Below, piece after piece: positions 1 to 64,000 of a stretch of DNA of 64,000 bases. Each line of letters opens with the position of its first letter. The stretch's first letter is position 1. Origin of the DNA: Promicromonospora thailandica (lineage in GTDB: Bacteria > Actinomycetota > Actinomycetes > Actinomycetales > Cellulomonadaceae); contig NZ_JAMTCS010000002.1 in NCBI RefSeq assembly GCF_024171955.1, positions 173,300 to 237,299 on the forward strand. Direction: 5' to 3'. A model generated the notes under the pieces. The model did no database searches, was not told the origin of the DNA, and worked only from the letters and a program-made list of their open reading frames with translations. The position numbers and the translations under genes are program-made.

Positions 1-450
1 CGGGGCCAGGGCATCTGGCCGGCGTTCTGGATGCTCGGCGGCCAGTTCCCGGGCACCCCGTGGCCCGACGCGGGCGAGATCGACATCATGGAGAACGTCG
101 GGTACGAGCCGCACCTCGTGCACGGCACGCTGCACGGCCCCGGCTACTCCGGCGGCAACCCCATCACCGGCCAGTACATGCACCCGCAGGGCTGGTCCTT
201 CGCCGACGACTTCCACACCTTCGCCATCGACTGGAACCCGAACTCCATCACCTGGCCCGTGGACGGCAACGCCTACCAGACGTTCACGCCCGCGAACACC
301 AACGGCAACCCGTGGGTCTACAACCAGCCGTTCTTCTTCATCCTGAACGTGGCCGTGGGCGGCAACTGGCCCGGCTACCCGGACGGCAGCACGCAGTTCC
401 CGCAGCAGATGGTGGTCGACTACGTGCGGGTCTACGACTCGCAGCTCTGA
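1..450 (+). CDS. GH16 family endo-beta-glucanase, C-terminal part
   Basis: The last 149 codons of a gene whose start lies left of the window. GH16 enzymes hydrolyse beta-1,3 or mixed-linkage beta-glucans (laminarin, lichenan, fungal wall glucan) and are normally secreted. The GH16 catalytic signature is visible as EIDIMEN: Glu26 of the visible part is the expected nucleophile, Asp28 the helper and Glu31 the acid/base. Aromatic residues before it (IWPAFWML) and the closing strand VDYVRVYD are typical of the jelly-roll fold. The protein ends 5 residues after this strand, so no C-terminal carbohydrate-binding module is present; an N-terminal one cannot be excluded. The substrate cannot be decided from this fragment. 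It appears to be a separate unit from purL, with a hairpin between them. Confidence 0.93.
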   Translation, partial: RGQGIWPAFWMLGGQFPGTPWPDAGEIDIMENVGYEPHLVHGTLHGPGYSGGNPITGQYMHPQGWSFADDFHTFAIDWNPNSITWPVDGNAYQTFTPANTNGNPWVYNQPFFFILNVAVGGNWPGYPDGSTQFPQQMVVDYVRVYDSQL

Positions 451-462
451 CCCCTCGGCGTC

Positions 463-502
463 GTCGGACGCGCAGGTCGCCGGGGCGGCCTGCGCGTCCG
501 AC
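463..502 (+). terminator. Hairpin after the GH16 gene
   Basis: Perfect 14-bp inverted repeat (GTCGGACGCGCAGG at 463-476 and its complement at 489-502) with a 12-base loop, starting 12 bases after the GH16 stop. No T-run follows, as is common for actinobacterial terminators. Confidence 0.6.
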
Positions 503-601
503 ACGTGTGACGAGGGCGCGACCGCCCCGTCGTGCCGACCGTCGTAGACTGGGGCGGGCGCTCCGGCGCCCGGAAACCTACCCCGCACGCAGAGGTTCTA
601 C

Positions 602-2938
602 ATGACCGCGCCCGCGTCCCAGGCACCCTCCCGCCCGACTCCCGTCCCGACCCTGGACACGGTCCAGAACGCGGCGGCCACCCCCGACGAGGCGCAGCCG
701 TACGGCGAGCTCGGCCTCAAGGAGGACGAGTACCAGCGCATCAAGGACATCCTGGGCCGCCGCCCCACCGCGGCCGAGCTCGCGATGTACTCCGTGATGT
801 GGAGCGAGCACTGCTCCTACAAGTCGTCGAAGGTGCACCTGCGCAAGTTCGGCGAGCGCGTGACCGACGAGATGAAGGAACACCTCCTCGTCGGGATCGG
901 CGAGAACGCCGGCGTCGTCGACATCGGTGACGGCTGGGCCGTCACCTTCAAGGTCGAGTCGCACAACCACCCGTCGTTCGTCGAGCCCTACCAGGGCGCC
1001 GCGACCGGCGTGGGCGGCATCGTCCGCGACATCATCTCGATGGGCGCCCGCCCCGTGGCGGTCATGGACCAGCTCCGGTTCGGCGCCGTCGAGCACCCCG
1101 ACACGGCCCGCGTCGTGCACGGCGTCGTCTCCGGCGTCGGCGGCTACGGCAACTCCCTCGGCCTGCCGAACATCGGCGGCGAGCTCGTCTTCGACGGCTC
1201 CTACCAGGGCAACCCGCTCGTGAACGCGCTCTGCCTCGGCGTGCTGCGGCACGAGGACATCCACCTCGCCAACGCGTCCGGCCTCGGCAACAAGGTCGTG
1301 CTCTTCGGCGCGCGGACGGGCGGCGACGGCATCGGCGGCGCCTCGATCCTCGCCTCCGAGACGTTCGAGGACGGCGTGCCCGCCAAGCGGCCGTCGGTCC
1401 AGGTGGGCGACCCCTTCATGGAGAAGGTGCTCATCGAGTGCTGCCTGGAGCTGTTCTCCGCCAAGGTCGTGGAGGGCATCCAGGACCTCGGCGCCGCGGG
1501 CATCTCGTGCGCCACGTCCGAGCTCGCCTCGAACGGCGACGGCGGCATGCACGTGGACCTCGACGACGTGCTGCTGCGTGACCCCACGCTGAACGCCGGC
1601 GAGATCCTCATGTCGGAGTCGCAGGAGCGCATGATGGCCGTCGTCCGGCCCGACCAGCTCGACGCGTTCCTCGCGATCACGGCGAAGTGGGAGGTCGAGA
1701 CCGCCGTCATCGGCGAGGTGAACGACTCCGGCCGCCTCACGATCGACCACCACGGCCAGCGGATCGTCGACGTCGACCCGAAGACGGTCGCGCACGAGGG
1801 TCCGGTCTACGAGCGCCCGTACGCGCGCCCGGAGTGGCAGGACGCGCTCCAGGCCGACTCGACGGCGGCGGCCGGCCTGCCGCGCCCCGCGGGCGGCGAG
1901 GAGCTGCGGTCCACCGCGCTGGCGCTCCTGGGCTCCCCGAACCTCGCGTCGAAGGCGTGGGTCACCGACCAGTACGACCGGTTCGTCCAGGGCAACACGG
2001 CGCTGGCCCAGCCTGACGACAGCGGCGTCGTGCGCGTCGACGAGTCCACGGGCCTGGGCGTCGCCCTCGCGACGGACGCGAACGGCCGCTACGGCAAGCT
2101 CGACCCGCGCACGGGTGCGGCCCTCGCGCTGGCGGAGGCGTACCGCAACGTCGCCACGTCGGGCGCCGAGCCGCTCGCCGTGACGGACTGCCTCAACTTC
2201 GGCTCGCCGGAGCACCCGGACTCGATGTGGCAGCTCGTCGAGGCGATCGAGGGGCTCGCCGACGCGTGCCAGGAGCTCGGCGTGCCGGTCACCGGCGGCA
2301 ACGTCTCCCTCTACAACGGCACGGGCGAGCCGGGCCAGATCGACTCGTCGATCCACCCGACCCCCGTGGTGGGCGTGCTCGGCGTGGTCGACGACGTGAG
2401 CACCGCGCTCGCGTCCGGCTGGCGCACGGAGGGCCTGTCGCTCCTGCTGCTCGGCACCACGCGGGACGAGCTCGACGGCTCGGCCTGGGCCGACGTCGTG
2501 CACGGTCACCTCGGCGGACTGCCGCCGCGCGTGGACCTGGCCGCGGAGAAGGCGCTGGCGGGCGCGCTCGTGGAGGCCCGGAAGACGGGCCTCGCGGCCG
2601 CCGCGCACGACCTGTCCGAGGGCGGGCTCGTGCAGGCGCTGCTGGAGGCGTCGCTGCGGTTCGGCGTCGGCGCGACGGTGGCGCTGGAGGGCGTGACCGG
2701 CCGCGACAAGGTGGACCCGTTCGTGGCGCTGTTCTCGGAGTCGACGGGGCGCGTGGTCGTCGCCGTCGACCCGGAGCACGAGGGCGAGCTGACCCACCTG
2801 GCCGAGGACGCCGGCGTGCCGGTGCTGCGCCTGGGCACCACGGGCGGCGACGCCCTGGTGGTCGAGGGCCACTTCGAGATCCCGCTGGCCGAGGCCCGCG
2901 AGACCCACGAGGCCACCCTGCCCGCCATCTTCGGCTGA
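602..2938 (+). CDS. purL: Phosphoribosylformylglycinamidine synthase subunit PurL
   Basis: Fourth step of de novo purine synthesis: ATP-dependent conversion of FGAR to FGAM, using ammonia channelled from PurQ with PurS as bridge. At 778 residues it is the small PurL type; PurQ and PurS are not in this window. Visible family marks are the active-site stretch [12 protein letters not shown] near residue 65, the nucleotide/substrate segment KVESHNHPS near residue 120, and the second-half repeat with [10 protein letters not shown] and TGGNVSLYN. The ATG at 602 has AGAGG about 6 bases upstream. A TAGACT hexamer at 545-550 is a plausible -10, giving a leader of about 45 bases. PurL opens the purine block that continues with purF and purM about 10 kb downstream. 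Confidence 0.98.
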
Positions 2939-3009
2939 CCGGAGCAGCTCTGTCACACAGATCTCGCTTTCTCACCCCGCCGGCGGCCGGGGTGGGCGCC
3001 CCGGGCCGG

Positions 3010-3015
3010 TAGGGT
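3010..3015 (+). promoter_or_regulatory. -10 element TAGGGT, leaderless-type promoter of the EEP gene
   Basis: TAGGGT (TANNNT) ends 7 bases before the GTG at 3023, so transcription would begin at or next to the start codon. No Shine-Dalgarno is present, which agrees. No convincing -35 is seen. Confidence 0.5.
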
Positions 3016-3022
3016 CCGGGGC

Positions 3023-3985
3023 GTGCGATTTGTCCGCGGGCTCGTGTCCCTCGTGCTCTGGGTCCTCGCGGCCCCCCTGCTCCTGGTGGCGCTGGCCCGG
3101 GTGCTCCCGTTCGACAATGTGCCGCCCCTGCCGCTGATCGCGCCCTTCACGCCGTGGGCGGGCCTGGTGGCGCTGCCGCTGCTCGTCATCGCCCTCTTCT
3201 CCCGGCGCTGGGTACTGACGGTGCTGCTCACGGCGTCGCTCGCGGGCTTCCTGTACTGGACCGCGCCGTTCTTCGTGCCGCCGCCCGCCACGGCGCCCGC
3301 CGACCCGGCCGACGCCGGGACCCTGCGCGTCATGACGCTGAACGCGCACCTCGGGCAGGCGGACGCCGAGGCCGTGGTCGACCTCGTGGAGACGCAGCAC
3401 GTCGAGGTGCTCGCCGTGCAGGAGCTCACGCCCGGCCTCGCGTCGGCCCTGTCGGACGCAGGGCTCGACGACCTGCTGACCCACAGCTTCACGGTGCCCG
3501 CCGACGACGGTCCCGGCGGCAGCGGCCTCTGGTCGTCGGAGCCGCTGACGGAGCCGGAGCAGCTGCGCGGCACGAGCTTCTCGATGCCGTCCGCCCTGGT
3601 CGACGTGGGTGGCACCGACGTGCGCGTCAGCGTGGCGCACCCCTACCCGCCGCTGCCCGGCGAGACGGCGACCTGGCGCACCGAGCTCGTCGAGCTCACC
3701 GGAAGGCTGCACGCGGACGAGACACCGCAGATCGTGGCCGGCGACTTCAACGCCACCTACGACCACGCGACCTTCCGCGACCTGCTCGGGTCGCGGTTCG
3801 TGGACGCCACGCGCGAGTGGGGGTCGGGTCCGGCGGTGACCTGGCCCGAGGGCAGCCGGGTGCCGCCGCTGTTCGCGCTGGACCACGTGGTGGTGGAGCG
3901 GGACATGCCGGTCTCCGACGTCGTGCCCGTGCAGGTGGCCGGCACGGACCACCGGGCGCTGCTGGCCACCGTCGTCGTGCGATAG
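3023..3985 (+). CDS. Membrane-anchored endonuclease/exonuclease/phosphatase (EEP) family protein
   Basis: A 320-residue protein with three N-terminal hydrophobic segments (about residues 7-27, 45-62 and 65-85), then a short linker and an EEP domain from about residue 100, probably outside the membrane. EEP residues are visible: MTLNAH (Asn), VQELTP (metal-binding Glu), AGDFNA (Asp/Asn) and GTDHRA (catalytic Asp-His). The family includes nucleases, sphingomyelinases and inositol phosphatases; the substrate cannot be assigned. The GTG start is supported by the adjacent TAGGGT box and by a hydrophobic segment that begins right after it. It stands alone between purL and the RNB gene. Confidence 0.85.
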   Translation: MRFVRGLVSLVLWVLAAPLLLVALARVLPFDNVPPLPLIAPFTPWAGLVALPLLVIALFSRRWVLTVLLTASLAGFLYWTAPFFVPPPATAPADPADAGTLRVMTLNAHLGQADAEAVVDLVETQHVEVLAVQELTPGLASALSDAGLDDLLTHSFTVPADDGPGGSGLWSSEPLTEPEQLRGTSFSMPSALVDVGGTDVRVSVAHPYPPLPGETATWRTELVELTGRLHADETPQIVAGDFNATYDHATFRDLLGSRFVDATREWGSGPAVTWPEGSRVPPLFALDHVVVERDMPVSDVVPVQVAGTDHRALLATVVVR

Positions 3986-4021
3986 CACAGCGACACCGCG
4001 CGGTGAGCGCGGAACCGGCTT

Positions 4022-6850
4022 ATGTTCGCAGATGTGCCCACTCGTCAGATGCGCCTCGCGCCCTCCGCCCCCGACGACGTGACGAGTGCCCTCGCGGCGC
4101 TGCGCGCCGAGGTCGGGCTGCCCGCGATGTTCCCGCAGGACGTGCTGGAGGAGGCGCGGGCAGCGGCGGCGCAGGACTTCACGGCGGGCCGGGCGGACCG
4201 CCGGGACATCGAGTTCGTCACCATCGACCCGCCGGGCTCGAAGGACCTGGACCAGGCGGTGCACGTCGAGCAGTCCGGCGAGGGCTACGTGGTGCACTAC
4301 GCGATCGCGGACGTCGGGTCGTTCGTGACCCCGGGCGGCGCCCTCGACACCGAGGTGCGCAAGCGCGGCATGACCGTCTACGGGCCGGACGCCCGGACCC
4401 CGCTGCACCCCAAGATCCTCTCCGAGGGCGCGGCCAGCCTCCTGCCCGACGAGGACCGCCCGGCCGTGCTGTGGACGGTCACCCTGAGCTCGCGCGGCAT
4501 CATCACCGGGGCCGGGCTCGAGCGGGCCCTCGTGCGGAGCCGCGAGCGGCTCACCTACGCGGAGGTCCAGTCGGGGCTCGACGCCGGGACCGCGAGCGAG
4601 TCCCTCCAGCTCCTGGCGGACGTCGGCCGCCTGCGCCAGTCCCTGGAGGTGGCGCGCGGCGGCGTCTCGCTGGAGGTGCCGGAGCAGGAGGTCGAGCGGC
4701 GTGAGGACGGCACGTACACGCTCTCGTTCCGGCGGAACCTGCCGGTCGAGGAGTGGAACGCACAGATCTCGCTGCTCACCGGCATCGCCGCCGCGCACCT
4801 GATGCGCGAGGCCGGCGTGGGCCTCCTGCGCACGCTGCCCGAGGCCGACCCGCGCGACCTGGCCCGGCTGCACCGCACCGCCCGTGCGCTCGGCATCGAG
4901 TGGCCGGACACGCTGCCGTACGCGCGGCTGGTGCCCACGCTCGTCTCCCGCATCCCGGAGCACGCCGCGTTCCTCAACGAGGCGACCACGCTGTTCCGCG
5001 GGGCGGGGTACGTCGCGTTCGGCATGCCCGGGCCCGACGGCGCCGTGGTGCCCGCGCCCGAGGACACCCGGCACGCCGCCATCGCCGCCGACTACGCACA
5101 CGTGACCGCGCCGCTGCGCCGCCTGATCGACCGGTACGCGACCGAGATCTGCCTCGCCGTCTCCGCGGGCACGCCCGTCCCGGACTGGGTGCTCGACGCC
5201 ATGCCCGAGCTGCCCGGGATCATGGCCGAGACGGGGCGCCGGTCGGCGTCGTTCGAGCGCGAGTGCATCGACATCGTCGAGGCGTCCATGCTCGCGGACC
5301 GCCTGGGCGAGGAGTTCGCGGGCGTGGTGGTCGACGTCGAGGACGACGACAAGTCCGGCCGGGAGCGGCAGCGGGGCCAGGTCGTGCTGCGCGACCCCGC
5401 GGTCCGGGCGCGGGTCACGGGTACGAGCCTCCCGCTGGGCGACGAGGTGCGGGTGCGGCTGGCCGAGGCCGACGTGTCCGAGCGGCGCGTCCTGTTCACG
5501 CTGGGCGACCCGCCCGGGGGCGAGCCGGGCCCGGCGGCCTCCCCGGAGGGCGGGGGCCGACGCACGGCGGGGCGTCGCGGGCCGGCGCCACGCCGGAAGG
5601 CCGAGCCGTCGCCGTCGCCCGGGCCCTCGCCCACACCGGGGTCGTCGGGTCGTGCGTCGGCCGGCTCGGGGCTGGTTGATCGTGCGACGCCCGGGGCGTC
5701 CGGCCCTGCGACGTCCGGCCCTACGACGTCCGATTCTGCGGCGTCCGGTTCCGGCGGCTCCGGGTCTGGGGGATCAGGCCCTGGGGGATCGGGCCCCGGG
5801 GGATCGAACCCTGTGCCGTCCGGCCGTGCGGTGCCGGGCTCGTCGTCGGCGGCCCCGTCCGCGCCGCCGCCGGCCTTCGGTTCCGCACCTGCTCGCGCGC
5901 CGTACCGCGGCCCGTCTCCGGTGCCGCCTTCGGGGTCGCCCACGCCGTTCGCGCGGCCGGACGACGGGCCGGTGCCCGCCCACGGCGCGCTCCTGTCCGG
6001 CGCCGAGCCGGCAGGCACCCGTGAGCCGGCCCCGCAGCCGCCCCCGGCGTCGTACCCCCGGTCGTACCCGCCCGCCCGGCTCTCCGGCGGCCGGCCCTAC
6101 CCGGGCCGGCGCGCGGTGCACCACGGTGCCGCCGTCGCGGACCGCACCGTCGCGGACCGCACCAGCGGCGAGTCGTTCGCGAGCCGTGCGGGTGCCGACT
6201 CGCGCGGTCCCCAGCCGTACCCGGGCGCTGCCGACGAGGCGTACACCGACCAGGGATACGCCCACCAGCCGCGACCCGACGAGGCGCGCGCCGACGAGGC
6301 GCAGACCGACCGGCGGTACTCGTCTGAGCCGTACGCGTCTGAGCCGTACCCGTCTCAGCCGTACCCGTCGCCACGGTCCCGGCCGGAGCCGTACCCGTCA
6401 GCGTCGCCCTACTCGCCGGAGCCGCCCTACTCGGCCCGGCCGGAGCCGGACGAGCCGTATGCCGCCCGGCCTGCCGCCCAGGCCGAGCCGTACCGGTCCC
6501 GGCCCGACACACCGGCGGCGTCCGGCCCGGAGCAGGCGCCGCAGGGAGCCGAGGGCGCGCCCGCCGCGTCGCACCCGGGCCACGGCGTCGGGTATCCGCC
6601 GATGCGCCGCCCGGTACGGCCGCAGGTCCGGGACGAGGTGCCGATGTCCGAGCCGTGGCCCCGGCGTGCCCCGGCCGCCCGCCGGCTCGCCTCGATGTCG
6701 CAGCCCGTCCCGGTCGTCCGGCCGGACGGCTACCCGGGCGGCGCCTACCTGGGGGAGTACCCGGTGCTGTCGTCGCGCGAGCTGCCCCTCGTGGTCGCGG
6801 CGGACCTCCTCGCGGTCGAGGGCCGCATCCCCGACGGCTACCGCTACTGA
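4022..6850 (+). CDS. RNB-domain ribonuclease with a 450-residue disordered tail
   Basis: Residues about 20-495 form an RNase II/R (RNB) catalytic unit that degrades RNA 3' to 5'. The metal motif is TIDPPGSKDLDQAV at residues 67-80: three of the four classical Asp positions are kept and the fourth is Gln. No cold-shock or S1 domains are recognisable. From about residue 496 to 942 the protein is low complexity: a Pro/Gly/Ser block built from nine 5-residue units (bases 5705-5839), then a Tyr/Pro-rich stretch with EPYASEPYPSQPYPS, then a more ordered end (about the last 45 residues) rich in PGY/YPV motifs. Related actinobacterial RNB proteins are about half this length. The start is uncertain: ATG at 4022, or GTG at 4034 giving MPTRQMRL. 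The ribonuclease assignment is firm; the tail's role is unknown. Confidence 0.9.
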   Translation: MFADVPTRQMRLAPSAPDDVTSALAALRAEVGLPAMFPQDVLEEARAAAAQDFTAGRADRRDIEFVTIDPPGSKDLDQAVHVEQSGEGYVVHYAIADVGSFVTPGGALDTEVRKRGMTVYGPDARTPLHPKILSEGAASLLPDEDRPAVLWTVTLSSRGIITGAGLERALVRSRERLTYAEVQSGLDAGTASESLQLLADVGRLRQSLEVARGGVSLEVPEQEVERREDGTYTLSFRRNLPVEEWNAQISLLTGIAAAHLMREAGVGLLRTLPEADPRDLARLHRTARALGIEWPDTLPYARLVPTLVSRIPEHAAFLNEATTLFRGAGYVAFGMPGPDGAVVPAPEDTRHAAIAADYAHVTAPLRRLIDRYATEICLAVSAGTPVPDWVLDAMPELPGIMAETGRRSASFERECIDIVEASMLADRLGEEFAGVVVDVEDDDKSGRERQRGQVVLRDPAVRARVTGTSLPLGDEVRVRLAEADVSERRVLFTLGDPPGGEPGPAASPEGGGRRTAGRRGPAPRRKAEPSPSPGPSPTPGSSGRASAGSGLVDRATPGASGPATSGPTTSDSAASGSGGSGSGGSGPGGSGPGGSNPVPSGRAVPGSSSAAPSAPPPAFGSAPARAPYRGPSPVPPSGSPTPFARPDDGPVPAHGALLSGAEPAGTREPAPQPPPASYPRSYPPARLSGGRPYPGRRAVHHGAAVADRTVADRTSGESFASRAGADSRGPQPYPGAADEAYTDQGYAHQPRPDEARADEAQTDRRYSSEPYASEPYPSQPYPSPRSRPEPYPSASPYSPEPPYSARPEPDEPYAARPAAQAEPYRSRPDTPAASGPEQAPQGAEGAPAASHPGHGVGYPPMRRPVRPQVRDEVPMSEPWPRRAPAARRLASMSQPVPVVRPDGYPGGAYLGEYPVLSSRELPLVVAADLLAVEGRIPDGYRY
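5705..5839 (+). repeat. Nine tandem 15-base units inside the RNB ribonuclease tail
   Basis: Degenerate in-frame 15-base units such as CCTGCGACGTCCGGC and CCTGGGGGATCGGGC, coding for (S/G)GPxxS-type pentapeptides. Consistent with slippage-driven expansion of a disordered linker. Confidence 0.75.
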
Positions 6851-6861
6851 CGCGGTCACCG

Positions 6862-6882
6862 GTATGACCGGCCCGGTCATAC
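6862..6882. promoter_or_regulatory. Perfect 21-bp palindrome over the lipoprotein promoter
   Basis: Arms GTATGACCGG and CCGGTCATAC around a single C. It begins 12 bases after the RNB gene stop, and its right arm overlaps CATACT (6878-6883), a near-consensus -10 that lies 6 bases before the ATG at 6890. It may be an operator on a leaderless promoter, a terminator for the upstream gene, or both; no T-run follows it. Confidence 0.5.
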
Positions 6883-6889
6883 TGACCCC

Positions 6890-7330
6890 ATGACGTCTGC
6901 CGCTCTCGCTGTCCGCAGGTCCCGTGCCGTAGCCGCCCTCGGTCTGTCCGCCCTGCTCACGGGCTGTACGCCCGCGGACGGCGTGCAGGACCTGGAGGCC
7001 GTGTTCGACGAGGAGCAGCAGGCCGACGACGTGCTCTCCGACGCCCAGCTCGAGGACATCACCGTCGACGGCGACACGACGCGCCGGCTCGCCGAGGAGA
7101 GCGGCACCACCTACTACGCCGCGCGCACCGAGGACGGTGCGTCCACCTGCCTCGTGCTGGCCCCCGCCGAGGGCGACACGATCGCGGGCTGCACGATGAC
7201 GCCGAACCCGACGGGCACCGAGGTGTCGAACGGCGAGGACACGGCCATGTTCGTGGTGCCGGGCACGGACTTCACGAGCCTCGAGCGGTCCGGCTGGACC
7301 CGGCTCGGCGACTTCCTGGCGGTGCGGTAG
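6890..7330 (+). CDS. Small lipoprotein of unknown function
   Basis: A 146-residue protein with a lipoprotein signal: basic N-terminus, hydrophobic core AVAALGLSA and lipobox LLTGC with Cys at about residue 26. The mature part is acidic and contains two further cysteines (STCLV, AGCTM) that could form a disulphide. It ends one base into the next gene, so the two are co-translated. The start is supported by the CATACT box 6 bases upstream. I do not recognise a family; the pairing with an SCP2-like gene is the only functional hint. Confidence 0.75.
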
Positions 7331-7689
7331 TGCCGCCGCGCCGGCGGACCGACCCGGAGGCCGGCCGCGCCGCCGTCGACGCCTGGGCCCGGGGCGCGGC
7401 GGACCGCCGTGACGTGACCACCGCCGTGCGGTTCACGCTGGAGGAGCTGGCCGACCGTGCGCCCGGGAACTCGGTCGAGGTGCGGGTGCCCCCCGCGGGG
7501 GCGGTGCAGGCGGTGGCTGGACCCCGGCACACGCGCGGAACTCCGCCGAACGTGGTCGAGACGGATCCGGCCACCTGGCTCGGACTGGCGACCGGTGCCG
7601 TGACCTGGGCGGACGCCGTCGGGGACGGCCGGGTGCGGGCATCGGGCGAGCGTTCGGACATCTCGCCGCTGCTGCCGCTGAGTCAGTAA
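7330..7689 (+). CDS. Sterol carrier (SCP2-like) family protein
   Basis: A 119-residue protein of the actinobacterial sterol-carrier family: short basic N-terminus, a central strand-rich part ([12 protein letters not shown]), and the family-typical [15 protein letters not shown] followed by GRVRASG. The fold binds lipids or other hydrophobic ligands; the bacterial role is unsettled. The GTG start overlaps the TAG stop of the lipoprotein gene by one base (translational coupling). A homologous small gene lies next to purF in mycobacteria (Rv0807 beside Rv0808), so linkage to purine genes is conserved although no purine role is established. Confidence 0.8.
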
Positions 7690-7727
7690 CCGTCCGCGCG
7701 TTCGTGGCGCGTGTGGGTGACGCGCGC

Positions 7728-7733
7728 TACTCT
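7728..7733 (+). promoter_or_regulatory. -10 element TACTCT upstream of the nuclease-nucleotidase gene
   Basis: TACTCT lies about 180 bases before the nucleotidase start and 8 bases before a GTG at 7742. That GTG opens a 28-codon frame ending at 7828. The box may drive a leaderless leader peptide or simply give the nucleotidase a long 5' leader. Confidence 0.35.
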
Positions 7734-7912
7734 CGGCGCGCGTGCTCGCTCGACGAGCCGCGGCGAGCACAACGATCGGTGCGCAGCCTCGGAGACCGGG
7801 AATTTTTCCCGTGGGTCCCCGTTCGTAACCGCGCATTCATCGCGCCGTGGTTGGTTGGGTGCGCTCGTGGCGTGACCCGAGCACCCCCGCTTCAACTGCA
7901 GAAGGAGTCAGC

Positions 7913-10900
7913 GTGGTACCCAGCACGCTCCGATCCTCACCGAGATCCGCGAGGCCGGCCCGCCCTGTCGTGGCCGCCGCCCTGACGGCCGCCCTGGCCG
8001 TCCCCACCACCCTGGCCGGCCTGGCCCCGGCGCAGGCGCTGGACGTCACGCCGATCGCCGACATCCAGGGCACCGGCGACGCCAGCCCGCTGGCCGGCGA
8101 GACCGTGACCACCCAGGGCGTCGTGACCGCCGTCTACCCGACCGGCGGCTTCAACGGCTTCTACCTGCAGACCGCGGGCACCGGCGGCGACGCCGACGCC
8201 ACGCCCGGGGCCTCGGACGCCGTCTTCGTCTTCTCCGCCGCCGCTGCCGCCGCCGTCTCGATCGGCGACCACGTCGAGGTGACAGGTGTCGTCTCGGAGT
8301 ACAACGGGCTGACGGAGCTCACCCCGGCGTCGGGCGGCTGGACCGTGCTCGACACGGCGGCCTCCGTGGAGCCCACGCCTGCCGGGTGGCCCGCCGACGC
8401 GGCGGGCCGCGAGGCGCTTGAGGGCATGCTGCTCGCCCCGCAGGGCGAGTTCACCGTGACCGACAACTACGACACCAACTTCTACGGCACCATCGGGCTC
8501 GCCGCGGGCGACGACCCGCTGGTGCAGCCGACGACGGTGGCCCGGCCCGGCTCGGCGGAGTACGACGCACAGGTCGCGGACAACGCGGCGCGTGCCGTGC
8601 TGCTCGACGACGGGTCGTCGACCAACTACAGCTCGAACGCGAACAAGTCGAAGCCGTTGCCCTACCTGACCGGCGGCGCGCCGCTGCGGGTCGGCGCCGG
8701 GGTCACGTTCACCACCCCGGTGATCCTCGACTACCGCTACGACGCGTGGGGCTTCCAGCCGCTGACCCACCTGACGCCCGACGTCGCGGAGACCGTGCAG
8801 CCGGCCACGTTCGAGAACACCCGCGAGGACGCGCCCGCCGCGGTGGGCGGCGACCTGAAGGTCGCGACCTTCAACGTGCTGAACTACTTCAGCACGACGG
8901 GCGACGAGCTCGAGGGCTGCACCTACTACACCGACCGCACGGGCGACCCGGTCACCGTCTCGGGCGGCTGCGACGCCCGCGGTGCGGCCGAGGAGGAGGA
9001 CCTCCAGCGGCAGCAGACCAAGATCGTCGCGGCGATCACGGCCCTCGGGGCGGACGTCGTCGCGCTGCTGGAGATCGAGAACACCGCCACGCTGGGCGGC
9101 CCGCGCGACGAGGCCCTCGGCACCCTGGTGGACGCCCTGAACGCCGCGGAGGGCGCCGGCACCTGGGCCTACGTGGCCTCGCCGGCCGAGGTGCCCGACA
9201 CCGAGGACGTCATCCGCAACGCCTTCATCTACCGGACCGCCACGGCGGAGCCGGTCGGGGAGTCGACCATCCTGATCGGTGACGAGGCGTTCGGCAACGC
9301 CCGGCAGCCGCTGGCGCAGGTGTTCCAGCCCGCCGGTGGTGCCGCCGACGCGGGCGACGACGTGCTCGTGGTCGCCAACCACTTCAAGTCGAAGGGATCG
9401 GCCGGCCCGTGGCCTGGTGACGAGGACCAGGGTGACGGCCAGGGCGCCTCCAACGAGTCCCGCACGCGCCAGGCGACGTCGCTCGCTGCCTTCGCGCAGG
9501 AGCAGGCCTCCGCGGCCGGCACGGACAAGGTGCTGCTGGTGGGTGACTTCAACGCCTACGAGCAGGAGGACCCGATCCAGACGCTGGTCGAGGCCGGGTA
9601 CACGGACCTCGGTGCCGCCACGGGCGAGTACAGCTACAGCTTCGACGGCATGGTCGGCTCGCTCGACCACGTGCTGGCCTCGCCGGCCGCCACCGAGGCC
9701 GTGACCGGCACCGACATCTGGAACATCAATGCCTACGAGCCGCTGGCGAACGAGTACAGCCGCTACAACTACAACGCGACCATCCTGTACGACGAGTCGC
9801 CGTTCCGGTCCTCCGACCACGACCCGGTGCTCGTCGGCCTCGACCTCGGCGGGACCACCACCGAGCCGGGCACGGTCGACCTCGACCTCGTGGCGATCAA
9901 CGACTTCCACGGCCGCATCGACGCCAACACCGTGGCCTTCGCCGGCACGGTCGAGGAGCTCCGGGCGCAGAACCCGGAGGGCACCGCGTTCGTCTCGGCG
10001 GGCGACAACATCGGCGCCTCGCTGTTCGCGTCCGCGCTGCAGCAGGACCAGCCCACGATCGACGTCCTCGATGCGCTCGGACTGACCACCTCCGCGGTGG
10101 GCAACCACGAGTTCGACCAGGGCATGGAGGACCTCACCGGACGCGTCACCGACGCCGCCGACTGGGAGTACCTGGGCGCCAACGTCTACGACGAGGACAC
10201 GGGCGAGCCCGCTCTGCCCGAGTACCAGGTGGTGCCCGTGAACGGCGTCGACGTCGGCTTCGTCGGCGTGGTCACGCAGGAGACGCCGACGCTCGTCACG
10301 CCGTCGGGCATCGTGGGCCTGGAGTTCGGCGACCCGGTCGAGGCGCTCAACCGCGTGACGGACGAGCTGCTCGACGGCGACGCCGCCAACGGCGAGGCCG
10401 ACCTCGTGGTGGCGCTCGCGCACGACGGCGCCGGTGCGGGGACGCCGGACGGCTCCACGCTGGAGGAGGAGGTCGCCGCCGGCGGCCCCTTCGCCGACCT
10501 GGTGCAGGGCACGGACCCGCGCGTCGCGGCCATCTTCACCGGCCACACGCACAAGCAGTACGCGTGGGACGCCCCGGTGCCCGGCACGGAGAACGAGACC
10601 CGGCCGATCATCCAGACCGGCAACTACGGCGAGTTCCTGGGCCACGTCTCCCTCACGGTGGACGCCGAGTCGTTCGACGTCACGGACTACACCGTCGAGA
10701 ACGTGGCGCGGACCGCCACCCCGGCCGACGAGCTGATCGCCACCTACCCGGCGGTCGCCGAGGTGGACGGGATCGTGGACGCGGCGCTGGCCGAGGCCGA
10801 GGAGATCGGCGCCCAGCCGATCGGCGAGGTCACCGCTGACGTCACGACGGCGTTCGCCGGCGGCTCGTACACCGACGGCGTCTGGACGGGCGGCAACCGG

Positions 10901-11935
10901 GACGACCGCGCGTCGGAGTCCGCGCTCGGCAACCTCGTGGCGAACTCGCTGCGGGACTCGCTCGCCGCGGACGAGCGGGGCGGCGCCGACCTCGGCGTCG
11001 TGAACCCCGGTGGCCTGCGCAACGAGCTCTACTTCGGGGAGGACGGCGTCATCACCTATGCCGAGGCCAACGCGGTGCTGCCGTTCGTCAACAACCTGTG
11101 GACGATCACGCTGACCGGCGCCCAGCTGGACACGCTGCTCGAGCAGCAGTGGCAGACGGACGCGAACGGCGACCGGCCGTCGCGGCCCTACCTGGCGCTC
11201 GGCCTGTCCGACAACGTGTCGTACACGACCACGACGGCGGACCCGAACGCGACGCCGGGTGACAACGTCTCGTCGATCACCATCGACGGCGTGCCCGTCG
11301 ACCCGGCCGCGGAGTACCGCATCGCGACGTTCTCGTTCCTGATCTCCGGGGGCGACAACTTCCGGGTGTTCACCGAGGGCACGGACGGCCGCGACTCCGG
11401 TCTCGTCGACCGTGACGCCTGGATCACGTACCTGCGGGACTCCGCACCCGTCACGCCGAGCTTCGCCCGCACCCGCACGGTCGCCGCCGCGCTGCCGGGC
11501 ACGGTCGAGGCGGGTGCCACCACCGAGGTGAGCCTGTCCGGACTGGACCTGACCTCGCTCGGCGCCCCGCAGAACACCGCGGTCGAGACGTACCTCGTCC
11601 CGGAGGGCGGTGCGGCGTCCGACGGCGTCTCGCTGGGCACCAGCCCGGTGTCCGCCGGGGCGACGTCGGCCACCGTGACGGTCCCGGCCGGCACGGCGGC
11701 GGGCGCGTACCAGCTCCTGGTGCAGGCGTCGCCGTCGGACACCACGGCCCGGCTCCCGCTGACCGTCGAGGCCGCGACCCCGGAGGAGCCCGAGGCTCCC
11801 GCCTGGATCCCGTGGAAGCTCTACTGGTGGGGTGACACCGTGTCCTTCCGGGGCGAGGTGTACGAGGCGACCCGCCCGACGATCCTCCAGATCCCGGGCG
11901 TGGGCCGGCACAGCCCCTGGAAGCTGATCGGCTGA
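7913..11935 (+). CDS. Secreted ExeM/NucH-type nuclease fused to 5'-nucleotidase with C-terminal chitin-binding-like module
   Basis: A 1340-residue exported protein that could convert extracellular nucleic acid to nucleosides and phosphate. Order: signal peptide ending near AQA (residue about 41); an OB-like nucleic-acid segment (about 45-180); an EEP nuclease (about 312-640: ATFNVLNYFS, LLEIENT, VGDFNAY, SSDHDPV); a calcineurin-like 5'-nucleotidase (from about 659: INDFHGRID, GDNIGAS, GNHEFDQG, FTGHTHKQ); its C-terminal substrate domain (NPGGLRNELY); and a last 45 residues (YWWGDTVSFRGEVYEA) resembling CBM5/12 chitin-binding modules. The GTG at 7913 is chosen because GAAGGAG lies 6 bases upstream and the signal peptide follows directly. 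It sits in the purine block, which suits purine salvage from outside; that link is inference. No LPxTG anchor is present. Confidence 0.9.
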   Translation: MVPSTLRSSPRSARPARPVVAAALTAALAVPTTLAGLAPAQALDVTPIADIQGTGDASPLAGETVTTQGVVTAVYPTGGFNGFYLQTAGTGGDADATPGASDAVFVFSAAAAAAVSIGDHVEVTGVVSEYNGLTELTPASGGWTVLDTAASVEPTPAGWPADAAGREALEGMLLAPQGEFTVTDNYDTNFYGTIGLAAGDDPLVQPTTVARPGSAEYDAQVADNAARAVLLDDGSSTNYSSNANKSKPLPYLTGGAPLRVGAGVTFTTPVILDYRYDAWGFQPLTHLTPDVAETVQPATFENTREDAPAAVGGDLKVATFNVLNYFSTTGDELEGCTYYTDRTGDPVTVSGGCDARGAAEEEDLQRQQTKIVAAITALGADVVALLEIENTATLGGPRDEALGTLVDALNAAEGAGTWAYVASPAEVPDTEDVIRNAFIYRTATAEPVGESTILIGDEAFGNARQPLAQVFQPAGGAADAGDDVLVVANHFKSKGSAGPWPGDEDQGDGQGASNESRTRQATSLAAFAQEQASAAGTDKVLLVGDFNAYEQEDPIQTLVEAGYTDLGAATGEYSYSFDGMVGSLDHVLASPAATEAVTGTDIWNINAYEPLANEYSRYNYNATILYDESPFRSSDHDPVLVGLDLGGTTTEPGTVDLDLVAINDFHGRIDANTVAFAGTVEELRAQNPEGTAFVSAGDNIGASLFASALQQDQPTIDVLDALGLTTSAVGNHEFDQGMEDLTGRVTDAADWEYLGANVYDEDTGEPALPEYQVVPVNGVDVGFVGVVTQETPTLVTPSGIVGLEFGDPVEALNRVTDELLDGDAANGEADLVVALAHDGAGAGTPDGSTLEEEVAAGGPFADLVQGTDPRVAAIFTGHTHKQYAWDAPVPGTENETRPIIQTGNYGEFLGHVSLTVDAESFDVTDYTVENVARTATPADELIATYPAVAEVDGIVDAALAEAEEIGAQPIGEVTADVTTAFAGGSYTDGVWTGGNRDDRASESALGNLVANSLRDSLAADERGGADLGVVNPGGLRNELYFGEDGVITYAEANAVLPFVNNLWTITLTGAQLDTLLEQQWQTDANGDRPSRPYLALGLSDNVSYTTTTADPNATPGDNVSSITIDGVPVDPAAEYRIATFSFLISGGDNFRVFTEGTDGRDSGLVDRDAWITYLRDSAPVTPSFARTRTVAAALPGTVEAGATTEVSLSGLDLTSLGAPQNTAVETYLVPEGGAASDGVSLGTSPVSAGATSATVTVPAGTAAGAYQLLVQASPSDTTARLPLTVEAATPEEPEAPAWIPWKLYWWGDTVSFRGEVYEATRPTILQIPGVGRHSPWKLIG

Positions 11936-11956
11936 CCCTCCACCAACCCTCCACTC

Positions 11957-11992
11957 GCCGAGGTGGTCGCCCCGCGGGGTGACCACCTCGGC
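11957..11992 (+). terminator. Strong hairpin after the nuclease-nucleotidase gene
   Basis: Arms GCCGAGGTGGTC (11957-11968) and GACCACCTCGGC (11981-11992), with an additional CCCC/GGGG inside. It starts 21 bases after the stop codon. Confidence 0.7.
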
Positions 11993-12004
11993 AGGGTGGG
12001 CGCG

Positions 12005-12010
12005 TACCCT
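12005..12010 (+). promoter_or_regulatory. -10 element TACCCT, leaderless-type
   Basis: TACCCT ends 6 bases before the GTG at 12017, immediately after the terminator of the upstream gene. This supports a separate, leaderless transcript for the small membrane protein. Confidence 0.5.
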
Positions 12011-12016
12011 GGGGAC

Positions 12017-12316
12017 GTGAGCGACACCGAGGCAACCAGCGACCCGACGGGCGACGTGGACGTCCGTGCCGTCGTCGACCCGGCCACCGTGCGCCGTGCG
12101 CCGCGGTACAAGGCCTTCTTCTGGACGGGCGCCCTGGTCGGCGTCGTGCTCGGCCTGGCCCTGTCGCTCTACCTGGTGGGCTCACCCTCCGGCGCCGCCA
12201 TGATGAAGCCCGGTGTCTACGTCACGGTGCTGACCGCGTTCGTCACGCTGGTCACGACGCTCCTGGCGGGTCTCCTCGCGGTGATCGCGGACCGTCGGAG
12301 TCTCCGCGGACGCTGA
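12017..12316 (+). CDS. Small two-helix membrane protein upstream of purF
   Basis: A 99-residue protein: acidic N-terminal 30 residues, then hydrophobic helices at about residues 36-58 (FFWTGALVGVVLGLALSLYL) and 70-91, and a basic end (ADRRSLRGR), so both termini are probably cytoplasmic. The GTG start is preferred over upstream in-frame codons because the upstream stretch reads through the terminator hairpin and a TACCCT box sits just before the GTG. Function unknown. Confidence 0.7.
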   Translation: MSDTEATSDPTGDVDVRAVVDPATVRRAPRYKAFFWTGALVGVVLGLALSLYLVGSPSGAAMMKPGVYVTVLTAFVTLVTTLLAGLLAVIADRRSLRGR

Positions 12317-12325
12317 TCTCGCCCC

Positions 12326-12357
12326 TGACCTCGACCGGCGGTCTGCCGCGAGGGTCA
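12326..12357 (+). terminator. Possible hairpin before purF
   Basis: TGACCTCG (12326-12333) can pair with CGAGGGTCA (12349-12357) with one bulged base; CGGC/GCCG pairs inside. It lies after the small membrane protein gene and before purF, so it may terminate or attenuate transcription. Confidence 0.4.
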
Positions 12358-12404
12358 CAGCAGGGGCCGGTCGAGCAGATCCGCTCGCATGGGATACTCG
12401 GACC

Positions 12405-13952
12405 ATGCCTCTGCGCGGAGATGGCCGACTCAACCACGACCTCATGCCCGGCGAGAAGGGCCCCCAGGACGCATGTGGCGTCTTCGGGGTCTGGGCACCC
12501 GGCGAGGAGGTCGCCAAGCTCGCGTACTTCGGTCTGTACGCCCTCCAGCACCGCGGACAGGAGTCCGCGGGCATCGCCACCAGCAACGGTGAGCAGATCC
12601 TGGTCTACAAGGACATGGGGCTCGTCTCCCAGGTGTTCGACGAGACCGCCCTCAACGCCCTGACCGGCCACATCGCCGTCGGGCACTGCCGGTACTCCAC
12701 CACCGGTGGCGTCACCTGGGAGAACGCCCAGCCGACGCTCGGGCCGACGGCGTCCGGCACGGTCGCCCTGGGTCACAACGGCAACCTGACGAACTCGGCC
12801 GAGCTGGTCAACCTCGTCGCGGAGCGCTACGGCGCGCAGCGGCGCGGCGAGCTCGCCCGCGGCAACACCACCGACACGGCCCTCATCACCGCCCTGCTGG
12901 CCGGCGACGCCGACCGCACGCTGGAGGCGACGGCGCTCGAGGTGCTGCCCCGACTGCGCGGCGCGTTCTCCCTCGTCTTCATGGACGAGAACACCCTCTA
13001 CGCCGCCCGTGACCCGCAGGGTGTCCGGCCGCTCGTGCTCGGCCGCCTCGACCGCGGCTGGGTGGTCGCGAGCGAGACGCCGGCCCTCGACATCGTGGGC
13101 GCGTCGTACGTGCGGGACGTCGAGCCGGGCGAGCTCATCTGCATCGACGCCGACGGTATGCGCTCGGCGCGCTTCGCCGAGGCCGAGCGGGCCGCCTGCG
13201 TGTTCGAGTACGTCTACCTGGCCCGGCCGGACAACACCCTCAACGGGCGGTCGGTCCACGCGGCCCGGGTCGAGATGGGGCGTCAGCTGGCTCGCGAGCA
13301 CCCCGTCGAGGCCGACCTCGTGATCCCGACGCCGGAGTCGGGCACGCCCGCCGCCGTCGGCTACGCGGCCGAGTCCGGCATCCCGTTCGGCCAGGGGCTC
13401 ACGAAGAACGCCTATGTCGGACGCACGTTCATCCAGCCGTCCGACACGCTGCGACAGCTCGGCATCCGGCTCAAGCTGAACCCGCTGCGCGAGGTCATCA
13501 AGGGCAAGCGCCTCGTGGTGGTGGACGACTCGATCGTGCGCGGCAACACCCAGCGCGCCCTGATCCGCATGCTCCGCGAGGCGGGCGCCGCCGAGGTGCA
13601 CGTGCGCATCTCGTCGCCGCCGGTCAAGTGGCCCTGCTTCTACGGCATCGACTTCGCGTCCCGGGCGGAGCTCATCGCCAACGGCCTGGCCGTCGACGAG
13701 ATCGGCCAGTCGCTCGGCGCCGACAGCCTCGGCTACATCAGCACCGAGGGCATGATCGCGGCCACCGAGCAGCCCAGCTCGCAGCTCTGCGCCGCGTGCT
13801 TCACCGGCAAGTACCCGATCGAGCTGCCCCCGGACGACCAGCTGGGCAAGCACCTGCTGGAGCAGGCCGAGCTGCCGCTGGGCCCGCCCGAGGACGGGCT
13901 CACGCGCCTCGCGGTGAGCACCGGTGGCGCGACCGCGCTCGACCACCCGTGA
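12405..13952 (+). CDS. purF: Amidophosphoribosyltransferase PurF
   Basis: First committed step of purine synthesis: PRPP plus glutamine to 5-phosphoribosylamine. It is a class II (Ntn) glutamine amidotransferase: residues 1-23 are a propeptide removed to expose catalytic Cys24 (DACGVFG). The PRPP motif VVVDDSIVRGNT is present. Cysteines in AACVFEY, WPCFYG and LCAACF match the four [4Fe-4S] ligands of the Bacillus-type enzyme, so an oxygen-sensitive cluster is likely. Total 515 residues, normal for the family. The ATG at 12405 has GATACT 6 bases upstream and no clear Shine-Dalgarno, so it may be leaderless. purM follows after 46 bases. Confidence 0.98.
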   Translation: MPLRGDGRLNHDLMPGEKGPQDACGVFGVWAPGEEVAKLAYFGLYALQHRGQESAGIATSNGEQILVYKDMGLVSQVFDETALNALTGHIAVGHCRYSTTGGVTWENAQPTLGPTASGTVALGHNGNLTNSAELVNLVAERYGAQRRGELARGNTTDTALITALLAGDADRTLEATALEVLPRLRGAFSLVFMDENTLYAARDPQGVRPLVLGRLDRGWVVASETPALDIVGASYVRDVEPGELICIDADGMRSARFAEAERAACVFEYVYLARPDNTLNGRSVHAARVEMGRQLAREHPVEADLVIPTPESGTPAAVGYAAESGIPFGQGLTKNAYVGRTFIQPSDTLRQLGIRLKLNPLREVIKGKRLVVVDDSIVRGNTQRALIRMLREAGAAEVHVRISSPPVKWPCFYGIDFASRAELIANGLAVDEIGQSLGADSLGYISTEGMIAATEQPSSQLCAACFTGKYPIELPPDDQLGKHLLEQAELPLGPPEDGLTRLAVSTGGATALDHP

Positions 13953-13998
13953 CCGCGGGCACCACCCGAACGACCTCTCGAACGACGCAGGAGCACCA

Positions 13999-15108
13999 GT
14001 GACTTCCGAAGGCCTGACGTACGCCGCCGCCGGCGTGGACACCGAGGCGGGCGACAAGGCCGTCGAGCTCATGAAGGACGCCGTGCGCCGCACGCAGGGT
14101 CCGGCCGTGCTCGGCGGGGTGGGCGGGTTCGCCGGACTGTACGATCTCTCGGCGTTCAAGGAGTACCGCGCGCCCCTGCTGGCCACGTCCACCGACGGCG
14201 TCGGCACCAAGGTGGCGATCGCGCAGGCGCTCGACAAGCACGACACCATCGGGTTCGACCTGGTCGGCATGGTGGTGGACGACATCGTCGTGATGGGCGC
14301 GAAGCCGTTGTTCATGACGGACTACATCGCGACGGGCAAGGTGGTCCCGGAGCGCATCGCGGACATCGTGCGCGGCATCGCGCAGGCCTGCGAGGTGGCC
14401 GACACCGCGCTGGTCGGCGGCGAGACCGCCGAGCACCCGGGCCTGCTCGCGCCCGACGAGTACGACGTCGCGGGCGCGGCCACAGGCATCGTGGAGGCCG
14501 ATCGGGTGCTCGGTCCGGACCGCGTGCAGCCCGGCGACGTGCTGATCGCGATGGGGTCCAGCGGGCTCCACTCCAACGGGTACTCGCTGGTGCGCGCCGT
14601 GGTCCGGCACGCCGGGTGGTCGCTGGACCGCCACGTGGACGAGCTGGGGCGCACGCTGGGCGAGGAGCTGCTGGAGCCCACGCGGGTGTACGCCTCGGAC
14701 TGCCTGGCGCTGGCGGCGGACGAGGCGGCCCAGGTGCACGCCTTCACGCACGTCACGGGCGGCGGTCTCGCGGCGAACCTGGCGCGCGTGCTGCCCCCGG
14801 GCCTGGTCGCGACGGTGGACCGGGCGTCCTGGGACGTCCCGGCCGTCTTCCGGATGGTGCGCGAGCTCGGCGGCGTGCCGGACCGCGACCTGGAGAACAC
14901 CCTGAACCTCGGGGTGGGCATGGTCGCGGTCGTGGGGGTCGACGGCGCCGACGCGGCCCTCGCACGGCTCGCCGCGCTGGGCGTGCCGGCATGGACGCTC
15001 GGAGGCGTGGAGACGCTGGACGCCACCGCGGAGCAGGCGGACCTGGTCGCGGGGACGAAGGGTGTGTCCGGCGGGGCGGTCAGGCTGGTGAACGACTACC
15101 GCGGGTGA
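13999..15108 (+). CDS. purM: Phosphoribosylformylglycinamidine cyclo-ligase PurM
   Basis: Fifth step of purine synthesis: ATP-dependent closure of FGAM to AIR, directly after the PurL reaction. 369 residues with family marks: GVGGFAGLYDL near residue 38, the loop STDGVGTKV, a dimer-core segment VDDIVVMGAKPLF, and HVTGGGLAANLARVLP. The GTG at 13999 is chosen because GCAGGAG lies a few bases upstream and the protein then begins as in homologues (MTSEGLTYAAAGVD); the frame is open further upstream but overlaps the end of purF. It is probably transcribed with purF. Confidence 0.97.
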   Translation: MTSEGLTYAAAGVDTEAGDKAVELMKDAVRRTQGPAVLGGVGGFAGLYDLSAFKEYRAPLLATSTDGVGTKVAIAQALDKHDTIGFDLVGMVVDDIVVMGAKPLFMTDYIATGKVVPERIADIVRGIAQACEVADTALVGGETAEHPGLLAPDEYDVAGAATGIVEADRVLGPDRVQPGDVLIAMGSSGLHSNGYSLVRAVVRHAGWSLDRHVDELGRTLGEELLEPTRVYASDCLALAADEAAQVHAFTHVTGGGLAANLARVLPPGLVATVDRASWDVPAVFRMVRELGGVPDRDLENTLNLGVGMVAVVGVDGADAALARLAALGVPAWTLGGVETLDATAEQADLVAGTKGVSGGAVRLVNDYRG

Positions 15109-15144
15109 CGCGGAGGCGGGACCTGGCGGACTGCCGGGCGCGGG

Positions 15145-15164
15145 GCCGGCGCGAAGGCGCCGGC
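15145..15164. terminator. Bidirectional hairpin between purM and DUF3073
   Basis: GCCGGCGC (15145-15152), loop GAAG, GCGCCGGC (15157-15164), placed between the stops of two convergent genes. Confidence 0.65.
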
Positions 15165-15168
15165 ACCC

Positions 15169-15378
15169 TCAGCGCGTGTTGTCCTGCTCTGCCCAGTCGG
15201 AGTACCTGTTGTCGTACTCCTCGTCCTCCGGTGACTCCCACCGTGACTCAGTGACCACGTCCGTGCGGGAGTTCCCGCTGAGCTCCTGCTCGAGGGCGTG
15301 ATAATTGGTCTCCGGGCTGTAATACTTCAGCGCGCGAGCAACCTTGGTCTGCTTTGCCTTCTGACGGCCGCGGCCCAT
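15169..15378 (-). CDS. DUF3073 family protein
   Basis: A 69-residue protein beginning MGRGRQKAKQTKVARALKYY, the diagnostic start of DUF3073, followed by an acidic C-terminus (SPEDEEYDNRYSDWAEQ). The basic N-terminus suggests nucleic-acid contact but no function is established. It is conserved at this position next to purM in actinobacteria (Rv0810c in M. tuberculosis). The ATG is supported by a GGGGGTCGGAG leader. TACGTT at 15394-15399 (minus strand) is a plausible -10, giving a very short 5' leader. Confidence 0.93.
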   Translation of the reverse strand: MGRGRQKAKQTKVARALKYYSPETNYHALEQELSGNSRTDVVTESRWESPEDEEYDNRYSDWAEQDNTR

Positions 15379-15951
15379 GGCTCCGACCCCCTCAACGTAG
15401 GAGCGGGGCGGCACCGTGCATGGACGTGCGGCCCCGTAGCGTTTCGTCTGTCCAGGTTCCAACGTTACATGCTGGTACGACGTTTCTTCCAGTCCGTGGA
15501 CGTGATTCGTCCCATCCTCCGGTGTGACGTTCGGATCGCTCCGGACCCACGCGGGCGCCGGGTGCTTGGGTATCCCTTGGTGATCGGCAGGCCGTTGCTT
15601 GCCTTTCGGGTCCGGCCGGTACAGCCGAGGTCGCGCTCCGTCGTCGGTGGCTTGCGCGGCGATTCCCGGGCATCGCACCGAGTGCTTTACCGATGCCACG
15701 ACAGGTCCCGGATGTGTACAGAACATGGGCGTGTCGCGCCCGCCCGGTGACGGTGGATCAGTGGGCGGCGTGTCGCACGTGTCCCAGACTCGCCCGAAAC
15801 GGGCGCGCGTGGCGAGCGGCGGAGAAAGTGAGGAAATAAACCCCGTCCCCAAGTCGCCTAAATCCCGTTTGCTGCTAACAATGGTGCAAGAGCGGGTGTC
15901 GTCAACCGCCTGGTACGGCCAGGCCGGCACCGTTCCGGAGGAGGTGCGGGG
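15379..15951. other. 573-base intergenic region between DUF3073 and bldC
   Basis: Divergent promoter region with no supported gene; the short open frames lack codon bias and ribosome sites. GC content falls toward bldC (GGAAATAAACC near 15833, GCTAACAATGG near 15874), where the bldC promoter probably lies. TAACAA near 15876 is a -10 candidate, without a good -35. The length is unusual for this compact window and is consistent with multi-input regulation of bldC. Confidence 0.5.
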
Positions 15952-16161
15952 ATGTCCATCCACGGAGAATCCGAGGTCCTGCTCACGCCTGCCGAGGTAG
16001 CGAGCTTGTTCCGTGTTGACCCCAAGACAGTAACGCGTTGGGCAAAAGCGGGAAAGCTCTCGTCGATCCGGACACTGGGCGGTCACCGCCGCTACAAGGA
16101 GTCCGAGGTTCGGGCGCTGCTCGGTGCGGCGGCGGACAGCTCGGGCGACTCCGACAGCTGA
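15952..16161 (+). CDS. bldC: BldC-family MerR-like transcription factor
   Basis: A 69-residue protein that is essentially one winged helix-turn-helix of the MerR type without an effector domain: LLTPAEVASLFRVDPKTVTR, then WAKAGKLSSIRTLGGHRRY, which is near-identical in wording to Streptomyces BldC. There, BldC binds direct repeats cooperatively and restrains entry into development; in non-sporulating actinobacteria its targets are unknown. The ATG has GGAGG 10 bases upstream. The purM/DUF3073/bldC neighbourhood is conserved in Streptomyces. Confidence 0.95.
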   Translation: MSIHGESEVLLTPAEVASLFRVDPKTVTRWAKAGKLSSIRTLGGHRRYKESEVRALLGAAADSSGDSDS

Positions 16162-16226
16162 GTCGGACGTCGTTGACGGATTGGTCGGCAGGTAGGACGA
16201 AGGCGCGCCGGGTGCTGCCCCCCAGC

Positions 16227-16547
16227 TCAGCCCCGCGCGCGCCTGAGCACGACGGTCACGGCGATCGCCGTACCGAGGGCCACCAGGCCGACAGTGGCCC
16301 CGATCAGCATCTTGGCGTTGCGGGCCCGGCGCGGATCGTGCGCCGGGCCGTTCTCGTCGAACGAGCCGGTGAACATCGCGCCGGCGTCTGAGGCTGCCTG
16401 CTTGGCCTCGCGCGCGACCCGCGCCGCCTGGTACCCCGGGCTCAGGCGGGTCGTCAGCTCGTCGATCGCTGCGGCGAGGTCCGCACGCGTGCGGACGACC
16501 TCGGCCTTGAGCTCGGTGCTGCTGGGCGGTGTGGTAGGAGTGCTCAT
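16227..16547 (-). CDS. DUF3618 family membrane protein
   Basis: A 106-residue protein with an N-terminal helical segment typical of DUF3618 (LKAEVVRTRADLAAAIDELTTRLSP) and a single C-terminal membrane helix (MLIGATVGLVALGTAIAVTVV) ending RRARG. Its ATG overlaps the TGA of the upstream holin-family gene by four bases (ATGA), so the two are translationally coupled. The pair is a common actinobacterial envelope module of unknown role. Confidence 0.85.
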   Translation of the reverse strand: MSTPTTPPSSTELKAEVVRTRADLAAAIDELTTRLSPGYQAARVAREAKQAASDAGAMFTGSFDENGPAHDPRRARNAKMLIGATVGLVALGTAIAVTVVLRRARG

Positions 16548-16987
16548 CGGCCCATCCCCTCCTTGATCGACGCTATGTCGTCCTTGACGCGCTGGATGCT
16601 CTCCGGCTTGGTGGTGCCCTTCTGGAGCAGCTGCACGCCCACGAGCGCCAGGACGACCGTCACGAGCACCATGAACCCGCCGATGGCGAGCGCGGACAGC
16701 CACAGGGGCCACACGGTCCCCAGGCCGTACACGGCCGCCAGCAACAGCACTCCGACGGCGTAGGCCAGGATCAGGAGCGCCACGACGAGCAGCCCGATCC
16801 CGATGCCGGACTTCATCGCCTTCTCGGTGAGCTCCGCCTTGGCGAGCGCGATCTCCGCGCGGACCAGGCGGGTCGCCTGCTCGGAGATCTGCTCGACCAG
16901 CTTGCCCAGCGAGGCGGGCCGGCCGGGATCCGGTGTGCCGCTCGTGGTGGGGCCCGCCTGGCCGTCGACCTTCGCGTCCTCGATCAT
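16544..16987 (-). CDS. Phage-holin-superfamily (Phage_holin_3_6-like) membrane protein
   Basis: A 147-residue protein: short polar N-terminus, an amphipathic helix (LGKLVEQISEQATRLVRAEI) and two adjacent membrane helices (about residues 61-90 and 95-120), then a charged tail with IQRVKDDIASIKEGM. In actinobacteria these are housekeeping membrane proteins, usually coupled to DUF3618 as here, and do not imply a prophage. The start is set at the ATG at 16987 because GGGAGGGC precedes it by a few bases; two earlier in-frame ATGs have no ribosome site. Confidence 0.8.
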   Translation of the reverse strand: MIEDAKVDGQAGPTTSGTPDPGRPASLGKLVEQISEQATRLVRAEIALAKAELTEKAMKSGIGIGLLVVALLILAYAVGVLLLAAVYGLGTVWPLWLSALAIGGFMVLVTVVLALVGVQLLQKGTTKPESIQRVKDDIASIKEGMGR

Positions 16988-17012
16988 CTGCCCTCCCGTG
17001 CCCGGCATCGGT

Positions 17013-17051
17013 GTACGCCGTTGAAGACAACTCAACAGGTCAACGGCGTAC
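17013..17051. promoter_or_regulatory. 12-bp perfect inverted repeat upstream of the holin/DUF3618 operon
   Basis: GTACGCCGTTGA (17013-17024) and TCAACGGCGTAC (17040-17051), 15 bases apart, just upstream of the operon start. An operator for a dimeric regulator or a transcribed stem; no regulator gene is adjacent. Confidence 0.45.
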
Positions 17052-17223
17052 GCGGCAATTCCAGAGACGGCGCGTCCCGCACCGAAAACGTGTGAAAGGA
17101 AACACGCGCAGCGTCTCCGGGCGCGGAACCAATTACCGGAAATGCTGTTTCGTGTGGTGTTTTGCGTTCAGGGTGCCCCGGACCGGCAATGAGGTACGGG
17201 CTCGCCGGACCCCTTCGAGGTCA

Positions 17224-17688
17224 TCAAAGGGCTGCCATGACGGCGCTGCCGACCAGCAGCCAGATCACGAAGGCGGCAGCGGCCGTACCGATCATGGCCG
17301 CGGTCTTCGCGCCGGTCGAAAGGCGGCTCCCGGCGATCCTGAGGTTCACGACGATCGTGAGCACGGCGACCAGACCGCCCACGATCCCGCCGAGCGCGAC
17401 GAGGAGGATCGGCAGGACGCCGATGATACGCACGAGGACGGGCAGCGGCTCGACGGCGAGGTACGTCGCTCCGTTCACCTCGACCGGAGGCACCGGCGAG
17501 AACAGCGCGGTGCGCCCGAGCTTCGCGATCACGGGCTGGCCGTCGGCGCCCTGCAGAGTGAACGCACGCTTGCCGGCGCTCGGCGCCTTGGTGCCGTCGA
17601 CCGTCAGATAGCTGCGGCCCCACCACACGTCGGGTACGAGGTCGACCTGGCCCGAGACGGCGGGGATGTCGAGAGCATGCGAAGCCAT
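17224..17688 (-). CDS. Conserved-looking membrane protein, function unknown
   Basis: A 154-residue protein. Residues 1-75 are soluble and strand-rich (VWWGRSYLTVDGTKAPSAGK); two long hydrophobic helices follow (about 85-112, 126-152) and the protein ends within the second. It carries no recognisable motif. The ATG at 17688 has TACGTT 6 bases upstream (17695-17700, minus strand) and no Shine-Dalgarno, matching the leaderless pattern. It is separated by about 190 bases from the holin operon and is probably a single-gene unit. Confidence 0.7.
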   Translation of the reverse strand: MASHALDIPAVSGQVDLVPDVWWGRSYLTVDGTKAPSAGKRAFTLQGADGQPVIAKLGRTALFSPVPPVEVNGATYLAVEPLPVLVRIIGVLPILLVALGGIVGGLVAVLTIVVNLRIAGSRLSTGAKTAAMIGTAAAAFVIWLLVGSAVMAAL

Positions 17689-17752
17689 GGCGGGAACGTA
17701 GCAGCGCGGCGCCGGCGATCAGCACGCCGGGCCCGTTCTTCACCCGGGAAGT

Positions 17753-17810
17753 GAAGAACCCCGGAACCTCACCGTCCCGGGGCTCTATGGCTCCGACCGA
17801 CGTCGGTCCG
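17753..17810 (-). pseudogene. Decayed copy of tRNA-Phe 3' end with its terminator
   Basis: Bases 17788-17810 match 21 of 23 bases of the 3' end (acceptor and T-arm) of the intact tRNA-Phe at 18154-18176, in the same orientation. The bases just below (17753-17787) resemble the tRNA-Phe terminator hairpin at 18116-18149. The T-stem pairing is degraded and no 5' half is present. It may be an attachment-site copy left by an integrated element or a remnant of a tandem tRNA duplication. Confidence 0.6.
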
Positions 17811-17825
17811 ATCCTCGCCATGCCC

Positions 17826-17831
17826 TACTCT
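17826..17831 (+). promoter_or_regulatory. -10 element TACTCT, leaderless-type
   Basis: TACTCT ends 6 bases before the ATG at 17838. Confidence 0.45.
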
Positions 17832-17837
17832 CGCCGG

Positions 17838-18080
17838 ATGAGGACACGGACGTCGTCGGCGTCGATCATCGGCGGTTCGGCGCTCGCAGTGGCCGGAGCG
17901 ACGGTGTCGTTCATCTACTTCCTGCAGCCCTGGCGCACCTGCCCTGACGACGACGCGCCTGCCGGCTGCCCGATACTGCCGAACGATGCAGAGGTCCTGG
18001 CGGTGGCCATGATCGTGGCTGTGCTGGCGACGGCAACGGCGGTCGTCGGGGCTGCGATCCGGAGACGCCACGTCCGCTGA
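17838..18080 (+). CDS. Small two-helix membrane protein between tRNA-Phe copies
   Basis: An 80-residue protein: helix about 10-30 (IIGGSALAVAGATVSFIYFL), an external loop with two cysteines (WRTCPDDDAPAGCP) that could pair, a second helix about 50-72, and a basic end RRRHVR. The ATG at 17838 is chosen over upstream in-frame ATGs because a TACTCT box sits 6 bases before it and upstream codons would read through the tRNA remnant. No family is recognised. It is the only gene between the intact tRNA-Phe and its decayed copy, so it may be cargo of a lost element. Confidence 0.55.
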   Translation: MRTRTSSASIIGGSALAVAGATVSFIYFLQPWRTCPDDDAPAGCPILPNDAEVLAVAMIVAVLATATAVVGAAIRRRHVR

Positions 18081-18115
18081 GCTCGGTCACCTTGCCGGCT
18101 GACCGGCAGAAACGA

Positions 18116-18149
18116 AGAACCCCCGAAACCTGATGGTTCCGGGGGTTCT
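18116..18149. terminator. Hairpin between the small membrane gene and tRNA-Phe
   Basis: AGAACCCCC (18116-18124) pairs with GGGGGTTCT (18141-18149), and GAA/TTC pairs continue inward with a one-base bulge. It serves tRNA-Phe (minus) and possibly the plus-strand gene. Confidence 0.65.
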
Positions 18150-18153
18150 GCTG

Positions 18154-18226
18154 TGGCTCCGACCGGCGTCGATCCGGTGACCTTTCGATTTTCAGTCGAA
18201 CGCTCTACCAACTGAGCTACAGAGCC
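18154..18226 (-). tRNA. tRNA-Phe (GAA)
   Basis: A 73-base cloverleaf on the minus strand: acceptor GGCTCTG/CGGAGCC, D-arm with AGCTCAGTTGGTAGAGC, anticodon loop CTGAAAA (GAA), T-stem ACCGG/CCGGT, discriminator A. CCA is not encoded. Position 54 is A in the T-loop (ATCGACG), a mild departure from the usual T. Confidence 0.95.
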
Positions 18227-18277
18227 CTAGCGCGAACGCCCGGATAGTCGAGACCGACAACCCGGGCGCCTCTCGCG

Positions 18278-18351
18278 CGACCCTGACGGGACTTGAACCC
18301 GCGACCTCCGCCGTGACAGGGCGGCGCGCTAACCAACTGCGCTACAGGGCC
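18278..18351 (-). tRNA. tRNA-Asp (GTC)
   Basis: A 74-base cloverleaf on the minus strand: acceptor GGCCCTG/CAGGGTC with one G-U pair, anticodon loop CTGTCAC (GTC), T-arm with GTTCAAGTC, discriminator G. CCA is not encoded. Confidence 0.95.
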
Positions 18352-18503
18352 TTGAACTGCTGGATGCTTCCCGCATCCGGGGGGCTCGTTTCGAACCGTG
18401 AGAATCCTAACCCACCGCGGGGCCGAATCTGAAATCAGAATCCGACCGCGCCGGGATGACCTGCCTCACAGCGGTCGAGACGAGGCTCTGACGAGCCCCT
18501 TCG

Positions 18504-18576
18504 TACCCCCAACGGGATTCGAACCCGTGCTACCGCCGTGAAAGGGCGGGGTCCTAGGCCGCTAGACGATGGGGGC
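18504..18576 (-). tRNA. tRNA-Glu (TTC)
   Basis: A 73-base cloverleaf on the minus strand: acceptor GCCCCCA/TGGGGGT with a terminal G-U pair, anticodon loop CTTTCAC (TTC), T-loop TTCGAAT, discriminator A. CCA is not encoded. It probably heads a Glu-Asp-Phe transcript. Confidence 0.95.
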
Positions 18577-18677
18577 TGGGACGCGGCAAGTCTACAGGCG
18601 ACCGGCGGTGCCGCCGCACGGTCCACGCCGTGGTCACCGCGTCGTCCGGGCCGGCGTGCCCAGGGGATGATGGGTGC

Positions 18678-19031
18678 GTGGTGGAGATGACGCGCGAGGA
18701 CTTCGAGGCTGCCGTCAGCGAAGGGCTGGACCTCGTGCCGGCCGACCTCGCGGCGCAGATGGACAACGTTGTCGTGCTCGTGGAGGACGACGCCCCCGCC
18801 GACGACCCCGAGCTGCTGGGGCTCTACGAGGGCGTACCGCTCACGGAGCGGGACCACATGTGGGCGGCGGGTGCGCTGCCCGACCGCATCACCATCTTCC
18901 GGAACCCGACGCTCGCCATCTGCGACACGCGCGAGGATGTCGTCGAGGAGGTCGCGATCACCGTGGTGCACGAGATCGCCCACCACTTCGGCATCGACGA
19001 CGAGCGCCTGCACGAGCTCGGGTGGGGCTGA
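18678..19031 (+). CDS. Small zincin-type metallopeptidase family protein
   Basis: A 117-residue protein of the actinobacterial metallopeptidase family with the zinc motif VVHEIAHHFGI near the C-terminus: two His ligands and a catalytic Glu in HExxH, with the third ligand likely the Asp in GIDDERL. The N-terminal half (MTREDFEAAVSEGLDLVP) is the family's usual lead-in. The start is uncertain: GTG 18678 with AGGGGA 10 bases upstream gives MVEMTRE as in many homologues; ATG 18687 is the alternative. No signal peptide, so cytoplasmic. Substrate unknown. Confidence 0.8.
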   Translation: MVEMTREDFEAAVSEGLDLVPADLAAQMDNVVVLVEDDAPADDPELLGLYEGVPLTERDHMWAAGALPDRITIFRNPTLAICDTREDVVEEVAITVVHEIAHHFGIDDERLHELGWG

Positions 19032-19041
19032 CAGGCCGGCA

Positions 19042-19094
19042 CGCACGACGGAGCGCCTGCCGGCCGCGGGGCCGGGCAGGCGCTCCGTCGTGCG
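19042..19094. terminator. Bidirectional terminator between two convergent genes
   Basis: 20-bp perfect arms (19042-19061 and 19075-19094; outer part CGCACGACGGAGCGCC) around a 13-base loop, between the stops of the metallopeptidase (+) and the DD-carboxypeptidase (-). Confidence 0.85.
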
Positions 19095-19099
19095 CTGGG

Positions 19100-20503
19100 T
19101 CAGTACGTGGTGCCGTACTCCCAGTGCCAGGCCTCGGGCTTCGAGCCGCCCGCCTGGGCCCAGGCGGGGTGCTTCCAGCCGTACTTGCCGGCGTTCGCCA
19201 CCATCCAGGCGTGCTCGGCGCTGCCGAACGACTCGATGCCGCCCGACAGGTCGACCGCCTGGCCGAGGCCGTGGTTCGACGTGCCCGGCACCGCGGCGAG
19301 GCCGCCGCGGGTCGCCGCGACCGACACCTGCTCGCCGTACGAGCGGTACCCGTCGGTGAGGTCGAGGTTGCGGCCGAACGCGGCCCGGAAGGCGCCGTTC
19401 AGGTCCTCCAGCGCCGCGGCCGCGTCACAGCGCAGCTGCTCGCTGTTGGTCCAGCTCAGCCCGCAGAGCACGTCCGACGGGATCTGGCCGTTGCCGTAGC
19501 TCTTCGCGGCCTCGGCCATCTTCTTGGCCTCGGCGGCGGCCTGGGCGGCCGCGCGCTCGGCGGCGCGGGCGGCCTTGGCGGCCTTCCGCTCCGCGGCCGC
19601 CTTCTTCGCGGCGGCGATCTCCTCGGGCGTGGGGCCCGCCCTGACCGAGACCACGCCACCGCCGGTCGTGGCGACCAGCCGCTCGAGCGACCGGGTCTCC
19701 TTCGTGATCTGGGCGGCCGACGGCGCGCCCGTGTCGGCCGGCGCAGCGGCATCGGCCGACGGCTCGGCGTCCGACGCCGCCGGCTTCTCGGCGTCCGACG
19801 GTGCCGCGGCGGGCGTGCCGTCGTCCTCGGCCGGGCTCCCGGCCGAGGCCTCGATCGAGGTCGAGAGCGGCGTCTCCAGGATCGTCAGACCGCTGGTGGT
19901 CTCGGCGATCGGTGCCGCGCCGGTGGCGGCCGGCAGGTTCGTGGGCGCGGTGGGGTCGGCGGAGGGAGCCGGGTCCGCGGCGTCGTCCTTCTCCGTGGCG
20001 GGAGCCTGCGCCGCACGCTCCGCGAGGGGGGTGCGCCCGGCGCTGCGCGAGGCGACGGCCTCACGCGCGGGGCTCGGGGTGCCACCGGGCTGCCGGGCCT
20101 GCTCCACCATCGTGCGGAGCTCCTGAGCGGCCTTCTGGAGGCGCTTGCGTTCCTTCGCGGAGAGGTCGCCCTCGCGGGTGACGTACGCGGCGTCGGAGAG
20201 GACGGCGTCCGCCTTCTCGGCGGCGGACCGCACCTCGGGGTCGGCGGCGGCGGCGCTGGGCAGCGCCGTCGGCTCGACGGCGGTCGCGGCTCCGGGGGTG
20301 CCGTTGTCGCTCCCGGTGAGGCTGACCGCCGCTGTGGTGGTCAGGGCCACCGACGTGAGCGCGGCGGCGAGGACGAGGGACGAGCGGCGGACGGCCGGGT
20401 GCGCGGGGTGCGCCGCGACGGTCGTGTGCGCCCTGTGCGCGCCCGGGCGTCGCGTCCGACGGGGGACGAGCTGGTGTTCGCGCGTCAAGGGCACACCTGA
20501 CAC
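19100..20503 (-). CDS. VanY/M15-type D-alanyl-D-alanine carboxypeptidase with long linker
   Basis: A 467-residue exported peptidoglycan peptidase. One membrane-crossing or signal segment lies at about residues 40-60 (LVLAAALTSVALTTTAAVSL). Next come about 250 residues rich in Ala, Ser, Pro and Glu with a coiled-coil-like part (RKAAKAARAAERAAAQAAAE), then an M15B domain of about 130 residues. Zinc ligands are visible as SNHGLGQAVD (His, Asp) and WHWEYG (His), with the substrate loop DGYRSYGEQ. It trims D-Ala from stem peptides. The start is uncertain: GTG at 20503 or GTG at 20494. The long linker may span the thick wall. Confidence 0.85.
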   Translation of the reverse strand: MSGVPLTREHQLVPRRTRRPGAHRAHTTVAAHPAHPAVRRSSLVLAAALTSVALTTTAAVSLTGSDNGTPGAATAVEPTALPSAAAADPEVRSAAEKADAVLSDAAYVTREGDLSAKERKRLQKAAQELRTMVEQARQPGGTPSPAREAVASRSAGRTPLAERAAQAPATEKDDAADPAPSADPTAPTNLPAATGAAPIAETTSGLTILETPLSTSIEASAGSPAEDDGTPAAAPSDAEKPAASDAEPSADAAAPADTGAPSAAQITKETRSLERLVATTGGGVVSVRAGPTPEEIAAAKKAAAERKAAKAARAAERAAAQAAAEAKKMAEAAKSYGNGQIPSDVLCGLSWTNSEQLRCDAAAALEDLNGAFRAAFGRNLDLTDGYRSYGEQVSVAATRGGLAAVPGTSNHGLGQAVDLSGGIESFGSAEHAWMVANAGKYGWKHPAWAQAGGSKPEAWHWEYGTTY

Positions 20504-20901
20504 TCGGGGGCAGGGACAGGACGCGCCGTGGGCGCGACGGGGTTCGGCGTCTGGGGCACGCTGAGCTTCCGTTCTCGCGGCCGGGCAGGGGGCGCCGCCG
20601 TGAAGATCGGTTCCTTCGTGCGGCGGCGGCGCGTGCACCGGCTGCTGTCTGGGCCACGTCGCGCGGTGTCCGCGGTCATGGCGGTCGCCGCACGGGACCG
20701 GGCTCGTTCGGCCCAGGGGGGCGGTCTCCGTGCGGCAACCATTCAATATTGAACGACCGTCCAACAGTCGCGGAACCCCCCTCACGGAGGCATGCCTCAC
20801 AAAAACTGCGGGCAGACCGTGGCGCTGCCGTGAAGGGCAGACAACCCGGGGTGTGCGCGCTCACATTGAGGGGTTCCGGGGCATGCGTGAGACTTCTGGC
20901 C
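20504..20901. other. 398-base divergent intergenic region with structured leader
   Basis: It lies between the carboxypeptidase (-) and the monooxygenase-fold gene (+). It contains a nested stem (GCCGCACGG at 20687-20695 pairs with 20728-20736; GACCG/CGGTC inside; a GGGC/GCCC tip) and a 12-bp palindrome TTCAATATTGAA at 20742-20753, the most AT-rich point of the region. No gene is supported. It looks like a divergent promoter plus a structured 5' leader of the carboxypeptidase; the stem does not match a riboswitch class I can recognise. Confidence 0.5.
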
Positions 20902-21513
20902 ATGGCCCATCACGAGCAGGCCGCGAACGGGTCCGAGCACATCCCCGCCGGACAACCCGTGACCGTGTCCATCCACCGCGTCGTCCACCCCGACCACGTT
21001 CCCGAGGTCACCAGCTGGGTGCAGGCGGGCGTCAACCTCGCCAACCGCTGGGACGGCTTCCTCGGGTCGGGCTGGATCCGGGCCGCCGAGGGCTCCCGCG
21101 ACTGGCACATGCTCTACCGCTTCGCCGACGCCGACCGGCTCGCCGCCTGGGAGCGGTCCGCCGAGCGCCGCGACTGGCTGGCGCAGGGCACCGGCCTCGT
21201 CGAGGAGCTGCGCTACCAGCGGCGCACGGGCATCGAGGGCTGGTTCGACGACCCGACGCGCACCGACGAGCCGGCCGACGTCGCCGCCGTCGTGGTACCG
21301 CCGCGGTGGAAACAGGCCACGAGCATCTGGCTCGGGTTCTTCCCGGTGAACCTGCTGTTCACGGCACTGTTCACCTACCTGGTACCCGGCTGGGACAGCG
21401 TCCCGCTGGTGCTCCGCGTGCTGGTCTCCACCCTGATCCTGACGCCGATCATGGCCTACTGGGTGCTGCCCTGGGTCACGCGCCGCCTGCACGGCTGGCT
21501 CCACCGGACCTGA
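20902..21513 (+). CDS. Antibiotic-biosynthesis-monooxygenase-fold protein with C-terminal membrane helices
   Basis: A 203-residue protein. Residues about 18-105 form a ferredoxin-like ABM domain (VTVSIHRVVHPDHVPEVTSW, then WHMLYRFADADRLAAWERS and a family-typical RTGIEGWFD segment). Two hydrophobic helices follow (about 137-158, 165-190). ABM folds can be heme-degrading or quinol oxygenases, but no catalytic residues are evident here, so activity is open. The ATG at 20902 starts MAHHEQ; the longer frame upstream lacks coding character. Its last 38 bases overlap the end of the convergent glycerophosphodiesterase gene. Confidence 0.75.
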   Translation: MAHHEQAANGSEHIPAGQPVTVSIHRVVHPDHVPEVTSWVQAGVNLANRWDGFLGSGWIRAAEGSRDWHMLYRFADADRLAAWERSAERRDWLAQGTGLVEELRYQRRTGIEGWFDDPTRTDEPADVAAVVVPPRWKQATSIWLGFFPVNLLFTALFTYLVPGWDSVPLVLRVLVSTLILTPIMAYWVLPWVTRRLHGWLHRT

Positions 21514-22345
21514 CGCGACCCGGCGGGGGCAGCCGGCGCCGGCGCAGGCGGATGCCCCCGCGGCCCGGCACCGGCGCCGCCGCCGGGAGCTCTGCGCGGC
21601 CCGCGAGCCACCCGGTGAACCGCTCCGGCCGGTCGGTGATCACGGCGTCGACGCCCGCGCCGTCGTCCGCCGCGGTCAGGACCGCCCACGCGGCCGGGTC
21701 GTTCGCCGTCCAGCACATGACCCGCAGTCCCGCCTCGTGCAGGCGGCGCACGAGGCGCGGGCTGCCCGCCACGGTCGCGACGGACGGGTTGCACGCGGAC
21801 ACGTCCAGGCGCTCGCAGAGCTGGAGCAGGCCGGGCGGGTCGAACGAGACGAGCAGACCCCGCGGCAGGTGCGGCGCGACGTCGCGCACCGTGCCCACCG
21901 TGCCCGGCCAGAAGCTCTGCACGAGGACCCGGTCGTTGAACCCCGCCTCGGCGATCGTCGCCGCCACGCGACCGGTGTGCCGGGCACCCCACGAACCCTT
22001 GAGCTCCAGCAGCAGGTCCGTCCCCGGGTGCCGCGCGAGCACGCCGAGCACGTCGGCCAGCGTGGGCACGCGCTGTCCGGAGAAGACGGGGGAGAAGGAC
22101 GTACCGGCGTCGAGCGCGTGCATCTCGCCCGAGGTGAGCGCGGCGACCTTGCCGGTGCCGTCCGTGGTGGCGTCGACCGTCTCGTCGTGGATCACGGCGC
22201 CGACGCCGTCCGCGGTGGGCTGGAGGTCGATCTCCACGGCGTCGACGCCGGCGCGGCACGCCGCCTCGATCGCGGCGAGCGTGTTCTGCGGGGCGACCGC
22301 GGAGTACCCGCGGTGCGCGACGACGGCGGGGTGGGCGACGGCCAT
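21476..22345 (-). CDS. Glycerophosphodiester phosphodiesterase
   Basis: A 289-residue cytoplasmic enzyme that hydrolyses glycerophosphodiesters to glycerol-3-phosphate and an alcohol. TIM-barrel GDPD motifs are clear: AHRGYSAVAPQNTLAAIE (catalytic His-Arg), VEIDLQPTADGVGAVIHDE (metal Glu/Asp and catalytic His), LLLELKG, and CWTANDPAAW near the end. The last 40 residues are Arg/Pro-rich and may be poorly conserved. The ATG is supported by GGAGGTCAGC directly upstream; TAGCGT at 22376-22381 (minus strand) is a -10 candidate. Confidence 0.93.
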   Translation of the reverse strand: MAVAHPAVVAHRGYSAVAPQNTLAAIEAACRAGVDAVEIDLQPTADGVGAVIHDETVDATTDGTGKVAALTSGEMHALDAGTSFSPVFSGQRVPTLADVLGVLARHPGTDLLLELKGSWGARHTGRVAATIAEAGFNDRVLVQSFWPGTVGTVRDVAPHLPRGLLVSFDPPGLLQLCERLDVSACNPSVATVAGSPRLVRRLHEAGLRVMCWTANDPAAWAVLTAADDGAGVDAVITDRPERFTGWLAGRAELPAAAPVPGRGGIRLRRRRLPPPGRVRSGGASRAGGA

Positions 22346-22500
22346 GCTGACCTCCGGGTCTGCGGTACGGAGACCACGCTAGGCGTGCGGCGTGCGGGTT
22401 CCCACACCTGGGGCGGGTGTTCCGGGAGTGTTCCGGGACAGTTCACCGCCCGGTCCCCCGGATGCGCGGATTCCCGGCCCCGGATGGTTTCATGTGCGCC

Positions 22501-22995
22501 ATGGTTCCCTCCGTCAACCTCCGCACCCGCGGCGTGACCGCCGTGACCGCCGTCGTCCTCCTGCTCGCCGCATGCTCGGGTGGCGGCGCCGCGGACGACG
22601 GGGCGAGCGCAGCGCCGTCGGGGAGCGCGACGTCGCCCGAGCCCGCAGGATCGCCCGCCGACCCCGACGCGCCCCTGGACGCGAACCAGGCGTGCGCCGC
22701 CATGTACGTCGACGCGGACGGTCAGGGCAGGACCCTCGAGGAGCGCGTCGGCGCCGCGCTCGTCGGGGCGAGCAAGGAGCTCACCGGCACGTCGGCCGAC
22801 GAGATGCACGCCCTCGCGGTGGAGCTGGGCCGGCTCGAGACGCGCGTGCCCGAGGAGTTCCGGGCTCCGGTCGAGCAGGTCCGCGTGCCGTTCCTGCAGC
22901 TCCAGGAGGGCCTGGACCTCGGCGCGGACCAGGAGATCGAGCTCGACATCGCCTCGACGGTCGAGGGCCTCAAGGCGTTCGAGGAGCTCTGCTGA
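22501..22995 (+). CDS. Putative lipoprotein, function unknown
   Basis: A 164-residue protein with signal VTAVTAVVLLLAAC (lipobox LAAC, Cys at about residue 23), a Ser/Ala/Pro linker and a helical C-terminal domain containing two cysteines (QACAAMY, and FEELC at the very end) that could bond. It resembles generic actinobacterial small lipoproteins without a named domain. The ATG at 22501 is chosen because the signal peptide begins right after; upstream in-frame ATGs lengthen the N-terminus without adding signal character. Confidence 0.65.
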   Translation: MVPSVNLRTRGVTAVTAVVLLLAACSGGGAADDGASAAPSGSATSPEPAGSPADPDAPLDANQACAAMYVDADGQGRTLEERVGAALVGASKELTGTSADEMHALAVELGRLETRVPEEFRAPVEQVRVPFLQLQEGLDLGADQEIELDIASTVEGLKAFEELC

Positions 22996-23007
22996 GCCGC
23001 CGCCGGG

Positions 23008-24429
23008 CTAGCCGAAGATGCCCTGGCCCGGCGTGAGCACGCGGCGCGGGTCGTAGCGGTCCTTCGCCTGGCGCACGACCGGCCAGCGCTCCCCGTAGTG
23101 GGCGCGCCAGTCGGCGGTGGTCAGGTGCAGCGCGTTCACGGGGTACTGCGTGCCGCCCGCCGCCCGGACGCGTGCGTAGAGCGCGTCGTTGTCGGCGACG
23201 AGCCGCTCGGCCTCGGCGTCGTCCGGCGGGCTCACCGCGCGCAGGAGGGCGAGCAGGAAGAACACGGGCCCCTCCGGCACCTGCACCTGCGGGCGTCTGA
23301 TCAGCGTCCGGTCCGTGGGGTAGAGCAGAGCGACCCCGCCGGCGTCGGCCGGGGTGAGCGTCGTGAGGAGGTCGGTGACGATCTCGTCCGTGGCGGCGTC
23401 CGGGATCAGCACGTTCAGCCACGGCCCCGGGAGCCGGAGCGCCTCGATCTGCTCCACGGTCTCGTAGACCCGGTTCAGCCAGTCGAAGTAGGGCACGTCG
23501 ACGACGTCGACGCCCGACGGCGCGAGGCCGGCCAGCAGGGTGTCGTCGTCCGGCGGCTCGATCGTGTACCAGGCGCCGGCCTCGAGGACGAAGGCGAAGT
23601 CGTCGTCGTCCGTGGGGACGAACTGGCCCTCCAGGTAGTCGAACCGGCCGTCGGCCAGGACGGTGCGCTGGGCCGCGGTGAGGTCGGTGACCCGCGGGTA
23701 CGTCAGCGTGTAGACGCGCGCCATGGCGGGGGCCGCCTGGAGGCGCACGGTCGCGCGGACGATGACGGCGAACTGCCCCAGCCCGCCCAGCACCGCCTCG
23801 AACAGGTCCCGCTCCTGGGTGTCGGAGCAGGTCACGAGCCGGCCGTCACCGGTGACGACGTCGAGCTCCAGCGTGTTGTCGACGAGCAGCCCGAAGTGCT
23901 GCGAGGCACCGCCGATGCCGCCGACGCTGAGCGTGCCGCCCACCGAGAGGCCGAGGTAGTCGGTGCTGACGGGCGGCGCGACGCCCTCGGCCAGGGCCGT
24001 CCGGACCAGGTCCAGCCACTGCACGCCGGCGTCGACCACGGCGCGGTCCGGCGCGATCTCGTGGATGGTGGCGAGCGTGCGCGAGTCGATCACGACGCCG
24101 CCGTCGGCCTGTGCCTGGCCGAAGGTGGAGTGGCCCTGGCCGCGGACGGCGACGGTTAGCCCGTGCTCGTTGGCGAACCGGACCACGGCGACGATGTCGT
24201 CCACGGAGCCCGGCCGCAGCACCGCGCGCGGCATGAGGTGGGCCAGGTGCCCGTAGTCCGTGGCGGCCTCGACCAGCGAGGCCTCGTCGGTGACGAGCTC
24301 ACCGTCGAGGTGGGGGATGCGGACGGCTCCGCTGTTCTCGGGGAGGCTGGTGAGCCAGCGGGAGGTGGCCGGGTCGAATGCGACGACGGCGGCGCCTGCA
24401 AGAAAGGTTCGGCGGTCGAGCTGTGCCAT
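23008..24429 (-). CDS. FAD-binding oxidoreductase, VAO/PCMH type, cytokinin-dehydrogenase-like C-terminus
   Basis: A 473-residue flavoprotein. An FAD-binding PCMH domain spans about residues 50-225: VRGQGHSTFGQAQADGG carries the His that in relatives attaches FAD covalently, followed by GLSVGGTLSVGGIGG. The C-terminal half has the fold and ending typical of cytokinin/alditol-oxidase relatives (YDPRRVLTPGQGIFG). The N-terminus RRTFLAGAAVVA looks like a Tat motif but the hydrophobic core is short, so export is doubtful. Substrate unknown. GAGGGGC precedes the ATG. It is divergent from a MarR regulator with a palindrome between, so co-regulation is likely. Confidence 0.87.
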   Translation of the reverse strand: MAQLDRRTFLAGAAVVAFDPATSRWLTSLPENSGAVRIPHLDGELVTDEASLVEAATDYGHLAHLMPRAVLRPGSVDDIVAVVRFANEHGLTVAVRGQGHSTFGQAQADGGVVIDSRTLATIHEIAPDRAVVDAGVQWLDLVRTALAEGVAPPVSTDYLGLSVGGTLSVGGIGGASQHFGLLVDNTLELDVVTGDGRLVTCSDTQERDLFEAVLGGLGQFAVIVRATVRLQAAPAMARVYTLTYPRVTDLTAAQRTVLADGRFDYLEGQFVPTDDDDFAFVLEAGAWYTIEPPDDDTLLAGLAPSGVDVVDVPYFDWLNRVYETVEQIEALRLPGPWLNVLIPDAATDEIVTDLLTTLTPADAGGVALLYPTDRTLIRRPQVQVPEGPVFFLLALLRAVSPPDDAEAERLVADNDALYARVRAAGGTQYPVNALHLTTADWRAHYGERWPVVRQAKDRYDPRRVLTPGQGIFG

Positions 24430-24566
24430 GTGTGCCCCTCAGCGTCGTGTCGGGCGACCACGGTACCGGTACGGATGGCGGGGTTGGTGCCCTTTTCGTG
24501 GATGAGGTCTTGTGCGGATCTGGCATATCCTGCGCGGTTATCCGTCTTTTCCGGACAAAGCCCCCT

Positions 24567-24585
24567 GTGGCGTGAGTCACGCCAC
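24567..24585. promoter_or_regulatory. 19-bp perfect palindrome, probable MarR operator
   Basis: GTGGCGTGA-G-TCACGCCAC lies in the 241-base gap between the FAD oxidoreductase (-) and the MarR gene (+), 85 bases before the MarR start. Position and symmetry are typical of MarR autoregulatory sites. TATCCT at 24526-24531 is the best nearby -10 candidate. Confidence 0.6.
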
Positions 24586-24670
24586 CGCGACGGACGTGCG
24601 ACGGCGTCCTGACGGGGGATTTCTGGGCACCGGACTGGGATCCTGTCGCACGAGGCGTCATCATGGGCCC

Positions 24671-25210
24671 ATGCTCTCCAGCACAGAGTCCGGTACGGAC
24701 GCCTCCGAGGACCAGGCGGACGCCTCCGCCCGCGTGCCCGCCGAGGACGCCGGGGTCGGCGACCTCGGACCGTTCGAGGGGCTGGAGCGCGAGATCCGGC
24801 TGCTGATCCGCCGCGCGCAGTCGAACGGGGCGTCGATCGCACGGCGCGTGCACCCCGAGCTCGAGGCGAGCGCGTATCCGCTGCTCGCCCACATCGCCGA
24901 GCGGCCGGGTGCGCGAGGCTCGGACCTCGCGTCGTACTTCGGCGTCGGCCGGGCGACCGTGTCCCGGCAGCTGAGCCGTCTGGTCGAGCTCGGTCTCGTC
25001 GAGCGCACGGTCGACCCGGAGGACAGCCGGGGCCAGCGCATCACGCTGACGCCCGACGGTGCCGACCGGTTCGACCGCGCCCGCACCAGCCGGGTCGCCA
25101 TGCTCGAGGCGGCGCTGTCCACCTGGGAGAAGGAGGACGTCGCCCAGCTGGCCACGCTCCTGCGCCGCTACTCGGCGGACATCGTGGCGTGGAAGCAGAG
25201 CGGACGCTGA
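24671..25210 (+). CDS. MarR family transcriptional regulator
   Basis: A 179-residue protein with an acidic 30-residue N-terminal extension, then a MarR winged helix: LLAHIAERPGARGSDLASYF, recognition helix GRATVSRQLSRLVELGLVER, and wing VDPEDSRGQRITLTPDG. Dimerisation helices flank it. MarR proteins usually repress an adjacent gene and release it on ligand binding; the divergent FAD oxidoreductase and the palindrome between them make that gene the likely target. The ATG at 24671 is chosen since the upstream extension lacks coding bias. No ligand can be inferred. Confidence 0.9.
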   Translation: MLSSTESGTDASEDQADASARVPAEDAGVGDLGPFEGLEREIRLLIRRAQSNGASIARRVHPELEASAYPLLAHIAERPGARGSDLASYFGVGRATVSRQLSRLVELGLVERTVDPEDSRGQRITLTPDGADRFDRARTSRVAMLEAALSTWEKEDVAQLATLLRRYSADIVAWKQSGR

Positions 25211-25244
25211 GCGCGCCCGCCCGCCGTCAGTCCTCCTCGAACCG

Positions 25245-25643
25245 TCAGCCCTCCTCGAAGGTCAGGCTGACCGAGTTCATGCAGTAGCGGTCGCCCGTGG
25301 GCGTCTGCGGCGCGTCGTCGAAGACGTGACCCAGGTGCGAGCCGCACGTCGCGCAGCGCACCTCGGTGCGCACCATGCCCAGGGAGCGGTCCTCGATCAG
25401 CTCGACGGCGTCGCCCGCGAGCGGGCTGTAGAACGAGGGCCAGCCGCAGTGGGAGTCGAACTTGGTGTCCGAGCGGAACAGCTCGGCGTCGCACGCCCGA
25501 CAGCGGTAGACACCGGTGCGCTTCTCGTCGAGCAGCTCACCCGTCCACGCCCGCTCGGTGCCGGCCTGGCGCAGCACCGCGTACTCCTGGCGCGACAGCT
25601 GCTCGCGCCACTCCTGGTCGGACTTCGAAATCTTGTAGGTCAT
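25245..25643 (-). CDS. msrB: Peptide-methionine (R)-S-oxide reductase MsrB
   Basis: A 132-residue repair enzyme that reduces methionine-R-sulfoxide in proteins. Two CxxC pairs (CRAC, CATC) bind structural zinc; the catalytic Cys is in RYCMNSVSL near the C-terminus; HCGWPSFY is the substrate-binding stretch. No signal peptide, so cytoplasmic. GGAGG lies 9 bases before the ATG. It is followed on the same strand by the end of MarR in the opposite orientation, so it is a monocistronic or terminal gene. Confidence 0.97.
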   Translation of the reverse strand: MTYKISKSDQEWREQLSRQEYAVLRQAGTERAWTGELLDEKRTGVYRCRACDAELFRSDTKFDSHCGWPSFYSPLAGDAVELIEDRSLGMVRTEVRCATCGSHLGHVFDDAPQTPTGDRYCMNSVSLTFEEG

Positions 25644-25698
25644 CTCGACACCTCCGCTCAGAGCAACTGCCGGCCGGCCGGCAGTGTTCCACTTCTTA

Positions 25699-25752
25699 CG
25701 AACGTGTCAGACCCTCAGGTCACCGGGGTGGCCTGAGGGTCTGACACGTTCG
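25699..25752. repeat. 21-bp perfect inverted repeat between the DEAD-box gene and msrB
   Basis: Arms at 25699-25719 (begins CGAACGTGTCAGACC) and 25732-25752, with a 12-base spacer that can pair further. It lies 15 bases after the helicase stop. It could act as the helicase terminator, but the length and perfection are more like a REP-type element. Confidence 0.6.
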
Positions 25753-25767
25753 GATCCGGGGCTGGGA

Positions 25768-27267
25768 TCAGCTCGTCGCCGAGGCGTTCGGGTTGCCCGC
25801 ACCGCGCCCGCGGCCGCCCCGGCGCCGACGACGGCGGGGGCCGCCGTCCGCGTGGTCGCCCTGGCCGCCGCTGCCCGACGCCGGACGTGCGACACCGCGC
25901 TGCCCCGCCCCCTGGGAGCCGCCCTGGGCGCGCGACTGGCCCTGCCGGCCGCCGTTCTGGCCGACACCGTTCTGGCTCGGCCCGCCCTGGCGGCCCGAGC
26001 GCGAGCGTCCGCCGCCCTGCTTCGACGCGCCCTGACGGCCCTGCTGCTGCGGCGGGGCCGGCGGCACGTACTCGACGTACGGCGCGACCTCGCCGACCAG
26101 GCGGGTCACGGTCGCGTCGCCGGGTGCGACGTCTTGCGGGCGGGCGGTGATCCGCGCCTTGCGGGTCAGGTCCCGCACGTCGCCGCGCTCCTCCGGCAGC
26201 ATGATCGTCACGACGTCACCGCCGGAGCCGGCTCGCGCCGTGCGCCCCGAGCGGTGCAGGTAGGCCTTGTGCTCGGCCGGCGGGTCGACGTGCACCACGA
26301 GCTCGACGTCGTCCACGTGGATGCCGCGGGCGGCGATGTCCGTGGCGACGAGAACCTTGACCGCGCCCGACGAGAACGCGGCGAGGTTGCGCTCGCGCGC
26401 GCCCTGGCCGAGGTTGCCGTGCAGGTCGACGGCGGGCACGCCCGCCGCGGTGAGCTGCTTGGCCAGCTTCTTGGCCTGGTGCTTGGTCCGCGTGAACAGG
26501 ACGCGCCGGCCCGTGCCCTGCGCGAGCTGCTGCACCACGTTCTTCTTCGCCTCCTTGTCGGCGACGGCGAGGATGTGGTGCGTCATCTGCGGGGGCGGCG
26601 CCGCGGCGTCGTCCACCGAGTGGGTGACCGGCTGGTGCAGGTAGCGCTTGACCAGCACGTCCACGCCGTTGTCCAGCGTGGCCGAGAACAGCAGGCGCTG
26701 CGTACGCGAGCCGGTCTTGTCGAGGATGCGCTTCACGCCCGGCAGGAAGCCGAGGTCGGCCATGTGGTCGGCCTCGTCCAGCACGGTGATCTCGACGTCG
26801 TCGAGCGTGAGGTGCCGCTGGCCGAGGAGGTCCTCGAGGCGGCCGGGGCAGGCGATGACGATGTCCACGCCCGCGTTGAGCGCGGTGACCTGGCGCGACT
26901 GCGCCACGCCGCCGAAGATCGTCGTCGTCTTCAGACCGAGGGCCTGCGCGAGGGGCGCGACCGACTCGTCGATCTGGTTGGCGAGCTCGCGCGTGGGCGC
27001 GAGGATCAGCGCGCGGGGACGGCCCGCGACGCGGCGCGGCTGCCCCGCCGCGGCGGCACGGGCGCCCGACGTGGCCAGGCGCGTCACGACCGGCAGCGCG
27101 AACGCGAGCGTCTTGCCGGAGCCGGTGCGGCCGCGGCCGAGCACGTCACGGCCGGCGAGGGAGTCGGGCAGGGATGCCGTCTGGATGGGGAACGGCGTGG
27201 TGATGCCGCGGTCCGTCAGCACGCTCACGACGGGCGCGGGCAGACCGAGGTCGGCAAAGGTGGTCAA
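25768..27267 (-). CDS. DEAD-box RNA helicase
   Basis: A 499-residue ATP-dependent RNA helicase of the RhlE/CsdA-like group. Motifs in order: Q motif TTPFPIQ; Walker A GRGRTGSGKT; PTRELAN; VLDEADHMADLG; FSATL; VATDIAARGIHVDDV; HRSGRTARAG. Residues about 400-499 are a basic, glycine-rich tail (RSRSGRQGG, RRRRRRGGRGRG) that would bind RNA. No ATG fits; TTG at 27267 gives MTTFADLGLPAPV, the common start of homologues, with GAGAGG about 11 bases upstream, so a TTG start is proposed. Such helicases act in ribosome assembly or cold-stress RNA turnover. Confidence 0.93.
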   Translation of the reverse strand: MTTFADLGLPAPVVSVLTDRGITTPFPIQTASLPDSLAGRDVLGRGRTGSGKTLAFALPVVTRLATSGARAAAAGQPRRVAGRPRALILAPTRELANQIDESVAPLAQALGLKTTTIFGGVAQSRQVTALNAGVDIVIACPGRLEDLLGQRHLTLDDVEITVLDEADHMADLGFLPGVKRILDKTGSRTQRLLFSATLDNGVDVLVKRYLHQPVTHSVDDAAAPPPQMTHHILAVADKEAKKNVVQQLAQGTGRRVLFTRTKHQAKKLAKQLTAAGVPAVDLHGNLGQGARERNLAAFSSGAVKVLVATDIAARGIHVDDVELVVHVDPPAEHKAYLHRSGRTARAGSGGDVVTIMLPEERGDVRDLTRKARITARPQDVAPGDATVTRLVGEVAPYVEYVPPAPPQQQGRQGASKQGGGRSRSGRQGGPSQNGVGQNGGRQGQSRAQGGSQGAGQRGVARPASGSGGQGDHADGGPRRRRRRGGRGRGAGNPNASATS

Positions 27268-27465
27268 AAGAGATGGGCCTCTCGGGCTCGGTGGCGGCGC
27301 GTACCGCGCCGGTGGTCCGCCGTGCTCACACCGGGCGGCGGGTTGGTACCCGGGCCGGGGCCACGACGGCAGGCGGCTGGAGCCGCCCACGACCAGTCAT
27401 CATCTCACGCCCCTGTGACACCCGGCTGCGGCGAACGTCACGTTCGGTGTGGTTCTATGTGCCGC

Positions 27466-28224
27466 ATGATTTCCGCAGCGACCAGCACGGCCGGGCCGTT
27501 CGCCACCCTCGGCGACGTGCTCGGCACCATCTGGACCAACGCGGTCACCCCGGTGGAGCCGCCGTCGGACCTGACGGTGCTCGCCATGTGCGCGATCGCG
27601 CTGGTCGTCGTCGTGTTCCGGCCCCTGTGGCACGTGACGCGCCACGTCATCACCATCGCCCACGAGGCCTCGCACGGCCTCGGGGCCCTGCTCACCGGCC
27701 GCAAGCTCGAGGGCATCCGGCTCCACTCCGACACGTCCGGCCTGACCGTCTCCCGCGGCAAGCCGCGCGGCCCGGGCATGGTCATCACGGCCTTCGCCGG
27801 CTACGTGGGTCCCGGCATCATCGGCCTCGGCGCCGCGTGGCTGCTGCGGCAGGGGTACGCCGTCGGCCTGCTCTGGCTGCTGGTGGTGCTGCTCGCACTG
27901 CTGCTGCTGCAGATCCGCAACTGGTTCGGCCTGTGGTCGATCCTGGTCAGCGGCGCCGGTCTCGTGTTCGTGACCTGGTTCCTCACGGCCCCGGTGCAGA
28001 GCGCCGTCGCCTACGCCGTGACCTGGTTCCTGCTGCTGGGCGCCGTGCGCCCGGTGTTCGAGCTCCAGGTGCAGCGCTCCCGGGGCCAGGCGAGGACGTC
28101 CGACGCCGACATGCTCGCCCGCCTGACCGGGGTGCCGGGGCTGTTCTGGGTGCTGATGTTCGTGCTCGTGACCCTCGGCGCCCTGGTGCTGGGCGGTGCG
28201 TGGACGCTGGGCGTGGCGCTGTAG
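27466..28224 (+). CDS. M50-type membrane metallopeptidase family protein
   Basis: A 252-residue polytopic protein with about six hydrophobic segments. The zinc motif HEASH lies at the end of the second helix (VITIAHEASHGLGALLTGRK), and an intramembrane second-ligand segment may be in the helix after GYVGPGIIGLG. This matches the actinobacterial M50 family that includes site-2-protease relatives, but no PDZ domain is present, so it may act on unknown membrane substrates or be non-proteolytic. The start is ATG 27466 (MISAATS) or ATG 27457 three codons upstream. Transcribed away from the DEAD-box gene. Confidence 0.8.
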   Translation: MISAATSTAGPFATLGDVLGTIWTNAVTPVEPPSDLTVLAMCAIALVVVVFRPLWHVTRHVITIAHEASHGLGALLTGRKLEGIRLHSDTSGLTVSRGKPRGPGMVITAFAGYVGPGIIGLGAAWLLRQGYAVGLLWLLVVLLALLLLQIRNWFGLWSILVSGAGLVFVTWFLTAPVQSAVAYAVTWFLLLGAVRPVFELQVQRSRGQARTSDADMLARLTGVPGLFWVLMFVLVTLGALVLGGAWTLGVAL

Positions 28225-28268
28225 CCCGCTTCCTGGCGTACTCCCTTGGCGCACTCTCTGGCGCACGA

Positions 28269-28313
28269 CGAGGCCCCGGGTACCCACCGTGCGGTGGGTG
28301 GCCCGGGGCCTCG
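28269..28313. terminator. Bidirectional terminator between M50 and HesB-like genes
   Basis: CGAGGCCCCGGG (28269-28280) pairs with 28302-28313, and ACCCACC/GGTGGGT stacks inside, with loop GTGC. It sits between convergent stops. Confidence 0.8.
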
Positions 28314-28348
28314 GCGATGGTGCGGTGCGGCGCCCGGAGGCGCCGACG

Positions 28349-28633
28349 TCACGCCGTGGGCGTGAGCACGAAACCCGGACCTTCGGCACCCGGGTCGGTG
28401 TCCAGGGTCAGCGTCTCCAGCGCGGGGGCTGCCTGCGCCTCGACGAACACGTTGGTGGAGCCGGAGGCGTCGACGACCTGGTCGTCGGGCTGCGGCGCCG
28501 GAACCAGCGCGAGCTCGAAGTTGCCCGGCTGGCCGGACGCCTGCGCGATGCGCAGACCGCCCTCGACCGGCACCCCCGCCTGCTGGGCGAGGTCCTGGAC
28601 GGCGGTACGAGCGTTGTCAGTCACGGTGAGCAC
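28349..28633 (-). CDS. HesB/IscA-like protein without cysteines
   Basis: A 94-residue protein with the IscA-like beta fold start (MLTVTDNARTAVQDLAQQAG, GGLRIAQ) and the segment NVFVEAQAAPALETLTLD. True A-type Fe-S carriers need three cysteines; this sequence has none, so it cannot bind a cluster in the usual way. Actinobacteria often carry such cysteine-less paralogues, annotated as HesB, with unknown roles. GTG at 28633 is chosen because GAGGAG lies 10 bases upstream; the open frame extends further but without a ribosome site. Confidence 0.8.
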   Translation of the reverse strand: MLTVTDNARTAVQDLAQQAGVPVEGGLRIAQASGQPGNFELALVPAPQPDDQVVDASGSTNVFVEAQAAPALETLTLDTDPGAEGPGFVLTPTA

Positions 28634-28857
28634 GATGAGCTCCTCACATTGGTTCTCCGCGGACCAGTCCACCGAACCAAGCCCGTACCTCGTCCGCAAG
28701 CGTGAGACGCGTTTGGCCTGATATCTCCCGCTGGGTGAGACAGCGCGTGACAACGAATGTGAGAAGCCGTACGGTGCCCCGCTGGTTCCGCCTCGACCAC
28801 TCTGCCAGCGCTGACGGGTAGGCTTGCTGCTCGCGCCGTCCGGTGTGGCCGGCGCAC

Positions 28858-28930
28858 GGGCCTCTAGCTCAACTGGCAGAGCAGCGGACTTTTAATCCGC
28901 GGGTTCCGGGTTCGATCCCCGGGGGGCCCA
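28858..28930 (+). tRNA. tRNA-Lys (TTT)
   Basis: A 73-base cloverleaf: acceptor GGGCCTC/GGGGCCC with one G-U pair, anticodon loop CTTTTAA (TTT), T-arm CCGGG TTCGATC CCCGG, discriminator A. CCA is not encoded. Confidence 0.95.
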
Positions 28931-29111
28931 CCCTTTCGGCCCGCTCAGGCTGCGCGAACATGCCATCGAGCGGGAAGTAGCTCCGGGCTCCTACGCCATC
29001 TGTGAGCAGCCGCGCACGGTCTCGTTGGAGCGGGTCACCCGCCACGATGCCACCCGCCATGACACCACAGCCGTCGCGGCCATCGTCCGCACCCTGATCG
29101 ACCCCACGTAG
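28931..29111 (+). pseudogene. 5'-truncated gene remnant abutting tRNA-Lys
   Basis: An open frame runs from the base after the tRNA to a TAG at 29109-29111, with about 85% GC at third positions as in real genes here, and reads ...YAICEQPRTVSLERV... No ATG or GTG start exists in frame, and it merges into the tRNA. It is probably the tail of a gene whose front was lost when an element integrated at, or excised from, the tRNA 3' end. No family recognised. Confidence 0.5.
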
Positions 29112-29124
29112 CCCGCGCATGCCG

Positions 29125-29192
29125 CGAGGTCGGTCCCTTGTCTCGAGATCGGCACAGTGATGTACCGATCTCGAGACAAGGGACCGACCTCG
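29125..29192. repeat. Palindromic repeat element, intergenic copy
   Basis: 28-bp perfect inverted arms (29125-29152 and 29165-29192; core CTTGTCTCGAGATCGG) around a 12-base loop. Without its outermost pair (29126-29191) it matches 53177-53242 at about 55 of 66 positions. It lies between the tRNA-Lys remnant and the end of the DHA2 transporter, where it could also act as a terminator. Confidence 0.8.
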
Positions 29193-29211
29193 TGTGGGTT
29201 CGCCGGCAGGA

Positions 29212-30828
29212 TCAGGAAGCCGTCGGCTCCAGGTCCTTGAGCTGGTCGATGCCCGAGCGGTGACCCAGCGGGACCTCCTTGATGAGGATCACGCAGATCA
29301 GCGCCACCACGGCGAGCGGCACGGCGGCCAGGAAGATCTCCGCGATGCCGTTGGCGTAGGCCTTCTCGACGACCTGGACCAGCAGCGGCGGGAGCGTCGC
29401 GAGGTCAGGGAGCGTGTCGCCGCCCGACTGGAAGGCCGACGGGTCGATGCCCTGCTTCGCGAGCTGCGGGGCGATGTCGGTGATGCCGTCCTCCAGGCCC
29501 ACCTTCACGCGGTGCCCCAGGACGGCACCGAGCGCCGAGACGCCGATGGCGCCGCCGAGCGAACGGAAGAACGTCACGGTCGACGTGCCCGAGCCCGAGT
29601 CCTTGATGTGCAGCGTGTTCTGCGTGGCCAGCACCATGTTCTGCATGAGCAGACCGACCCCGGCGCCGAGCACGAACAGGTAGATCGAGACCAGCACGAA
29701 CGACGTCTGGTAGTCCAGCGTCGACAGCAGCAGCAGGCCGCCCGTCAGGAGCACGCCGCCCGTCACCATGTACGGCTTGTACCGGCCGGTGCGGGAGATG
29801 AGCTGACCGCCCACCGTGGACGACAGGAACAGGCCCACGACCATCGGGATCGTGTACAGGCCGGACTCAGTCGGCGTCTTGCCGCGCGAGAGCTGCATGT
29901 ACTGGCTCAGGAACACCGAGGAGCCGAACATCGCGACGCCCACGGCCACCGAGCCGATGACGGCGAGCACCAGCGTGCGGTTCTTGAACAGGTACATCGG
30001 GATGAGCGGGTTGGCCACGCGCAGCTCCACGAGCACCGCGATCGCGAGGACCACCAGGGAGCCGCCGAGCATGGCCGCCGTCTGCCAGGAGAGCCAGTCG
30101 AACCTGCTGCCCGCGAACGTGATCCAGAGCAGCAGCGTCGCGACGCCCAGGGAGATCAGGGTGGCGCCGATGACGTCGATCCGGGCCGAGCCGCGGGGCC
30201 GCTTCGGCAGCTTGAGCGTCATCTGCAGCACGATGATCGAGGCGACCGCGAACGGCAGGCCCACGAAGAAGTTCCAGCGCCAGCTGATGGCGTCCGTGAG
30301 GAACCCGCCCAGGATCGGTCCGCCGACCATGCCGACGCCCATGATCGAGCCCATGAGGCCCATGTACCGGCCGCGCTGGCGCGGGCTGATGATGTCGGCG
30401 ATGAGCACGGCCGACAGCGACTGGAGGCCGCCCGCGCCGATGCCCTGGAAGGCGCGGAAGGTGATGAGCTGGCCGGCGTCCTGGGCGAAGCCCGCGGCGG
30501 CCGCGGACAGCACCGAGATGACCAGCGCGATCTGGATGAGCGTCTTGCGGTTCGTGAGGTCGGCGAGCTTGCCCCAGATCGGGGTGGAGATCGTCGAGGT
30601 CAGCAGGGTCGCCGTCACCACCCAGGTGAACGCGGACTGGCCGCCGCCGAGGTCGGTGATGATCTTCGGCAGCGACGACGACACGACGGACATCGCGAGC
30701 ACCGACACGAACATGCCGAGGAGGATCCCGGACAGGGCCCGGAGGACCTCGTTGTGCGTCATGGCGGGCGGCTCGCCCTGGAGGTGGCCGGGTTCGGCCG
30801 CGACGGTCTCTGTGGTGGGGCTGGTCAT
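29212..30828 (-). CDS. DHA2-family (14-helix) MFS multidrug efflux transporter
   Basis: A 538-residue proton-coupled exporter. About 14 hydrophobic helices are visible; motif A is GKLADLTNRK in the first loop; motif C-type glycines are in GVGMVGGPILGG; and GRYMGLMGSIMG matches EmrB/QacA relatives. Substrates are typically cationic drugs or dyes, not predictable here. Its ATG overlaps the TGA of the upstream MarR gene by four bases, so the pump and its probable repressor are co-translated. The palindromic repeat follows its stop. Confidence 0.93.
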   Translation of the reverse strand: MTSPTTETVAAEPGHLQGEPPAMTHNEVLRALSGILLGMFVSVLAMSVVSSSLPKIITDLGGGQSAFTWVVTATLLTSTISTPIWGKLADLTNRKTLIQIALVISVLSAAAAGFAQDAGQLITFRAFQGIGAGGLQSLSAVLIADIISPRQRGRYMGLMGSIMGVGMVGGPILGGFLTDAISWRWNFFVGLPFAVASIIVLQMTLKLPKRPRGSARIDVIGATLISLGVATLLLWITFAGSRFDWLSWQTAAMLGGSLVVLAIAVLVELRVANPLIPMYLFKNRTLVLAVIGSVAVGVAMFGSSVFLSQYMQLSRGKTPTESGLYTIPMVVGLFLSSTVGGQLISRTGRYKPYMVTGGVLLTGGLLLLSTLDYQTSFVLVSIYLFVLGAGVGLLMQNMVLATQNTLHIKDSGSGTSTVTFFRSLGGAIGVSALGAVLGHRVKVGLEDGITDIAPQLAKQGIDPSAFQSGGDTLPDLATLPPLLVQVVEKAYANGIAEIFLAAVPLAVVALICVILIKEVPLGHRSGIDQLKDLEPTAS

Positions 30829-31328
30829 GCAAACTCCTGCTGGTTCTGGGGTGCGCGCCGGCGCTCGGTGTCCGCGCTGATGGTGTCGACCAGGCGGTCC
30901 AGCGTGCGGATCGCCTCGTCGAGGTCTTCGGGTGACCAGGCGGAGAACGCCCGGTCGATCAGTGCCGCGTACTGCTCACGGGCCTCGGCGGCGAGCGCGA
31001 GCCCGGCGTCGGTCAGCTCGATGGTGCGGACCCTGCGGTCGTCCGCGTCGACGGTGCGGACGACGTAGCCGCCGTCGACCAGCGTGCTGACCTGGCGGCT
31101 CGCGACCGAGAGGTCGACGCGGAGGTGAGCCGCGACGTCGGTCAGGGAGGTCGGGCCGCACCGGGCGAGCAGGTGCAGCAGGGCGACGCCCGACCGGGGC
31201 CAGTCGAGCTCGTGGGCGATGCGTCCCGCCGCCTCCCGCTGGGCGCGCGCGAGACTCTGCAGCGCGGTGACCAGGGCGACGGCCGGAGCTTCGGTGCCGG
31301 ACGGTGACCGGCTCAGGGTGGAAGACAT
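30825..31328 (-). CDS. MarR family repressor of the DHA2 efflux operon
   Basis: A 167-residue MarR protein: LLHLLARCGPTSLTDVAAHL, recognition helix SVASRQVSTLVDGGYVVR, wing VDADDRRVRTIELTDAG. It is the first gene of a two-gene operon with the efflux pump (ATGA overlap). Two TTGC-N5-GCAA sites overlap its promoter, so autorepression relieved by a pump substrate is the expected logic. The ATG at 31328 has GCGAGG 5 bases upstream; an in-frame ATG four codons earlier is the alternative start. Confidence 0.92.
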   Translation of the reverse strand: MSSTLSRSPSGTEAPAVALVTALQSLARAQREAAGRIAHELDWPRSGVALLHLLARCGPTSLTDVAAHLRVDLSVASRQVSTLVDGGYVVRTVDADDRRVRTIELTDAGLALAAEAREQYAALIDRAFSAWSPEDLDEAIRTLDRLVDTISADTERRRAPQNQQEFA

Positions 31329-31344
31329 CGTGCCTCGCATTTGA

Positions 31345-31384
31345 TTGCTTAAGGCAACGATAACTCGATAGTTGCCGAATGCAA
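31345..31384 (-). promoter_or_regulatory. Promoter of marR-DHA2 with two TTGC-N5-GCAA operator sites
   Basis: On the minus strand: -35 TTGCAT (31384-31379), 16-base spacer, -10 TATCGT (31362-31357). Two identical-format sites, TTGC-N5-GCAA at 31345-31357 and 31372-31384, cover the start region and the -35. GGCAAC/GTTGCC (31353-31358, 31371-31376) also forms an inverted repeat joining them. Confidence 0.75.
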
Positions 31385-31445
31385 GTGTCTGTCGGGGCGA
31401 CATTCGTGTGACGTGCGCGACACCGGCGTCGCGCGGGTACGCGAA

Positions 31446-31476
31446 CGGCGCCGCCCCCGGGTGGGGGACGGCGCCG
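31446..31476 (-). terminator. Hairpin after the sugar transporter gene
   Basis: CGGCGCCG arms at 31446-31453 and 31469-31476 with CCCCC/GGGGG inside; it follows the stop of the minus-strand sugar MFS gene. Confidence 0.65.
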
Positions 31477-31501
31477 GCGGTCCTGCGGGTGTGCGGCGGG
31501 G

Positions 31502-32944
31502 TCAGGCGGCGGAGCGGCTCTCCTCGCCCATGTCCTCCAGCTCCATGCCCTTGGTCTCGCGCACCTTGGTGAGCACGAAGAAGAAGCTCAGCGCCGCGAA
31601 GATCGCGTACAGGAGGTACGGCACGGCCGCGCCGAAGGCGGAGAGCAGCGGCGGGAACGTCATGGTGATGACGAAGTTGGCGATCCACTGCATGGCCGCG
31701 GCGACACCGAGGGCGGCCGCACGGATGCGGTTGGGGAACATCTCGCCCAGCAGCACCCACACGAGCGGGCCCCACGACGCACCGAAGAAGACGACGAACG
31801 CGTTGGCGCAGACCAGTGCGATCACGCCCCACGGCCCACCGAGCGTGATCTCGTCACCCGAGCCGGTGGCCTGCGTGAACGCGATCGCCATGAGGCCGAG
31901 CGACAGGGTCATGCCGGCGGACCCGATCAGGAGCAGGGGACGGCGGCCCACCTTGTCGATCAGCGCGATGGCGATGAAGGTGACCGCGACGTTCGTGACC
32001 GCCGTGATGGTGGAGACCAGGAACGCCTGGCTCTCGTCGAAGCCGACGGCCTGCCACAGCGTCGTCGAGTAGTAGAAGATCACGTTGATGCCCACGAACT
32101 GCTGGAACACCGACAGCAGGATGCCTACCCAGACGATGGGCTTGAGGCCGAGCGCGCTGCCACGCAGGGTGCCCTTCTCGGCGTTCTCCTCGTCCGCGGC
32201 GATGCTGCGGCGGATCTGGGCGAGGCGGTCGTCGGCGTCCTCGTCCGGGCCGAGCACGCTCGCCAGCACGGCGCGGGCCTCGTCGTCGCGCCCCTGCGCC
32301 GCGAGGTAGCGGGGCGACTCCGGGATGCGGAGCGCCAGGATGCCGTAGACGGCGGCGGGCACCACCGCGACCAGGAACATCCAGCGCCAGGCCTCCCACC
32401 CGAGCCACAGCACGTTGGCGGCGCCGTCGGCGGACTCGGCGAGGATCTGGTCCGAGAGCAGCGCCGCGAAGATACCGACCGTGATCGCGAGCTGCTGCAG
32501 CGAGCCGAGCCGGCCGCGCATCGCGGCCGGGGCGATCTCCGCGATGTAGGCGGGAGCGATGACGGACGCGATGCCGATGCCCACACCGGCCATGAACCGC
32601 CACACCGCGAGGTCCCAGGCGGTGAACGCGATGGCGGACAGGATGGACGAGACGAAGAACAGGATCGCGCCGAGCACCATGACGTGGGTGCGTCCCCACC
32701 GGTCGGCCAGACGGCCGCCGGCCCACGCACCGAGCGCGCAGCCGAGCAGCGCGACGGCGACGACGAACCCGGTGACCGACGGGTCGAGCTCGAACTGACC
32801 CTCGATCGCGTTCACCGCGCCGTTGATCACCGAGCTGTCGAACCCGAACAAGAAACCGCCCACCGCTGCGGCGAAGGCGAGGGCCGTTGCTTTGCGGTGG
32901 GCTGATCTGGCTCCGGCGTCCGGGGCCGTTGGCGTGGTGCTCAT
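31502..32944 (-). CDS. Sugar porter (MFS) family transporter
   Basis: A 480-residue symporter with about 12 helices. Sugar-porter signatures are clear: GRLADRWGRTH in loop 2-3, PESPRYL after helix 6, GRRPLLL in loop 8-9, and the C-terminal VRETKGMELEDM (PETKG-like). It begins FLFGFDSSVINGAV, like xylose/glucose/arabinose proton symporters. The exact sugar cannot be read from sequence; a plant-polymer degrader would favour pentoses or hexoses. The ATG at 32944 is followed directly by the first helix. Single-gene unit. Confidence 0.92.
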   Translation of the reverse strand: MSTTPTAPDAGARSAHRKATALAFAAAVGGFLFGFDSSVINGAVNAIEGQFELDPSVTGFVVAVALLGCALGAWAGGRLADRWGRTHVMVLGAILFFVSSILSAIAFTAWDLAVWRFMAGVGIGIASVIAPAYIAEIAPAAMRGRLGSLQQLAITVGIFAALLSDQILAESADGAANVLWLGWEAWRWMFLVAVVPAAVYGILALRIPESPRYLAAQGRDDEARAVLASVLGPDEDADDRLAQIRRSIAADEENAEKGTLRGSALGLKPIVWVGILLSVFQQFVGINVIFYYSTTLWQAVGFDESQAFLVSTITAVTNVAVTFIAIALIDKVGRRPLLLIGSAGMTLSLGLMAIAFTQATGSGDEITLGGPWGVIALVCANAFVVFFGASWGPLVWVLLGEMFPNRIRAAALGVAAAMQWIANFVITMTFPPLLSAFGAAVPYLLYAIFAALSFFFVLTKVRETKGMELEDMGEESRSAA

Positions 32945-33030
32945 GCGTTCGATGCTAAGTCTCACCCGGTGACGGTCGCGCGGGGAGCGGATCGCCCGCC
33001 GCGCGACCGGTCGGACGGCCCGCCGGTACG

Positions 33031-34035
33031 TCAGGTGAGCAGCGGCCAGAGCGCCCACGTCGCGAGCGCGGCCACCAGGGCCGCGGCCGGGATGGTGAGC
33101 ACCCAGGCGACGGCGATGTTCTTGGCCACGCCCCAGCGGACGGCGGACAGCCGCCGGGTCGCGCCGACACCCATGATCGCCGAGGTGATCGTGTGCGTGG
33201 TCGAGACCGGGGCGTGCAGCGCGAACGCGTTGACGTAGAGCACCAGCGCCGAGACGGACTCGGCGACGAACCCGCGCGCCGGGTCGAGCTCGATGATCTT
33301 GCGGCCGAGCGTGCGCATGATGCGCCAGCCGCCCGAGTACGTGCCGGCGGAGATGGCGGCCGCGGCGGACAGCTTGACCCACAGCGGGATGCCGTCGGCC
33401 GGGTTGGCCCAGCCGACCGTCAGCAGCGCCAGGTAGATGACGCCCATCGTCTTCTGCGCGTCCTGCAGGCCGTGGCCCAGGGCCATCGCGGCGGCCGACG
33501 CCGTCTGCGCGATCCGGAAGCGACGGTGCGCCTTGGCGGGTGCCGCGTTCCGGAAGATCCACATGACGGCGACCATGGCGCCGAAGGCGAGGCCGAAGCC
33601 GACGACGGGCGAGATGATCATCGGCAGCACCACCTTGTCCACGATCGCGGACCAGTAGACGCTCATGCCGCCGGCGAGGCCGGCCCCGACCAGCCCGCCG
33701 ATGAGGGCGTGCGTGGACGACGAGGGCAACCCGAACCACCACGTGATCAGGTTCCAGACGATCGCCCCGAGCAGGGCACACAGGACGACGGCGAGCTCCG
33801 CGTGGGTGCCCGCGCCCTCGAGGTTCACGATCGACTTGGCGATGGTCTCTGCGACCTCGGTGCCGAGCAGGGCGCCGGTGAAGTTCATGACCGCCGCCAT
33901 CAGGAGAGCGACCCGGGGCGTGAGCGCCCGGGTCGAGACGGAGGTCGCGATGGCGTTGGCGGCGTCGTGGAAGCCGTTGGTGTAGTCGAAGCTCAGGGCG
34001 AGCGCCACCACGAGGACGACGAGGGCGACCTCCAA
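33031..34035 (-). CDS. pit: Low-affinity inorganic phosphate transporter, Pit family
   Basis: A 334-residue PiT permease with the family signature at both repeats: DYTNGFHDAANAIATSVSTRAL near the N-terminus and a second copy near the C-terminus (APVSTTHTITSAIMGVGA). It moves phosphate, usually as a metal-phosphate complex, with protons. It starts one base after the stop of the DUF47 gene, so the two form an operon in which the PhoU-like protein probably tunes uptake. It is about 330 residues, the short actinobacterial form. Confidence 0.95.
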   Translation of the reverse strand: MEVALVVLVVALALSFDYTNGFHDAANAIATSVSTRALTPRVALLMAAVMNFTGALLGTEVAETIAKSIVNLEGAGTHAELAVVLCALLGAIVWNLITWWFGLPSSSTHALIGGLVGAGLAGGMSVYWSAIVDKVVLPMIISPVVGFGLAFGAMVAVMWIFRNAAPAKAHRRFRIAQTASAAAMALGHGLQDAQKTMGVIYLALLTVGWANPADGIPLWVKLSAAAAISAGTYSGGWRIMRTLGRKIIELDPARGFVAESVSALVLYVNAFALHAPVSTTHTITSAIMGVGATRRLSAVRWGVAKNIAVAWVLTIPAAALVAALATWALWPLLT

Positions 34036-34036
34036 C

Positions 34037-34654
34037 TCAGGACTCCTTGAGGGCGATGGTCTCGACCATGTTCGCCACCTTCTCGAAGCTGTCCGCGGCG
34101 TTCTCGAGGACCTCGACGATCTCCTTCAGCTTCATGAGCTGGACGGGGTCGCTCGCGAGGTCGTCGAACAGCTGCGCGATGAGCTTGCGGTGCAGCTTGT
34201 CGGCCTGGTTCTCGAGGCGGTTCACCTCGACCCAGTAGTCGGCGAGCTTGTCCATCGAGCGCAGGCGCGGCATGGCCTCCGCCGTCAGCTCCGCGCACCG
34301 CTGCAGAACCTGGACCTGCTCGGACACGCGGTCGGGCAGGGCGTCGACCTTGTAGAGGACGATGAGGTCCGCTGCCTCGTCCATCTCGTCCATGCAGTCG
34401 TCCAGCGCCGACGCCAGGCCGGAGATGTCCTCGCGGTCGAACGGCGTCACGAACGTCTGGTTCAGGCGGCGCATGATCGAGTGCGTGGCGTCGTCGGCGA
34501 GATGCTCGACGTCGTGCATCTCCTCGGCCAGCTTCTCCCGGCCCGGCCGGTCGGCCCCGAGCAGCTCTGCCAGCAAGGACGCCCCCCTGACCAGGTGCTG
34601 GGCCGAGGCGGCGAGAAGATCGAAGTACGTGGTGTCGCGCGGAGTAAGGCGCAC
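34037..34654 (-). CDS. DUF47 (PhoU-like) phosphate transport regulator
   Basis: A 205-residue all-helical protein of the DUF47/Pit-accessory family: FDLLAASAQHLVRGASLLAE, DVEHLADDATHSIMRRLNQT, the acidic metal-binding segment DDCMDEMDEAADLIVLY, and ENAADSFEKVANMVETI at the end. It sits immediately upstream of pit. The GTG start has GGGAGCC about 7 bases upstream and a good promoter about 35-65 bases before it. Confidence 0.94.
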   Translation of the reverse strand: MRLTPRDTTYFDLLAASAQHLVRGASLLAELLGADRPGREKLAEEMHDVEHLADDATHSIMRRLNQTFVTPFDREDISGLASALDDCMDEMDEAADLIVLYKVDALPDRVSEQVQVLQRCAELTAEAMPRLRSMDKLADYWVEVNRLENQADKLHRKLIAQLFDDLASDPVQLMKLKEIVEVLENAADSFEKVANMVETIALKES

Positions 34655-34689
34655 GAGGGCTCCCGTTGTGAGTGCTCTGGAACAGGCTC

Positions 34690-34718
34690 AGCGTAGGGCT
34701 GTTGCCGACTATCGCCAA
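34690..34718 (-). promoter_or_regulatory. Promoter of the DUF47-pit operon
   Basis: Minus strand: -35 TTGGCG (34718-34713), 17-base spacer, -10 TACGCT (34695-34690). The predicted start leaves a leader of about 30 bases. Confidence 0.65.
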
Positions 34719-34981
34719 TTTGCAAGGTCCTGCTTGGCGGACTCGTGACGCACGGCACAGGCCCGCCGCAGGGCACGCGCGCGTCGTCGGCCGCCAGACC
34801 GGGAAGGGTGAGAGCGACGCCGAACCGGGAGCGCCTCTCGGCGCGGGGCCGCTCGTAGCGGCTTGAGGTGGAGCCCGGGGCTACCGCAGCCCGGCGTCGC
34901 CTGCACCATCCTAGTCGTGTGCCGGGATCTGCCAAGGGGGTCGGATCTCACACCCGCGACACGTCACACCGGCGGGTGGGG
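34719..34981. other. Non-coding stretch between the phosphate operon and a hypothetical gene
   Basis: Together with the promoter this makes a 327-base gap. I see no supported gene, repeat or structured element here. Confidence 0.4.
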
Positions 34982-35617
34982 TCACTCCAGGGAGCCCGTA
35001 CGCCACAGGTCGCCGGCGTGCTCGAGCTCCTCGGCGGTACGCAGCAGTGAGCTCGCGCTGCGCGTCATGCGCGTCGCGCCGGTGGGGTCCGCGACCTCGC
35101 GCGAGTCCGCGTCGAAGGCGGCGCCCGTGGAGAGGATGCGGCAGAACGCGCCGGCGCGCTCCAGCGCGACGGCGAGGTCGCCGGTGAAGACGCCGGAGAG
35201 CACGGCATCGGCGAGAACCTGGAGGTCACCGGGTTCGGGCGGGCTCGGCACGCCTGCGACGGCCTCCTGGACGGGGGCCGCTTCCACACCGAGCCGATAC
35301 CGGAGCATGACGGTCGGCATGTCGCGGCGCACCCACTCCCGCAGCACGTACAGCCGCCAGAGCGACCCGGGCAGGGAGACGGGCGCGGCGTCCGCCCAGA
35401 GGCCCGCCACGGTGTCCAGACCCTCGTTCTCGACCAGGTGGATGAGCCGCTCGACGACCTTCGGGTCCTCGGTGGTGCGTGCCCGGTCCACGAGCGCGCG
35501 CGCCGTCGCGTGCGCGACCTCGTCGCGCAGGGCGGGATCCACGTCCCCGGGGAGCGCGTCGGCGTCCCGGGGGTCCAGCATGGCCGGCCTTCTCGGCGGT
35601 CGTTGGTCGCTGCTCAT
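34982..35617 (-). CDS. Conserved-looking actinobacterial protein of unknown function
   Basis: A 211-residue soluble protein, mostly helical, with no recognised domain. Notable parts: DEVAHATARALVDRARTTEDPKVVERLIHL (alpha-helical), LWRLYVLREWVRRD, and a C-terminal helix SASSLLRTAEELEHAGDLWR. One cysteine only. Starts at ATG 35617 without a strong ribosome site. It lies beside mutT1 on the same strand but 49 bases away. No function proposed. Confidence 0.7.
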   Translation of the reverse strand: MSSDQRPPRRPAMLDPRDADALPGDVDPALRDEVAHATARALVDRARTTEDPKVVERLIHLVENEGLDTVAGLWADAAPVSLPGSLWRLYVLREWVRRDMPTVMLRYRLGVEAAPVQEAVAGVPSPPEPGDLQVLADAVLSGVFTGDLAVALERAGAFCRILSTGAAFDADSREVADPTGATRMTRSASSLLRTAEELEHAGDLWRTGSLE

Positions 35618-35666
35618 GGTGACCGATAGTGCGCCGATCTGGAACGTGTGTCCACCACCAGCGCGG

Positions 35667-36689
35667 TCACCAGACCGGCGGGCTCACCTTCTCGGTGGCG
35701 ACGACGCGCGGCCCGCCGGGCGTGTCGGCGACGTGCGCCACCAGGACCTCACCCGGTTCGAGGTACGGGTCCGCGGACGGCAGCCCGTCCGCCACCGCGC
35801 GGGGCGCGTGGCGGCCGAGCACGTCCAGGACCGTCGGCAGGACGGGACGGTGGGTGCAGAGCACGGAGGACTCGGTGGCCTCCTCCAGCAGCTCCCTCAC
35901 GGTGGCCGCGACGCGGGACGGCGAGCGCTCGTGCTGTGCCTCGGTGAGGTTCTCGCTGTAGCTGGGGCGCAGGCCCCCGGCCCGCACGTAGGGGTCGATG
36001 GTGGTGGCGCACCGTTCCCAGCGGGAGCTGATCACGTGCTCGACGCCGTACGCGGCCAGCACCGGGACCAGGGCGGCCGCCTGCCCGTGCCCGGCGGGGG
36101 TGAGCGGCCGGTCGCGCTCCGCGCCGTGCCATGCCGTCCGCGGGACGGCACGGCCGTGCCGGGCGATGACGAGGGCACGAGTGCCCAGCGTGCCCTCCTC
36201 CTCGGCGTGCACCAGCGCGTCCAACGGCCCGCGGTCCGACGTGCGGGTGAGCCGAGCGGCGGCCTCGGTCACGCTGAGCCACTCGGCCTGGTCCACCTCG
36301 GTCCGGTCGACGGGCGCCACGGGGGCGCGAGCCGCCAGCGCGGCGGCGTCCTTCTTCCGGCGGGCGCGGTGGGACGCCCAGTAGTGCACGCGCTTCACGC
36401 GCCCGTCGGGCGTGAGGTACTGCAGGCCGGGCAGCGGGCGGCCGAGCACGATCTCCCGGCCCGTCTCCTCCGCGACCTCGCGCACCGCGGTGCCCTGGAG
36501 GGACTCCCCGGTCTCGACCTTGCCCTTGGGCCAGGACCAGTCGTCGTAGCGGGGCCGGTGCACGAGCTGCACCTGGAGCTCGCCGCCGCGGCGGCGCCAG
36601 ACGAGCCCGCCCGCCGTCATGACGACGGGCGTGTGAGACCTGCCCGTCGCGGCCGGTTCGGTGCCCACGCTGGACCGCAGCCCGGTCAC
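35667..36689 (-). CDS. mutT1: MutT1-type Nudix hydrolase fused to histidine phosphatase
   Basis: A 340-residue two-domain protein. Residues about 20-165 are a Nudix domain with the full box [20 protein letters not shown]; residues about 185-335 are a histidine-phosphatase domain starting at ARHGRAVPR. This architecture is mycobacterial MutT1, which hydrolyses 8-oxo-(d)GTP to the diphosphate and also cleaves diadenosine polyphosphates; the C-terminal domain may take products further. The GTG start overlaps the ppk stop (GTGA), so it is coupled to ppk, as ppk1 (Rv2984) and mutT1 (Rv2985) are neighbours in M. tuberculosis. Confidence 0.93.
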
Positions 36690-39199
36690 CGGACGGGCTC
36701 GAGCCGGCGCCGCTGGCGCTGGATCAGCACCGACTGCAGGTCGCGCAGGCCGTTGCCGTCCACGCCCCCCGGTCGCTCCCACCGGCCGTCCGGGAGCAGG
36801 TGCCAGGACGCGGTGGTGTCGGCCATGGACTCGTCGAGGAGGCCGAGCAGCTCGCCGATGTGTCCCGGGTCGGTGACCCGGACGAGCGCCTCGACGCGAC
36901 GGTCCAGGTTGCGGTGCATCAGGTCGGCCGACCCGATGAACACCTCGGGGCCGGACTCCGCGCCCTCGCCGAGAGCCGGGCCCGCCGAGTTGGCGAACGC
37001 GAAGATCCGCGAGTGCTCCAGGAACCGGCCGAGGATCGAGCGCACCCGGATGTTCTCGCTGAGGCCGGGCACGCCGACCTTCACGGCGCAGATGCCGCGG
37101 ACGACGAGGTCGACCTTCACACCGGACTGCGAGGCCCGGTAGAGGGCGTCGATCACCGTCTCGTCGACCACCGAGTTGACCTTGATCTTGACCCAGGCCT
37201 CGTGGCCCGCCCGGGCTGCCGCGGCCTCGCGCTCGATGCGGTCCACCAGACCCGACCGCACGGCGCGGGGCGCCACGAGCAGCCGGTGGAAGGTGGACTT
37301 CGGGGCGTACCCCGAGAGCTGGTTGAACAGCCGCGTGAGGTCCTGCCCGACGTCCGGGTCGCTGGTCAGCAGGCCGTGGTCGGTGTAGATGCGGGCCGTC
37401 TTGGGGTGATAGTTGCCCGTGCCGACGTGGCAGTACCGCAGGAGGGAACCGTCGGACTCCTGGCGCACCACGAGCGAGAGCTTGCAGTGGGTCTTGAGGC
37501 CCACGATGCCGTAGACGACGTGGACGCCCGCCTCCTCGAGCTTGCGCGCCCACGAGATGTTGGCCTCCTCGTCGAACCGCGCCTTGATCTCGACCAGGGC
37601 CAGCACCTGCTTCCCGGCCTCGGCCGCGTCGATCAGTGCGTCCACGATCGGGGAGTCGCCCGACGTCCGGTACAGGGTCTGCTTGATGGCCAGCACGTCC
37701 GGGTCCGCCGCCGCCTGCTCCAGGAACGTCTGCACGCTCGTGGAGAAGCTGTCGTACGGGTGGTGCAGCAGGATGTCGCGCCGGCGGATCGCGGCGAACA
37801 CGTCGGTCGGCTTGGAGCTCTCGACCTCGGCCAGGTGCCGGTGCGTCGAGGGCACGAACGGCGGGTAGTGCAGGGGTGCCAGGTCGAGGTCGGCGATGAG
37901 GTTCAGGCCCGTGAGGTCCAGCAGGGCGGGCAGCTCGTAGACCTCCTCCTCCTTCACGCCGAGCTCGCGGACGATCAGGTCGCGGATGCGCGGGCTGATG
38001 TCCTTCGCGATCTCCAGCCGGACCGGCGGCCCGAACCGGCGCCGCAGCAGCTCCTTCTCCATGGCCTGGAGCAGGTTCTCGGCGTCGTCCTCCTCCACGT
38101 CCACGTCCTCGTTGCGGGTGACGCGGAACGTGTGGTTCTCACGCACCTCCATGCCCGGGAAGAGGTAGTCCAGGTGCTGGGCGATGACCTCCTCCAGGGG
38201 CACGAAGGACATCGGCCCTCGCTGCGGGTCCGCCTTCTTGGTGCCCGGCCGCCGCGGCTTGCCGGACGCGTCCACCGCGATGAAGCGGGGCAGCAGCGGC
38301 GGCACCTTCACGCGGGCGAAGTGCTCCTTGCCCGTCGCCGGGTTGGCCACGACGACCGCCAGGTTGAGCGAGAGCCCCGAGATGTAGGGGAAGGGGTGCG
38401 CCGGGTCCACCGCCAGCGGGGTCAGCACCGGGAAGATCTGCTTGCGGAAGAACTTGTGCAGCCGCTCCTGCTCCTTGCCGTCCAGCTCGCCCCAGTGCAC
38501 CAGCGTGATGCCCTCGGCGGCCAGGGCGGGCTGCACCGCGTCCTCGAACACGCGCGCGTGCCGCTCCATGAGCCGGTGCGCCTCGGTCGAGATGCGCCCC
38601 AGCACCTGCCGCGGGCTCAGTCCCGACGCGCTGGTGACCGCGATACCGGTCGCGATGCGGCGCTTCAGGCCGGCGACGCGCACCATGAAGAACTCGTCCA
38701 GGTTCGACGCGAAGATGGCCAGGAAGCGGACGCGCTCCAGCAGCGGGATGCGCGAGTCCTCCGCGAGCTCCAGCACGCGCTGGTTGAACGCCAGCCAGCC
38801 CAGCTCCCGGTCCGCGAACCGGTCGACGGGCAGCGGCTCGCCGCGCTGCGGCTCCAGGAGACTGGTGCCCTCGGGGCTCTCCGCGATGTGCTCGGCGATG
38901 TGGGCGGCGAGGCTCGGGTCCACCGAGCGGGGGTCCAGGATCTCGTCGGCGGAGGCCTCGACCGGCACGTGGTCGGTGAGGTCCGGGGCGGGCGCGCCGT
39001 CCTGCTTCTCGTCCTGCTTCTGGGCCGGCTTGTCGGACGGCTTGTCCGCCGGCTTGTCGGACGGCGCGGTGGCGGGGTCGCCGGGCACACCGTTCTCGGT
39101 CGTGGCGGGCGTCGTGCGAGGGCTCTGCTTCACGAATCGACCCTTCTTGTCCCGGGGTCTGGCGACGGTGTTCCCCGCGCTGTCCTTCATAGGGCACAT
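36686..39199 (-). CDS. ppk: Polyphosphate kinase 1
   Basis: An 837-residue enzyme that makes polyphosphate from ATP and can run in reverse. After about 115 disordered residues (Lys/Asp/Pro repeats such as [13 protein letters not shown]) come the PPK1 N-terminal domain ([17 protein letters not shown]), the head domain, and the catalytic domains with [19 protein letters not shown] (the family's autophosphorylated His lies in this region) and KTHCKLSLV. Start is ATG 39199 or ATG 39190 three codons later; TACTGT about 18 bases upstream on the minus strand could be a -10. Coupled to mutT1. Confidence 0.96.
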
Positions 39200-39247
39200 G
39201 GTGTCACCGTTCGGTACACAGTAGGTGTATCCGGACGGGACATCTCG

Positions 39248-40219
39248 TCAGGCGCGGGCGTACTGCACGTGGACGGCGGCACGTGCGAAGCCGGCCCGCT
39301 CGTAGGTGGCGAGAGCGGGGGCGTTGTCTCCTTCCACGTACAGGACGGCGCGCGTGGCCGCACGCGCCAGGTGCGCCAGGCCGACGCCGGTGAGCAGCCG
39401 GCCCAGACCCCTGCCCTGGTGGTCCGGGTCCACGCCGAGCACGTAGATCTCACCGTCGATCGCACCGTCGGTCTCGCCCTCGCGGGCTCCGTCCGGGCCG
39501 GACGGATCGACCTTCGTCCACAGGAAGGCAGCAGGGTCCGCGTCCGGGGCGTCCTCCGGCACGAGCAGGAAGAAGCCCTCCGGATCGAACCACGGCTCGG
39601 CCTGGCGGGCGCGCAGGTCGTCGAGCGTCATGCGGCCCTGCTCGGGGTGGGCCGCGAAGGCGCGAGCGTTGACCCGGAGCCACGCGTCGTCGTCCGGACC
39701 GGGCCGGAACGTGCGCAGGCGGTAGCCGGCGGGCGGCTCGGGCGCACGCAGCGCCGCCGCGTCGAGCGGGCGGGCAAGGAAGAGGAGCTCGCGCACCGGG
39801 CGCAGGCCCAGGGCCCGGGCGAAGCCACGCGCCGGCTCGAGGTCGCCGTGCGCCCAGACCCGGAGCTGCTTGCCGTGCTGACCCGGTTCACCCGACCGCG
39901 ACGGGAGCGTGGCGTCCCGCTCGGCCGTGCGCAGCAGCACACGACCGCGGCCGTTGCGGCGGTGGTCCGGGTGCACCACCAGCTCGGCGCTCGCGGTCTC
40001 GCCCGACCGGTCGATCTGCACGTAGCCGATGGTGCTGCCGGACGTCGTGTGCGCGACGACGTGCGTGATCCACTCGGCGTCGGTGCCCAGGTTCAGGAGG
40101 GGCTGCTCCGACAGCGGAGCCACGCCGTCGTGCGCCTCGGCGGCCGCGGCCAGGTCGCGGACGGCCTGCTGAGCCTCGGTGTCGAGCGGGCCGATGTCGA
40201 TGGGAGCGGCGATACGCAT
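39248..40219 (-). CDS. mshD: Mycothiol synthase (acetyl-CoA:Cys-GlcN-Ins acetyltransferase)
   Basis: A 323-residue protein with two GNAT domains, as in mycobacterial MshD (Rv0819), which acetylates the cysteine of Cys-GlcN-Ins in the last step of mycothiol synthesis. The N-terminal GNAT has [16 protein letters not shown]; the C-terminal, catalytically active type has [16 protein letters not shown], followed by [19 protein letters not shown]. The ATG at 40219 has AGGAGGA about 8 bases upstream; two further copies of the same module lie upstream. Mycothiol is found only in actinobacteria. Confidence 0.93.
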
Positions 40220-40226
40220 CTTCCTA

Positions 40227-40274
40227 TCCTCCTGCATGGGCGTCCTCCTGCACGGGTGTCCTCCTGCATGGGCG
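40227..40274 (-). repeat. Three tandem 16-base ribosome-site modules before mshD
   Basis: Minus-strand units CGCCCATGCAGGAGGA, CACCCGTGCAGGAGGA and CGCCCATGCAGGAGGA in direct succession. Each has a near-perfect Shine-Dalgarno and an ATG or GTG. Only the copy nearest the gene is at proper spacing for the ATG at 40219. Confidence 0.85.
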
Positions 40275-40301
40275 ACGGTCCGCACGCGTCCGGGACGAGG
40301 A

Positions 40302-40336
40302 GAACCCTGGCGAAGCGGAGCGCTTCGCCAGGGTTC
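40302..40336 (-). terminator. Terminator after acs
   Basis: 16-bp perfect arms (GAACCCTGGCGAAGCG at 40302-40317; complement at 40321-40336) with a 3-base loop, 15 bases after the acs stop. Confidence 0.8.
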
Positions 40337-40350
40337 CGGGAGTCAGGCGG

Positions 40351-42381
40351 TCAGTCCTCCGACGAGGCCGACGGCGCCTGCAGGCCCGCTGTGATGAGGT
40401 CCATCACCGACGAGTCGGCGAGGGTCGTGGCGTCGCCCACCGCACGGTCCTCGGCGACGTCGCGCAGCAGGCGGCGCATGATCTTGCCGGACCGCGTCTT
40501 GGGCAGCTCGGGCACCACGAGGATCTTCTTGGGCTTGGCGATGGGGCCGATCTCCTTGCCCACGTGGTCGCGCAGCTCCTTCTGCACCTCGGCGGCACCT
40601 TCCGGCGTGGAGGCCCGGCCGGCGTGGTCGCCGCGCAGGATGACGAACGCGACCACGGCCTGACCGGTGGTGTCGTCCGCCGCGCCCACCACGGCGGCCT
40701 CGGCCACGATCTCGTGCGACACCAGGGCCGACTCGATCTCGGTGGTCGACAGCCGGTGACCGGACACGTTCATCACGTCGTCCACGCGGCCGAGCAGCCA
40801 GATGTCGCCGTCCTCGTCCTTCTTGGCACCGTCACCCGCGAAGTAGAGGCCCTCGAACCGCGACCAGTACGTCTCCTTGTAGCGCTCCAGGTCGCCCCAG
40901 ATGCCGCGGAGCATGGAGGGCCAGGGCTCCGAGAGCACCAGGTAGCCGCCCCCGCCGTCGGGCACCGGCTTGGCCTCGTCGTCCACGACCGTGGCCGCGA
41001 TGCCGGGCAGGGGGACCTGCGCCGAACCGGGCTTGGCCGCGGTGACGCCGGGCAGCGGGCTGATCATGATCGCGCCCGTCTCCGTCTGCCACCACGTGTC
41101 GACGATCGGCGTGCGGTCGCCGCCGATGACGCGGCGGTACCACATCCACGCCTCGGGGTTGATGGGCTCGCCCACCGAGCCGAGCACCCGCAGGGAGGTC
41201 AGGTCGAAGCCGCCCGGGATGTCGTCGCCCCACTTCATGCAGGTGCGGATCGCGGTGGGCGCCGTGTACAGGATCGAGACCTTGTACTTCTCGATGAGCT
41301 CCCACCAGCGTCCGCGGTGCGGGGTGTCCGGCGTGCCCTCGTACAGCACCTGCGTGGCGCCGTTCACGAGCGGGCCGTAGACCACGTAGGAGTGGCCGGT
41401 GACCCAGCCGACGTCGGCCGTGCACCAGTAGACGTCGGTCTCCGGCTTGAGGTCGAAGACGTTCTTGTGCGTGTAGGCGGCCTGCGTCAGGTAGCCGCCC
41501 GTGGTGTGCAGGATGCCCTTCGGCTTCCCCGTGGTGCCGCTCGTGTACAGGATGAAGAGCGGGTGCTCCGCCTCGACGGCGACCGGCTCGTGCTGGTCGG
41601 AGGCCGCCGCGAGGGCGTCGTGCCACCAGACGTCCCGTCCCTCGACCCAGTCGACATCCTGCTCGGTGCGGCGCACCACGAGGACCTTCTGCACCGTGGT
41701 CGGCTCGGCGCCCTCCTTCGGGGCGAGCGCCTCGTCGACGGCCGGCTTGAGCGCCGACGGCGCACCGCGGCGGTAGCCGCCGTCCGCGGTGATGACCAGC
41801 GTGGCCTCGGCGTCGGCGATCCGGCTGCGCAGCGCGTCGGCGGAGAAGCCGCCGAAGACCACGGAGTGAGGCGCGCCGATGCGGGCACAGGCCAGCATCG
41901 CGACGACCGACTCGACGAGCATCGGCAGGTAGATGACCACCCGGTCGCCCGTGCTCACTCCCAGGTCGGTCAGCGCGTTGGCCGCCCGTGACACCTCCCG
42001 CTGCAGGTCGGCGTAGGTGACGGTGCGGGTGTCGCCCGGCTCGCCCTCGAAGTGGATGGCGACGCGGTCGCCGTGACCCGCCTCGACGTGGCGGTCCACC
42101 GCGTTGTAGGCGGCGTTCAGCGTGCCGTCGGCGAACCACCGTGCGACCGGGGCGCCGCTCCAGTCGAGCGTCTCGGTGAACGGCGTCTGCCAGGTGACGA
42201 GCTCCCGGGCCTGCTCGGCCCAGAACTCCAGACGGTCCGCCGCTGCCTTGTCGTAGAGGTCGGCCTGCGCGTTCGCCTGAGCCGCGAACTCCGCGCCGGG
42301 CGGGAAGCTCCGGGTCTCGTGCAGCAGGTTCTCGAGGCTGGGGCTGGATGCCGTGCCCGACGTCGGGTGGGCTTCTGTCAC
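40351..42381 (-). CDS. acs: Acetyl-CoA synthetase
   Basis: A 676-residue AMP-forming ligase converting acetate, ATP and CoA to acetyl-CoA. Adenylation motif YTSGTTGKPKG; TWWQTETG; YFAGDGAKKDEDG; and the C-terminal lysine motif PKTRSGKIMRR, whose Lys is the usual site of inhibitory acetylation. The GTG at 42381 is chosen because GGAGG lies 7 bases upstream; an in-frame extension to 42489 lacks support. TACACT at 42460-42465 (minus strand) is a likely -10. The gene is divergent from an old-yellow-enzyme gene. Confidence 0.97.
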   Translation of the reverse strand: MTEAHPTSGTASSPSLENLLHETRSFPPGAEFAAQANAQADLYDKAAADRLEFWAEQARELVTWQTPFTETLDWSGAPVARWFADGTLNAAYNAVDRHVEAGHGDRVAIHFEGEPGDTRTVTYADLQREVSRAANALTDLGVSTGDRVVIYLPMLVESVVAMLACARIGAPHSVVFGGFSADALRSRIADAEATLVITADGGYRRGAPSALKPAVDEALAPKEGAEPTTVQKVLVVRRTEQDVDWVEGRDVWWHDALAAASDQHEPVAVEAEHPLFILYTSGTTGKPKGILHTTGGYLTQAAYTHKNVFDLKPETDVYWCTADVGWVTGHSYVVYGPLVNGATQVLYEGTPDTPHRGRWWELIEKYKVSILYTAPTAIRTCMKWGDDIPGGFDLTSLRVLGSVGEPINPEAWMWYRRVIGGDRTPIVDTWWQTETGAIMISPLPGVTAAKPGSAQVPLPGIAATVVDDEAKPVPDGGGGYLVLSEPWPSMLRGIWGDLERYKETYWSRFEGLYFAGDGAKKDEDGDIWLLGRVDDVMNVSGHRLSTTEIESALVSHEIVAEAAVVGAADDTTGQAVVAFVILRGDHAGRASTPEGAAEVQKELRDHVGKEIGPIAKPKKILVVPELPKTRSGKIMRRLLRDVAEDRAVGDATTLADSSVMDLITAGLQAPSASSED

Positions 42382-42565
42382 GGTGACCTCCGGTGCGCGT
42401 CGTCGTCGCGGTGGTTCGGCAGGGACTTGGGGCTGCCTTGACGTTGTCTCTGGTCGGTGAGTGTAGTCCCGGTCGGTGACACTCCTCACAACCCCGTGTC
42501 AGCACCTGAGACCGGTTCGTGACCGATACGGAATTGCCCGGCCACCGGCCACGTTGGGGCCTGAC

Positions 42566-43657
42566 GTGAGCCTCCTCCTCGAACCCGTCACCCTCCGTGG
42601 CCTGACCCTGCCCAACCGCGCCTGGCTGTCGCCGATGTGCGAGTACTCGGCCCAGGACGGGGTCCCGGACGACTGGCACCTCGTCCACCTCGGGTCCCGC
42701 GCCGCCGGCGGGTTCGGGCTGGTCCTGACCGAGGCGACCGCCGTCGTCCCCGAGGGGCGGATCTCGCCGCAGGACACCGGGATCTGGAACGACGAGCAGA
42801 CCGCCGCGTGGCAGCGGATCGTGGACTTCGTGCACGCCCGCGGGGCCCGCATCGGCATCCAGCTCGCCCACGCGGGCCGCAAGGCCTCGACCTACCGCCC
42901 GTGGGCGCCCGAGCAGGGCAGCGTCCCCGTGGCGGACGGCGGGTGGCCGACCGTGGGTCCGTCGGCGACGCCGTATCCCGGGTACGCGGTCCCCGCCGAG
43001 ATGACGCCGGACCAGGTCGCGGACCTCCCCGAGCACTTCGCGGCCGCGGCGCGGCGGGCCCGGGAGGCGGGGTTCGACGTGGTGGAGGTGCACGCGGCCC
43101 ACGGGTACCTGCTGCACCAGTTCCTGTCCCCGCTCGCGAACACCCGCACGGACGGGTACGGCGGGTCGGCGCAGGCGCGCTCGCGGCTGGCCGAGGAGAC
43201 GGTGCGGGCGGTCCGGGCCGCGTGGCCCGACGAGCTGCCCGTGCTGGTGCGGCTGTCCGCCACCGACTGGCTGGACGGCGGGCTCCAGGTGGACGACGTC
43301 GCCGCGGTCGCCGGGCGGCTCGGGGAGCTGGGCGCGGACCTGATCGACGTGTCGACCGGCGGGCTCGCGCCCGCGTCGATCACCGTGGGTCCGGGCTACC
43401 AGGTGCCGCACGCCCGGCGCGTGCGCGAGGTCAGCGGGCTCCCGGTCAGCGCGGTGGGCCTGATCAGCGAGCCGCACCAGGCCGAGCAGATCCTGGTGGA
43501 GGGTTCGGCGGACGCCGTCATGCTCGGGCGCGAGGCGCTGCGCGACCCGTACTGGCCCCTGCGGGCGGCTCATGTGCTGGGCGACGCGATCGGGACGGCT
43601 CCGGTGGAGGCCGGGGTGGGGGCCCAGCCGCAGTACTCACGCGCTCGGTGGCGGTGA
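42566..43657 (+). CDS. Old-yellow-enzyme family NADH:flavin oxidoreductase (YqjM-like)
   Basis: A 363-residue FMN-dependent ene-reductase that reduces activated C=C bonds with NAD(P)H. Family marks: LPNRAWLSPMCEYSA near the N-terminus, QLAHAGRKAS (substrate/FMN), HAAHGYLLHQFLSPLAN with the catalytic His pair, and RTDGYGG. CEYS with Cys near residue 25 matches the redox-sensing cysteine of YqjM-type enzymes, which are linked to thiol/electrophile stress. GTG at 42566 (MSLLLEPVTLRG) fits homologue starts. Confidence 0.94.
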   Translation: MSLLLEPVTLRGLTLPNRAWLSPMCEYSAQDGVPDDWHLVHLGSRAAGGFGLVLTEATAVVPEGRISPQDTGIWNDEQTAAWQRIVDFVHARGARIGIQLAHAGRKASTYRPWAPEQGSVPVADGGWPTVGPSATPYPGYAVPAEMTPDQVADLPEHFAAAARRAREAGFDVVEVHAAHGYLLHQFLSPLANTRTDGYGGSAQARSRLAEETVRAVRAAWPDELPVLVRLSATDWLDGGLQVDDVAAVAGRLGELGADLIDVSTGGLAPASITVGPGYQVPHARRVREVSGLPVSAVGLISEPHQAEQILVEGSADAVMLGREALRDPYWPLRAAHVLGDAIGTAPVEAGVGAQPQYSRARWR

Positions 43658-44083
43658 ACGGGCGGGGTCGTCTGCCTGCGACAGCTGAATGTCGGGCGTG
43701 GTGGTTCTTTCGAGCCGGCGTGCATTCCGCGAAACGATTCGCCGTGCGGCCGGGCTCCTCGCAATTTCCGTTCGCGATCCGGAAGTGCGAGGGCCCGGCC
43801 ACTGCGGTGGCGAGATCTCGGCCCACGAGTACGGAGTCCGGGAGCATCCTCAAGCCGGATACCGCTCTCACCAGCTGGACGGGGTGACCACGCTCGCGCG
43901 GTCCCTTCCGTCCTGAATACTTGCTGTGAACACAATCACACTGCTTTGTGCGCGTGAATGCAACCTGGGCGGGCCGATCTTCACAATTGCCAATTCCTGT
44001 CATGTGACCAATTGGCGGGGAAAATCTTCGGCCTTACTTTTGCTTGACCTGTAGCCTGCCGATCCGCGGGCCCGGGGGTCGGG
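43658..44083. other. 426-base gap between convergent genes with an AT-rich core
   Basis: It lies between the stops of the OYE (+) and HAD (-) genes. Bases about 43910-44060 are clearly richer in A/T than the surroundings. The inverted repeat GCCAATT/AATTGGC (43989-43995, 44010-44016) and promoter-like TTGACC near 44044 are present. The only start-to-stop frame in the core (about 43926-44054, 42 codons) has no codon bias. Possibly a small RNA, a remnant of a lost gene, or foreign DNA. Confidence 0.4.
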
Positions 44084-44914
44084 TCAGCGGCGCCGGGCGC
44101 GGCGCCGGACCGCGCGCCAGACCAGCCACACGCCCAGGCCCACGGCCACCGCGCCGACGACGGCGATCAGCGGAGCGGGCTCGATGCGCGGCCGCAGCGC
44201 CACCGGGCGGGTGAACGCGAGCACGCCCCAGCCCGACTGGGCGGCACGCCGGCGGAGCAGCCGGTCGGGGTTGACCACGTAGCCGTGACCCACCGCCTCG
44301 AGCATCGGGGCATCGGTGATCGAGTCCGAGTAGGCGAAGCTCTGCGCGAGGTCGTATCCCTCGCGGGCGGCGAGCCGGCGCAGCCCCCCCGCCTTGTTCT
44401 CGCCGTAGTTGTAGAAGTCGATCTCGCCCGTGAACCGGCCGTCCTCGACCGTCATCTGCGTGGAGAGCACGTGGTCCGCACCGAGGACCGCCGCGATCGG
44501 CTCCACGAGCACGGCGGCCGACGCCGACACGACCACCACGTCCCGGCCGGCCGCGTGGTGCTCCGCGATGAGCTCGACGGCCTCCGCGTAGACGTAGGGG
44601 TCGATGAGCTCGTGCACCGTCTCGGTGACGATCTGGCGGACCTTCTCCACGTCCCAGCCGGTGACGAGCGACGACAGGTGCGCCCGCATGCGCTCGGTCT
44701 GGTCGGCGTCGGCGTTCCCGATCAGGAACACGAAGTGGGCGTACGCGCTGCGCAGCACGTCGGCGCGCGAGAGCAGCCCGCCGGCGAGGAACGGCTTGGA
44801 GAAGGCGGCCGACGAGCTCGTGGCGATGATCGTCTTGTCGAGGTCGAAGAACGCCGCGGTGCGCGGTGCGCGCGCCGTCGGCGGGGGTGCGGTCTGGGGA
44901 ACCTGCTCGGTCAC
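44084..44914 (-). CDS. HAD-IB family phosphatase with C-terminal membrane helix
   Basis: A 276-residue SerB/PSP-like hydrolase: motif I FFDLDKTII (nucleophile Asp and general-acid Asp), motif II VVSASAAVL, motif III around GENKAGGLRRL, motif IV AYSDSITDAPMLEAVG. A hydrophobic helix (LIAVVGAVAVGLGVWLVW) and an Arg-rich end follow, so it is likely membrane tethered. The GTG start has TAGGCT 6 bases upstream (44921-44926, minus strand), a leaderless pattern. It is the usual neighbour of the actinobacterial Ssd/Tad locus (compare Rv3661). Substrate unknown. Confidence 0.9.
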   Translation of the reverse strand: MTEQVPQTAPPPTARAPRTAAFFDLDKTIIATSSSAAFSKPFLAGGLLSRADVLRSAYAHFVFLIGNADADQTERMRAHLSSLVTGWDVEKVRQIVTETVHELIDPYVYAEAVELIAEHHAAGRDVVVVSASAAVLVEPIAAVLGADHVLSTQMTVEDGRFTGEIDFYNYGENKAGGLRRLAAREGYDLAQSFAYSDSITDAPMLEAVGHGYVVNPDRLLRRRAAQSGWGVLAFTRPVALRPRIEPAPLIAVVGAVAVGLGVWLVWRAVRRRARRR

Positions 44915-44920
44915 CCGCCG

Positions 44921-44926
44921 AGCCTA
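44921..44926 (-). promoter_or_regulatory. -10 element TAGGCT, leaderless-type, for the HAD gene
   Basis: Minus-strand TAGGCT with a 6-base gap to the GTG at 44914. Confidence 0.45.
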
Positions 44927-45209
44927 GCGGCGCGGCCCGGCCGGTGGCGGCTCCCGGCCGGGGTGTCCGGCACTCGTGGCGAAACTCGTGCGGTCCCCGC
45001 GCAGACCCTGGTGGCGAGGCCGGCAGCCCGGGAGATCGACCACAGGAGGCACCTTTCCGGAGTTGTGCACAGCGTGCCGGATCGTCGCGGCAGCACCGGG
45101 TCGGGGCCGTCCAGTCTCGTACCGGAGCCCCGGCGAGCCCGCCGGTGGCGCGAGGCCCGGGCGCAGGCGTCCGGCTGAGGTCCGGCACGTCCGGGTGGAG
45201 GAGGCGGCG

Positions 45210-45941
45210 ATGGTCGGCGCAGCGTACGAGGGGTCGGAACCGGGGCGGGTGGTCGGCGTGATCGGGGCGTGCGGCGGGGCCGGGGCGTCCGTGGTGGCCG
45301 CGTGCCTGGCCCACGGGCTGCGCCGGACCGGCGAGCGCGCGACGCTCGTCGACCTCGACGCCCACGGCCCGGGCCTGCAGCTGCTCCTCGGGAACGACGG
45401 CGCGCGCGGTGCGCGCTGGCCGGACCTGGCCGAGGCGCGCGGCGACGTCGACGGCGCGGGCCTGGTGGCCGCGCTGCCGCGCTGGGGTGTGGTGCCGGTG
45501 GTGAGCGGCACGGCGTCGGGTCCGCCGCCCGACGACGACGTCGTGCTCGACGTGTGCCGTGGGCTGGTGCGTTCCGGCGAGACCCTGGTGCTCGACCTGC
45601 CCCGGCCGGGCGCCCACGGCCCGGCGGTGCGGACGCTGCTCGCAGGGTGCACGACGGTCCTGGTCGTGGTGCCGCTGACGCTGCGGGCCGCCGTCGGCGC
45701 GCGGCGCCTGCACCACGCCCTGGGGGAGGCCGGGACGTCCGACGTGCGGCTGGTGGGGCGCGCCCCGGCTCCGGGTGCCGTGGACGACGGCGAGATCGAG
45801 GCGGGTCTGGGTCTGCCGGTGGTCGCGACCATGCCGCGGGACGAACGGCTCGCCCGCGCGGTGGAGGCGGGGGCCGGTCCGGCGGTGTCGTCCCGGTCGC
45901 GGCTCGGGCGGTTCGCCGGCGACCTCGCGAGCGCGCTGTGA
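45210..45941 (+). CDS. ssd: Septum-site-determining/CpaE-like ATPase Ssd
   Basis: A 243-residue MinD/ParA-superfamily protein at the head of the Tad cluster, the position of ssd (Rv3660c) in mycobacteria and of TadZ/CpaE elsewhere, proteins that place the pilus machine or influence septation. The P-loop is deviant: GACGGAGASVVA lacks the usual lysine before the second GG and has Ala-Ser instead of Lys-Thr, so ATP hydrolysis is doubtful. VDLDAHGPGLQLLL is the Walker A-prime region. It is shorter than typical Ssd (no N-terminal receiver-like domain), unless translation begins further upstream. GGAGGAGG precedes the ATG. Confidence 0.85.
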   Translation: MVGAAYEGSEPGRVVGVIGACGGAGASVVAACLAHGLRRTGERATLVDLDAHGPGLQLLLGNDGARGARWPDLAEARGDVDGAGLVAALPRWGVVPVVSGTASGPPPDDDVVLDVCRGLVRSGETLVLDLPRPGAHGPAVRTLLAGCTTVLVVVPLTLRAAVGARRLHHALGEAGTSDVRLVGRAPAPGAVDDGEIEAGLGLPVVATMPRDERLARAVEAGAGPAVSSRSRLGRFAGDLASAL

Positions 45942-47089
45942 GCGCGCCGGTCTCGCTGCTCGACGACGTCCGCGCACGGTTGGCCGACGGCCGCACCGCG
46001 GCGGACGTGGCGGTCCGGGACGCCGTACGGGACTCCGGCCGGGTGCTCGGTTCCGAGGCGCTGCGCGACCTCGAGCGCAGCGCCCGGGCCGAGCTCACGG
46101 GCGCCGGGCCGCTGCAGGCCCTGCTCGACGCGCCCGGCGTGACCGACGTGCTCGTCAACGGGCCGCGGGACGTCTGGGTGGACCGCGGCACCGGCCTCGA
46201 CCGGGTGGCGCTGGACCTGGGGTCCGCCGCACGCGTGCGGGCGCTCGCCGTGCGTCTGGCGGCCCTCGGTGGCCAACGTCTCGACGATGCCTGCCCCACG
46301 GTGGACGCGCGTCTGCCGGACGGTACGCGGCTGCACGCCGTGCTGGAACCGCTCGCCGAGGCCGGCGCCGTGATCTCGCTCCGCGTGCTGCGCACGCGGG
46401 TGCTCACGCTCGACGAGCTCGTGGCCGGCGGGGCACTGCCCGCAGGCTGGGCCGCCCTGCTGCGGTCGCTCGTGCGACGGCGCGCCAACGTGCTGATCAG
46501 CGGCGGCACCGGGACGGGCAAGACGACGCTGCTCGCGGCCCTGCTGTCACTGGTGCCCGGCAGCGAGCGGGTGGTGACCGTCGAGGAGGCACGGGAGCTG
46601 CGGCCCGCGCATCCCCATGTGGTGCACCTCGCCGCCCGGCGGGCCAACGTCGAGGGCGCGGGGGCCGTCGACCTCGCGGGGCTGGTGCGCAACGCGCTGC
46701 GCATGCGACCCGACCGGATCGTGCTGGGCGAGTGCCGCGGCGCGGAGGTCCGCGAGGTCCTCATGGCCATGAACACGGGCCACGACGGCGGCTTCGCGAC
46801 CCTGCACGCCAACGCCGTGGCCGTGGTGCCCGCCCGGCTGGAGGCGCTGGCAAGCCTGGCGGGGATGCCCCGGGAGGCCGTGGCGGCCCAGGCGGCCGGG
46901 GCGCTCGACGTGGTGCTGCACCTGAGGCGGACGCGCGGGGTGCGGCACCTCGCCGAGATCGGGGTCGTGGGGCGTACCACCTCCGGGGAGCTGGAGGTCC
47001 GGACGGCGGCGGACTGGGACCTGCGGAGCGCAGGGACCGTGGACCGACGGGCCTGGGACGAGCTCGTGAGCAGGTACGGCCCGTGGTGA
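45938..47089 (+). CDS. tadA: TadA-family pilus secretion ATPase
   Basis: A 383-residue type II/IV secretion ATPase that powers assembly of Flp/Tad pili. Walker A ISGGTGTGKTTL, Walker B RPDRIVLGECRG, His-box HDGGFATLHAN; the N-terminal domain carries VTDVLVNGPRDVWVDRG. It begins with a GTG that overlaps the Ssd stop (GTGA) and ends overlapping the next gene likewise, so this is one tightly coupled operon. Equivalent to Rv3659c. Confidence 0.95.
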   Translation: MSAPVSLLDDVRARLADGRTAADVAVRDAVRDSGRVLGSEALRDLERSARAELTGAGPLQALLDAPGVTDVLVNGPRDVWVDRGTGLDRVALDLGSAARVRALAVRLAALGGQRLDDACPTVDARLPDGTRLHAVLEPLAEAGAVISLRVLRTRVLTLDELVAGGALPAGWAALLRSLVRRRANVLISGGTGTGKTTLLAALLSLVPGSERVVTVEEARELRPAHPHVVHLAARRANVEGAGAVDLAGLVRNALRMRPDRIVLGECRGAEVREVLMAMNTGHDGGFATLHANAVAVVPARLEALASLAGMPREAVAAQAAGALDVVLHLRRTRGVRHLAEIGVVGRTTSGELEVRTAADWDLRSAGTVDRRAWDELVSRYGPW

Positions 47090-48231
47090 CCGCCGGATCG
47101 ACCGTCGTGGTGGGCCTGCTGGTTGCGGCCGGGGCGTGGCTCGTGCTCGCACACGGCGGACGGCGCCTGCGGGACGTGCTGCCCCCACGGGGCGACGGGG
47201 ACCGCGACGGGGCAGCCGTGGGCACCGCGTCGGTACGCAGGCGGACGCGGCTGGGACGAGGGCCCCGCTGGCGCCCTCACCGGGTGGCGCGCCGGGCCCG
47301 GCGCGGTCCCGAGGGCGACGTCCGCGTCGTCGTGATGCAGGTGGTCGCGCTCCTGCGCGCCGGTGCGGCACCCGGCCCTGCCTGGTCCCGCGCGGCCGGC
47401 GTGGGCGTCGACCTGACCGGGGTGCCCGACCGCACCGGGCTCACGGCACTGCTCGGCGCGCGGCACGCCGAGGCGGTGGTCGCCGCGACCCGGCTCGCGC
47501 TGGAGGTGGGGGCGCCGCTCGGACAGGTGCTGGAGCAGGTCTCCGGGACCCTCGTCGCCGAGGCGGAGGCGGGTGCCGAACGCGACGCCGCGCTCGCCGG
47601 CCCGCGGACCACCGGCCGGATGCTCGCGTGGCTGCCGGTCGCGGGCGGGCTGCTGGGCTGGGTGCTCGGTGCGGACCCGGTCGCCACGGCCACGGACGGC
47701 GGGGTGGGCACGGCGGCTGTCGGCGTCGGGCTGGTGCTCGCGGGAACGGGGCGGATCTGGTCGGACCGGCTGGTGAGCGCGGCCCAGGGGACCGACCCGC
47801 CGGGCGTGGACTTGCAGGTGGTGCTGTCCCTCGTGGCGGCCGCGCTGACCGCGGGCGCGGGGGTACCCCGTGCACTCGGGGCGACGGGCGGGGCGGTCGG
47901 GGGCCCGCTCGGGAGCGCGCTCAGGCGTGCGGCACGCGCTCTGGTGCTCGGGGCCGACTGGGACCGGGCGTGGGCGGGGGCTCCCGCGGCGCTCACCCCG
48001 ATGGTCCGGGCGCTGCGCGGTGCCTGGCTCGACGGTGCCGCGCCTGGCGAGGCGTTGCGTGCCGCGGGTGACGAGGTGCAGCACGAGCGGCGCTCGGCGG
48101 CGCGGACCGCCGCGGCCCGGCTCGGAGTACGGCTCGTGCTTCCCCTGGGGGCCTGTTACCTGCCGGCGTTCGTGCTGGTGGGCCTGGTTCCGGTGCTGCT
48201 GGCCCTCGGCATCGACCTGCTCGCGGGATGA
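47086..48231 (+). CDS. Fused TadB-TadC pilus membrane protein
   Basis: A 381-residue protein containing two type II secretion F (T2SSF) units in one frame. The N-terminal part has a helix (VVVGLLVAAGAWLVLA), a basic segment, then VMQVVALLRAGAAPGPAW and LEQVSGTLVAEAEAGAERDA with two helices (TadB-like). The C-terminal part has LQVVLSLVAAALTAGAGVPR, GDEVQHERRSA and two helices (TadC-like). In mycobacteria these are separate genes (Rv3658c, Rv3657c). The GTG at 47086 overlaps the tadA stop. It forms the inner-membrane platform for pilin extrusion. Confidence 0.85.
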   Translation: MTAGSTVVVGLLVAAGAWLVLAHGGRRLRDVLPPRGDGDRDGAAVGTASVRRRTRLGRGPRWRPHRVARRARRGPEGDVRVVVMQVVALLRAGAAPGPAWSRAAGVGVDLTGVPDRTGLTALLGARHAEAVVAATRLALEVGAPLGQVLEQVSGTLVAEAEAGAERDAALAGPRTTGRMLAWLPVAGGLLGWVLGADPVATATDGGVGTAAVGVGLVLAGTGRIWSDRLVSAAQGTDPPGVDLQVVLSLVAAALTAGAGVPRALGATGGAVGGPLGSALRRAARALVLGADWDRAWAGAPAALTPMVRALRGAWLDGAAPGEALRAAGDEVQHERRSAARTAAARLGVRLVLPLGACYLPAFVLVGLVPVLLALGIDLLAG

Positions 48232-48412
48232 CGGCCGGACCACGCGCGGGCGGGGACCGGAGAACGACCTCGGCGCGCACCGGCGCGTCGACGCCGTCCA
48301 CCGCTCGGTGGACGGAGGCCCGCCACGGCGGGCCGGACAGGGTGCTCGTGCGCCGGCGGTCGAGCCGGTGCACGGGCCGGACAGCCCGGACACGGGCGGA
48401 GAAGGGGGACAG

Positions 48413-48631
48413 ATGGTCGTCAGGAGAGCTGTGGTGGGCGATGCGCCCGAGGACGGGGCGCAGACGGAGACCGACGGGCGCGATCCGGAGAGCGGTCTGG
48501 CGACGGCCGAGTACGCGATCGCGACGGTGGCCGCCGCCACCTTCGCGGGGATCCTGCTCGCCGTCATCAAGGGCGGCGACATCAAGGGGATGCTCACGTC
48601 CCTGATCCAGTCGGCCCTCTCGCTGGGCTGA
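48413..48631 (+). CDS. Flp-type pilin, DUF4244 family
   Basis: A 72-residue major pilin candidate: polar leader, then the prepilin junction ESG|LATAEYAIATVAAATFAG, with Gly before the cut and Glu at +5 of the mature helix, and a hydrophobic helix followed by a short tail. GGGGGA precedes the ATG. The 181 bases between tadBC and this gene contain nothing I can support, and a pilin-specific promoter may lie there. No prepilin peptidase (TadV) is in the window. Equivalent to Rv3656c. Confidence 0.9.
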   Translation: MVVRRAVVGDAPEDGAQTETDGRDPESGLATAEYAIATVAAATFAGILLAVIKGGDIKGMLTSLIQSALSLG

Positions 48632-48634
48632 CCC

Positions 48635-48979
48635 ATGGCGAGACGTGAGTCGGAACGGGGCACGGTGACCGCGGAGCTGGCCGTCGGGCTGCCCGCGGTG
48701 GTGCTGGTCCTCGTCGCCGTGCTCACCCTCGCGGCCGCGTCCACGGCGCAGATGCGCGCCCTGGACGCGGCCCGCGCGGGGGCACGGGCGGTGGCGATCG
48801 GAGAACAGGAGCCCGCGGTGCGGGCCGTGGTGGCACGCGTGGGCGGCCCGGGAGCGGAGATGTCCCTGTCGCACGAGGGCCGGTGGGTGCGGGTGACGGT
48901 CACCCGGCCCGTGGCGGGGGACGGCGCGTTCGGCCCGCTGCGGGCCACGGGATCCGCGACGGCCTGGGTCGAACCATGA
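48635..48979 (+). CDS. TadE-like minor pilin
   Basis: A 114-residue protein with a basic start, the TadE-type junction ERGTVTAELAVGLPAVVLVL (Glu in the helix as in pseudopilins), and a soluble C-terminal part with VRVTVTRPVAG. Starts 4 bases after the pilin stop and overlaps the next gene by four bases (ATGA). Equivalent to Rv3655c. Probably a minor pilin or assembly factor. Confidence 0.88.
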   Translation: MARRESERGTVTAELAVGLPAVVLVLVAVLTLAAASTAQMRALDAARAGARAVAIGEQEPAVRAVVARVGGPGAEMSLSHEGRWVRVTVTRPVAGDGAFGPLRATGSATAWVEP

Positions 48980-49437
48980 GACGGGCCCGCTCGAACCGCC
49001 CGGCGAACTGCCCGGCGAACCGTCCGGCGAACCGTCCGGTGCAGCCGGACGAGCGCGGCGCGGGCACCGTCCTGGTGCTCGGGGTCGTCGCCGCGGTCCT
49101 GCTGCTCGCCGTCGGGATCGCGGCGCTGGGTGCGGCGCAGAACGCGCGCGGGGCGGCGCAGGCCGCGGCGGACCTCGGTGCGCTCGCGGGCGGCACCGCC
49201 CTGCGCGACGGGTTCGACGCGTGCGCCGCGGCGTCCGAGGCCGTGACGCGGAACGGTGCCGGGATGGTGTCCTGCGAGGAGCTCGGCGGCGGCGTGGTGC
49301 GCGTCGTGGCGAGCCGGCCGGTCGGTGGGCCGCTGCGCCATCTCGTGCCCGGGACCGCTCACGGCTCGGCGCGAGCCGGACCGCGCCCGGGCCCCGCGGC
49401 CGGTCCTCCGGAGGACCGGCCCGGAAAAATCGACTGA
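48976..49437 (+). CDS. Rv3654c-like TadE/TadG-related secretion protein
   Basis: A 153-residue protein: basic, Asn/Pro-repetitive N-terminus coded by tandem 12-base units (49000-49035), junction DERGAGTVLVLGVVAAVLLL with one membrane helix, then QNARGAAQAAADLGALAGGTAL, the hallmark segment of this family, and two cysteines (DACAAA, VSCEEL) likely to pair. The last 25 residues are Pro/Gly-rich. It closes the Tad operon. Confidence 0.87.
   Translation: MRRARSNRPANCPANRPANRPVQPDERGAGTVLVLGVVAAVLLLAVGIAALGAAQNARGAAQAAADLGALAGGTALRDGFDACAAASEAVTRNGAGMVSCEELGGGVVRVVASRPVGGPLRHLVPGTAHGSARAGPRPGPAAGPPEDRPGKID
49399..49420. terminator. 22-bp perfect palindrome at the end of the Tad operon
   Basis: GCCGGTCCTCC followed at once by its complement, inside the last codons of the Rv3654c-like gene and 15 bases before its stop. 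A likely terminator or pause hairpin between the Tad operon and the ABC promoter. Confidence 0.5.
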
Positions 49438-49463
49438 CATGACCGGGGTACGACTCGTAGTAT
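49434..49463 (+). promoter_or_regulatory. Leaderless promoter of the ABC exporter operon
   Basis: -35 CTGACA (49434-49439), 18-base spacer, -10 TAGTAT (49458-49463), then 7 bases to the ATG at 49471. The best full promoter in the window; it overlaps the end of the preceding gene. Confidence 0.75.
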
Positions 49464-49470
49464 TCCTGCT

Positions 49471-50457
49471 ATGGACAGTACGGAGGATGCGATGACGGAC
49501 CCGGTGCCTCCGCCGTCGGGCGAGCTCGCGCTCGACGTGCGCGACCTGCGGATGCGGTACGGCACGAAGGACGTGCTGACGGGCGTCTCGTTCACGGCGC
49601 GCCGCGGCGAGGTCGTCGCGCTGCTCGGCCCCAACGGTGCGGGCAAGACCACGACCATCGAGATCCTCGAGGGCTTCCGGATGCGGTCGGCGGGCGAGGT
49701 CACCGTGCTGGGACAGGACCCGGCGCGGGGCGACGAGGCCTGGCGCGCCCGGCTCGGGGTGGTGCTGCAGTCGTGGCGCGATCACGGCCGGTGGCGGGTG
49801 CGGGACCTGCTCGGGTATCTCGCCCGCTTCTACGCGCCGTACTCCACGGCCGAGGTGCCGCGGCCGTGGGACGTCGACGAGCTGATCGGGGTGGTCGGGC
49901 TCGCCGAGCACGCGGACGCCAAGATCCTGAAGCTGTCGGGCGGTCAACGCCGGCGGCTCGACGTGGCGATCGGCATCGTCGGGAGGCCGGAGCTCGTCTT
50001 CCTCGACGAGCCGACGGCGGGGTTCGACCCGCACGCCCGGCGCGAGTTCCACGACCTGGTGCACCGCCTGGCCGACTTCGAGAACACGACGGTGCTGCTC
50101 ACCACGCACGACCTCGACGAGGCGGAGAAGCTCGCCGACCGGATCCTCGTGCTCGACGAGGGCACGATCGTGGCCGACGGGTCGGCCGAGCAGCTCGCGC
50201 GCGAGCTGACGACCCAGGCGGAGGTGCGCTGGACGGCCGACGGCCGACGGCAGGTCCACGCGGTCGCCGAGGGCGACCCGACGGACTTCGTCCGCCGGCT
50301 CCTGGCCGGTGATCCCGGGGTCACCGACCTCGAGGTCAGGCGGGCCAGCCTCGAGGACACGTACATGGCGCTGGTCCACCGGGCCGAGACCGCCGGCCCC
50401 GGGCAGCAGGACCTGGACGGACAGGTCACCGAACAGACCGAGGAGGTGCAGTCATGA
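49471..50457 (+). CDS. ABC transporter ATP-binding protein (exporter)
   Basis: A 328-residue ATPase of the DrrA/ABC-2 group: Walker A LLGPNGAGKTTT, Q-loop VVLQSW, signature LSGGQRRRLDVA, Walker B LVFLDEPTAGFD, H-loop TTHDLDEAE, and a C-terminal domain of about 90 residues. It pairs with the permease downstream by a four-base overlap. Substrate unknown; relatives export drugs, lipids or peptides. Start 49471 is supported by the TAGTAT box; ATG 49492 is an alternative. Confidence 0.94.
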   Translation: MDSTEDAMTDPVPPPSGELALDVRDLRMRYGTKDVLTGVSFTARRGEVVALLGPNGAGKTTTIEILEGFRMRSAGEVTVLGQDPARGDEAWRARLGVVLQSWRDHGRWRVRDLLGYLARFYAPYSTAEVPRPWDVDELIGVVGLAEHADAKILKLSGGQRRRLDVAIGIVGRPELVFLDEPTAGFDPHARREFHDLVHRLADFENTTVLLTTHDLDEAEKLADRILVLDEGTIVADGSAEQLARELTTQAEVRWTADGRRQVHAVAEGDPTDFVRRLLAGDPGVTDLEVRRASLEDTYMALVHRAETAGPGQQDLDGQVTEQTEEVQS

Positions 50458-51320
50458 CGACGACCGGTCGTACCGAGGCGCGCCGGGCAGCCGTGCGCGC
50501 GGGGCTCTCCCGGGGGTGGCTGGAGACGAAGTACTCGCTCGCCGAACCCGCGGACGTCGTCTGGTACCTCGCGTTCCCCGTCATCTACGCGGTCGTGCTG
50601 CTGTTCATGCGGGGCAGCACCGTGCCCGGCACGGACTTCGCGCTCGGCGCCATGGTGCTGCCGAGCCTGGTCGGCATGTCGATCGCGTTCGGCGGGCTGA
50701 CCGGTGCGGCGAGCACCATCGCCGTCGACCGCGAGGACGGCACGCTGCTGCGGGCGAAGGCGACGCCGAACGGGATGATCGGCTACCTCGTCGGCAAGAT
50801 CCTCATGTTCACGCTGACCGCGGCGGTCAGCCTGGTGGCGCTCGTGATCCCGGCGTTCACGGTGGCCGGGGACCTCCGCCTCGACGCGCGGACGTGGGTC
50901 CTGCTGGTGCTCATCTTCGTGGTGGGCATGGTGGCGACCGTCCCGGCGAGCGTGGCCCTCGGGTCGCTGTTCAAGACCTCGGCGCAGACCGGGCTGCTGT
51001 TCCTGGCGTCGACGGCGCTGATCATCCCCTCCGGCATCTTCTACCCGATCACCGCGCTGCCCACCTGGCTCCAGTGGGTGGGTCAGGCGTTCCCCTACTA
51101 CTGGCTCGGGCTGGGTGCCCGGTCGGCGATGCTGCCCGAGGCCATGGTCGTCGCGGAGATCGGCGGGTCGTGGCGCACCGCCGAGATGTTCGTGGTGCTC
51201 GGCATCTGGGCCGTCGTGGGTATGGTGCTCGCGCCGATCGTGCTCCGCAGGATGGCCCGCCGGGAGTCGGGCTCCACGGTGGCCGCGGCACGGGAACGTT
51301 TCATGGCCAAGGGGTACTGA
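50454..51320 (+). CDS. ABC-2 type permease
   Basis: A 288-residue membrane subunit with about six helices in the ABC-2 pattern, including VLPSLVGMSIAFGGLTG, VDREDGTLLRAKATP in the cytoplasmic loop (a common ABC-2 loop), and the last helix before RRMARRESG. The ATG overlaps the ATPase stop (ATGA). Together with the ATPase it forms a complete exporter dimer-of-dimers. Confidence 0.92.
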   Translation: MTTTGRTEARRAAVRAGLSRGWLETKYSLAEPADVVWYLAFPVIYAVVLLFMRGSTVPGTDFALGAMVLPSLVGMSIAFGGLTGAASTIAVDREDGTLLRAKATPNGMIGYLVGKILMFTLTAAVSLVALVIPAFTVAGDLRLDARTWVLLVLIFVVGMVATVPASVALGSLFKTSAQTGLLFLASTALIIPSGIFYPITALPTWLQWVGQAFPYYWLGLGARSAMLPEAMVVAEIGGSWRTAEMFVVLGIWAVVGMVLAPIVLRRMARRESGSTVAAARERFMAKGY

Positions 51321-51324
51321 GCCG

Positions 51325-51558
51325 GTGGGTGAACAGAGCGACGTCGTCCACAACCGCATAGCGATGCTGCGCGCCGAGCGCGGCGTCTCACGGCGCGAGC
51401 TGGCCGAGGCACTCGGGGTGCACTACCAGACCGTCGGCTACCTGGAGCGCGGTGAGTACAGCCCGTCGCTGCACCTCGCGCTGCGCATCGCGGAGTACTT
51501 CGACGTGGCGGTCGAGGTGGTGTTCTCGACCACCCCGTTCAAGCGGCTGGGTGCGTGA
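51325..51558 (+). CDS. Small XRE-type helix-turn-helix regulator
   Basis: A 77-residue protein that is little more than an HTH domain: SRRELAEALGVHYQTVGYLE then RGEYSPSLHLALRIAEYFDV, typical of YgzD-like regulators often found with ABC exporters. GTG at 51325 lies 4 bases after the permease stop, so it is the third gene of the operon and probably regulates it. The last 20 bases overlap the end of the convergent helicase gene. Confidence 0.88.
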   Translation: MGEQSDVVHNRIAMLRAERGVSRRELAEALGVHYQTVGYLERGEYSPSLHLALRIAEYFDVAVEVVFSTTPFKRLGA

Positions 51559-54136
51559 CCCCGGGATCGTGCGCGAGCACGGCGTCCAGGAGCCGTACCG
51601 CCGCGTCCTTGTCGAGCGGGGCGTTGTACGAGCCGCACTTGGGCGACTGCACGCACGCCGGGCAGCCGTCCGCGCAGGGGCACGCGGCGATCGCGTCCCG
51701 GGTGGCGCGGAGCCACGTGGCCCCGAGATCGTAGGCGCGCTCGGCGAAGCCCGCGCCGCCGGGGTAGGCGTCGTAGACGAACACGGTCGCCTCCCCGGTG
51801 TCCGGGTGCAGCTCCGTCGACACGCCACCGAGGTCCCAGCGGTCGCAGGTCGCGAGCAGGGGCAGCAGGCCGATCGCCGCGTGCTCGGCGGCATGCAGCG
51901 CGCCCGGTGCCTGCTCGGCGGAGATGTCGGCGGCGCGCAGCACGAACTCGGGCACCGACCACCACACCGCCACTGTGCCGAGCGTGTGCTCGGGCAGCTC
52001 CAGCTGTTCCGTGCCGAGCACCTGCATGTCCGGGATGCGGCGGCGCTGGTAGCTCACCACCTGGGACGTCACCTCGACGGGGCCCAGACCCCAGGTGACC
52101 GGCCCCCACTGCCGCGTCACGAGGTCGTGCCCGGTGTCGTCGACCTCGGCGCGCGGCTCGTCGTCGTCCCAGCCCTCGATGGCGACCGACATGACCGACC
52201 GGGACCACGTCCCGTAGTCGAGCCGGCGTCGCTGCACGACGGCGGTGTGGTCGGCCAGGTCCAGGTGCGTCACCACGTAGGTGGTGCCCTGGTGCACATA
52301 GACCGCGCCGTCGTGCACCTGGCCGTCGGCCGACGCCGCGTCGACAGTGCCCAGCATGCGTCCCGTGCCGTGCTCCACCACGCGCACCGGCGTGCCGCCG
52401 GCGCCGCGCAGGTCGGTCAGACCGGTGGCGGGCTGGTGGTGGGTCCAGTACCAGCCCGAGCTGCGGCGGCGCAGCGCACCCCGGGCGACGAGCACGTCCA
52501 GGATGCCGCGCACGTGCGCCGGGTCGCCGAACGCCGCGAGGTCCTCCGACCGCAGGGGTGCCTCCTGGGCCGCCGCGCAGAGGTGCGGCGCGAGCACGTG
52601 CGGGTTGGCCGGGTCGAACACCGTCGCCTCCAGCGGGGCGTCGAAGACGGCCTCGGGGTGGGTCACCAGGTAGGTGTCGAGCGGGTCCTCGCGCGCGACG
52701 AACGCGACCAGCCCGTCCGCCCCGGCCCGCCCCGCGCGGCCTGCCTGCTGCCACAGCGACATCCGCGTGCCCGGCCAGCCGGCGATGAGCACGGCGTCCA
52801 GCCCGGAGATGTCGACCCCCAGCTCGAGCGCGTTGGTCGTCGCCAGCCCGAGCAGGTCGCCGGTGCGCAGCGCCTGCTCCAGCTCGCGGCGCTCCTCGGG
52901 CAGGTAGCCCCCGCGGTAGGCGGCGATCCGCCCGGCGGCGTCCGGGGCGTGCCGCAGGTGGTCGCGGGCCTGCTGGGCCACCGACTCCGCACCGCGCCGC
53001 GAGCGCGTGAACGCCAGGCTCCGGGCGCCGGACGCGGCGAGGTCGGCGAGGAGGTCGGCCACCTCCGCGGTCGCCGACCGCCGCGGGTGCTCGGGCGGCG
53101 CCTCGGTGGCGACAGCGTCCACCTCGGGATCATCTGCCGGCCCCTGGGACCCCACGGCCCAGGGGTCGGGTTCCGTGAGGTCGGCACGTTGCATCGAGAT
53201 CGGCACATCGCTGGACCGATCTCGGGACAAGGGGCCGACCTCGGCGTCTCCTACGGGGGCCGGGCGCCACGAGGCGATCTCCGGGGGCTGCCAGAGGACC
53301 ACCGTGCGGCGGCCCGAGGGGGACGCGTCCTGGGTGACGGCCGTGACGTCGTCCGGCGCGACGCCGATGAGGCGGGCCGCACCGGCTGCGGGCTCCGCCG
53401 TCGTCGCCGAGGCCACGACGAACGTGGGCGCGCTGCCCCCGTACCGCTCGACGAGGCGCGTGAGCCGGCGCAGCACGTGCGAGACGTGCGCGCCGAAGAC
53501 GCCGCGGTAGGCGTGCCCCTCGTCGATCACGACGTAGCGCAGCCCCTTGAGCAGCCGCGACCAGCGCCGATGGTTCGGCAGGAGCGAGTAGTGCAGGAAG
53601 TCGGGGTTGGTCAGCACGACGTCGGCGTGGTCCCGCACCCAGGTGCGCTGCTCCCGTGAGGTGTCGCCGTCGCACGTCGCGACCCGCACGTCGCGGGTGC
53701 CCGCCGCGTCCAGGAGGCGCTCCAGGGCGCTGAGCTGGTCGGCCGCCAGGGCCTTGGTCGGGCTGAGATAGAGCGTCGTGGGCCGGGCACGCGCCGAGGA
53801 GATGTTGCCCGGGTCGAGCGTGGCCGAGGCAGCGGCGGTCCGGACGTCGGACAGCGCGGGCAGCCAGAACGCCAGCGACTTGCCCGACCCGGTGGACGTG
53901 GCCAGCGCGGTGTGCCGGCCCTGGTGGACGAGGTCGGCGGCGAGCGCCTGGTGCGTCCAGGGCCGCTCGACCCCGAGCTTCCGGTACCCCTGCACCACCG
54001 TCGCGTCGGCCCAGTCCGGCCAGTCGGCGTGCCGGGCGGTCCGCGCCGGGAGCACGCGTGACGCCGTCATCCGCTCGGCGCGCGCGCCGCCGGCGAGCAG
54101 CACGTCGAGCAGGGGGTGGGTGGAGACCTCGGGCAC
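51539..54136 (-). CDS. MrfA/Hrq1-like DEAD/DEAH helicase with DUF1998 zinc domain
   Basis: An 865-residue superfamily 2 DNA helicase: Walker A STGSGKSLAFW, motif II VVIDEGHAYRG, VVASATTAEP, and motifs V/VI ELGVDISGLDAV and QQAGRAGRAG. The C-terminal DUF1998 (MrfA-like) region ends with the four-Cys zinc site CPCADGCPACVQSPKC. Bacillus MrfA repairs mitomycin adducts without UvrA, so DNA repair is the likely role. The GTG at 54136 (MPEVSTHPLLDVLL) is inferred. Residues about 299-320, in the linker between the two RecA domains, are encoded by a palindromic repeat. Neighbourhood with Tad genes resembles Rv3649. Confidence 0.92.
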   Translation of the reverse strand: MPEVSTHPLLDVLLAGGARAERMTASRVLPARTARHADWPDWADATVVQGYRKLGVERPWTHQALAADLVHQGRHTALATSTGSGKSLAFWLPALSDVRTAAASATLDPGNISSARARPTTLYLSPTKALAADQLSALERLLDAAGTRDVRVATCDGDTSREQRTWVRDHADVVLTNPDFLHYSLLPNHRRWSRLLKGLRYVVIDEGHAYRGVFGAHVSHVLRRLTRLVERYGGSAPTFVVASATTAEPAAGAARLIGVAPDDVTAVTQDASPSGRRTVVLWQPPEIASWRPAPVGDAEVGPLSRDRSSDVPISMQRADLTEPDPWAVGSQGPADDPEVDAVATEAPPEHPRRSATAEVADLLADLAASGARSLAFTRSRRGAESVAQQARDHLRHAPDAAGRIAAYRGGYLPEERRELEQALRTGDLLGLATTNALELGVDISGLDAVLIAGWPGTRMSLWQQAGRAGRAGADGLVAFVAREDPLDTYLVTHPEAVFDAPLEATVFDPANPHVLAPHLCAAAQEAPLRSEDLAAFGDPAHVRGILDVLVARGALRRRSSGWYWTHHQPATGLTDLRGAGGTPVRVVEHGTGRMLGTVDAASADGQVHDGAVYVHQGTTYVVTHLDLADHTAVVQRRRLDYGTWSRSVMSVAIEGWDDDEPRAEVDDTGHDLVTRQWGPVTWGLGPVEVTSQVVSYQRRRIPDMQVLGTEQLELPEHTLGTVAVWWSVPEFVLRAADISAEQAPGALHAAEHAAIGLLPLLATCDRWDLGGVSTELHPDTGEATVFVYDAYPGGAGFAERAYDLGATWLRATRDAIAACPCADGCPACVQSPKCGSYNAPLDKDAAVRLLDAVLAHDPGVTHPAA
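53177..53242. repeat. Palindromic repeat element inside the helicase gene
   Basis: Imperfect inverted repeat (53177-53203 and 53216-53242, 12-base loop) matching the intergenic element at 29126-29191 at 55 of 66 bases. It is read in frame as EVGPLSRDRSSDVPIS... in the helicase; the same frame is open in the intergenic copy. Confidence 0.8.
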
Positions 54137-54192
54137 GGTGCACAGTCTCGCACCTGGGGGTCGCTCGCCCACCGGTCGTCCGCTGACGCACG

Positions 54193-54227
54193 CCGGCCGG
54201 GGCGACCTGCGCGGTAGCCCCGGCCGG
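54193..54227 (-). terminator. Terminator after the HTH-MurA gene
   Basis: CCGGCCGGGGC (54193-54203) and GCCCCGGCCGG (54217-54227), 13-base loop, 34 bases past the stop on the minus strand. Confidence 0.7.
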
Positions 54228-54261
54228 AGGTGGTGGCGGCCCGACGTCGGGGCCGGCGGGA

Positions 54262-55824
54262 TCAGTCGCGGAACGTCTCGATCCGCGCGCCCAGCTCGAT
54301 GAGGCGCTCGGCGAGCTGCTCGTAGCCGCGGGCGATGATGTCGACGTCGCGCAGCACCGAGGTGCCGGTCGACGCGAGCATCGCCAGCAGGATGACGACC
54401 GCCGGACGCAGGGCCGGCGGGCAGCTCACCTCGGCGCCGCGCCAGCGCGTGGGGCCGGTGATCTGCAGGCGGTGGGGGTCCATGAGCCGCACGTCCGCGC
54501 CGAGCCGCGTGAGGTCGGTGAGGTGGATGGCCCGGTTCTCGTAGACCCAGTCGTGCAGGAGCGTCGTGCCCGTGGCGCGCGCGGCGATGACGGCGAAGAA
54601 CGGCAGGTTGTCGATGTTCAGCCCGGGGAACGGCATCGCGTGGATCTTGTCGATCGGGGCGCGCAGGTCGCTCGGGTGCACGGTGACGTCGACCAGGCGC
54701 GTGCGGCCGTTGCGCGACAGGTACTCCGGGCTGAGCGTGTACCGCTGACCCATCTCGGCGAGGGTGGCGAGCTCGATCTCCATGAACTCGATCGGCACGC
54801 GCGTGACGGTGATCTCCGAGCTCGTCACGATGCCGGCGGTCAGCAGGCTCATCGCCTCGACCGGGTCCTCCGAGACCGTGTACTCGACGTCGGTCTCGAA
54901 CCGGGAGCGGCCGTGCACGCGCAGCGTGGTGGTGCCGATGCCCTCGATCCGCACGCCCAGCAGCTCCAGGTAGAAGCACAGGTCCTGGACCATGTAGTTG
55001 GGGCTGGCGTTGCGGATCGTGGTCACCGCGTCCCGGCCGGCCGCCGCCATCAGGGCGTTCTCCGTGACGGTGTCGCCGCGCTCGGTGAGCACGATGGACA
55101 GGTCGCCGGTACCCGGCGTGACCGTGGCCTGGTAGTGCCCTGCCGTCGCGACCACGTCGAGCCCGAACGGGCGCAGCGCGATCATGTGCGGCTCGACGGT
55201 CCGCGTGCCGAGGTCGCAGCCGCCCGCGTACGGGAGCTCGAAGTTCGGCTCACGGCCGAGCAGCGGGCCGAAGAACATGATGATCGACCGCGTGCGCACC
55301 GCGGCGTCGACGTCGATCGAGGCCAGGTCGAGCGTCTCGGGACGGACGATCTCGAGGTCGCGCCCGTTCGGGGCCCACGTGGCGCTCACGCCGATGGAAC
55401 GCAGCACGTCGAGGATGCGGTCCACCTCGACGATGCGAGCCACGTTGCGCAGCACGGTGCGGCCGTGGTTGAGCAGCGACGCGCACAGGAGCGCGACGGC
55501 GCCGTTCTTGGAGGAGTTCACCTCGATCGTGCCCGAGAGCTGGTGCCCGCCCTCGATGTGCAGGTGGGTGCGCCGGGGCGCGCCGACCGTGATGAGCTCG
55601 GAGTCGAGCGCCGCGCTGATGCGGCCGATCATCTCAAGACTGAGATTCTGCGCACCCTGCTCGATGCGGTGCACTGCGCTCTGGCTCGTGCTGAGGCGGT
55701 CGGCGAGCTGGGTCTGGGTGAGGCCGCGGTGTTGACGCGCGCTGCGGACCAGGGCTCCTACCTGCGCGGCATCCACCGCGGGGATCGATCCGGTCAGCGG
55801 TCGTTCGGTGCTGGCGATAGTCAC
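54262..55824 (-). CDS. MurA-family enolpyruvyltransferase with N-terminal HTH domain
   Basis: A 520-residue fusion. Residues about 20-77 form an XRE helix-turn-helix (LVRSARQHRGLTQTQLADRL, STSQSAVHRIEQG); residues about 85-520 form a MurA domain. MurA adds enolpyruvyl to UDP-GlcNAc, the first step of peptidoglycan synthesis. Key residues appear intact: the Lys in NSSKNGAVALLC, the catalytic Cys in AGGCDLGTR, the Asp in PGLNIDNLPF, and the Arg in ENRAIHLTDLTRLGA. So it may be both an enzyme and a regulator. GTG at 55824 has TAGGGT 7 bases upstream. A second stand-alone murA presumably exists elsewhere. Confidence 0.9.
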   Translation of the reverse strand: MTIASTERPLTGSIPAVDAAQVGALVRSARQHRGLTQTQLADRLSTSQSAVHRIEQGAQNLSLEMIGRISAALDSELITVGAPRRTHLHIEGGHQLSGTIEVNSSKNGAVALLCASLLNHGRTVLRNVARIVEVDRILDVLRSIGVSATWAPNGRDLEIVRPETLDLASIDVDAAVRTRSIIMFFGPLLGREPNFELPYAGGCDLGTRTVEPHMIALRPFGLDVVATAGHYQATVTPGTGDLSIVLTERGDTVTENALMAAAGRDAVTTIRNASPNYMVQDLCFYLELLGVRIEGIGTTTLRVHGRSRFETDVEYTVSEDPVEAMSLLTAGIVTSSEITVTRVPIEFMEIELATLAEMGQRYTLSPEYLSRNGRTRLVDVTVHPSDLRAPIDKIHAMPFPGLNIDNLPFFAVIAARATGTTLLHDWVYENRAIHLTDLTRLGADVRLMDPHRLQITGPTRWRGAEVSCPPALRPAVVILLAMLASTGTSVLRDVDIIARGYEQLAERLIELGARIETFRD

Positions 55825-55831
55825 GGTGACG

Positions 55832-55850
55832 ACCCTAACTCACATATGAG
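55832..55850 (-). promoter_or_regulatory. Leaderless promoter and near-palindrome of the HTH-MurA gene
   Basis: Minus-strand -10 TAGGGT (55837-55832), 7 bases before GTG 55824. Directly upstream, CTCACATATGAG (55839-55850) has CTCA/TGAG arms, a plausible site for the protein's own HTH domain. Confidence 0.55.
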
Positions 55851-55883
55851 ATACGGGCACGCCTGGTTGTGAACGTCACACGT

Positions 55884-55911
55884 CGGGGCGGCCGCCGCGG
55901 CGGCCGCCCCG
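55884..55911 (-). terminator. Terminator after ggt
   Basis: 28-bp perfect palindrome (CGGGGCGGCCGCCG and its complement), 6 bases past the ggt stop on the minus strand. Confidence 0.75.
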
Positions 55912-55917
55912 CTCGCG

Positions 55918-57750
55918 TCAGCGGCCGGCGGGCCGCACCACCAGGGCCGATCCGCCGCCGTTCCGGGTCGGCTCGGCCACGGCCGTCAGGCGCCCGCCCG
56001 GGCCGATCTCGACGGCGGTCGCCGCGCCGATCCCCTTCCCCGGTGCCACGGGCGCGAAGGTGTGCCCGTACCCGGCCAGCGCCGCGCCGTAGGCGCCGAT
56101 GAAGCCGGGCTCGGCCGTGACGGTCGCGGAGTTCTGGGGCGCCGCCCGCGGGGCGGCGATGGCCTCCTGGATCGGCCGGCCCAGGTCGATCCGGTGCACC
56201 AGCATCTGGGTCACCGTCGAGATGATGTTCGACCCGCCCGGGGAGCCGAGCGCGAGCACGGGGCGCCCGTCGGCGAGCACGATCGTCGGCGCCATCGACG
56301 AGCGCGGCCGCTTGCCCGGTTCGATCCGGTTGGGGTCGTCGGCGTCGTACTCGATGCTGAAGTCGGTGAGCTCGTTGTTCAGCAGGAACCCGCGGCCCGG
56401 CACGACGATCCCGGACCCGCCGATCTGCTCGATCGTGAGGGTGTACTCGACCACGTCACCCCAGCGGTCGACCGCCGTCAGGTTCGTGGTCGACGTGCTC
56501 TCGGTGTCCGGGGGCACGGAGCCGGGCGCGGCAGGGGTGCCGCACTCGCCGTCGTAGGACCGGGCGTCGCCCGCCGCCACCGGCTTCGGGGCCGCCGCGG
56601 CAGGATCGAGCAGGCACGCCCGTTCCCGGGCGTAGACGTCGTCGAGCAGCCCGTCCACGGGCACGTCCACGACGTCGCCGTCGCCCAGGTAGGCGGCCCG
56701 GTCCGCGAAGGCGAGCGCGCTCGCCTCGATCATGTGGTGCAGGACGGCGGGCTCGTCCAGGCCCGTCAGGTCGGCCTGCTCCAGGATGTTCAGCGTCTCG
56801 CCGACGGTCGTGCCGCCCGACGACGGCGGCGCCATCCCGTAGACGTCGTACCCGCGGTAGGAGAAGACGGTCGGTGCGCGGTCGACCACCTCGTACGAGG
56901 CGAGGTCCGCCGTGGTCATCGACCCGGCCGGCACGGGCAACGTGGTGCCGTCCGCCACGGGCGGGTCCTGGACGGCGTCGACGATCTCCCGGGCGAGGGC
57001 ACCCTCGTAGAAGGCGTCCGTGCCCGTGCGGGCGAGCAGCCGGTAGGTGGCCGCGAGGTCCGGGTTGCGGAAGACCGACCCGACCGCCGGCGCCGCGCCG
57101 CCCGGCAGGAACAGGTCGCTCGTGGAGGTGATCGCCTCGAAGCGCTCCTGGTTCTCCAGGGTCTGGTCGTGGAAGAGCTGGTCGACGACGAAGCCGCGCT
57201 CGGCCACGCGCGTCGCGGGCCGGAGCGCCTCGGCCAGGGAGGTCGTGCCCCAGCGTTCGAGGGCGCGGTCCCAGGTGGCCACCGTGCCGGGCACGCCGAC
57301 GCTGACGCCGCCGGTCACCAGGTCCGGGAAGAACGGGTACGGCTCGCCGGTCGCGGGGTCGACGAACGCGTCGGGCTCGATCGCGGCCGGCGCGGTCTCC
57401 CGGCCGTCGATGGTCTCGACGTCGCCCGTGCCCGCGTCGTAGTGGACGAAGAAGCCGCCGCCCCCGATCCCCGCGCTGTACGGGTCGGTGACGCCGATCG
57501 CGGCGGCCATCGCGACCGCGGCGTCGGTGGCGTTGCCACCCCGGCGGAGGACCGTGAGCCCCACCTCGGACACGACCGGGTCGAGGGAGCTGACGGCGCC
57601 CCCGTACCCGACCGACGTGGGCACCCGCGGCGGCTCGTGCCCGGGAGGTGGTGCCGCGGCTCCGGCCGGTGTCACCGCGGCGGTGCCGGCCAGCACCAGG
57701 ATCAGCGTCCCCGTGACGGCGGACCGGCGGACGGTGGTTCGTGTGCGCAT
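55918..57750 (-). CDS. ggt: Gamma-glutamyltransferase (secreted)
   Basis: A 610-residue Ntn hydrolase with a signal peptide (LILVLAGTAAVTPAGAAA, cleavage near residue 31). The precursor self-cleaves before the catalytic Thr in TESTSTTNLTAVD; large-subunit parts GGNATDAAVAMAAAIGVTDP and GIGGGGFFVHYD, and small-subunit GSPGGSNIISTVTQ, are family hallmarks. It hydrolyses or transfers gamma-glutamyl groups outside the membrane; glutathione is not expected in this host, so the physiological substrate may be other gamma-glutamyl compounds. AGGAGG lies 5 bases before the ATG. Confidence 0.96.
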   Translation of the reverse strand: MRTRTTVRRSAVTGTLILVLAGTAAVTPAGAAAPPPGHEPPRVPTSVGYGGAVSSLDPVVSEVGLTVLRRGGNATDAAVAMAAAIGVTDPYSAGIGGGGFFVHYDAGTGDVETIDGRETAPAAIEPDAFVDPATGEPYPFFPDLVTGGVSVGVPGTVATWDRALERWGTTSLAEALRPATRVAERGFVVDQLFHDQTLENQERFEAITSTSDLFLPGGAAPAVGSVFRNPDLAATYRLLARTGTDAFYEGALAREIVDAVQDPPVADGTTLPVPAGSMTTADLASYEVVDRAPTVFSYRGYDVYGMAPPSSGGTTVGETLNILEQADLTGLDEPAVLHHMIEASALAFADRAAYLGDGDVVDVPVDGLLDDVYARERACLLDPAAAAPKPVAAGDARSYDGECGTPAAPGSVPPDTESTSTTNLTAVDRWGDVVEYTLTIEQIGGSGIVVPGRGFLLNNELTDFSIEYDADDPNRIEPGKRPRSSMAPTIVLADGRPVLALGSPGGSNIISTVTQMLVHRIDLGRPIQEAIAAPRAAPQNSATVTAEPGFIGAYGAALAGYGHTFAPVAPGKGIGAATAVEIGPGGRLTAVAEPTRNGGGSALVVRPAGR

Positions 57751-57836
57751 GCATTCCTCCTGAGCGGCTGTGGACAGGGCGAAACTCAGACGTACGGAAC
57801 GGTGGAAAGGTTGTCTACGGGACGGGGCGCGGGACC

Positions 57837-58385
57837 TCACAGGTCGAAGAGCGTCGGCTGCTCCAGGTAGACCCCCTCGGTCTCCAGCATGCGCACCTTG
57901 GTGCGTGGGCCGCCGCGGGCCGAGAACCCGCCGACGCGGCGCCCCGCGGCGAGCACCCGGTGGCAGGGCACGATCGGTGGGAAGGGGTTGCGGCCCATCG
58001 CCTGGCCCACGGCCTGGGCGGCGCCGGGCGCACCGAGGGCCGCGGCGACCTCGCCGTACGTGCGCGTCTCGCCGGGCGGGATCGCGCGCACGACCTCGTA
58101 CACGCGCCGGTCGAAGTCGGGCACGGCGCTCATGTCCACGGGCACGTCCGCGAGCGTGCCCACACCCTCGGCCAGCAGCCGGGCAAGCGCCGCTGCCGCT
58201 GCCTCGACCGGCGCGGGCGGGGCCTCGACCGCGCCCGGGCACCAGCTCCGGACGGCGCGCCGGACCTCGTCGGCGCCGCCGTGCGGCAGCGTGGACCCGA
58301 CGATCTCTCCGGCGGCGTTCCAGACCAGCGCGCACTCCCCGATCGCCGTCGGGATCACCGCGAACTCGAGCCCCTCCTCCGCCAT
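57837..58385 (-). CDS. ogt: Methylated-DNA-[protein]-cysteine S-methyltransferase
   Basis: A 182-residue suicide repair protein removing alkyl groups from O6 of guanine. The acceptor cysteine is in NPFPPIVPCHRVLAAG; the DNA-binding HTH is at TYGEVAAALGAPGAAQAVG. The N-terminal domain is poorly conserved, as usual. ATG at 58385 is chosen because TAGGGT lies 7 bases upstream (58393-58398, minus strand), a leaderless arrangement; an upstream GTG would cross that box. Confidence 0.95.
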   Translation of the reverse strand: MAEEGLEFAVIPTAIGECALVWNAAGEIVGSTLPHGGADEVRRAVRSWCPGAVEAPPAPVEAAAAALARLLAEGVGTLADVPVDMSAVPDFDRRVYEVVRAIPPGETRTYGEVAAALGAPGAAQAVGQAMGRNPFPPIVPCHRVLAAGRRVGGFSARGGPRTKVRMLETEGVYLEQPTLFDL

Positions 58386-58392
58386 GCGACCC

Positions 58393-58398
58393 ACCCTA
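58393..58398 (-). promoter_or_regulatory. -10 element TAGGGT, leaderless-type, for ogt
   Basis: Minus-strand TAGGGT with a 7-base gap to the ATG at 58385; same format as the HTH-MurA promoter. Confidence 0.5.
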
Positions 58399-58429
58399 GG
58401 CGGAGCCACCGACACGGCCGGCGGGGTCG

Positions 58430-58699
58430 TCAGCCCTGGGCCTCGGCGGCCCAGCGGCCGGCCAGCCCGCTCGCCTTGTCGGCGGCGTCCGGGTCGCCGC
58501 TGGCGGCCGCGCCCAGGCCGCCCGCGGCCGCCAGCCCGTCGGCGTAGCCCACGGCGTACGTGGTCACGGGTGCGGCCGGCCGGGCGACGGCGTGCGCCGC
58601 GTCCCGGGCCAGGTCGAGCACCGCGTGCACGTCGACCGTGCCCGCGGGCAGGCCCAGCTCCTTCTCCAGCGCCGCGACCCAGCTGTCCAGCTCTGCCAT
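58430..58699 (-). CDS. DUF6457 family protein
   Basis: An 89-residue soluble protein starting MAELDSWVAALEKELGLPAG, with a helical middle (VLDLARDAAHAVARPAAPVT) and a Gly/Ala-rich end, the pattern of the small DUF6457 proteins found near molybdenum-cofactor genes. It lies 26 bases after mobA on the same strand, so it is probably the third gene of the moeA-mobA operon. AAGGGA is 7 bases before the ATG. Role unknown. Confidence 0.8.
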   Translation of the reverse strand: MAELDSWVAALEKELGLPAGTVDVHAVLDLARDAAHAVARPAAPVTTYAVGYADGLAAAGGLGAAASGDPDAADKASGLAGRWAAEAQG

Positions 58700-58725
58700 C
58701 TCGTGTCCCTTCGGGTGCCGTGGGT

Positions 58726-59421
58726 TCAGCGGCCGGGACGCGCGCCCAGGCGGGCGGCGTCGGCCGGGGTGTCGATGTCGTCGCTCCAGCCTGCCTCGTC
58801 GGGCACCTCGGTGCAGCGCAGCGCGCCGACCAGCCGTCTCATCGAGGCGCCGTCCGGATCCGTCCCGTCGAGGGCGGCGTCGAGCGCGGCGCGGCGGTAC
58901 AGCCCCACCAGCCACTGGGCCCGGCCGTCGCGCACGAGGTGGGCGCCGTCGGCAGGATCATGGACGACCGCCCGTTCCAGGGCGGCGACGGCGTGCGCCG
59001 CGCGCGGCACGTCCACCGCGAGGAGCAGCACCCACGGCGCACGCGGGTCCGGGAGCGCGCGCAGCCCGGCGGCCAGGCCCGCGACCGGGCCGCCGAACGG
59101 CGGATCCTCGCGCGTCAGCCGGACGCGCGGCTCGCCCGTCTCGGATGCGGGTTCCCCCGCGCCGGGGCCCGCCGCCGCACGCTCGCCCGGCACCACCGCC
59201 CCGGCCGGCGGCCGCTCGAGAGCGCCCGCCAGGTCCGGCGGTCCCACGACCACGACCCGGCGCGCCCGGCACGCCGCCGCCAGCGCGTGGTCGAGGAGTG
59301 CCGTGCCGTCGACGACGAGGTCCGCCTTCGACGCCCCGCCCAGCCGGGCCGCCCGGCCGCCGGCCAGCACCACGGCGTCGTACGCCAGGTCCACCGGTCG
59401 CGGCCCCGCCGGCCTCGTCAT
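58726..59421 (-). CDS. mobA: Molybdenum cofactor guanylyltransferase (MobA-like)
   Basis: A 231-residue nucleotidyltransferase: LAGGRAARLGGASKADL is the GTP-binding loop and catalytic Lys; VDVPRAAHAV contains the metal Asp; GLYRRAALDA follows. MobA attaches GMP to molybdopterin to make the bis-MGD cofactor needed by nitrate reductases of the type encoded at 62429. The ATG overlaps the moeA stop by four bases. A related glycosyl-phosphate nucleotidyltransferase role is possible but context favours MobA. Confidence 0.88.
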   Translation of the reverse strand: MTRPAGPRPVDLAYDAVVLAGGRAARLGGASKADLVVDGTALLDHALAAACRARRVVVVGPPDLAGALERPPAGAVVPGERAAAGPGAGEPASETGEPRVRLTREDPPFGGPVAGLAAGLRALPDPRAPWVLLLAVDVPRAAHAVAALERAVVHDPADGAHLVRDGRAQWLVGLYRRAALDAALDGTDPDGASMRRLVGALRCTEVPDEAGWSDDIDTPADAARLGARPGR

Positions 59422-60827
59422 CGCAGCCTCAGCACCCGCACCGGGTCACCCGCGCGCACCTTCTCGACGTCGGGCGGCACGAGCGCCAGGCCGTCGGCCG
59501 TGGCGAGCGCCGACAGCGAGTGGCGCGACCCGGCCGGCACGACGCCGACGGAGCCCCTCGGGCCAGCCGGGGCCGCGGCGCTGCCGTCGGGCAGCGGGAC
59601 GAACCGGACCGGGACGACGAGGAGCCGACCGGGCGCACCGGACCACGCGGCGGCCGCCGGGAGCGGTGCCCCATCGAGGATGTTGCTCTGCGTAGACAGT
59701 GTCGACGCAGAGCGACCCAGCTCCGCGAGGCGGTCGTCCCCCGGGCGGATCGCGCCCCGCAGGCGGCCGATCGCCGGGCGCGCGAACAGCTCGAACGACG
59801 CGTACGCCCCCACCGGGTTGCCCGGCAGCGCGAGCCAGGGGACGCCGCGCCACCGGGCCAGCGCCTGCGGCCGGCCGGGTGACATGGCGACGGAGGCGAC
59901 GTCGGCCTCCGACACCGCGGGCGGCTGAGCGGCCAGGAGCTCCCGCACCACGTCGGCCGCCCCGGCCGACACCCCGCCCGCGGTCACGATGAGGTCGACC
60001 GCCACGTTGTCCACAGGGTTGTCCACAGGCGTGTGCGCGCTCCGGCCCCGCGCCCGGCCCCGCGCCCGGTCCAGCGCCCGGTCCAGCGCCCCGTCCAGCG
60101 CGGCCCGGAGCGCCTCCGGGTCGTCGGGCACCGGCCCGAGGCGGACGACGTCCGCCCCCGCCGCGCGGGCCGCCGCCGCGAGCATCGGCCCGTTGGAGTC
60201 GGTGATCTGGCCGGCACCCAGCGCCGCACCGACCGGCACCAGCTCCGCCCCGGTGGAGATGACGGCGACGACCGGCCGCCGTCGGACCGGGACGTCCACC
60301 GTGCCGGACGCCGCGAGCGCACCCACCAGGGCGGCCGTCACCTCGGTCCCCGCCCGGGCGAGGAGGTCTCCCTCGCGCACGTCCTCGCCCGTGGAGCGGA
60401 CGTGCGGCCGGGGCCGCCGGGCGAGCACCACCGATTCCTCGGCGCGGGCCGCCCCGGCGACGAAGCGGCCGGTCGACGTGTGCTCCACGGGGACCACGGC
60501 ATCGGCTCCGGGCGGCATCGGCGCGCCGGTCATGATCCGTACGGCCGTCCCGGGGCGGAGCGCCCGCGCGGCGCCCGGCCCGGCGGCGACGTCGCCCGCC
60601 ACCGGCAGGGTCACCGGCGTCCCGTCGGCCGGCAGATCGACCGACCGCACCGCGTACCCGTCCATCGCGGCGCTGTCGAAGGGCGGCACGGACACCTCGG
60701 CGCGCACGTCCTGCGCGACCACGGCGCCGAGCGCCTCCGCGACCGGTCGCGGACGCACGGTCAGCGGCGCGACCAGCGCGAGCACCCGCTCCACGTGCTC
60801 CTCGACGCTCCGCACCTCTCCCGCCAT
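59418..60827 (-). CDS. moeA: Molybdopterin molybdenumtransferase MoeA
   Basis: A 469-residue enzyme inserting Mo into molybdopterin. Family segments: PPFDSAAMDGYAVRSVDL, RIMTGAPMPPGADAVVPVEH, and in the MogA-like domain VISTGAELVPVG, DSNGPMLAA, VTAGGVSAGAADVVRELL and GRPQALARW. An extra low-complexity insert (DRALDRARGRARGR and PVDNPVDN) sits in the MogA-like domain and contains two DnaA-box-like sequences. First gene of the moeA-mobA-DUF6457 operon, divergent from narK. Confidence 0.95.
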   Translation of the reverse strand: MAGEVRSVEEHVERVLALVAPLTVRPRPVAEALGAVVAQDVRAEVSVPPFDSAAMDGYAVRSVDLPADGTPVTLPVAGDVAAGPGAARALRPGTAVRIMTGAPMPPGADAVVPVEHTSTGRFVAGAARAEESVVLARRPRPHVRSTGEDVREGDLLARAGTEVTAALVGALAASGTVDVPVRRRPVVAVISTGAELVPVGAALGAGQITDSNGPMLAAAARAAGADVVRLGPVPDDPEALRAALDGALDRALDRARGRARGRSAHTPVDNPVDNVAVDLIVTAGGVSAGAADVVRELLAAQPPAVSEADVASVAMSPGRPQALARWRGVPWLALPGNPVGAYASFELFARPAIGRLRGAIRPGDDRLAELGRSASTLSTQSNILDGAPLPAAAAWSGAPGRLLVVPVRFVPLPDGSAAAPAGPRGSVGVVPAGSRHSLSALATADGLALVPPDVEKVRAGDPVRVLRLR

Positions 60828-61076
60828 GCCCCGACCCTAGGCCAGCCGCCGGCCCGCCGGGGCACGTGTCGGTGCCCGCCCGCGCCCTCACACGGTGCGC
60901 CCGCGTGCTGTGCGTTCTTCCTTACGGTCGATTAACTGCTCTTTGTCGGGCGATGAAACACCGCCTCCCTAGTTTCGTCAGCGTCGGTCCGACGTCGGGC
61001 CGGCCCCGGGCCCGGCGACCTGCCGGACCGGGTGCGCCCGGCGTCGTCGGGCATACGCCCATGCAGGGAGGACACC
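60828..61076. other. 249-base divergent promoter region between moeA and narK
   Basis: A/T-enriched core TCGATTAACTGCTCTTTG (60928-60945), followed by GATGAAACACC. It includes sequences loosely like GlnR half-sites (TTAAC, GAAAC), but spacing does not fit the consensus. No gene seen. Confidence 0.35.
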
Positions 61077-62426
61077 GTGTCCACTCCGACCACACGCGAC
61101 GAGCAGACCCCGGTCACCAGCGAGACCACCGCCCCGCCCCGGTCCGCGATCCAGCGCCGCACGGGCCGCTGGATCGACCACTGGGACCCCGAGGACAAGA
61201 CCCTGTGGGAGGACGGCGGACGCCGCACCGCCCGGCGCAACCTCGTGCTGTCGATCTTCGCCGAGTTCCTGGGCTTCGGCGCATGGGCGCTGTGGTCGAT
61301 CGTCGTGCCGCAGCTGCCCGCGGCGGGCTTCGACCTCACCGTCGACCAGATGTTCTGGCTCATCTCCGTGCCCAGCCTCGTCGGCGCCACCCTCCGCATC
61401 CCCTACACCTTCGCCGTCCCGGTGTTCGGCGGGCGCAACTGGACCATCGTCTCGGCGCTGCTCCTGCTCCTGCCCACCGGCGCGCTGATCCTCACCGTCT
61501 CCGACCCCACCACGCCGTTCCCCGTGCTGCTGGCGGCCGCGGCGCTCGCGGGCCTGGGCGGCGGCAACTTCGCCTCGTCGATGGCGAACATCTCGTTCTT
61601 CTTCCCGGAGAAGGAGAAGGGCGCGGCCCTGGGCTGGAACGCCGCGGGCGGCAACATCGGCACGGCGGCCGTGCAGCTCGCGGTGCCGCTCGTGATCGTC
61701 ACGGGTGCGGGTGTGGCGCTGGACCGGGCCGGCCTCGTGTTCATCCCGTTCATCCTGCTCGCGGCGTTCCTGGCCTGGCGCTGGATGGACAACCTCTCCA
61801 CGGCCAAGGCCGACCCGCGCTCCTTCGGCGTGGCCGTGCACCACCGGCACACCTGGATCATCAGCTTCATCTACATCGGCACGTTCGGCTCGTTCATCGG
61901 CTACGCGGGAGCCTTCCCGACGCTGCTCGCGAGCGAGTTCCCGCAGGTCGCCCTCCCCCTGGCGTTCCTGGGCGCGCTCGTCGGGTCAGTGGCCCGGCCC
62001 CTGGGCGGCATCCTCGCCGACCGGGTGGGCGGCACGGTCGTCACGCTCGCCGCCTTCGGCGTCATGGCGCTGGGCGCGATCGGGGCGATCTGGGCCCTCG
62101 GCGCGGGGAGCTTCCCGGCCTTCTTCGGCTCGTTCCTGGGGCTGTTCGTGGCCACGGGCGTGGGCAACGGCTCGGTCTACCGCATGATCCCCGCGGTCTT
62201 CCGGGTCAGCGGCGGTACGGCGAAGGCCGCCGCGGGGTGCATCGGCATCGCCGGGGCGATCGGCGCGTTCGGCGGGTTCCTCATCCCCCGCGGGTTCGCG
62301 CTGTCCACCACGCTGAGCGGCTCGCTCGTCCCGGCGCTCTGGCTCTTCGTCGGCGTGTACGCCGTGATGGCCTTCGTCTGCTGGTTCGTGTACGGCCGCG
62401 GCGCCATGGCCGAGGCGCGGGTCTGA
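61077..62426 (+). CDS. narK: Nitrate/nitrite transporter, NNP (NarK) family
   Basis: A 449-residue MFS transporter of the nitrate/nitrite porter family with about 12 helices. Nitrate signatures are recognisable in the fifth-helix region (AALAGLGGGNFASSMANISF) and the corresponding later one (GVGNGSVYRMIPAVF). The N-terminal segment DPEDKTLWEDGGRRTARRNL is typical of NarK2-type proteins. GTG at 61077 has GGAGG 6 bases upstream. It lies 2 bases before the reductase gene, so nitrate import and reduction are one operon. Confidence 0.94.
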   Translation: MSTPTTRDEQTPVTSETTAPPRSAIQRRTGRWIDHWDPEDKTLWEDGGRRTARRNLVLSIFAEFLGFGAWALWSIVVPQLPAAGFDLTVDQMFWLISVPSLVGATLRIPYTFAVPVFGGRNWTIVSALLLLLPTGALILTVSDPTTPFPVLLAAAALAGLGGGNFASSMANISFFFPEKEKGAALGWNAAGGNIGTAAVQLAVPLVIVTGAGVALDRAGLVFIPFILLAAFLAWRWMDNLSTAKADPRSFGVAVHHRHTWIISFIYIGTFGSFIGYAGAFPTLLASEFPQVALPLAFLGALVGSVARPLGGILADRVGGTVVTLAAFGVMALGAIGAIWALGAGSFPAFFGSFLGLFVATGVGNGSVYRMIPAVFRVSGGTAKAAAGCIGIAGAIGAFGGFLIPRGFALSTTLSGSLVPALWLFVGVYAVMAFVCWFVYGRGAMAEARV

Positions 62427-62428
62427 CC

Positions 62429-64000
62429 GTGCTCGACACCTCCCCGTCCGGCACCGCCTCCGGCCCCCGTCCCGACACCGCTCCGCGCGTGGACTCGCAC
62501 TGCCCGTACTGCGCGCTCCAGTGCGGCATGTCGCTGACGGCGGCCGCGTCCTCGGGCCGGTCCGTGCCGGGCCCGCCCGAGGTGCAGCCCCGCGACTTCC
62601 CGACCAACCGCGGCGGGCTCTGCCAGAAGGGGTGGACGGCGGCCGCGGTGCTCGGGGCGTCCGACCGGCTGGTCAGCCCGCTCGTGCGCCGGTCGCTGCT
62701 GGACCCGGCGGCGTCCGGCCCGGCGGCCGTGCGCGACGCCGTCGACACGCACGACGCGGACCCCGACCCCCTGGTCCCGGTCTCCTGGGACACCGCGCTC
62801 GACCTCGTGGCGTCCCGTCTGGCCGCGCTGGCGGCCGAGCACGGCCCGGAGTCGGTGGCGGTGTTCGGCGGGGGTGGGCTCACCAACGAGAAGGCGTACG
62901 CCCTCGGCAAGTTCGCGCGCACCGTGCTGCGCACGCCGAACATCGACTACAACGGCCGGTTCTGCATGGCGTCGGCCGCGGCGGGCATGAACCGGGCGTT
63001 CGGCCTCGACCGCGGGCTGCCGTTCCCGCTGGCCGACCTCGGCGGGGCGCAGGCTGTGCTCCTGCTCGGGTCGAACCTCGCCGAGACCATGCCCCCGGCC
63101 GTGCAGCACCTGGCGGGCGCGCGGGCGGCGGGCGGCCTCGTCGTCGTCGACCCGCGCCGGTCGGCCACGGCCCGGCTCGCGGACGACCCGGCCGCGGACC
63201 AGCCCGCCCAGGGCGTGCACCTGGCGCCGGTGCCGGGCACGGACCTCGCCGTCCTGCTCGGGCTGCTGCACGTGGTGCTCGCGGAGAACCTCGCCGACAC
63301 CGCCTACCTCGCCGCGCGCACCACCGGGTTCGACGACGTCGCCCGCTCTGTGGCCGCCTGGTGGCCCGAGCGCGTCGAGTCGGTCGCGGGCGTGCCCGCC
63401 GGCGAGCTGCGCCGCGTCGCCCGGCTCCTGGCCGCCGCGGCGCCGGTGCACGGCGGCGCGGGCGCGTACGTGCTGACGGGCCGCGGCGTCGAGCAGTCCA
63501 CGCAGGGCACCGCGACCGTCACGGCGGCGATCAACCTGGCGCTCGCGCTCGGCCTGCCCGGCCGGGTCGGGTCGGGGTACGGCGCGATCACGGGGCAGGG
63601 CAACGGCCAGGGCGGCCGGGAGCACGGGCAGAAGGCCGACCAGCTCCCCGGCTACCGGAAGATCGACGACCCCGCGGCGCGCGCCCACGTGGCCGCCGTC
63701 TGGGGCGTGGACCCGGACACCCTGCCGGGTCCGGGGCTGCCCGCGGTGCGCCTGCTGCGCTCGCTGGCCACGCCGGGCGGTCCGCGCGCGCTGCTCGTGC
63801 ACGGGTCCAACGTCGTGGTGAGCGCGCCGAACGCGGGCGCGGTGATCGAGCGGCTGGGGCTCCTCGACCTGCTCGTGGTCTGCGACTTCGTGCCGAGCGA
63901 GACGGCGGGCCTGGCGCACGTGGTCCTGCCGGTCACGCAGTGGGCCGAGGAGGAGGGCACCATGACGTCGCTGGAGGGCCGCGTCATCCGCCGTCGTGCC
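62429..64000 (+). CDS. Molybdopterin oxidoreductase, assimilatory nitrate reductase catalytic subunit, N-terminal part
   Basis: The first 524 codons of a large gene cut by the right edge. The N-terminus has the [4Fe-4S] motif CPYCALQCGM with a later Cys in GGLCQKGW; the Mo ligand is probably Cys in NGRFCMASAAAG, as in Nap/Nas enzymes; bis-MGD contacts include LGSNLAETMPP and GYGAITGQGNGQGGREHGQK. No Tat signal, so cytoplasmic, as for assimilatory NasA/NarB. GTG start directly after narK. The cofactor would be supplied by the moeA-mobA operon. A formate-dehydrogenase-like enzyme is possible, but narK linkage supports nitrate. Confidence 0.88.
   Translation, partial: MLDTSPSGTASGPRPDTAPRVDSHCPYCALQCGMSLTAAASSGRSVPGPPEVQPRDFPTNRGGLCQKGWTAAAVLGASDRLVSPLVRRSLLDPAASGPAAVRDAVDTHDADPDPLVPVSWDTALDLVASRLAALAAEHGPESVAVFGGGGLTNEKAYALGKFARTVLRTPNIDYNGRFCMASAAAGMNRAFGLDRGLPFPLADLGGAQAVLLLGSNLAETMPPAVQHLAGARAAGGLVVVDPRRSATARLADDPAADQPAQGVHLAPVPGTDLAVLLGLLHVVLAENLADTAYLAARTTGFDDVARSVAAWWPERVESVAGVPAGELRRVARLLAAAAPVHGGAGAYVLTGRGVEQSTQGTATVTAAINLALALGLPGRVGSGYGAITGQGNGQGGREHGQKADQLPGYRKIDDPAARAHVAAVWGVDPDTLPGPGLPAVRLLRSLATPGGPRALLVHGSNVVVSAPNAGAVIERLGLLDLLVVCDFVPSETAGLAHVVLPVTQWAEEEGTMTSLEGRVIRRRA

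Follow-up and report, generated by a model that had tools for sequence, protein, structure and literature searches.

A family of palindromic repeats built from phased units lies between genes and, in frame, within genes of Promicromonospora

Introduction

Palindromes that are translated in frame are known in Rickettsia and in a number of other bacteria. Promicromonospora is a free-living actinobacterial genus of soil bacteria, and the titles and abstract openings returned by our searches of open-access literature describe no such elements in this genus or its family. In this study, we analysed a window of 64,000 nucleotides (contig C2:173300-237299 of the 5.38-Mb genome G000). An earlier note, made from its letters alone, had pointed to a 66-base palindrome read in frame inside a helicase gene, with an intergenic sister copy, and had likened both to Rickettsia palindromic elements (RPEs). 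The locus raises the question of whether the palindrome belongs to a dispersed family, how such a sequence comes to be read as protein, and what spreads it and keeps it symmetric.

Results

Two copies in the window

The features of the locus are listed in Table 1. Named relatives that are 87-90% identical to the helicase all come from Promicromonospora. The minus-strand translation of the element, EVGPLSRDRSSDVPIS, starts at residue 296 and lies between the DEAD (59-244) and Helicase_C (358-469) domains, as expected from the earlier placement of about 22 residues in the linker between the RecA domains. The match of the two copies at 55 of 66 positions (83% over 66 bp) was also confirmed. Each copy forms a long hairpin with its near flanks (z values on the two strands, -4.6/-5.7 in the helicase gene and -12.6/-15.1 between genes), and none of 200 shuffles folded as well in either case. 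The description of both as inverted repeats with a 12-base loop holds for the palindromes and fails for the loop of the intergenic copy, whose 32-nt arms are 97% complementary around a loop of 4 nt. The helicase copy is a less perfect palindrome (25 of 33 pairs). A tRNA gene lies at window positions 28858-28930, approximately 0.2 kb upstream of the intergenic copy.

Table 1 Features of the helicase locus and of the intergenic sister copy (window coordinates).
Feature	Position	Strand	Basis
Palindromic element, 66 bp, 22 codons (EVGPLSRDRSSDVPISMQRADL), within the helicase gene	53177..53242	-	Covariance model, 68.9 bits (copy itself in model)
Intergenic sister copy, near-perfect palindrome; 3' end of a minus-strand gene (29212-30828) 20 bp off	29126..29191	.	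Covariance model, 86.1 bits (copy itself in model)
Host gene, MrfA/Hrq1-type helicase (DEAD, Helicase_C, WHD_HRQ1, MZB)	51539..54136	-	Gene call and Pfam
Left outer unit, + strand GAGGTCGGCACGTTGC	53177..53192	+	Unit deduced from copies and arrays
Inner core GAGATCGG-N12-CCGATCTC, both inner units head to head	53196..53223	.	Core pattern count, 85 places at up to 2 mismatches
Right outer unit, coding strand GAGGTCGGCCCCTTGT; arm appearing converted from a subtype-A copy	53227..53242	-	Five-site match to the copy at 29126

Dispersal in the genus and family

Further copies, on which the idea of a mobile element had been made to depend, are abundant. The core pattern occurs at 85 places in G000 and its reversed control at none, which rules out a chance origin of the repeat. 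At up to one mismatch, the core is present in all 13 Promicromonospora genomes (6 to 57 places per genome) and in 12 of 106 relatives outside the genus (1-8 places), some with other palindromes. A covariance model, with at most 26 candidates scored per genome, found matches in 101 of 200 family genomes and 15 of 25 genera, which may include unrelated palindromes. Among these matches, we read 11 loci in three genomes together with two places of a Myceligenerans locus; the loci in G168 and G154 have the identical 66-bp layout with a unit sequence of their own, and the sequence of the G144 locus is more distant. A DNA search at an E value of 0.001 recovered the Promicromonospora sequence in 2 of 46 genera. 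The layout seems to extend beyond the genus, while the Promicromonospora sequence itself does not. An idealised 66-mer had no match at an E value of 0.1 among 72,556 plasmid and 50,697 phage records, and carriage by plasmids or phages was rejected on these grounds. A known RNA family was likewise rejected, as Rfam returned only tRNA for the 10 loci searched.

Unit architecture

The copies are composed of units, TCGGTCNNYTGC, which repeat in arrays running towards the core from either side (pattern matches in G000, 49; reversed control, 0). The short form of 66 bp consists of an outer unit, an inner unit, and then their mirror image. In the long form, one or more extra outer units are added on each side at 30-32 bp, approximately three helical turns. 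Between genes in G000, with distances of 24-45 bp looked at, the spacing is 31 bp in 33 cases, 30 bp in 12, 32 bp in six, and 40 bp in one. Within genes it is exactly 30 bp in 26 of 26 spacings. As these were taken in seven genomes from three host genes, not all are independent. Nine of the 26 were counted as in-gene although the gene caller missed the host there, because these loci are host-gene loci with open frames running through.

Among 55 individually examined copies, outer units are found on neither side in 31, on both sides in 23, and on one side in a single copy, and 54 of 55 are therefore symmetric. This contradicts an origin of the outer units by one-sided tandem duplication alone, although the longer arrays do look duplicated, the spacers of neighbouring modules being about 0.8 identical (16 module pairs). 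The same spacer identity, and the fact that the arrays face each other around the palindrome, led us to reject a CRISPR array. Spacers of different arrays are mostly unrelated, with identities of 0.27-0.47 at most positions; the arrays were located by the unit pattern, and most identity at unit bases, which arises by construction, was not used. As spacers are mostly unshared between arrays, the long form does not resemble a single copied unit. Complementarity between left and right spacers is weak (0.423 vs a null of 0.385, sd 0.023, maximum 0.470). A subtype B, with TCGGCAGTTGGC units and an AGGCCT centre, is present in other Promicromonospora at L075:22490 and L094:20952, with further units approximately 20 bp off as judged by eye.

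Placement relative to genes

The 55 examined copies are distinct and represent 55 of the 85 places in G000. With genes called by a simple codon-usage method, 16 lie between convergent genes, 25 between tandem genes, 8 between divergent genes, and 6 inside genes. The fetched loci are 87% coding, yet 49 of 55 copies are intergenic. For the intergenic copies, 32 of 41 three-prime neighbours end within 50 bp (median 24), compared with 3 of 41 five-prime neighbours; most intergenic copies sit directly behind gene 3' ends.

This bias towards 3' ends and convergent regions is what would be expected if the palindromes were transcription terminators or mRNA 3'-end hairpins, with the in-gene copies accidental, and it fits that reading that one convergent site carries this family in G001 and other palindromes in G000 and G006. 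Around the sister copy (window 28950-29450), however, there were no terminator-like matches (GC stem plus T-run), the hairpins persist within long genes, and termination needs no phased outer units. We consider this explanation very improbable.

Copies within genes

The six host genes in G000 encode the MrfA-type helicase, a RecD-like helicase, an Ada-AlkA fusion, an amine-oxidoreductase-fold protein (HemG-like), an MPAB_Lcp_cat protein, and an ATPase-like protein; the HemG-like label and the ATPase-like label, the latter for a protein without a Pfam match, are our own reading. By name, three of the six are DNA-repair or recombination proteins. All six copies contribute 22 codons in the same frame (frame 0), reading E[VI]G. 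That their coding frame is open holds by construction; in the in-gene frame analysis, a script could assign a coding strand to 22 of 36 copies, and the other 14 are open on both strands. In the 49 intergenic copies, frame 0 has stops on 27 of 98 strands and the other two frames on 11 and 14. Frame 0 is thus the most stop-prone, and a lack of stops does not favour it. Codon scores are negative in the in-gene copies and positive in their flanks.

Five of the six gene positions are also occupied in other species. The insert is found in 6 of 12 genus sequences of the ATPase-like protein, in 9 of 13 MPAB orthologues (plus a 22-residue relic in G008), in 7 of 12 Ada-AlkA orthologues (two of them decayed), and in 7 of 11 HemG-like orthologues. 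The exception is the RecD-like helicase, in which only G000 of seven genomes compared has the insert, in place of approximately 10 linker residues. Across the 13 genomes, the MrfA-type helicase insert is clear in eight, eroded in three (G004, G008, and G012), and absent in two (G002 and G009). In aligned helicases from outside the genus, its residues are absent by eye, which agrees with the suggestion of a lineage-specific insertion. The earlier note had also considered that orthologues might carry the same residues without the DNA repeat; most Promicromonospora orthologues instead have similar residues together with a decayed repeat, and the helicase insertion is therefore an old event within the genus.

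In other genera, G154 and G168 provide two further in-frame copies in the same frame, the latter at a gene end. Both weak matches of the Myceligenerans locus lie in genes, and in one of these genes the core is out of frame 0.

Site turnover

In synteny comparisons of G000, G001, and G006, 12 of 13 comparisons at the eight intergenic sites found no element, and the remaining one, scored as occupied, is ambiguous as it spans a 1.7-kb gap. Four in-gene sites (HemG-like, Ada-AlkA, helicase, and MPAB) were occupied in 10 of 12 genome-pair comparisons. These counts cover sites with synteny and leave aside sister-family cores of the GTGATCGG type (G001 3790686, 3969505, and 4167150; G006 363072, 436416, and 437815). 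The element is not the sole difference between occupied and empty sites, and inspection by eye of the ends of 55 copies showed no direct repeat that would indicate a target-site duplication. The turnover of sites, together with the one species-specific insert, suggests movement.

Covariation of the arms and a shift of the core

In an alignment of 41 copies, 90.4% of cells are paired, and 19 pairs and 113 cells have double changes, compared with 12.2 and 48.3 after shuffling, although these pair counts lean high because the copies are related. None of 500 shuffles reached the observed covariation, and sliding the register destroys the signal. Double changes also occur at orthologous in-gene sites. 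Relative to G000, changes of both arms that are still paired number 44 at the orthologous MPAB sites, 27 at HemG-like, 22 at Ada-AlkA, 9 at helicase, and 7 at ATPase-like sites, against 28, 27, 29, 28, and 25 broken pairs, respectively.

In the clade of G006, G010, and G011 (support 0.904), GAGACC has replaced GAGATC in the core, and the opposite arm carries the corresponding change. The GAGACCGGTC core occurs at 40 places in G006, 22 in G011, and 10 in G010. Each of the ten remaining genomes has it at 0-1 places, compared with 0-2 for the reversed control there. Of the five in-gene sites compared, four show the shift on one arm or both, and the helicase site is the exception.

The helicase copy in the window differs from all seven other clear orthologues at five bases, and at each of these it agrees with the copy at 29126. 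Four of the five fall within eight bases (positions 10-17 of the coding-strand element), and the full set is shared with two more G000 copies. From these matches, the helicase copy looks partly gene-converted from a copy like that at 29126, an exchange that would have altered the protein.

A mutational process alone might account for such changes, with template switching perfecting and extending quasi-palindromes and ectopic gene conversion homogenising them without a dedicated factor. The apparently converted helicase arm is in line with this, and in some copies (L104, L105, and L109; by eye) the palindrome extends past 66 bp into the flanks. Mismatched T-G and C-A pairs are about equally frequent (about 50 and 46 among the listed cells of the pair table, ignoring the direction of transcription), an argument against selection for an RNA hairpin. 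Such a process leaves the 30-32 bp phasing, the symmetry of the outer units, and a new insert such as that in RecD unexplained, and we regard it as improbable.

In a stronger competing view, a chromosomal protein with a role in architecture or regulation would bind DNA at these units; phased half-sites would bind cooperatively, in-gene copies would be retained as functional, and the core shift in one clade would reflect changed specificity. The spacing of 30-32 bp, although 24-45 bp was sought, the symmetric outer units, the unrelated spacers of different arrays, and orthologous in-gene sites that remain palindromic through double changes all agree with this proposal. However, intergenic sites are mostly not kept between species, in-gene sites are missing in many species (as in the ATPase-like and HemG-like genes), and the helicase copy decays. 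We judge it rather unlikely, and it stays a serious explanation because of the unit phasing.

Search for a mobilising gene

No RAYT-type Y1 transposase domain (Y1_Tnp, PF01797) was found at the threshold used in the 13 Promicromonospora genomes, and one was found among all 39 relatives, compared with matches in 6 of 14 control genomes. Reverse transcriptase (RVT_1) likewise gave no match in the 13 genomes at the threshold used. A RAYT or other Y1 transposase and a reverse transcriptase were therefore both rejected as the mover. As for an autonomous parent element, the genes between cores 1.4-2 kb apart, in one stretch of G006 and one of G000, look ordinary by eye.

Other palindrome families

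Long palindromes number 45 in G000:C2:1-417299 and 44 in G001:C1:3780000-4219999, whereas a single mononucleotide-shuffled version of the G000 stretch contained none. They include several other families, for example GTGTCAGACGCTCAGGTC, TTCGAGACCGAGGTTGCTTCGCTTTGAG, GCGARRTAGAAC arrays, and CCCACCCAGCGATCGTGCCCA, and approximately half occupy gaps where genes converge. The window itself carries a member of the GTGTCAGAC...GTCTGACAC family at 25699-25752 (C2:198998-199051). A sister 66-bp palindrome of identical layout with a different motif, GAGATCTGGTGTTCGC, is located at L020:4045 and L105:4829. The sister layout GTGRTCGGCAG..GTCAGGTGATCGG occurs at G006:C3:436416, 437815, and 441995 and at G001:C1:3790686, 3969505, and 4167150; one copy, in a G001 gene (G001:4167133), is in a different frame from the six G000 copies. 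The convergent gap in the G001:C1:4065553 region, mentioned above, holds three families in three species.

Discussion

We propose, as the moderately likely explanation of the dispersal, frame, spacing, symmetry, covariation, clade-specific core shift, and site turnover of these copies, a non-autonomous palindromic family similar to REPs and RPEs that is spreading and being homogenised in Promicromonospora genomes. Copies would settle mostly right behind gene 3' ends, and some would land in variable protein linkers, where a length of 66 bp (22 codons) and steps of 30 bp would preserve the frame. They would then be rewritten through exchange with other copies, probably by gene conversion, and both arms, in genes too, would track the version that is current in their lineage. 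A trans-acting DNA-binding or recombination protein that reads the phased units may drive the spread. A bolder version is only tentatively put forward, and we hold it to be possible rather than probable: a trans-acting system, neither RAYT nor reverse transcriptase, would recognise helically phased TCGGTC half-sites in this actinobacterial family, seed and enlarge symmetric palindromes, and rewrite copies, including those in genes, when its specificity shifts, thereby editing proteins.

Among known systems, the likeness to RPEs suggested in the earlier note is supported as an analogy: the family appears to work like RPEs, which does not make it a member of them. RPEs are described as short palindromes, with several families per genome, lying in frame in unrelated protein genes (PMC10969869, PMC3733652). 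The Promicromonospora palindrome is similarly in frame in six unrelated genes (6 of 55 copies, all in frame) with orthologues that have and lack it, and several palindrome families share a genome. It differs in its actinobacterial host, in its 66-bp core compared with approximately 150 bp as given there for RPEs (PMC10969869, PMC3733652), in its phased outer units, and in the concerted change of both arms in a clade.

REPs are high-copy elements placed at 3' ends and between convergent genes, with some in-gene copies that lean to DNA-repair genes (PMC3733652). The Promicromonospora element is likewise high-copy, lies mainly behind gene 3' ends in convergent or tandem gaps, and has in-gene copies in DNA-repair genes (MrfA-type helicase, RecD-like helicase, and Ada-AlkA). 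Unlike REPs and REPINs, it is accompanied by no RAYT-type Y1 gene in any of the 13 genomes, has no GTAG or CGTC end tag (the 41-copy consensus is GAGN...NCTC), and is larger and made of phased units. PARCEL sequences are tandem amphipathic repeats of 25 residues, many of them in proteins targeted to membranes (PMC2996958). They share with the present family palindromic DNA that codes for protein repeats (PMC2996958), whereas the Promicromonospora elements are linker inserts in unrelated proteins. The element resembles MITEs in being small, palindromic, non-autonomous, and dispersed, and differs from them in that no target-site duplication was observed by eye and no parent transposon was found next to the copies looked at.

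New in this family are units that are both phased and symmetric, a step of exactly 30 bp within genes, and in-gene copies that are rewritten with the others in one clade. Thirteen genomes of a free-living actinobacterial genus allow in-gene and intergenic copies to be compared site by site. The family separates three questions that are usually mixed, namely spread without a RAYT, symmetry kept in coding sequence, and protein change. The 30-bp step within genes, compared with 30-32 bp outside, provides a natural test between the mechanism and selection on the reading frame.
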